Shown here in pieces: positions 1 through 21,415 of a DNA stretch of 21,415 nucleotides (position 1 is the stretch's first letter; the number at the start of each line of letters is the position of its first letter). The DNA comes from a virus. Location of the stretch: positions 1 to 21,415 of IMG/VR virus record IMGVR_UViG_3300048838_001034. The stretch is one strand, 5' to 3'. Under the pieces are notes generated by a model. That model was not told the DNA's origin. It worked only from the letters and a program-made list of their open reading frames with translations, and made no database searches. Both the position numbers and the translations under genes were made by a program.

Positions 1-160
1 TTGGTTGTTTTCACGCCGATAATATCTGATTTGATCATATAACTTTGTCCAACCCATCCTCAGGGCAATGGTTTCGATCACCGCAAGCTTTTCAGCTTTG
101 TTGTGATCATTGGTCCTATTCATGAGCTCATTTGCGTAGGCCTCAATCACTCCCTTTGCT
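1..160. repeat. Left copy of 160-bp terminal overlap (circular join)
   Basis: Bases 1-160 match 21256-21415 base for base except at 24-35. The simplest reading is that the contig is one full circle, or a circularly permuted or terminally redundant genome, with a unit of 21,255 bp. In the differing block, 9 of 12 positions disagree with the right copy while both flanks are identical. The block lies inside a small minus-strand gene and keeps its frame. Confidence 0.9.
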
Positions 161-189
161 GATTTCCTACCTTTTTCAACGCGATGCAT
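1..189 (-). CDS. Small hypothetical protein, 5' part (gene crosses the circular join)
   Basis: An ATG at 187-189 is preceded by AAGGA eight bases upstream. It opens a frame of 63 codons that runs off the left edge, and the rest of the gene is at the right end of the window, giving a 66-aa protein ending NNQNLH. The protein is basic and probably helical (MHRVEKGRKSAKGVIEAYAN at the N-terminus). I recognise no family. Its start overlaps the end of the upstream membrane-protein gene by 14 bp, so the two are probably translationally coupled in the annealing-protein operon. In this copy residues 52-56 read DQIRY; in the right-hand copy they read ERLMN. Confidence 0.7.
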   Translation of the reverse strand, partial: MHRVEKGRKSAKGVIEAYANELMNRTNDHNKAEKLAVIETIALRMGWTKLYDQIRYYRRENNQ

Positions 190-310
190 TTGAGTCGTCC
201 TTGAAAAGATATTCAAAATCATCATCACGATGAGGATTTCCAGCCTTCAAAAATCCCAAAAAGAAAATAACAATGCCTAGCCAAGAAAAAAAAATAATCA
301 AAAAAATCAT
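176..310 (-). CDS. 44-aa single-pass membrane protein
   Basis: The ATG at 308-310 overlaps the annealing-protein stop codon as ATGA, the classic arrangement for translational coupling. The product starts with about 20 hydrophobic residues (IFLIIFFSWLGIVIFFLGFL), followed by an acidic tail (HRDDDFEYLFKDDSNASR). It is therefore a one-pass inner-membrane peptide with a short charged tail. No family is recognised. Position alone does not say whether it is a lysis factor, an exclusion protein or a membrane anchor. It is real mainly by context: tight overlap with the gene before and a 14-bp overlap with the gene after. Confidence 0.6.
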   Translation of the reverse strand: MIFLIIFFSWLGIVIFFLGFLKAGNPHRDDDFEYLFKDDSNASR

Positions 311-1413
311 AACTCAACCCCCACACTTTGGAGGAATGCCTTGAGCTCAAGTCTTACTTTGAATAATTCAGACATATTCTTAACAGGAGGGGACTTTTTG
401 AGCTCCTGATCAATCGATGCGATAGCTTTTCGCATCTGATCCTCACTCAATTGCTTGATCATTTTTCCTTTGATGTCTGGCACCCCTGGTATTTCACAAG
501 GGATGATTTCATCGTCTGGACTTTTCTTTGGTTGATCATCGGCCCCAGGAGCATGGTTTTTGATCTTTTTTGGCTCCTCAAGGGGGAACTCTGACGAATG
601 CTCATGAATGTCGTCTGGGGGGAAATCTTGGATGTCCACGTCGATCATATCCTCAGGCATTTTGTCAGGAGGAGGGGGAGTCCGGCCGCTTAACACGGCC
701 TTAACTTGAGCATATATGAAAGCAATTTGCTTGATGTTGGCTGGCTTTGGATCTTTTGCCATTTCAGACTTGAGCCATTGGCTGGCTTTTTCAAGCGTTT
801 CAGTATCCAAATCACCGATTTTTTTCCCTTTGGCTGACCCAAAAGGCATGATCACTTCATTAGGACTTAGAGGTTTTGACTCTTGTTTTGGTTGAGGGTT
901 TTCTCTTGGTTGTTGTTTTTCACCTTTGCCAGCTTTTTCCCCTCCATGAGCCTGATCAAAAGGACGATCCTCCTCCCCATCACGAGACTCAAGCAAATGG
1001 ACTTTCAAAAGGACAATTTTGAGAGCTAATGAATAGGCTTTTGCGAATGATTTGTCAGAGGTATCAAGAGCAAATGCGGCCCCTTTTGAAACGATGAAAT
1101 CCTCTGGGTTGTCGGCATTGATCCATTTGACTATGATCTTAATATCAGTCCGATACCAAGTGACTGTTTTGCCCCATTGATTTGTTTTTTCAAAGTCTGA
1201 GAGAGTGAATTCCTCAACATCTGGGAGCATAACAATCCCAGCCTCAGCCAGTGGCAAATGTAGAGCCGCCGCAACATCATCATGAGTGACGGCCTTGTAG
1301 CCTCGATCATTCTCACTCATTTTGACAAGAGCATCTTTTTGGACCGAAGTGACCTTTTTTTGCACCTCAATCATTCTTTGATAGATATTTTTGGATGTAG
1401 CTTTTTCAGCCAT
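307..1413 (-). CDS. erf: ERF-family single-strand annealing protein with duplicated C-terminal module
   Basis: This recombinase anneals complementary single strands, and in P22-type phages ERF circularises or recombines phage DNA. Residues about 10-150 carry the ERF pattern: a GYKAVTHDDV segment near 38-47, AEAGIVMLPD near 56-65, the region GAAFALDTSDKSFAKAYSLA at 111-130, and a following K-rich helix ending in an acidic ESRDGEEDR. After a Q/P/K-rich linker comes a module at about 187-242 (MPFGSAKGKKIGDLD), an acidic linker at 252-280, and a second diverged copy of the module at about 306-364. The first module resembles the MPFG-K-G-type small domains attached to nucleases and annealing proteins. 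The start is supported by GGGAGG six bases before the ATG. Confidence 0.88.
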   Translation of the reverse strand: MAEKATSKNIYQRMIEVQKKVTSVQKDALVKMSENDRGYKAVTHDDVAAALHLPLAEAGIVMLPDVEEFTLSDFEKTNQWGKTVTWYRTDIKIIVKWINADNPEDFIVSKGAAFALDTSDKSFAKAYSLALKIVLLKVHLLESRDGEEDRPFDQAHGGEKAGKGEKQQPRENPQPKQESKPLSPNEVIMPFGSAKGKKIGDLDTETLEKASQWLKSEMAKDPKPANIKQIAFIYAQVKAVLSGRTPPPPDKMPEDMIDVDIQDFPPDDIHEHSSEFPLEEPKKIKNHAPGADDQPKKSPDDEIIPCEIPGVPDIKGKMIKQLSEDQMRKAIASIDQELKKSPPVKNMSELFKVRLELKAFLQSVGVEL

Positions 1414-1449
1414 TTGAAACCTCCCGCGTTTTCGATTGCACCCGAGAGT

Positions 1450-1478
1450 TTGATATTCTTTTTTTTTTTGGAAGTCAA
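1450..1478 (-). promoter_or_regulatory. Putative sigma70-type promoter of the annealing-protein operon
   Basis: Read on the minus strand there is TTGACT (1473-1478), a 17-bp spacer containing a run of 11 A, and TATCAA (1450-1455). It lies about 40 bp upstream of the annealing-protein start. The -35 box matches consensus at 5 of 6 positions and the -10 box at 4 of 6, with ideal spacing. The A-tract in the spacer is notable. The assignment rests on sequence only. Confidence 0.45.
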
Positions 1479-1564
1479 AGATTGAAATGATTGGGTGCTT
1501 GCCCAGTCAAGTTTCCTCGGCCTGGGCTCGCGGGTCAAATTCAAGTACTGTTATATATTTTTAT

Positions 1565-1765
1565 TTATAGTGAACAAGTACTTTTTTTTGAAATGTTTTC
1601 AAATTCAATTGCATCAATAGTGCTGATCTTTTGACCAATAACTTGCTTTTTCCAATTTTTTTTTGGAGGCCATTCAATTCCAATTATTTGAAATTGTCTC
1701 TTTGTCCAACCTCCATTTTTTGTCTTATTCTTATCTAAAAAATTGTTATCAATTTGAATTTGCAT
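1565..1765 (-). CDS. Small hypothetical protein (GGWTKRQ...WPPKKNWK type)
   Basis: This is a 66-aa lysine-rich protein. The core NGGWTKRQFQIIGIEWPPKK, followed by NWKKQVIGQKI, resembles a small conserved protein type seen in bacteria and phages, in which a GGWT...QL..LGV.WPP..GW pattern is followed by IG..I. Its function is not known to me. I place the start at the ATG at 1763-1765, which has AAAAGGG at SD distance. An open frame continues 31 codons upstream to a GTG near 1858 but has no SD there. The gene is more AT-rich than its neighbours. It sits between the annealing protein and the gene-free region. Confidence 0.5.
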   Translation of the reverse strand: MQIQIDNNFLDKNKTKNGGWTKRQFQIIGIEWPPKKNWKKQVIGQKISTIDAIEFENISKKSTCSL

Positions 1766-2105
1766 GAATTTGACCCTTTTTGATGAAGTAATCCCATAGA
1801 GGTCAGTGCTTGATGCACTTCTTTTCCTCTTGGATCTTGAAACTACTGCCAAGACCACGTCCGCGTAGGGCTCCCCAGTGTATGCTGTTCCTCTGTATGG
1901 CTACAGACTTAAGGCCCCAGTTTGTACATTGCTTGCAAGGCGAAGGTTTTAAATTTGACCCCCCTTAGACGTTAGCAACCCAGGTCAATTTGGCTGGGAT
2001 AGCATGTCCAAGTATTGCTCCCCCAGTGGGCTTGACCCAAACCCCTCACTTGGACTCATGTGAAACTACATTGTATTTTTTCCAAGTTTCAACAAAAATT
2101 AACAA
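1766..2105. other. 340-bp divergent intergenic region
   Basis: No convincing gene lies here. The region separates the only plus-strand gene (RusA-like) from the minus-strand genes to its left. It contains short inverted repeats (for example CCCAG and CTGGG around 1979-1998), recurring GGTCAAATT or TTTGACC words, and a T/A-rich stretch just before 2106. A weak plus-strand promoter (TTGGAC near 2050 with TGTATT about 16 bp downstream) is possible. As the largest gene-free segment it is a reasonable candidate for replication control or an origin, but no iterons, DnaA-box cluster, tRNA or attachment core is visible. Confidence 0.5.
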
Positions 2106-2471
2106 ATGTATCAAATTAGCTTGACGCTTCATTCACTCCCCGACTCCCTAAACAAAGCCCTCCGTGGCCATCGTGCTAAGTATTTCAGCAAAAATAAGAA
2201 ATGGGATTTTTTGATTGCTGGCATATGTAGGGGGAAACTCCCCCCAAAGCCCCTTGAAAAAGCGCGTATTCGGATCGTGAGGCACTTTTGGAGGACTCTC
2301 GACTACGATGGGCTTGTCGGGTCAATGAAACCAATTGTAGATGCTCTAGTGAGTGCTGGGGTGATTGCAGACGACAATTGGGACGTGACTGGTCAATGGG
2401 ACGTGACGCAAGTATTCAGAAAAAAGAATCTTGGGCCATTGTTGACAGTCGAAATCACCGAAGCTATTTAG
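2106..2471 (+). CDS. rusA: RusA-like Holliday junction resolvase
   Basis: This endonuclease resolves branched DNA and would act with the ERF annealing protein and with packaging. The 121-aa length is typical of RusA. The N-terminus has the usual strand followed by LPDSLNKALRGHR. The catalytic region is RTLDYDGLVGSMKPIVDALV with D66, D68 and K75, followed by GVIADDNWD with D89 and D90. These correspond to the acidic triad and lysine of RusA. It is the only gene on the plus strand. No Shine-Dalgarno sequence precedes the ATG (the upstream bases are A/T/C-rich), so translation may be leaderless or SD-independent. The N-terminal family match still supports this start. Confidence 0.85.
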   Translation: MYQISLTLHSLPDSLNKALRGHRAKYFSKNKKWDFLIAGICRGKLPPKPLEKARIRIVRHFWRTLDYDGLVGSMKPIVDALVSAGVIADDNWDVTGQWDVTQVFRKKNLGPLLTVEITEAI

Positions 2472-2523
2472 ATCGGGCCTTAAGCAAGTATCTAGGTCTT
2501 AGAGTTGATAACTTGTTTATAGT

Positions 2524-2558
2524 AGGTCCTTTAGCGTGCGGCTCTAGGGCCTGTTTTT
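2524..2558 (+). terminator. Putative rho-independent terminator after the RusA-like gene
   Basis: A 7-bp stem (AGGTCCT at 2524-2530 pairing with AGGGCCT at 2546-2552, one G-U pair) encloses a 15-nt loop and is followed by GTTTTT. It lies 53 bp after the RusA-like stop, between convergent genes. The loop is long, so confidence is moderate. Confidence 0.4.
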
Positions 2559-2668
2559 GCTTGAAACCTGCTTGCATTGGTCCCCTCGGTCTTTTCGGTC
2601 TATGAAATTAACGAGCGATGCGGGCAGTTTTGAGACAAAAACGAAAGCGCGACAGCCCTGAAGCGGAC

Positions 2669-3313
2669 TTATTTCAAAGCCTTGGTTTTCTGAATAATAT
2701 TCTTTCGAGCAGCATTAGACTCACGTAAAACAGACCAATAGCGAGCGCCGCCTTTTCGTTTTGTGCCTATCATCCTATCGCGTGCCACCCACAAATTTAA
2801 GATCCTGACAGAACATCTAATGTTAGTCTCTGGATCATGTAGCTGCTCTGGTATCTCTAATCGACAGCCGTAGTATTGGGAGCTTTGCAGGCTCAATTGC
2901 AATAAGCCTCTGGAGATCACTAGACCGCCGTCTAGAGCGTGGCCGCCAAGCATACAGTAGCCACGACCTTGCACGTATCTGCATCTGTCATATTTACACT
3001 TGGACGCGCACTCGTAGTATTTTGTTGCTGGATTAAAGCCGGACTCATAACGCGCCATGCTTGAAATAAGCATCATGTAAAAAGCTTTTCGCGATGCAGC
3101 TGTGTTTTTTAAGCCATAGGTAGCAGAGTCTTTTGGATGAACAAGCAAAAGGTCTTTGCCAAGCTCATCAATGGCTTTCGACAGTAGCGCTGTATATTCG
3201 CTCTGTGGCCAATCGACTCGATAAGCCTCCCCTGATGATAGGGGAGCTATTGGCTTTGAAAAAGAGACCGCTTTAAAGCTGAATAACATCATAAAAATAA
3301 GTATTGTCCTCAT
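2669..3313 (-). CDS. Secreted lytic transglycosylase / lysozyme-like peptidoglycan hydrolase
   Basis: This enzyme probably cleaves the glycan strands of peptidoglycan at lysis. Residues 1-19 form a signal peptide or signal anchor (basic MR then hydrophobic ILIFMMLFSFKAVSF). The SLT-like core has the catalytic glutamate E90 in SSMARYESGFNP, then GLVISRGLLQLS at 130-141 (equivalent to the S-GL-Q motif), then a conserved DPETNIRCSVRILN helix at 160-173. Six cysteines (102, 106, 111, 120, 150, 167) suggest disulfides and a periplasmic site of action. It is the last gene of the long minus-strand operon, 5 bp after a small exported protein. An SD of GGAG type precedes the ATG. Confidence 0.8.
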   Translation of the reverse strand: MRTILIFMMLFSFKAVSFSKPIAPLSSGEAYRVDWPQSEYTALLSKAIDELGKDLLLVHPKDSATYGLKNTAASRKAFYMMLISSMARYESGFNPATKYYECASKCKYDRCRYVQGRGYCMLGGHALDGGLVISRGLLQLSLQSSQYYGCRLEIPEQLHDPETNIRCSVRILNLWVARDRMIGTKRKGGARYWSVLRESNAARKNIIQKTKALK

Positions 3314-3317
3314 AGCA

Positions 3318-3590
3318 CTAGCTCCGATCTGCTTTATTTAACGAGAAAAACTTTGGGCAAATTCTTTTGATGTCCCCAGCCTTTTCATAGACCGCAAGAT
3401 CGATATTGATGAGCTCGATCCATTTGTCAGACCAAGCTTTTCGCTCCTCTTTTGACTCCCATGAAAGCGAAATCCTCCCCTCAGGTTTTTCGATTGCGGG
3501 GGGAGTAGGCTCAGGATTAGGCAATGAAACAGGCTTTTTTGAAAAGCCAGCAATTATAAGTGCAGAAAAGAAAAGCAAAAAATATTTCAT
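3318..3590 (-). CDS. Small exported or membrane-anchored protein
   Basis: A 90-aa product with an N-terminal hydrophobic segment (MKYFLLFFSALIIAGFS), then a proline-rich stretch (LPNPEPTPPAIEKP) and a charged helical part (ESKEERKAWSDKWIELINID). There is no lipobox cysteine, so it is an exported or N-anchored protein rather than a lipoprotein. Its place between two peptidoglycan hydrolase genes suggests a role in lysis such as a spanin-like or accessory protein, but this is inference. The start is well supported by AAAGGGGGG six bases before the ATG. Confidence 0.65.
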   Translation of the reverse strand: MKYFLLFFSALIIAGFSKKPVSLPNPEPTPPAIEKPEGRISLSWESKEERKAWSDKWIELINIDLAVYEKAGDIKRICPKFFSLNKADRS

Positions 3591-3600
3591 ATTCCCCCCT

Positions 3601-4194
3601 TTAAAATGGGATTAAAAATCCAAAAAGTTTCATGCTGGCACTTGATTTGATCTTTGGAAAGCCTTGCATTGACCTAGAGGTGAAAAAAACACCATTCCCC
3701 TCACGAGTTATCTTGCCAGAATTGTCAGCCCCCGAGGTGTTTCCCCCTACGCATTTCATCGTTGTTGGATCAGCCCCAAGCAACACCTCGGTATGGCCAG
3801 CCTGAGAGCTCCCATGTCTCCAAATAGGAATTGCACCTGGCAGTGGATGAACTTTGACTTTATTTTCAGCTTTGGTCTTTGACCATACTGTCAGACAATG
3901 GCCTGAGGATGGGAGGGGAGACAATTTCCCAGTTTTAACCTCAGCATAGGCAATACAAGATTGCACAAAATACATACACCATGCATATCCCTTTGACCCC
4001 CCTGAGGTTTTTTGCATTAACTCAACCATTTCGCCGTCGTTGTTGCCTGTCTTTTCTTTAATACCAACGCAAGCTTTTGCGGCCTCAACCATTAGAGTCC
4101 TTGCGTCTTTGGTTTTGATTGCATGTTGAGCAAGCCCATTCTCGGCAAGCTTTTTGTCGAAAAACTCGACTAATTCAGGTCTGATTTTACGCAT
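3601..4194 (-). CDS. CHAP-like (NlpC/P60-type) endolysin
   Basis: Probably an amidase or endopeptidase that cuts the peptide part of peptidoglycan. The order of key residues fits the CHAP fold: nucleophile C73 in YAWCMYFVQSC, general base H134 in QAGHTEVLLG, and a third polar residue near N152 in CVGGNTSG. Also typical is the PLPGAIPIWRHG strand before the histidine. The 197-aa protein has no signal peptide, so it would need a holin to reach the cell wall. An N-terminal helix of about 50 residues may be a prodomain or binding helix. AGGGG precedes the ATG. A lipoprotein gene lies just upstream. Confidence 0.8.
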   Translation of the reverse strand: MRKIRPELVEFFDKKLAENGLAQHAIKTKDARTLMVEAAKACVGIKEKTGNNDGEMVELMQKTSGGSKGYAWCMYFVQSCIAYAEVKTGKLSPLPSSGHCLTVWSKTKAENKVKVHPLPGAIPIWRHGSSQAGHTEVLLGADPTTMKCVGGNTSGADNSGKITREGNGVFFTSRSMQGFPKIKSSASMKLFGFLIPF

Positions 4195-4201
4195 TTTTCC
4201 C

Positions 4202-4576
4202 CTAATTGGTTTTCATAACGGCACCCGCCGCATTGTCTAGTGCTTTGATTAGATCATCGATTGAATTGACGTGGACATCACAATTTGCCCCAGCACGGCG
4301 GCAAGCTTTCAGCCAGTCTTTTTTGATTTCAGTCCAAGATTGAGCGTCGATCATGAGCATTTTTGGTCTTTTTTCAGCCCATTCCTTTGCCCCAATGAGC
4401 TCATGTTTTTGAGATACAGTCCACATGCAAGCCCCCTCAGGTCCATCAAGGAATGGTATTTCAGCACAAATGCGAGCATTTGTGATTGGACTCCCAGCGC
4501 ATGCGCTAAGACTTAGGACCATTGCCGACAGGGACAATCTTTGCCAAAATTTCGATATATTGTTTTCTGATTTCAT
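4202..4576 (-). CDS. Lipoprotein of the lysis region
   Basis: From the ATG at 4574-4576 the 124-aa product has a basic N-region (KFWQR), a hydrophobic core (LSLSAMVLSL) and a lipobox LSAC with C26, so a lipidated mature protein starting CAGSP is expected. Further cysteines at ARICAEIPF, GPEGAC, KACRRAG and ANCDV could form disulfides. No spanin family is recognised, but position beside the endolysin makes an o-spanin-like or outer-membrane-targeted lysis role plausible. It overlaps the preceding gene by 71 bp in another frame. The SD is weak, and an in-frame ATG pair five to six codons upstream (near 4591-4594) is the main alternative start. Confidence 0.65.
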   Translation of the reverse strand: MKSENNISKFWQRLSLSAMVLSLSACAGSPITNARICAEIPFLDGPEGACMWTVSQKHELIGAKEWAEKRPKMLMIDAQSWTEIKKDWLKACRRAGANCDVHVNSIDDLIKALDNAAGAVMKTN

Positions 4577-4883
4577 TTTTCTGAGTCTCATCATAGATTT
4601 TTGCGGTTGCTTTTTTGTAGGCCTCAGATGCCGCTTTTTCAAACTCAGGTATCTTTTTGCCCTCTCTGTAGGCATCAATTGAAACATCAATGAGGAAAGT
4701 GCCGTCCTCAATTAAGAGACCAACAACCCCCCTCAAAATTGGAGACAACAAATTGGCCGCTGGGCCAACAATACCAAACTTAGCCAGGAGCAAATTCACC
4801 CCCAGCCGAGTTGTGAAAGCGTCTTGGTATCCGTTTGAGAATACTCTCGCAAGGAAACCGGCAAAGCCAGTGGCTTCTTTCAT
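4506..4883 (-). CDS. Hypothetical protein with hydrophobic N-terminal half (possible holin or membrane-associated)
   Basis: A 125-aa protein. Residues about 27-70 are hydrophobic and glycine-rich (LGVNLLLAKFGIVGPAANLL and following), and the C-terminal half is a charged helix (EFEKAASEAYKKATAKIYDE). I recognise no family. Its ATG shares one base with the stop of the preceding gene (TGATG), so translation is likely coupled, and no separate SD is obvious. The holin role is inferred from position before the endolysin and from hydrophobicity only. Confidence 0.55.
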   Translation of the reverse strand: MKEATGFAGFLARVFSNGYQDAFTTRLGVNLLLAKFGIVGPAANLLSPILRGVVGLLIEDGTFLIDVSIDAYREGKKIPEFEKAASEAYKKATAKIYDETQKNEIRKQYIEILAKIVPVGNGPKS

Positions 4884-5113
4884 CAGCCGGGTTGCCCATC
4901 GATCTTGTCGATCGCACCCATTGCCAAAGGTTTGACAATTTGGATTGCTTGGACGCCGATTGCTTTCACAAAAGCATTCTCATGAATAAGGCAAGATGCC
5001 TCAGCCCATTCAAATACTTCATTAGCAACGACCTCAGCTAATCCCTCAACGGCAACAAGTCCTTTTGCTTTCAGACGTGCCTCAAGATCCTTTAGATCAA
5101 AAGCTTTTTCCAT
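4883..5113 (-). CDS. Small hypothetical protein of the lysis region
   Basis: A 76-aa, mostly helical protein (MEKAFDLKDLEARLKAKGLV at the N-terminus, C-terminus ending GAIDKIDGQPG). No family, signal peptide or clear membrane span is seen. It has a strong AAGGGGG sequence five bases before the ATG and is coupled to the next gene through a TGATG junction. Its place between a membrane protein with a coiled coil and the putative holin suggests a shared function in lysis, which is not proven. Confidence 0.6.
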   Translation of the reverse strand: MEKAFDLKDLEARLKAKGLVAVEGLAEVVANEVFEWAEASCLIHENAFVKAIGVQAIQIVKPLAMGAIDKIDGQPG

Positions 5114-5122
5114 TTTTCCCCC

Positions 5123-5353
5123 TTAATGTTGTGTTAAGTCCTCGAGTCTCGTTAATCGATGCTCGATGTCTTTGAACCTATTCTCCCCATCTGCAAAGCT
5201 TTTGGCAATCGTGAGGTTTAGTTTAGAAACTTCATTTTTGAGACCCCTGACCTCAATCCAAATGAAAACAAAAATTGCCGTGTATGCTGCAAATTTTGTC
5301 AAGTCACCCTCACTCAGAGCCTTGAACATTTCAGCTGAAAGAATTGCATCCAC
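5123..5353 (-). CDS. Small membrane protein with C-terminal coiled coil (holin/XhlA-like candidate)
   Basis: A 76-aa product with one hydrophobic segment (FAAYTAIFVFIWIEV, about residues 21-35) followed by a heptad-like helix (LKNEVSKLNLTIAKSFADGE and then DIEHRLTRLEDL). One membrane span plus a coiled coil recalls XhlA-type proteins and some holins, although XhlA places the coil before the span. It starts the lysis region directly after the tail fibre gene. Translation probably starts at GTG 5351-5353, which has AAGGGGG at good spacing. Confidence 0.6.
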   Translation of the reverse strand: MDAILSAEMFKALSEGDLTKFAAYTAIFVFIWIEVRGLKNEVSKLNLTIAKSFADGENRFKDIEHRLTRLEDLTQH

Positions 5354-5364
5354 TCAATGCCCCC

Positions 5365-6228
5365 TTATTGATAGTACTCTTCGACAACAATATATCCTAA
5401 TCCCCCAAGTCCTCCGGCAAAACCATTAGATCCAGCACTCCCTGCTGTACCAGAAGCGCCTATAGAATATGAATAACTTCCACTTGGGTTGTTAATCAAA
5501 GCCTCGATATAACCGCCACCGCCGCCGCCGGATCCAGTGTTGTTATTTGTAGCTGTGTTTTGACCGCCGCCGCCGCCGCCGGATCCTGAGTTAGTTATTG
5601 CAGCGTTGCCACCTACCCCTTGGGCACCGCCGCCACCGCCGCCGCCAAAAAAAGAGTTGCCGCCATCTGAGCCTTTTACTGCAGCACCACTACTTGCGTT
5701 TCCAGAATTGCCGCCGCCGGATCCACCTGCCAAAGCAAAAAGTCGTATTGCAGGACTATTTATAACAACCGTACCACCTAACCCTGGGTTACCAGTTGAT
5801 GCGTTGCCACCGCCGCCGCCATTGCAAGTTAAAAGGGACGTACCAAAAGTTGTTTGACCTCCTGTACCGCCGCTTGTTTGACCTCCTGTACCAGATCCCG
5901 CACCGCCGCCACCGCCGCCAACCATTCTTATCCTTATATATTTGACACCGGCTGGCGTCGTATATGTTCCTGATCCAGATGTTAATCTTTGAACCGTGGG
6001 GGGGGTGAAGTTTGTCTTTGCATCAGTCACAGCCCCTGCTGCAATCTTTCCAGTTGTTACTGCTAGCTCCTGAAGCATTGCAGTTGAAATTGAAAGAGCT
6101 GAAAGTACATATGTTTTAATCTGAGATGCTGTCACTCTATAGGTCTGAATGCCGTCGTCACCTGGCAAATTCAAATCATCCGTGACTGAGTCTCTTAGCT
6201 GTAGGTCTGTTATTTTTTTTGTTGCCAT
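5365..6228 (-). CDS. Tail fibre / receptor-binding protein with polyglycine-rich tip
   Basis: Residues about 4-48 are fibre-like (KITDLQLRDSVTDDLNLPGD, then RVTASQIKTYVLSAL), as found where fibres attach to baseplates. Residues about 78-103 are the strand GTYTTPAGVKYIRIRMVG that typically precedes glycine-rich tips. The rest, to residue 287, is dominated by runs of glycine with short S/T/N/A interruptions. Such domains form polyglycine-II-like adhesin tips in T4-type gp38 proteins, where the loops decide host range. The DNA has in-frame GGC/GGT-type triplet runs (CCGCCG on the plus strand) and three copies of a GGATCC-linked motif, making it prone to slippage and recombination. SD is GGGGAGG. 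Confidence 0.8.
   Translation of the reverse strand: MATKKITDLQLRDSVTDDLNLPGDDGIQTYRVTASQIKTYVLSALSISTAMLQELAVTTGKIAAGAVTDAKTNFTPPTVQRLTSGSGTYTTPAGVKYIRIRMVGGGGGGAGSGTGGQTSGGTGGQTTFGTSLLTCNGGGGGNASTGNPGLGGTVVINSPAIRLFALAGGSGGGNSGNASSGAAVKGSDGGNSFFGGGGGGGAQGVGGNAAITNSGSGGGGGGQNTATNNNTGSGGGGGGYIEALINNPSGSYSYSIGASGTAGSAGSNGFAGGLGGLGYIVVEEYYQ
5511..5725. repeat. CCG triplet runs with recurring GGATCC motif in the fibre gene
   Basis: On the plus strand, runs of (CCG) or near-CCG triplets end in GGATCC at about 5521-5535, 5563-5585 and 5711-5724, with further CCG runs near 5629-5645. The repeats encode glycine runs. Length change by slippage would stay in frame and alter the adhesin tip. Confidence 0.8.
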
Positions 6229-6240
6229 CCTTGTCCTCCC

Positions 6241-6786
6241 CTATGATCCAATGGTCAGCGTGATTTCAGTATAGATGCCCGCTGGCACCATTTCAAAAAG
6301 CATTTGTTCTAGTTCATATTGCGACTCGAGACCCTTAATTGCCTGAAAAACAATCGTGTCGTCCTCATCGTCAATGATCGTGTCGAATTGATATTCGTTT
6401 TCAACAATGATCCTTGCAATAAAATCATATAAGGCTGTCCCAGCCGCAACAATATCAATGTTTAGTTTGCCAGGAGCGGGCACGGTGAAAGTGACATCAA
6501 CGTCCTCCCCAAAAATGTTTCTGAATACAGTCAAATAAGACTCGAAGCTCCCAGCTAAAAGAAAAGAGTCAAAGATCGTTGCAAATGATTCCCTAAATAT
6601 TTCACGAGGTATTGCATTTGCCAAAGGGGATCGGCCTGTATCATAGAGGAGCTCACCCAAGACAAAAGACGCGTAGGCCCCATCAAAGAATTGATCAAGT
6701 TGGGCTGACAAATTTGTCGCAATTGGATTTCCAGCCGCAAAAAACTTGAGCTCCTGATCGTCACCTTTGAAATATTGTTGTCCCAT
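6241..6786 (-). CDS. Putative baseplate / tail protein next to the J-like protein (gpI position)
   Basis: A 181-aa acidic protein. It starts two bases after the J-like stop codon with a clear SD (GGAGG). The middle contains FRNIFGEDVDVTFTVPAPGK, reminiscent of the C-terminal beta region of baseplate wedge proteins. In P2- and Mu-like phages the gene directly after J encodes gpI (Mu gp48), which links the baseplate to the fibre, and here the fibre gene follows at once. I assign the role from position and do not recognise a sequence family with certainty. Confidence 0.55.
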   Translation of the reverse strand: MGQQYFKGDDQELKFFAAGNPIATNLSAQLDQFFDGAYASFVLGELLYDTGRSPLANAIPREIFRESFATIFDSFLLAGSFESYLTVFRNIFGEDVDVTFTVPAPGKLNIDIVAAGTALYDFIARIIVENEYQFDTIIDDEDDTIVFQAIKGLESQYELEQMLFEMVPAGIYTEITLTIGS

Positions 6787-6787
6787 T

Positions 6788-7975
6788 CTATGCCTCCACT
6801 AATTCAACACGCTCAAGAGCAACCTCGAAAAGATCATCATATTCGGCATCAAAAACCGCTGAGCTATAACTTGCCCCAGGCTCCACGTCGTCGTTGATCA
6901 CGTCTGTCGTATATTCCAAAAGGACCTGAGAGGCCCACGGAGCATCAACAACGGTGAAATATCTCTGAGGCTCGAAATTGCGTCCAAGCCTGTATTTTGC
7001 TGCAATGTTTTCCAAAAGCTTTGACTTGGTATCGTCTGGATTTCCGATCACGACTTGGTTGTTTTCTGAAAGCGTGATTGTCATTTTCAAACCGACCTGA
7101 ATTCTGTTCGGTAGGTTATATTTGAAATCAAATGATTGCCCATTTGAAAGGACAATTGACTCAGACTCAGTGCCTTGAGTGACGGCACCGGCAACGGTGA
7201 TTTCCGAAAGTAGGGTGCAAATGGCCTCTTTTGTTGTGGCATATTCTGCATTGTCGCCCCCCCCTGAAAGTGTAGCACCTGAAACAGTGGCACCGACATT
7301 CGTGTCGTTGTCCGTGTAGGCAAGAGCAATTGAATTGCCAGCCGTGCCCCCAGCAATGGCCATGATTTCAACCTTGGCACCTACCGCGCGGGCCTTAACA
7401 AGTGCCCCAGCGGTCGCATGAGCATTGATTTGTGCCGCCAAACTCGTTGCCGTGGCTGAATTTGATGTCGCTGCTTGGAATGTCCCAGCCCCAGGAGTCG
7501 CGGCCCCAGTCTGAGCCGTGAAAACCGTGGCACCTACTGTGATCGAGTCGTCTGTCCCTGAAACTAAATTTGCATAATTTGTGATCGTCACTAGACCTCT
7601 GGCATGGATACCGTCGTCCGCGTCAACGCATACATGGATCTTGCCAGCATCGGCCTCAAGCATTGGTTTCACGCTTGCAATGTATCCCTCAACCCCAAGC
7701 TTTTCGACGACCCCAGGACTTGTCACGACAGGTCTTGAAATTCGCTCATTCATCAATGTGATGTATTGCTGCAATTTCAAAAATATTTCAGAGGTTTTGA
7801 CCTCATTCTCTTGTAGCCTTTGAGCCAGCGCATAGAAATACTTATAGAAATTTGTCCCAACGAAAGTCTCATAAGTGTATGAGGTGCCGAATTGGGTGTT
7901 GATTTCATTCATTATCGAAATCATGATCGTTTCGATTGTTGCGGGGGTGTAGCCCGCCTCTTGTGAGAATGGCAT
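6788..7975 (-). CDS. Baseplate J-like protein carrying the shared inserted domain
   Basis: This baseplate wedge protein has 395 aa. Residues 1-100 resemble the J N-terminus (PATIETIMISIMNEINTQFG, then a helical ALAQRLQENEVKTSEIF segment). The J body begins around AGKIHVCVDADDG (111-122). It is interrupted at about 127-241 by the beta-rich domain that also occurs in the sheath and a head protein, and then resumes (TTKEAICTLLSEITVAGAVT, and later FKYNLPNRIQVGLKMTI). The C-terminus has IAAKYRLGRNFEPQRYF and VDAPWASQVLLEY, typical of J-family ends. A GAGG sequence precedes the ATG. The gene lies between a small baseplate protein and the gpI-position gene, as in P2/Mu gene order. Confidence 0.78.
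   Translation of the reverse strand: MPFSQEAGYTPATIETIMISIMNEINTQFGTSYTYETFVGTNFYKYFYALAQRLQENEVKTSEIFLKLQQYITLMNERISRPVVTSPGVVEKLGVEGYIASVKPMLEADAGKIHVCVDADDGIHARGLVTITNYANLVSGTDDSITVGATVFTAQTGAATPGAGTFQAATSNSATATSLAAQINAHATAGALVKARAVGAKVEIMAIAGGTAGNSIALAYTDNDTNVGATVSGATLSGGGDNAEYATTKEAICTLLSEITVAGAVTQGTESESIVLSNGQSFDFKYNLPNRIQVGLKMTITLSENNQVVIGNPDDTKSKLLENIAAKYRLGRNFEPQRYFTVVDAPWASQVLLEYTTDVINDDVEPGASYSSAVFDAEYDDLFEVALERVELVEA
7253..7597 (-). repeat. Shared inserted-domain segment, copy in the baseplate J-like gene
   Basis: Encodes residues about 127-241 (begins GLVTITNYANLVSGTDD, ends TLSGGGDN). It matches segments of the sheath (12407-12760) and head-protein (15579-15938) genes in protein and partly in DNA. 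Exact DNA matches: 7290-7323 equals 12450-12483 (34 nt), 7404-7432 equals 15742-15770 (29 nt), and 7416-7438 equals 12576-12598 (23 nt). Confidence 0.9.
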
Positions 7976-7978
7976 TTG

Positions 7979-8293
7979 TTACCTCGCTACCAAACCAGTG
8001 GATGTTTCCTCTGGGCTCAAGTTGAAATTGTACTGACTAAACAACGCCTCAACGGTTTCAACGACCGATGAAACATTGATCCCCCTATTTGCTAAGACCT
8101 CAATCAAATAAGATTTGAAACTCTCATTTTGAAACTTGAAGTCCTCGCTCAAAAAGTACTTAAGATCGATACCAAGGTCTTTGGCATATTCTAAAGCCCC
8201 TAATTGGACTGAAAGGATATTTGCCGCTTTCATGGTCTGGGTGTCTAGGACGCCCATGTCTGTCCCTGTTTCAGCACTCACAATGTCGATCAT
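7979..8293 (-). CDS. Putative small baseplate protein (gp25/XkdS position)
   Basis: A 104-aa protein whose ATG overlaps the preceding stop as ATGA, with AAAGGAG upstream. It contains LEYAKDLGIDLKYFLSEDF followed by a helical segment (NESFKSYLIEVLANRGINVS). This loosely recalls the gp25/XkdS pattern of a G-D core followed by a helix and the RI--V strand. The position immediately before the J-like gene fits that role. The match is weak and the family assignment is uncertain. Confidence 0.45.
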   Translation of the reverse strand: MIDIVSAETGTDMGVLDTQTMKAANILSVQLGALEYAKDLGIDLKYFLSEDFKFQNESFKSYLIEVLANRGINVSSVVETVEALFSQYNFNLSPEETSTGLVAR

Positions 8294-8634
8294 TTCAGGG
8301 CTCCTTTCAGTGTATCCAATTCAGCCTTGATTGAATTCAGTGTAGCAACATCCGTGGCCAATGTGGGAGGGGGAGCCGTCGTTGGTCCAGTCATGCCAGC
8401 ACCTATTGAGGTCAGTGTCGTTGCAATTTGACCAACCGCCGCCGAAAGCTTTTCGATTGTTGTTTTCAAGTCACTCACCGACAAAGTCAGATAGTACGCT
8501 TTGCCATTTTGAATGATCAAAAGCCCATCACTTGCCTGTTTCCCTTCACTTAAGACCTGAGCCTCAGTGATCGTTGCCCCTTCACAAGTGACAATCCCAG
8601 CCGCCGAACACGTTGCATCTAAAATCTTAGACAT
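8290..8634 (-). CDS. Hypothetical baseplate-region protein
   Basis: A 114-aa protein starting at the ATG 8632-8634, which has CGGGGG seven bases upstream. A longer reading frame to 8688 runs inside the preceding gene and has no SD. The N-terminus holds two cysteines (ATCSAAGIVTCEGATI), then IIQNGKAYYLTLSVSDLKTT, a predicted helix with QIATTLTSIGAG, a proline-rich turn (GPTTAPPPTL) and a final helix (LNSIKAELDTLKGALK). No family is named with confidence. The helical ends suggest an oligomeric baseplate component. It overlaps its neighbours by 8 bp and 4 bp. Confidence 0.6.
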   Translation of the reverse strand: MSKILDATCSAAGIVTCEGATITEAQVLSEGKQASDGLLIIQNGKAYYLTLSVSDLKTTIEKLSAAVGQIATTLTSIGAGMTGPTTAPPPTLATDVATLNSIKAELDTLKGALK

Positions 8635-9067
8635 ATTCAACCCCCGAGTAAAGCCAGCTTGCACGAGTGTTGAGATACCAGGCCGCATAGTCCTTCACGC
8701 GCCCCTCATCCGTAAGGGAGCCTGGCAATATTAGTCCAGGCGAAACGAAATAGTTTCCCGCAAGCTTCACCTTGGTTTTTGCAATGATTGTGGCAATTGG
8801 GACAACAAGGTCCAATGTGAAATCATACACTAGACCATTGGCCTCAAATACCTCCCAAGGCTTTCCCTCAAAGGTTTTGATTGCTATAGCCCCCCCAACA
8901 AGAGGTTTTCCAATTAAGGAATAGTCAGGCGCGTTTTGGAGTGTCTCAAATGTATAGTAGTCCTCACGAGGAGCAAGGCTCAGACCTGTCAGGCTCATGA
9001 AATCAGATATTTCACCGACTTTGCTTTCACGAAATATGAAAAAGCCATGCTTGCACTGAATTCTCAA
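8627..9067 (-). CDS. Hypothetical baseplate-region protein
   Basis: A 146-aa protein beginning MRIQCKHGFFIFRESKVGEI and ending with ASWLYSGVEYV. It is rich in beta-type residues, as expected of a baseplate or hub protein, but no family is recognised. Translation starts at TTG 9065-9067, which overlaps the preceding stop (TTGA) and is preceded by GAGGAGG, so a non-ATG start is well supported. It lies in the block of small genes between the tape measure and the J-like protein, where hub and spike proteins are encoded in other myoviruses. Confidence 0.6.
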   Translation of the reverse strand: MRIQCKHGFFIFRESKVGEISDFMSLTGLSLAPREDYYTFETLQNAPDYSLIGKPLVGGAIAIKTFEGKPWEVFEANGLVYDFTLDLVVPIATIIAKTKVKLAGNYFVSPGLILPGSLTDEGRVKDYAAWYLNTRASWLYSGVEYV

Positions 9068-9330
9068 GACTCCTCCTCAAGGGGGAGACCCAAAAAGACA
9101 TCATTTGCCTGATCGATATAAACAGCGTGATCCTCAAACTCGAAAGGATTTTTTTCCCCAAGGTTGAGCATGAGCATGATACCCTCATAAGTGATCGAGA
9201 CACCATTTCCTTTTGTTGCAAGGATTGTCTTTTCACCGACCCCATCAAAATCTAAAATGTACTCAACGGACACAAGTCCAAGAGCCTCAAAGTCTGTCAG
9301 GTTGAATATTTTAAACCAGTTATATTGCAT
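9064..9330 (-). CDS. Small hypothetical baseplate-region protein
   Basis: An 88-aa acidic protein (MQYNWFKIFNLTDFEALGLV at the start, ending LPLEEES). It has AGGAGG at SD distance and overlaps the next gene by four bases. It contains mainly beta-strand-like segments (VSVEYILDFDGVGEKTIL, GVSITYEGIMLMLN). No homologue is recognised. Context suggests a hub or baseplate component. Confidence 0.6.
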   Translation of the reverse strand: MQYNWFKIFNLTDFEALGLVSVEYILDFDGVGEKTILATKGNGVSITYEGIMLMLNLGEKNPFEFEDHAVYIDQANDVFLGLPLEEES

Positions 9331-9333
9331 ATA

Positions 9334-9885
9334 TTAGCCTCCTGGTAGGGTGCCGATAACACCTGGCACTGACGGTATTCCCGCCGCTTTTTGAGGTTGT
9401 TTTTGGCCCCTAGACAATTCAATTTTGATTGTCAGGAGCTCATTGGATGCATTTTGATTGACCGAATATGAATGAAGCACACCTCGAAAAACAGTCGTTG
9501 CACCATGCAAATAGGTGATTGCGTATTCTTTTGAGGTCACTTTTTCATAGAGCAAATCAATCATTGCTGACAAAAGAGTCAGACCAAGTGAATTCTTTTT
9601 CGCTACCAAGTTAATTGAAACTACCGACCCAATGGCCTTTTGATTGACCTCAGGGGTTGACCCATCTGAAAGGCTCTCTGTCTCGGTCTCAATATCCACA
9701 TTTTTGTCCTCCGAATCGATATAGATACCAGTGAGAGTTTCACTCAAATAAATTGGGATGGGGGGTTGAGCAATCACAGTAGGGATTTGGGAAATCACTG
9801 GGATTTTTGAAATGAAGTCTCCAAAGCCAGTATCAGCAAGCTTTGAAAACTGAAATATGATAACAGGATCAATTCCTCCCAGCAT
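9334..9885 (-). CDS. Putative baseplate hub / distal tail protein
   Basis: A 183-aa protein starting at the ATG 9883-9885, which has the best SD in the region (AAGGAGG six bases upstream). The frame also stays open for 15 codons upstream inside the tape measure gene but has no SD there. Residues about 50-160 are beta-rich (TLTGIYIDSEDKNVDIETET, IGSVVSINLVAKKNS, ATTVFRGVLHSYSVNQNAS), recalling proteins that bridge tail tube and baseplate. The C-terminus is Q/K/P/G-rich and probably flexible. The role is inferred from its place directly after the tape measure gene. Confidence 0.55.
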   Translation of the reverse strand: MLGGIDPVIIFQFSKLADTGFGDFISKIPVISQIPTVIAQPPIPIYLSETLTGIYIDSEDKNVDIETETESLSDGSTPEVNQKAIGSVVSINLVAKKNSLGLTLLSAMIDLLYEKVTSKEYAITYLHGATTVFRGVLHSYSVNQNASNELLTIKIELSRGQKQPQKAAGIPSVPGVIGTLPGG

Positions 9886-9886
9886 G

Positions 9887-10882
9887 CTATTCCTCCTTGC
9901 CGCCAAACCAGCCTTTGACTCCCCTGACAATTGGGGACTTCATGAGCCTGTCAATTGCAGCGGATACTTTGTCAACGAATGGTGTTAATTTGTTGATGAG
10001 GTTTCCAAGTAGTCCAATGCCATTCTCGACCAACATCATGATTTTGTCCACGCTTGTCGATATGGCTTGCAAGTCTTGATATGATCTAATGCGGGCATTC
10101 TCACGCTCAAGAGCGACCCTTTCGGCCTTGTCCCTTGCCCTGATCATTCCCTCATTGATAACCCCTCCCTTTGTCAGGAGGTCTTTGAATTCACGGCCCG
10201 CGCCCAATGCGTCCTGTAGGTCAGCAAGAGCCGCCGTCCCCTCAATTGACTTAGTAGCCTTAGCCGATGTCACCTTGTCAATGCCGGTGATCTTAGCAAG
10301 CTTTGCAAAGCCAGCCTCACCTTGCTGTAGGAAATCAGCCATCTTGAGGATTTGTTTTTCCCCAAATACTTGTTGTTGAATGAGGACTTGTTGGTTTCGA
10401 TCCATTTTTTGCAATTGATTGATGAAACTGAAAAAGGCCTCAGCCGTGTCCTCTTGGGAAATGTAGTTTTTGACAGCACTATTTGCTGGGTTGTTGGGGT
10501 CTATTTTTGCTTGAGCGACAGCCCCTTGAAACTTGTTGATCAGGGTGAAAAGGTTGTCCTGATCAAGGCCGGTTGCCTTTGCAAGCGTCACGAGTTTTGA
10601 AAGCTTGCCTGTAGTCGTATTGAATTGAGCGGCATTTGTGGCCAAGTCGTCGGATGTCTTAAGTGTCCGATCAATAGCCTCTTGCACTTCTTTGAGGGGA
10701 TTCAAAAGCTTGTCGATTAGACCCAAAGCAATACCCGCGATGCCTCCCCCTTTGAGTACATTCGTGAGACCTTTTCCAAAGCTTTTTGCAAGCCTTGTGA
10801 AACGACCTTGCAAGGCCTTTTCCATTGACTGCAAATCTTTGTTATCAAGTTTTGGGATGATTTTTAAAACTTCACTAAACAC
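9887..10882 (-). CDS. Tail tape measure protein (very short)
   Basis: This protein sets tail length. It starts at GTG 10880-10882 with CAGGGGG six bases upstream, giving 331 aa. A longer frame to 10936 is read inside the chaperone extension and is unlikely to be used. Features: a helical N-terminus, a glycine/hydrophobic segment (GGGIAGIALGLIDKLLNPLK), long alpha-helical Q/K-rich stretches (LQKMDRNQQVLIQQQVFGEK), and a C-terminal amphipathic region ending GVKGWFGGKEE. With about 0.15 nm of tail per residue this predicts a tail of roughly 50 nm. The start overlaps the end of the frameshifted chaperone by 8 bp, the usual arrangement. Confidence 0.8.
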   Translation of the reverse strand: MFSEVLKIIPKLDNKDLQSMEKALQGRFTRLAKSFGKGLTNVLKGGGIAGIALGLIDKLLNPLKEVQEAIDRTLKTSDDLATNAAQFNTTTGKLSKLVTLAKATGLDQDNLFTLINKFQGAVAQAKIDPNNPANSAVKNYISQEDTAEAFFSFINQLQKMDRNQQVLIQQQVFGEKQILKMADFLQQGEAGFAKLAKITGIDKVTSAKATKSIEGTAALADLQDALGAGREFKDLLTKGGVINEGMIRARDKAERVALERENARIRSYQDLQAISTSVDKIMMLVENGIGLLGNLINKLTPFVDKVSAAIDRLMKSPIVRGVKGWFGGKEE

Positions 10883-11000
10883 GCAAAACCCCCTGAGAAG
10901 GATACAGTGCATCATAAAAGGCCATGTTGATAGCATCTTTTAAGAGCATGTCAGGATGTTTTGCTAAGACTCCCCTAATATCAACTGACCAATTTCCTAG
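10875..11000 (-). CDS. -1 frameshift extension of the tail assembly chaperone (gpGT-like)
   Basis: After slippage at 11000-11006 the -1 frame reads 41 codons (begins LGNWSVDIRGVLAKHPDMLL, ends DALYPSQGVLRV) and stops at TAG 10875-10877. There is no good independent start for this frame. It fills the whole gap between the short chaperone and the tape measure start, and its stop overlaps the tape measure GTG region by 8 bp. The fused product would be about 165 aa. Gene order, slippery site, open frame and overlap all agree with the conserved chaperone frameshift known in tailed phages. Confidence 0.82.
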   Translation of the reverse strand, partial: LGNWSVDIRGVLAKHPDMLLKDAINMAFYDALYPSQGVLRV

Positions 11001-11371
11001 TTTTTTTTTTCAGCCGATGTCAAAAAATTGATTTCCATTGCTGCAATTTCCTGGACTACGGCATCCAAAATTTCAATGAATTCCTTAGGCGAAAGCTTGG
11101 CCGTGTTTTCCTGAGTGAAAGGCACTCCATTGGTATCCGCTGCAAATTTCATCAAAGAATTGATTTCATCACGCTCAAGAGTCACTACCAAGACAGCCTC
11201 ACGGACGATCTTTTTTCGATCGGCGACAGGCATTTCCTCAATCATTGAAAGGAATTCCTCAAGACTTTTTCCCATGTACGTGGGGAGCATCTTAAGTCCG
11301 ATCAAAAGCTTGATGTATGATTGCAAGGCCCAATATGAGTCAAGGCCTCTAATGGGCAAAACCTTCATCAT
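10997..11371 (-). CDS. Tail assembly chaperone, short form (gpG-like)
   Basis: A 124-aa helical protein encoded between tail tube and tape measure, where double-stranded DNA tailed phages keep their tail assembly chaperones. It ends ...TSAEKKN, where the last codons are GAA AAA AAA AAC TAG. The A-run forms a canonical -1 slippery heptamer (A AAA AAC, 11000-11006) right before the stop. Ribosomes that slip continue into a 41-residue extension. The start ATG overlaps the tube stop codon (ATGA), with GAGG upstream. The short and long forms are expected to be made in a fixed ratio and to bind the tape measure during tail assembly. Confidence 0.8.
   Translation of the reverse strand: MMKVLPIRGLDSYWALQSYIKLLIGLKMLPTYMGKSLEEFLSMIEEMPVADRKKIVREAVLVVTLERDEINSLMKFAADTNGVPFTQENTAKLSPKEFIEILDAVVQEIAAMEINFLTSAEKKN
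11000..11006 (-). promoter_or_regulatory. Programmed -1 frameshift slippery site
   Basis: On the minus strand the bases read A AAA AAC within a run of ten A (11001-11010), followed directly by the zero-frame stop TAG (10997-10999). Both tRNAs can re-pair in the -1 frame. I did not identify a definite downstream stem or upstream stimulatory SD. Confidence 0.8.
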
Positions 11372-11787
11372 GATTTGTGGACCTCAGATGAATCGAATGT
11401 TTCAAACTCAAGGCTCACATTCATGCTTTCGGCTGTCTCGTCGAGAGTCAATTGCTGAGGCTTATTTGAAAGCACGGCATTTTTAGCCATCTTTGATGAG
11501 CCATCTGTCCGATCAATGCAATAACACTCAAGTCGTGTCTGGTCTTCATAGGCACTGTCGAGCACCGATTTCAAGGCCGCGCTCATGTTAAGAATTGGAA
11601 TGGTCCAACGCTTTGGATCTTTTAAGCCATCCTTGTAGGCAAGACCAACGCGGTTTTTCGCATTCGCTCCCCTTGTGAGTCTGTTTCGCTCGGGGTCCTC
11701 GATTTGCAATTCAGCAACGTGCTCGAATTCGTAATCAACGCCGCCGATTTTGACACCAAAGTCGCAATTGTAGAGTTTGAAAATCAT
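11368..11787 (-). CDS. Tail tube protein
   Basis: A 139-aa protein that would polymerise into the inner tube under the sheath. It directly follows the sheath gene and has the right size for a tube subunit. Segments include FGVKIGGVDYEFEHVAELQI, then TRGANAKNRVGLAYKDG and KRWTIPILNMSAALKSVLDS, and a final beta strand SMNVSLEFETFDSSE. The pattern of two beta-sheets with a central helix fits the tube fold. Its ATG has GGGGGG at good spacing, and its stop overlaps the chaperone start by four bases. Confidence 0.78.
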   Translation of the reverse strand: MIFKLYNCDFGVKIGGVDYEFEHVAELQIEDPERNRLTRGANAKNRVGLAYKDGLKDPKRWTIPILNMSAALKSVLDSAYEDQTRLECYCIDRTDGSSKMAKNAVLSNKPQQLTLDETAESMNVSLEFETFDSSEVHKS

Positions 11788-11800
11788 TTGTCAGCCCCCC

Positions 11801-13096
11801 TTATAAAGTCTGTCTAATTTCGCCGAAGATCCTCCAAAGGGCTTTCGGCTCAGATACGTTGATATAACCGCTTGCGATGAAATTCTCTTGCTCAAGTTTG
11901 ACCTCGATCACACCGGCCTCAATCCATTGCTTTTCGATGTAGCTTTCGACAACCTTTTGGAGCTCATCCTCAAGTAGTGCCGCCGATTTTTTCGTGTAGT
12001 TTGGTTGATTGCCTGAAATGTAGCTGAGAGCCTTTGATTGCAAGTCGATTTCAAGGTTGCGAATGATGTACGGTGCAACAATAGCTTTGCCGCCGCAAGC
12101 AAATAGAGCAAGACGCTCAGAGAATTCAGAGTCGGAAATCACAAAGCTGATCTTGTCGTCAAAGAGCGCATTGGCTGAGCCAAGAGTCGCCACGTCGTCG
12201 GCAAAAGGCATTGTGATGTATTGTTGATTGAGCCAGCTAAGAGCATTCGACAACATTTTTCCGAAAGCAAAAAACATGTTTTTTGCTTTGTTGGTTGTTG
12301 TTGTATGGAATGCCGCTCGGTTTTCAATTGCAGCTTGATCAGCAAGGAAAGTATCGTCGTCGGATGATACTCCGATAACACCTTTGAAAGCCCCAGCAAA
12401 AAGCCCAGCACCGCCTGAGAGTTTCCCCCCAACAAGGCCAGCAAGCGTAGCACCGACATTCGTGTCGTTGTCCGTGTAGGCAACCGCGATGTCGTTTCCG
12501 GCCCATCCTGATTCGATTGCTGTGATTGTGACTACAGCCCCAACCGCTACAGCCTCAACCAATTCACTTGCCGTGGCATGAGCATTGATTTGTGCCGCAA
12601 GGCTTGCCGCCGCCGTTGCATTGTCGGTTGCCGCTTGAAATGTGGCATCCCCTGGGGTTGCCGCTCCCGCTTGAGCAACAAAGCTGACACCCGCTACAGC
12701 GACAACATCGTCGTCGCCTGAGACAAGTGCCGAATAGTCGGTGATCGTGACAGTGCCATCCGCTTGAGCGACAGTGATGTCCTCATCGGCAAAGTCAGAT
12801 GAAATTAGTAGAGTGAAAAAATCAGACTCGTGCCCCTCAAGAGCCGCCTCAAGATCGAGGTCGTCCATTGGTAGGATGTAGACTCTATTCATTCCCGCAT
12901 TGAATAGTTGTTGAGCCTCAGCGTTGTCAGTCAAAGCCGCAACCTGGGCCATCGAAGTGCAAAGAGTAATCACTCCTGTTTGAACCCCTCCCTTCGGGCT
13001 CACAACAACACAAGCCTGTTTCAAAAAGGCTGTACTTGCGGCGGGGGTCGGGTTGATTGCGGTTATCGGGAAAAAATAATCTAAAAGAATATTCAT
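11801..13096 (-). CDS. Tail sheath protein carrying the shared inserted domain
   Basis: The contractile sheath, 431 aa, establishes the myovirus type. The N-terminal part (ACVVVSPKGGVQTGVITLCT, then MNRVYILPMDDLDLEAALEG and FFTLLISSDF) and the C-terminal part (ALFACGGKAIVAPYIIRNLE, KALSYISGNQPNYTKKSAAL, and the final NVSEPKALWRIFGEIRQTL) follow the sheath pattern. Residues about 113-230 form a beta-rich domain found also in the baseplate J-like and a head protein. The host sequence resumes with FKGVIGVSSDDDTFLADQAA. Sheaths of other myoviruses carry surface domains in this part of the fold, so exposure on the outside of the tail is likely. SD is GAGGAG. Confidence 0.83.
   Translation of the reverse strand: MNILLDYFFPITAINPTPAASTAFLKQACVVVSPKGGVQTGVITLCTSMAQVAALTDNAEAQQLFNAGMNRVYILPMDDLDLEAALEGHESDFFTLLISSDFADEDITVAQADGTVTITDYSALVSGDDDVVAVAGVSFVAQAGAATPGDATFQAATDNATAAASLAAQINAHATASELVEAVAVGAVVTITAIESGWAGNDIAVAYTDNDTNVGATLAGLVGGKLSGGAGLFAGAFKGVIGVSSDDDTFLADQAAIENRAAFHTTTTNKAKNMFFAFGKMLSNALSWLNQQYITMPFADDVATLGSANALFDDKISFVISDSEFSERLALFACGGKAIVAPYIIRNLEIDLQSKALSYISGNQPNYTKKSAALLEDELQKVVESYIEKQWIEAGVIEVKLEQENFIASGYINVSEPKALWRIFGEIRQTL
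12407..12760 (-). repeat. Shared inserted-domain segment, copy in the sheath gene
   Basis: Encodes sheath residues about 113-230 (begins DGTVTITDYSALVSG, ends GGKLSGGA). It has a 34-nt exact match with the J-like gene copy (12450-12483 with 7290-7323) and a 23-nt match (12576-12598 with 7416-7438). The protein alignment covers the full domain. Confidence 0.9.
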
Positions 13097-13100
13097 GGTT

Positions 13101-13496
13101 TCACTCCTCGCTGAATTCTATACTTGTTATGCTACCCGTTTCAGGATCATATTGGCCATCAAAAAAGTAAATGAAGGAAAAACCGCGCTGGACCTTGTCC
13201 CTGTATCGGCGGGAATTAACCTCAAAATCCAAAAAGAAAAGATCCTTTGTGTCCTCTAGGTCAGCCTCGGCAATCTTTTTCGAGAAAAACCCAAATGGGA
13301 GTTTTCCAGACGTGCTGAAAAGGACCACATTTCCCGAAACCATAGCTTTGACTCGACCGTCTTTGATTGCATTTCGGGCACTTTCAACCTCAACGAAAAG
13401 GCACTCTTGCTCACCGCTTTCGCCTGGCTCATCATAGGTGACTTTTTTCACCCCAAAAATCTTTTGAAATTTGTCTGAGAGTAGTTTTTCAAACAC
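13101..13496 (-). CDS. Putative tail completion / terminator protein
   Basis: A 131-aa protein located between the gp10-like neck gene and the sheath, where tail terminator proteins are encoded. Segments such as LFVEVESARNAIKDGRVKAM and YRDKVQRGFSFIYFFDGQYD alternate strands and helices in a way compatible with the terminator fold, but no certain family match is made. The start is GTG 13494-13496 with GAGGG upstream. It overlaps the preceding gene by 8 bp. Confidence 0.5.
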   Translation of the reverse strand: MFEKLLSDKFQKIFGVKKVTYDEPGESGEQECLFVEVESARNAIKDGRVKAMVSGNVVLFSTSGKLPFGFFSKKIAEADLEDTKDLFFLDFEVNSRRYRDKVQRGFSFIYFFDGQYDPETGSITSIEFSEE

Positions 13497-13989
13497 GTTT
13501 CACCCTCGCTTTAATTGCTTTAAACATTTGTCCAGTGTCGAAAAGGTGACGATCAAACCCCTTGTCGTCCGCTGTATTGGCACTATTGCCCCCATACTCT
13601 TGTTGCAAGATTGGATTTCGGACAATTGCTTGCAACAAATTCTCAACCCGCTTGATGCTAATGCCTGGCTTTTTCGTGACAAGCTGCAAAAAGTATCTTG
13701 TGAATTTCATGATTTGAGAGTTTTGCTCTTGGAAAGGCCTTAACAAAAGATTGATGTTTAGACGTTTCATGTTTTCAACAAGGATTTCCCCTGTCGTCAA
13801 AGGGCCTTGCTCTCTTGATGTCCTACGGATTGGGCCCCCAGCATACGACCTTAAGTCGGGCTGATCGAATCGACCTTGGACAATTGGATCACGGTGAGGC
13901 TTGTCCTCAAGGACACCGACCTCAAACTCATAGCTACCTATTCGGTGCTGTAGTTTCCTTGACCATGATTTGCCGAGCTCTACTTTCAT
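13489..13989 (-). CDS. Head-tail joining / virion morphogenesis protein (HK97 gp10 / Mu gpG-like)
   Basis: A 166-aa protein probably needed to join head and tail. The C-terminal GFDRHLFDTGQMFKAIKARV (about 144-163) is the family signature, in which a DTG turn is followed by a short helix and strand. A polar loop with SREQGPLTTG is in the middle. The ATG overlaps the preceding stop (ATGA) with GGGGAG upstream. The neighbours are a small connector-like protein and a putative tail terminator, which is the usual neck cluster. Confidence 0.72.
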   Translation of the reverse strand: MKVELGKSWSRKLQHRIGSYEFEVGVLEDKPHRDPIVQGRFDQPDLRSYAGGPIRRTSREQGPLTTGEILVENMKRLNINLLLRPFQEQNSQIMKFTRYFLQLVTKKPGISIKRVENLLQAIVRNPILQQEYGGNSANTADDKGFDRHLFDTGQMFKAIKARVKRV

Positions 13990-14252
13990 TCGAGTACACT
14001 CCCCAGATAGATTGTAGACTTGCCAACACTTTGAGCAACAACATCTGTCCCCTTTGCTTTGAAAAGAGCGACAAGCCTGTCGTGCAATACGCTGATCGAC
14101 TCACGATCAATGAGGATCTTTGCCAATTCATCGTATGACGCTTGATTGTAGACATTGATCTCAAGACTCAAAAAATTGATTGAGTCGTATTCCTCATCTG
14201 TGAGGGTTGTGGCCCCTATGAATTGCAAAATGCCATTGAGCCAGTTTCGCAT
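13986..14252 (-). CDS. Small head-tail connector candidate
   Basis: An 88-aa, mainly helical protein (LTDEEYDSINFLSLEINVYN, then SYDELAKILIDRESISVLHD). It is the first gene after the capsid gene and the terminator, and neck adaptors of similar size occupy this position in other tailed phages. No family is recognised with confidence. TGGGGG precedes the ATG by five bases. Confidence 0.5.
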   Translation of the reverse strand: MRNWLNGILQFIGATTLTDEEYDSINFLSLEINVYNQASYDELAKILIDRESISVLHDRLVALFKAKGTDVVAQSVGKSTIYLGSVLE

Positions 14253-14260
14253 GTTTCCCC

Positions 14261-14305
14261 CAAAATAAAAAAGCCCTGGTCAGGAGTGACCTCCAAAACC
14301 AGGGC
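14261..14305 (-). terminator. Rho-independent terminator directly after the capsid gene
   Basis: Read on the minus strand: GCCCTGGT, an inner GGAG/CTCC pair, ACCAGGGC, then TTTTTTATTTT. The 8-bp perfect outer stem spans 14273-14305 and the U-tract lies at 14261-14272. It sits 35 bp after the capsid stop and inside the structural operon. It would cap the capsid transcripts and allow only partial read-through into neck and tail genes, unless there is antitermination or a second promoter. Confidence 0.9.
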
Positions 14306-14339
14306 AACCCCTTGTTGTTCTAATTCAAAACCCTCAGCC

Positions 14340-15200
14340 TTAGCCGAAAGTATGAGGCTTGCGGATGATACCCTTGTATGCAAGGACCTCAACCATTGCT
14401 GAGCCCATTAGGAAGTTATGCCAAACCTCCATGTTTCGAGCGTCAACGCCTTGGTCAGCAAGCTTTGGCAAAGTCGTGTAGTGCAATTTGATTTGATCCA
14501 AGTTAAGGATCATATATCCATTTGCACCGCTTGGAGTGACTTCGCTTGGCAATTCTGCAATAGAGTAGTTTCCTCCGATTGCTTGCAACAAGCTTGATCG
14601 GAAATTGACACCGTTTTCATACATACCACAAAGCTTTTGGAGCATTGTCGATCCGTAGAATACGATCACTTTTCGGCCCGCAACCGCATCGGCAAGGATC
14701 TTTTCAGATACTACAGACGCATGAAGTGCTGGCAAGTGCCCGCCGGTTGATGCCAATGCACTTGAGCTCTCAAGCAAGTAGTTCGCGTCACCTGACCAAT
14801 ATAGGCCATTGTTGACAACGTCTGAGTCGCTTGTACCCTCACCCAACAAAATCAAGTCGTCCATTAACTTTTGGTTTTCATCCAAAACTTGTCTGACAAC
14901 GTCCTCATTTTGGTTGCGATCTTGCAACGTCGATTGAACGAATTGAGACGCAAGGAAATATTTTTTGAATATTTTTTGCTTCTCAACAACGCTGATTTGA
15001 TGCATGTGAGTGTCTTTTGGATTGTAGTGCTGATTTCGGATGTTTCCGACAGCCTCAAGACGCTTGAAATTGATTTTACCTACCTGTTCAGGATAGGACT
15101 GACTTTTTCCAAGCAATACCGGATAGAATGGTTGATACGTTGGAACGTAGTCAGCCATGATTTCATCTGTAGTCCTTAGAACGATCTTGTTGGTAGACAT
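14340..15200 (-). CDS. Major capsid protein
   Basis: 286 aa from the ATG 15198-15200, which has AAAGGAG seven bases upstream. A TTG two codons upstream is too close to that SD. The sequence shows a capsid-type N-terminus (IMADYVPTYQPFYPVLLGKS), a central part with FVQSTLQDRNQNEDVVRQVL and DDLILLGEGTSDSDVVNNGL, and a C-terminal P-domain-like part ending VEVLAYKGIIRKPHTFG. It is consistent with HK97-fold capsids of the family with separate scaffolds. There is no protease gene or delta domain nearby, so the protein may not be cleaved at maturation. Context (scaffold and decoration-like genes upstream, strong terminator downstream) fits the most highly expressed gene. Confidence 0.83.
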   Translation of the reverse strand: MSTNKIVLRTTDEIMADYVPTYQPFYPVLLGKSQSYPEQVGKINFKRLEAVGNIRNQHYNPKDTHMHQISVVEKQKIFKKYFLASQFVQSTLQDRNQNEDVVRQVLDENQKLMDDLILLGEGTSDSDVVNNGLYWSGDANYLLESSSALASTGGHLPALHASVVSEKILADAVAGRKVIVFYGSTMLQKLCGMYENGVNFRSSLLQAIGGNYSIAELPSEVTPSGANGYMILNLDQIKLHYTTLPKLADQGVDARNMEVWHNFLMGSAMVEVLAYKGIIRKPHTFG

Positions 15201-15202
15201 GG

Positions 15203-15382
15203 TCAAACTCCTTTGTCTTTGCTAAATTTACTAAACTTTGGATGACTTTCATAGTCACCTGAATTCATAACTTGATCAACCTCTTTTGAGGACTCCTGGA
15301 CTGTCCCAGGCTCCTCAGGTATGATTGCAACCTTTTTTTCAGCATCCTCATTCGAGGGCTTTTGAGGTTTCCTTTTTGCCAT
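15203..15382 (-). CDS. Small charged protein before the capsid gene
   Basis: A 59-aa hydrophilic protein (MAKRKPQKPSNEDAEKK at the start, HPKFSKFSKDKGV at the end) that looks disordered. It starts at ATG 15380-15382 with AAGGGGG upstream. A longer frame exists but is inside the preceding gene. It ends three bases before the capsid start codon. No family is recognised. It may be a small head accessory protein. Confidence 0.6.
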   Translation of the reverse strand: MAKRKPQKPSNEDAEKKVAIIPEEPGTVQESSKEVDQVMNSGDYESHPKFSKFSKDKGV

Positions 15383-15383
15383 C

Positions 15384-16196
15384 TTAGAGGCCCCCTTGCA
15401 TATCAACTACGCAAGCGGCGCATTCAGTGCCGTCCTCTTTGATGCCTGTTTTTGGCCCATCAACATACATTGCATCGGACACCGTACTGAAACCGCTCAT
15501 CGCAATGTCAGCTTTGCCAGTAGTTCGATTGATGTACATTTTCGCACCCTTCACAATATAGGCAATGTCGTCAACATCGTCTGAGCCGCCTGTCAATTTG
15601 CCATCGTCAAGCCCGCTAAGAACAATCCCAGCCGACCCATGCAAATTGTTGTAAACGACAGCAACATCGTGTCCAGTCCCAACACCCTCAACAATAGCAT
15701 GCAAGGTCACTACAGCCGCGCTTGCGACAGCATAGACAGCGGCCCCAGCGGTCGCATGAGCATTGATTTGGGTTGCGATACTTGTCGCGGTGGCATCGTT
15801 GCTAGATGCCGACTGAAATGTAGCATCCCCAGGAGTGACCGCCGAAGCTTGAGCCGTGAATGTCGTTGCACCGACCTGTAGAGTATCGGCACCGCCTGAA
15901 ATCAAATTTTGATAATTCGTGATCGTCACTACAGCGGTTGCACGTTTCAAATGCGCTTGAACTGGGACTTTGATTCCTGTTCTAAGAACATCTGTTTTTT
16001 TCGTGTCTGAAAGTGACTTTCCTTGTGAGACTCCCATTCTCATGCCAGCCGATGCAAGCAATGAAGGTAGGCCAGTGCTGGCCATGCTCACGCAAAGCCC
16101 AGCGGGAAAACTCGCTGGGTCTACATTGAAAGCCTCAACATCCTTGACTGAGCTCATTGAGCCCGCAAGGACTACTTTGCTTGCATCTTGGGACAT
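15384..16196 (-). CDS. Putative head decoration protein with the shared inserted domain
   Basis: A 270-aa protein paralogous to the product of 16196-16618. Shared pieces are FNVDPASFPAGLC (paralogue NFAADPATFLAGLC), GKSLSDTKKTDVLRTGIKVP (paralogue GASLSDTKRTTFVRRGAQVP), a TTGKA turn, and a C-terminal GGL. Between these, residues about 87-206 are the beta-rich domain also present in the sheath and J-like proteins, absent from the paralogue. The position between scaffold and capsid suggests a decoration or vertex protein. The start shares one base with the preceding stop, with GGAGG upstream. Confidence 0.68.
   Translation of the reverse strand: MSQDASKVVLAGSMSSVKDVEAFNVDPASFPAGLCVSMASTGLPSLLASAGMRMGVSQGKSLSDTKKTDVLRTGIKVPVQAHLKRATAVVTITNYQNLISGGADTLQVGATTFTAQASAVTPGDATFQSASSNDATATSIATQINAHATAGAAVYAVASAAVVTLHAIVEGVGTGHDVAVVYNNLHGSAGIVLSGLDDGKLTGGSDDVDDIAYIVKGAKMYINRTTGKADIAMSGFSTVSDAMYVDGPKTGIKEDGTECAACVVDMQGGL
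15579..15938 (-). repeat. Shared inserted-domain segment, copy in the head-protein gene
   Basis: Encodes residues about 87-206 (begins TAVVTITNYQNLISGG, ends DGKLTGGSDD). A 29-nt exact match links it to the J-like copy (15742-15770 with 7404-7432). The C-terminal half is more diverged than in the other two copies. Confidence 0.85.
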
Positions 16197-16618
16197 TATA
16201 AGCCTCCAGGGAAATCAATCAAAGCTGCACCGTCTGAAATCACGGCACCGGCCTCATCATAAGCTGTCAAAGTGCTCGTTCTATAGAACGCATTAACCGC
16301 CGTGCCTGAGGCAACCGCTTTCCCAGTGGTTGTTGAAATTTGGACTTGAGCCCCTACTGTCGGGGTGAAACCATTTGCCAAAAGAATTGGTACTTGAGCC
16401 CCACGTCTGACAAAGGTTGTCCGTTTTGTGTCTGAAAGTGATGCTCCTAAGGAAATCCCAATTTTTGAGCCATCCGCTGCAGCAAGAGAGACAGTGCCAT
16501 CACTTTTCAAGTGACCGCAAAGGCCAGCAAGGAATGTTGCGGGATCAGCCGCAAAATTGTCTGACTCAATGATATTGGATTTATGAGAGCCCATGTGGAT
16601 TGTTGTTGCACTATGCAT
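16196..16618 (-). CDS. Putative head decoration protein without the insertion
   Basis: A 140-aa protein. The segments SDNFAADPATFLAGLCGHLK and IGISLGASLSDTKRTTFVRR, and the ending LIDFPGGL, align with the longer neighbour, with a simple GFTPTVGAQVQISTTTGKAV loop where the neighbour has about 120 extra residues. It is therefore the natural empty-site form of the same head protein. The beta-rich composition and position after the scaffold gene suggest a decoration or head fibre protein. TGGGGG lies six bases before the ATG, supporting this start over an ATG eight codons later. Confidence 0.68.
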   Translation of the reverse strand: MHSATTIHMGSHKSNIIESDNFAADPATFLAGLCGHLKSDGTVSLAAADGSKIGISLGASLSDTKRTTFVRRGAQVPILLANGFTPTVGAQVQISTTTGKAVASGTAVNAFYRTSTLTAYDEAGAVISDGAALIDFPGGL

Positions 16619-17261
16619 CTTTTTCCCCCAGGTAATGCTTTTTTGATAACTTCATCATTCGATCAGCCAATTGCTTTTCAGCATCCGATTGATCACTACC
16701 GTTTTGATGTACCTGTTTCGCTTTTTCAATTTTTCTGAGCGTTTCCAAAGTCGGCTCAAAAATCATCGAATAGATACTTTCAATTCGGTCTTGTTTCCCA
16801 TTTTTGGTTAATTTGAGGAATTCATCAAGCTCAATTTTTTGGGACGCTGTCAAAAGGTCGTGGTTGGCCTGGACCGCAAAGAATTCTGACACTACTCCAA
16901 CCTTAATTGCGTTGGCCTTTTCGATAGCATTTCCGTAGTTCTCTTTTTCAGCCTGGGCAAATATTCCCTCAATGTTTTTTGGGAGGAGCGAGGCATTTAA
17001 TTTCAAAAAATCTTTGCTTGCTACATTGAAGTTGATTGCACCCTCAAGACCCTTTTCATATTTGGATCTTTTGTCAGCCTCCTCACGCTCCCGACGCGCT
17101 TTGTCGGCAAGTGATGGGTCCTCTGGGGGAGCCGGAGGCTTTCCTCCCTTTTCGAGGGCCTCGAGTCTTTTCATCAAGTCAGCATTTTGTTGTTTTAATG
17201 CCGCAAGATCATCATTCGGCTGAGGTGCCGGAGGATTTGGGTTTGGGTTTGGATCTGACAT
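16611..17261 (-). CDS. Capsid scaffolding protein
   Basis: A 216-aa protein. It has a Pro/Asn-rich N-terminus (SDPNPNPNPPAPQPNDD), then a coiled-coil helix (LAALKQQNADLMKRLEALEK), a proline-rich turn, a very charged stretch (KARREREEADKRSKYEKG), and long helices to the end with a basic C-terminus (DRMMKLSKKHYLGEKDA). This composition and its position upstream of the capsid gene are typical of scaffolds, which bind capsid through a basic C-terminal helix. No protease motif is present. AAGGAG precedes the ATG. Confidence 0.75.
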   Translation of the reverse strand: MSDPNPNPNPPAPQPNDDLAALKQQNADLMKRLEALEKGGKPPAPPEDPSLADKARREREEADKRSKYEKGLEGAINFNVASKDFLKLNASLLPKNIEGIFAQAEKENYGNAIEKANAIKVGVVSEFFAVQANHDLLTASQKIELDEFLKLTKNGKQDRIESIYSMIFEPTLETLRKIEKAKQVHQNGSDQSDAEKQLADRMMKLSKKHYLGEKDA

Positions 17262-17280
17262 CGTATAACTCCTTCTATTA

Positions 17281-17784
17281 TTAGCTCAAATCGAGCTCGG
17301 TTTCGTCTGTTATGATTTCGACTCCGCATTTGCATCCATATTCGTCGCCTGGCTCAACGCCGTCAATGCCCTCGCCTATGGTATACACTTTGCCGTAGTT
17401 CTTTTGGTGCTCAGGTCTAGGGTCCTCAGCATCGGATGGTAGCCATCGGCCTTTTTGCCCGCGATACTTTGTTTTGATGCCCTCATGTATTTGAAACACG
17501 ACCTCATTTTGCACCCTTTGGATCAATTGTTTTGGGTCAGCCATGATTTCATCTTTGAGCTCACCCGCATCTGATCCTGTCAATTTTTTGACTCTGTTCT
17601 TATAACCTTTGAGAGTTTTCAATGCTACATTCGCAACAGACTTTTTGTCGATAGGGAATTCATCATTTCCAAGCGTCGAAAGGACGGCTCTTTTCAAAGA
17701 AAAACGACTCGAGACCATTCGCTCAATCTTTTTCTTTGATGCAATCTTTTTGAGCATATTTGTTGGATCGAATATGATGCTCAA
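17281..17784 (-). CDS. Minor head protein, Mu gpF / SPP1 gp7-like
   Basis: A 167-aa protein of the phage head morphogenesis family, shorter than typical members. The diagnostic C-terminal part is present: DPRPEHQKNYGKVYTIGEGI followed by PGDEYGCKCGVEIITD, matching the R-EH...G...P....C-C pattern. Members associate with the portal and may help DNA ejection. Translation starts at TTG 17782-17784, overlapping the preceding stop (TTGA), with AAAGGGGG upstream. The neighbours portal and scaffold confirm the head operon order. Confidence 0.8.
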   Translation of the reverse strand: MSIIFDPTNMLKKIASKKKIERMVSSRFSLKRAVLSTLGNDEFPIDKKSVANVALKTLKGYKNRVKKLTGSDAGELKDEIMADPKQLIQRVQNEVVFQIHEGIKTKYRGQKGRWLPSDAEDPRPEHQKNYGKVYTIGEGIDGVEPGDEYGCKCGVEIITDETELDLS

Positions 17785-17972
17785 CGCTCCCCCTTTTTCT
17801 TAGTCAAATGCCAATGTCCACAAAGATGACAAAGGTATTTCCTTTGATCCCAACGATCAGCCAGCTTGCTTGCCTCGTTTGATTTCAGCTTTTTTTTTCG
17901 GTCGCAAGAGAGATATTCCCAACGTCGATCACGGCCTCGGTTGTCGTCTCTTTTGCGGCCCTCCCATCCCAT
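17781..17972 (-). CDS. Small zinc-ribbon-like protein
   Basis: A 63-aa very basic protein. The cysteines in EYLSCDRKKK and the segment YLCHLCGHWHLTKK form a C...C-x2-C-x2-H type metal site; the CGxWHLT ending is familiar from small zinc-ribbon proteins in phages and bacteria. It could bind nucleic acid or act in head assembly. It begins two bases after the portal stop and overlaps the next gene by four bases. The SD is weak, so translation may be coupled to the portal. Confidence 0.65.
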   Translation of the reverse strand: MGWEGRKRDDNRGRDRRWEYLSCDRKKKLKSNEASKLADRWDQRKYLCHLCGHWHLTKKKGER

Positions 17973-17974
17973 TG

Positions 17975-19024
17975 TTATGCCTGAGGAGGGGGAGGTATAT
18001 TCACTGGCTGAGGATTTGGTTGAGGTGCTGGCTCGTCACCTTTTTCGCTGGCATCTAATCCGAAAGCTTTGTTGACTACGAGAGTTTTGTTTTCACGGCT
18101 CAAGTATTCATCGGATGTGATGTCCATTGTCTTAAGTGTTTCAAGTGCTGTCGAAAGCCCCTCAGAGTCCTCAGACTTGAACGTCGTCTTGATCTTGAAT
18201 ATTCCCTCAACTACAGGCTTTGCAACGCTGAAATAGTATGCTTTCAAACCCCTTTCGGTAGCCTTTGAGTCACCCTTTCCCGAGTCTCCAAGTCCTTTTG
18301 ATTGCTCACCTGTCAAATATGTTGCGGGCATTCCCAAATAGAATGATCTTTTTTGAGCAATGAAATCCATTGTTGAGGTGAGGGCTGTCATGTCTGGCTT
18401 TGCCGTTTCAAGGATGTCTTTTGCATCAAGCATCACGTCCTTGCCCTCAGCGAGTCCCTTGGCCAATGCAACCGCCTGGGTTTTGACATCGGCTGAGTCT
18501 GTCAAACTGACTGATCCTCTCAAGTCGGTGAGTTTCAACTGAATAGCTTTTGAAATGTTGGACTGTTTCCATAGCCCCCCAATTGCACAATATTCAAGCT
18601 GAGAATAGAATTTCACCATGTCTGTCCGAGTGTAGTTTTTGAATGTGATGTAGACCCCAAGCTGGGACTCACCCCTTGCTTTATAGTCCTCACGAATTCT
18701 TTGCTCCTCAGTCTGGGTTGCTTTTCTGATCACCTTTGTTGCTCGGTCAAAAATGAGGAATAAATCCTGTTTCAAGACCATAGCTTTTGCGACCAAAGTG
18801 ACTAAGCCCTCTTGTTTTTCGGAGGCAAGGCAATTGTCCCAAAGTAGGTTTTGAGCCTCAGCAGGAATGCCTTGGGTCCTTTCAAGGGCATCTGTCAAAA
18901 TCCGCGCATAGATATTCTCAACATCAATCGAGACAAAGTCCCTTTCAGTTATTGGAATTGGAAATATATCAGGGATGTCGGTGCTCGTTGTTGAGCTCCT
19001 CGAAGTCCAGTCAAACCATGCCAT
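17975..19024 (-). CDS. Portal protein (short)
   Basis: The portal ring forms the DNA entry vertex. From ATG 19022-19024 (GGAGG six bases upstream) it is 349 aa, shorter than most portals. Recognisable parts are IYARILTDALERTQGIPAEA, the stem/wing pattern FYSQLEYCAIGGLWKQSNIS, and the portal-typical FIAQKRSFYLGMPATYLTGE followed by GLGDSGKGDSKATERGLKAY. The C-terminus is rich in Pro/Asn/Gln (PAPQPNPQPVNIPPPPQA), similar in style to the N-terminus of the scaffold. It is flanked by terminase and the gpF-like minor head gene. Confidence 0.82.
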   Translation of the reverse strand: MAWFDWTSRSSTTSTDIPDIFPIPITERDFVSIDVENIYARILTDALERTQGIPAEAQNLLWDNCLASEKQEGLVTLVAKAMVLKQDLFLIFDRATKVIRKATQTEEQRIREDYKARGESQLGVYITFKNYTRTDMVKFYSQLEYCAIGGLWKQSNISKAIQLKLTDLRGSVSLTDSADVKTQAVALAKGLAEGKDVMLDAKDILETAKPDMTALTSTMDFIAQKRSFYLGMPATYLTGEQSKGLGDSGKGDSKATERGLKAYYFSVAKPVVEGIFKIKTTFKSEDSEGLSTALETLKTMDITSDEYLSRENKTLVVNKAFGLDASEKGDEPAPQPNPQPVNIPPPPQA

Positions 19025-19025
19025 C

Positions 19026-19241
19026 TTAAACCTCCGGATCCCAAGCTTTGAGCCCAATTCTTAGGGCCTTTACTGACTCCTCTGATTGCCTTTCGGCCTG
19101 TTCTAATTCAGCCGCAATATTTGTCAGACGACGTTTCAACTGAGTGACAGCTTTGACATTCGCATAGTGACTTGTCGCGGCATCTTGCAATTCCTTGGGT
19201 GCTTTTTTGAAATCAATTGCGAGTGCTAGTTCTTTTTCCAT
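19026..19241 (-). CDS. Small coiled-coil protein between terminase and portal
   Basis: A 71-aa helical protein (MEKELALAIDFKKAPKELQD, then LKRRLTNIAAELEQAERQSE). The heptad spacing in the second half predicts a coiled coil. It has a clear AAGGGGG before its ATG and ends one base before the portal start codon. No family is recognised. Since the terminase already carries a TerS-like domain, this is not needed as the small subunit, but an additional packaging cofactor cannot be excluded. Confidence 0.65.
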   Translation of the reverse strand: MEKELALAIDFKKAPKELQDAATSHYANVKAVTQLKRRLTNIAAELEQAERQSEESVKALRIGLKAWDPEV

Positions 19242-19250
19242 GTTTCCCCC

Positions 19251-20861
19251 TTAACGCTTGCCTTTGAGGAGTCCGATCCATTCAAGACAGCGAGCTAATG
19301 AGTCGGGGGAGTCGTCAAACTTGGCCCCGTACTCGTATTTAACTACCTGATCAGTGTAGACCTTGTCTGACTCTTTGCTCAAGTGAATCATATGGGCATA
19401 GGAGCCAGCCGACATGATCGAGGCATGCTTGTCCGAGTCTGAATGCCTACCAACGACCCCAATGCCAAAAGGGTGCAAAGCTTGTGAAAGCTGGGCAATT
19501 GGTTGTTGTCCAAACTTGTTGGTTTCAAAGCAAAGCCTTGTCACTTTTCTGGCCCTTAGTATTGGGACCAATTCATCAAGACAATGATACCAGGCTTTTT
19601 TCCATGCATGCCCTTGGACCGCGACGCCGTCCATGTATCCCTTAAGAATTGAAATTGCCGTGTAGTCTCCCCCCTCAGATGGGTCAAGGAAAGCAACCGA
19701 CTCACCGACAGGGAATTTGTCCACATAACGGATTTTTGAGAATGCCATCGAGCCATCAATCGGCACTCTAAGGTGATAACTCATCTCGATTGAATTTGAG
19801 TCAACCCCAGCCGATTTCATGGCATCAAGGTCAGCATCGAGCTCAGCAATTGAGCCCCAAGGCACCTCAAGCTTTTTTAAATTGCCTCTTAATTCAGCAT
19901 ATAGATCGAATTGATGGGCTGGCTGGCCAATGATCACGATGTTTTTGCAAAGCTTGTAGGCCTCATCATACTTTTTTTTGACAAGTGTCCTCATGGCCTC
20001 GGATGTATCCTCCTCGGTCACTGGGTCGTCCATAGTTATCCGCTTTGGATGTCGTCCCCTGAATGAGCTCTTGATTGTCAGGACCTCGACAGAGTGATCC
20101 TTTCCAACAAGTCCCTTAACCCTGAGGCAAGTCGAGTTTTCTTTGTCTAATTCAACCCCATTTGCTTTCAAAGAATTGGCAATCTCTTGAATGATTGCTG
20201 TATTTCGAGCCTTTGATTTTGAAATAATCAGGTTGGTCTCACTTAGATCAGACCCTAAGTAGGTATGATCAAACCAGTCTGAATACACGTCGTATCCTGT
20301 CCCAAGGACAGTCATATAGTCAGTTTTTCCGTAGCCCCTTGCCCCTAGCAAAAGTCTTGGCTCCTCCCCATCTGTCCAAAAAGATTTCATTTCAATTTGT
20401 TTTGGATATGGTTTCGGATAGCCCGCATTGACGCAATATTGCTCAAATGAAAGCTTTTGAGGTTTTGATTGTGATTGAGGGGGGGGAGGAATTTCAACAT
20501 CCCTGTCCCTCCATTCATCTGGACGCCTGTTTTTCAGCCAAAAGATTGCAGCGGTGACATCTGGAGGGAAGTGCTTTTGGGTTTTGGCCCTGACAACTAT
20601 GCCCTCATACAAGAAAAGCTTTTCCTCGGGGTGACTGTATCCTGTAGCCCTACGAAAAAGTGATGATACGACTAGGTCGTCGGCAACGTCCTTGCCCTCT
20701 TTTAGGGAGTGCAAAAAATCAGGTTGCGTAGATTTCCAATATTGAATTGTCCTAAGGCTCACCCCAATGGAGGATGCAACCTCTCTGTCGGTTTTTCCGG
20801 CACCGTAGAGGGCTGCAATTTTTGCACTTAAGGCTGAATTAAATTTCGTTGGTCTCCCCAT
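19251..20861 (-). CDS. terL: Terminase large subunit with N-terminal small-subunit-like domain (TerS-TerL fusion)
   Basis: The packaging motor and nuclease. Residues 1-120 read like a complete small terminase: helix-turn-helix (RPTKFNSALSAKIAALYGAG, then DREVASSIGVSLRTIQYWK) followed by RRATGYSHPEEK and PPDVTAAIFWLKNRRPDEWR. After a Pro/Gln/Lys linker (121-140) comes TerL: Walker A GARGYGKT (173-180), Walker B ITMDDP (275-280), IIGQP coupling motif (310-314), then the RNase-H-like nuclease with D393 in FLDPSEGGDYTA, E446 in CFETN, and the acidic KFDDSPDSLA (514-523). The reading frame is uninterrupted. No SD precedes the ATG. Confidence 0.88.
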   Translation of the reverse strand: MGRPTKFNSALSAKIAALYGAGKTDREVASSIGVSLRTIQYWKSTQPDFLHSLKEGKDVADDLVVSSLFRRATGYSHPEEKLFLYEGIVVRAKTQKHFPPDVTAAIFWLKNRRPDEWRDRDVEIPPPPQSQSKPQKLSFEQYCVNAGYPKPYPKQIEMKSFWTDGEEPRLLLGARGYGKTDYMTVLGTGYDVYSDWFDHTYLGSDLSETNLIISKSKARNTAIIQEIANSLKANGVELDKENSTCLRVKGLVGKDHSVEVLTIKSSFRGRHPKRITMDDPVTEEDTSEAMRTLVKKKYDEAYKLCKNIVIIGQPAHQFDLYAELRGNLKKLEVPWGSIAELDADLDAMKSAGVDSNSIEMSYHLRVPIDGSMAFSKIRYVDKFPVGESVAFLDPSEGGDYTAISILKGYMDGVAVQGHAWKKAWYHCLDELVPILRARKVTRLCFETNKFGQQPIAQLSQALHPFGIGVVGRHSDSDKHASIMSAGSYAHMIHLSKESDKVYTDQVVKYEYGAKFDDSPDSLARCLEWIGLLKGKR

Positions 20862-20870
20862 AGGTCAAGC

Positions 20871-20900
20871 ATAGCACGGCATGCTACATGAAGTCGTCAA
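20871..20900 (-). promoter_or_regulatory. Putative promoter with palindrome upstream of the terminase gene
   Basis: On the minus strand: TTGACG (20895-20900), 18-bp spacer, TGCTAT (20871-20876). The 15-bp inverted repeat TAGCA-CGGCA-TGCTA (20872-20886) overlaps spacer and -10. A start point 6-8 bases downstream of the -10 would fall about at the terminase ATG, which lacks an SD, suggesting a leaderless or nearly leaderless message. The -10 is weak. Confidence 0.35.
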
Positions 20901-20998
20901 TGCAAATTAGAGAAAAAATTGACAACCCAGACAATGGCCATTCCTAAAATAACAATCTGGACCGTTTTGTCGAAATGATCAGGATTGGGGAGCAACAT
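20897..20998 (-). CDS. Putative 33-aa single-pass membrane peptide
   Basis: A short frame giving MLLPNPDHFDKTVQIVILGM followed by AIVWVVNFFSNLH, one hydrophobic segment of about 17 residues. The ATG (20996-20998) lies inside the end of the preceding gene in another frame, overlapping it by 20 bp, with only a weak purine-rich SD (GGAAAAAG). It could be a real small membrane protein or chance. The overlap at a gene junction is the main support. Confidence 0.35.
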   Translation of the reverse strand: MLLPNPDHFDKTVQIVILGMAIVWVVNFFSNLH

Positions 20999-21176
20999 TT
21001 TTCTTTTTCCGTTTTGCTCTTTGGATGCCAAGCTGAATGATTGCCTGAATTGGATCAGCGGATTGATAAGACATGTCGGCAAGGATGGAAAGGACCTCTC
21101 GGATGTCTCCAATGCGGGCTTGTGATTTGTGGCCCTCTTTTTTTGCTATAAGTGAAGCAAGTTGACTGACTTTCAT
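20979..21176 (-). CDS. Small hypothetical protein at the head of the structural operon
   Basis: A 65-aa basic protein (MKVSQLASLIAKKEGHKSQA, then DIREVLSILADMSYQ and a basic end RAKRKKKNVAPQS). The helical, basic character is compatible with nucleic-acid binding, and the N-terminus resembles short bacterial DNA-binding proteins, but I cannot name a family. AGGGGG lies six bases before the ATG. A good promoter lies 38 bp upstream, making it the first gene of the long structural operon and a possible regulator or packaging helper. Confidence 0.6.
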   Translation of the reverse strand: MKVSQLASLIAKKEGHKSQARIGDIREVLSILADMSYQSADPIQAIIQLGIQRAKRKKKNVAPQS

Positions 21177-21213
21177 GAATTCCCCCTACGGTTGAAAAGC
21201 ACCTATAGGGGAA

Positions 21214-21242
21214 ATTGTTGTAAGATTTTGACAGGATGTCAA
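21214..21242 (-). promoter_or_regulatory. Putative main promoter of the structural operon
   Basis: On the minus strand: perfect -35 TTGACA (21237-21242), 17-bp spacer, AACAAT (21214-21219, 4 of 6). The -35 is half of a perfect inverted repeat TTGACA-N3-TGTCAA (21228-21242), which could be an operator. A second small palindrome, CCTATAGG (21202-21209), lies in the leader. It precedes the 65-aa gene and the whole head-tail operon. Confidence 0.5.
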
Positions 21243-21243
21243 A

Positions 21244-21415
21244 TCAGTGGAGGTTTTGGTTGTTTTCACGCCGATAATTCATTAGACGCTCATATAACTT
21301 TGTCCAACCCATCCTCAGGGCAATGGTTTCGATCACCGCAAGCTTTTCAGCTTTGTTGTGATCATTGGTCCTATTCATGAGCTCATTTGCGTAGGCCTCA
21401 ATCACTCCCTTTGCT
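21244..21415 (-). CDS. Small hypothetical protein, 3' part (same gene as at the left edge)
   Basis: This is the continuation of the gene that starts at 189 on the circular map. The frame enters from the right edge and ends with TGA at 21244-21246, giving the C-terminus YRRENNQNLH. The copy differs from the left one in five consecutive codons (ERLMN instead of DQIRY), and the surrounding codons are identical. A promoter-like element begins two bases downstream of the stop codon, so this is probably the last gene of the early or recombination operon before the structural operon starts. Confidence 0.65.
   Translation of the reverse strand, partial: AKGVIEAYANELMNRTNDHNKAEKLAVIETIALRMGWTKLYERLMNYRRENNQNLH
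21256..21415. repeat. Right copy of 160-bp terminal overlap (circular join)
   Basis: Same sequence as bases 1-160 except for the 12-bp block at 21279-21290 (left equivalent 24-35). This copy is joined to unique sequence on its left and therefore shows the true 3' end of the small gene that crosses the join. Confidence 0.9.

Follow-up and report, generated by a model that had tools for sequence, protein, structure and literature searches.

The linear virus record IMGVR_UViG_3300048838_001034, analysed over its full 21,415 bases and referred to here as the window, represents a small contractile-tail myophage related to the Bdellovibrio phages phi1402 and MAC3UK. Its structural genes lie on the minus strand, with the terminase gene first and the fibre gene last, and 16 core proteins have collinear homologues in phi1402 and MAC3UK, so that the shared, collinear structural gene set of the phi1402-like dwarf myophages is present. 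The tail tube protein is 73-75% identical to those of the two Bdellovibrio phages, and from these relatives we infer that the host of the window phage is itself a Bdellovibrio-type bacterium. Phages of predatory bacteria have been sparsely studied. Three of the minus-strand genes, for a baseplate, a sheath and a head protein, contain in frame a domain of about 118 residues, here referred to as module A. The features relevant to this work are as follows.

307..1413, minus strand, ERF-family single-strand annealing protein (PF04404, E 7.5e-8, passing the curated threshold)
5365-6228, minus strand, fibre, end of the structural gene run
6788..7975, minus strand, baseplate J-like or wedge protein (395 aa), host of module A
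7253..7603, minus strand, module A, baseplate copy (hmmsearch, 170 bits)
11801..13096, minus strand, contractile tail sheath (431 aa), host of module A
12407..12763, minus strand, module A, sheath copy (hmmsearch, 162 bits)
15384..16196, minus strand, head protein H2 (270 aa), probable capsid decoration protein, host of module A
15579..15941, minus strand, module A, head H2 copy (hmmsearch, 143 bits)
16196..16618, minus strand, H1 (140 aa), tandem paralogue of H2 without module A
19251-20861, minus strand, terminase, start of the structural gene run

The initial annotation had proposed that one homologous domain is present in three virion proteins that are otherwise unrelated, and both parts of this proposal are borne out. 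When the sheath copy was used as a tblastn query against the whole window, exactly two other segments were matched (67%, E 2e-36, and 53%, E 2e-27), with zero internal stops in the matched segments. The three copies share 52-66% pairwise identity, and their alignment has 50 invariant columns, with the QINAHATA stretch among them, which excludes a chance resemblance. In blastp comparisons between the host families, matches were limited to the module A segment, and nothing common was found outside it. The host sequence also resumes in frame after the module, as had been stated, and the junctions can be matched to relatives in which the same site is empty: the baseplate protein reads CVDADDG[module]NAEYATTK in the window, compared with CVDVDDG directly followed by AAGYDDVR in genome G006, and the sheath protein reads LISSDFADED..[module]GLFAGAFKGV, compared with LISSDFVAADLAD directly followed by LDVGTFKGV in genome G001. 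An assembly artefact or tandem misassembly was ruled out, since 34-48% of residues differ between the copies and many independent contigs contain them as well.

The assignment of the host proteins is firm for the sheath, good for the baseplate protein and probable for the decoration protein, based on matches to phages outside this group, the position of the H2 gene and weak matches of the H2 model. The sheath gene adjoins the tail tube gene, its MAC3UK homologue is annotated as a sheath, and the domain-less sheath of G013 matches Vibrio phage proteins annotated as "tail sheath protein" (E 5e-39). At the baseplate locus, the gene order is gp25-like, J-like, gpI-like and fibre, and a domain-less J-like homologue has a match in Dulem virus 29 (E 2e-32) to a protein annotated as "baseplate complex protein". 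The H1/H2 pair is flanked on one side by a scaffold-like gene and on the other by the major capsid gene, and the decoration proteins of Pa193, E217, BB1 and lambda are among the weak PDB matches of the non-module part of the H2 model (pLDDT 88.8), at Foldseek E >= 0.18. That a head protein hosts the module had been noted correctly; what needs amending is that this protein has a tandem paralogue, H1 (16196-16618), to which it is about 40% identical over the N-terminal part and which does not contain the segment. Homologues of H1 are domain-free in all relatives. H1 provides a natural empty-site comparison within the window genome itself.

When the sheath copy of module A was modeled alone with AlphaFold2, a confident structure was obtained (pLDDT 95.8, pTM 0.90), with a mixed alpha/beta architecture, a long helix at residues 48-61 and no Ig fold. 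The description of the domain as beta-rich is therefore not upheld. The module is predicted to fold as an independent unit, and in the full H2 model its elements appear in the same order. No Pfam family matches module A, and none of the Ig, FN3 and Big families is hit even at E<=10. Membership in the Ig-like families was rejected on the basis of this lack of profile support, the alpha/beta model and the fact that no Ig domain is among the Foldseek matches of note; a flagellin/FliD insertion motif (PF07196-like) was likewise discarded, as there was no Pfam profile match.

The best Foldseek matches in BFVD (E 4e-9, TM 0.77, 33% identity) are to two RcTitan proteins (189 and 737 aa) and to PhiJL001 gp68. 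RcTitan may be another genome that has two carriers. Lower-ranking BFVD matches carry the annotations major tail, major capsid, sheath, baseplate J-like and nozzle protein. Matches in the PDB are weak (E 0.004-0.08) and fall mostly on phage sheaths and a nozzle protein, with weak similarity also to the flagellin outer domains 9atl and 4nx9. The sheath domain of the Agrobacterium phages Milano and 7-7-1 (8fop and 9hz7, residues ~97-191) is weakly matched by hmmsearch (E 0.0038 and 0.024) and by Foldseek (E ~0.03, TM ~0.5). Other phages have distant copies of module A in sheaths, in tail proteins, among them tail tubular protein B of the Pelagibacter phage HTVC010P, and in a virion protein associated with the head. 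A PHROG search gave one weak match, to a family of unknown function. A tblastn search of 50,697 phage records gave zero matches to module A even at E 10, so that isolates with a close module A are missing from these records, and the only match in a genome collection was a metagenome-assembled contig that is itself a phage of this type.

All host proteins were aligned across about 18 related genomes with whole or nearly whole records, and every site was found to be filled in some relatives and cleanly empty in others; the module is not a constant feature of the host homologues. The baseplate site contains A in seven genomes (the window, G001, G002, G003, G004, G009 and G018) and in L101, and is cleanly empty in seven (G006, G008, G013, G016, G017, phi1402 and MAC3UK). 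The sheath site contains A in eight genomes and is empty in three (G001, G013 and G016). In five others (G004, G009, G017, phi1402 and MAC3UK) and in L101, it is occupied by a second domain of about 105 residues, module B. Nine genomes have A at the head site, G018 and L101 have B, and in G005 the site is empty. Module B hence replaces A at the sheath and head sites, and it is the same module at both, as shown by matches of the G018 head copy to the sheath copies of G004 (E 2e-9) and L101 (E 5e-17). When A was compared with B by hhalign, doubling of A improved P from 5e-4 to 5e-5, a hint of a possible circular permutation. With the sites empty in some relatives and the module folding independently, the possibility that module A is an integral part of each host fold was ruled out.

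On the core tree, built from 16 proteins, the baseplate, sheath and head sites require minimally 4, 6 and 4 state changes, respectively. Sister genomes can differ, as seen for the sheath in the window and G009 (A versus B; support 100/100) and for the baseplate in G003 and G006 (A versus empty; 86/88). With three alternative states at fixed sites and at least 14 state changes, the suggestion of a mobile module is supported, and these phages seem to swap module-sized pieces on their outer surface. The sheath and baseplate proteins that lack the domain can be aligned along their length, in one piece, with proteins of the more distant Dulem virus 29 and Vibrio phages, and judging from these alignments, empty sites were probably the ancestral state.

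Several observations relate to how the copies spread. On a tree of the domains, the host labels are intermixed, with 8 changes needed where the minimum possible is 2. This tree is poorly resolved (2/21 branches starred), and direct site-to-site jumps are therefore not individually proven. Wherever the amino acid is shared, copies within a genome use the same codon at a frequency of 0.48, compared with 0.39 expected from codon usage, while between genomes the value is 33-34%, compared with 32% expected. By codon permutation, the pooled z is 7.4, with the pooled pairs being non-independent, and 8 of the 14 within-genome pairs reach p < 0.05 while 6 do not. This excess suggests exchange within genomes, in agreement with the intragenomic spread that had been postulated, or with homogenisation of the copies; its simplest reading would be duplication or gene conversion. 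The phage ERF annealing protein, which is 41% identical to phi1402 gp01, is a plausible putative agent of exchange between copies. In all 19 of 19 genes, the GC content of the insert was higher than that of the rest of the gene; this may reflect the Ala/Gly-rich composition and was set aside as evidence.

We consider it probable that module A folds on its own and is an exchangeable domain of the particle surface, located at fixed permissive sites of the sheath, wedge and decoration proteins of phi1402-like dwarf myophages. Homologous recombination within and between phage genomes would spread the copies and keep them similar, possibly aided by the conserved stretch coding for QINAHA and perhaps also by the phage ERF protein. 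The sheath, wedge and decoration contexts point to surface exposure: extra sheath domains are generally oriented outward and decoration proteins sit on the capsid, and the module is thus predicted to face outward on the particle. For assembly, it would be dispensable. As to its function, we tentatively favor, as the most likely role and at somewhat less than even odds, a multivalent, low-affinity coat in which hundreds of acidic domains on the head, tail shaft and baseplate may tune adsorption to, or retention near, host cells or matrix, with specific receptor binding presumably left to the fibre, whose C-terminal part varies separately. All copies are acidic (net charge -1 to -14, pI 4.1-5.5), which is compatible with the suggestion of a change of charge made in the initial annotation. 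Unlike many carbohydrate-binding modules, they contain few aromatic residues (3-7 of ~117). For extra sheath domains, an orientation away from the tube and a role in adsorption or stability have been proposed (PMC9230969). A more elaborate version, which we regard as speculative and rather unlikely, is a cassette-like coat in which two or more non-Ig modules would be interchanged at fixed sites of the sheath, wedge and decoration proteins. Modules A and B might be related by circular permutation, and the copies of one genome would be homogenised by phage single-strand annealing, giving each particle a coordinated, switchable surface.

The main rival to an outward-facing coat is a structural role, in which the modules clamp or dock and thereby stabilise the sheath lattice, the capsid and fibre attachment, with no binding to the outside. 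It gains this rank from cyanophage A-1(L), where the wedge protein has an insertion domain (residues 81-180) following an N-terminal helical bundle, a placement that resembles the present one; this domain holds the long tail fibre or inserts in the hub, anchoring the fibre rather than binding cells (PMC10966104). Extra sheath domains have also been proposed as stabilisers of the sheath discs (PMC9230969), and known sheaths such as those of Milano and 7-7-1 may have a domain of this fold. However, one module would then have to serve three lattices of different symmetry, each host protein works without it in close relatives, and sequence matches to A or B are absent from the A-1(L) sheath and from those baseplate proteins of A-1(L) that were compared. 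On balance, we judge a purely structural function to have about one chance in four.

A nearly neutral passenger comes next and is less probable still. Permissive surface loops might accept any compact domain, with recombination spreading A and B without strong benefit, and the many empty sites, the two interchangeable modules, the patchy distribution and the finding that phage Ig-like domains were non-essential in studied cases (PMC9022992) would all agree with this. The cost speaks against it: three inserts of about 350 bp make up roughly 5% of a ~21-kb genome. In such a tiny genome a neutral insert is expected to vanish or decay, yet every frame is intact and identity stays at 50-70% across deep divergence. 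The least probable alternative, and in our view an improbable one, dispenses with mobility altogether and assumes that all three copies were present in the ancestor, inherited only vertically and lost independently. The baseplate copies do cluster fairly well on the domain tree (3 changes, compared with 6.3 in shuffles), as vertical inheritance would predict, but the host labels as a whole are intermixed, distant relatives are empty (the Vibrio phages, Dulem virus 29 and the G008 baseplate), and the replacements by B and the within-genome codon sharing are left unexplained.

To our knowledge, the promiscuous surface domains of phages known so far have almost only Ig-like folds, and what they are for is a matter of continuing debate. 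The promiscuous Ig-like domains of tailed phages, reportedly described by Fraser et al. in 2006, are the closest precedent for module A. Like module A, they occur in several unrelated virion protein classes with a patchy distribution. They are surface displayed and horizontally exchanged, being found on fibre, baseplate, tail tube, capsid and Hoc proteins, and were non-essential for tube formation and infection in the cases studied (PMC9022992). They differ from module A in that they form an Ig sandwich and are attached C-terminally or by frameshift fusion, whereas module A is an alpha/beta domain with a long helix that is inserted internally, belongs to a family found in three classes of one genome and alternates with B at two sites.

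The additional domains of type 1 and type 2 sheaths (PMC9230969) likewise concern a core with or without one insert, which lies away from the tube. These domains are mostly Ig-like and have been treated as sheath features, whereas module A is also on the baseplate and head, and the empty, A and B states are found here within one small phage clade. The Milano and 7-7-1 domain occupies a similar sheath position, and the parts of those papers available to us do not report its recurrence in other virion proteins. The RcTitan and PhiJL001 gp68 carriers, which match module A by fold, and the HTVC010P carrier, which has a distant copy, are other host proteins from other phage groups. The same principle, with structural tail proteins sharing and exchanging domains, underlies a broad database survey of domain shuffling (PMC10684548), which, in the portions accessible to us, contains no case of defined empty sites in the sheath, wedge and decoration proteins of one phage. 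No paper found in the open-access literature describes module A or its common use in phi1402-like phages, which is weak evidence of absence. It is unusual that a single ~21-kb genome has a non-Ig module in three classes of structural protein, and that relatives have these sites naturally empty or, at two of them, with A replaced by B. These findings also document cassette exchange at the level of proteins in phages that infect predatory bacteria. With natural filled and empty variants, a second module and isolated relatives (phi1402 and MAC3UK) at hand, the purpose of such domains becomes directly testable. Taken together, the phenomenon is known from Ig-like domains, and what is new here is the fold, its breadth in one tiny genome and the natural empty and swapped sites.

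Modules A and B share the motifs AGN-I-l-Y and TA..l..aIna, but in swapped order, which suggests that the two domains may be circular permutants. An hhalign comparison of the two, run without a shuffled control, gave weak support for such a permutation.

L041:8464-8796 and L090:14113-14412, module B
L093:7280-8470, plus strand, 397-amino-acid protein with A-like domains

The latter protein, from another phage (G020), contains approximately three A-like domain copies in tandem. Four further loci lie in the window itself.

307-1413, minus strand, ERF-family single-strand annealing protein
2669-3313, minus strand, putative SLT transglycosylase-like protein
5365-6228, minus strand, glycine-rich fibre-like protein
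15384-16618, minus strand, tandem paralogues H1 and H2

In phi1402 the homologue of the ERF-family protein bears the annotation SSB; the ERF-family protein could help the module copies to recombine with one another. The SLT-like product is probably a lysis protein, as judged from a weak PF01464 match (E 0.0011). In most relatives, conservation of the fibre-like protein is limited to approximately the first 50 residues and the remainder is variable, the pattern expected of a receptor-binding fibre. Finally, H2 is missing in phi1402, MAC3UK, and two further phages (G001 and G013), and hence the putative decoration gene was duplicated before or along with the gain of the module.
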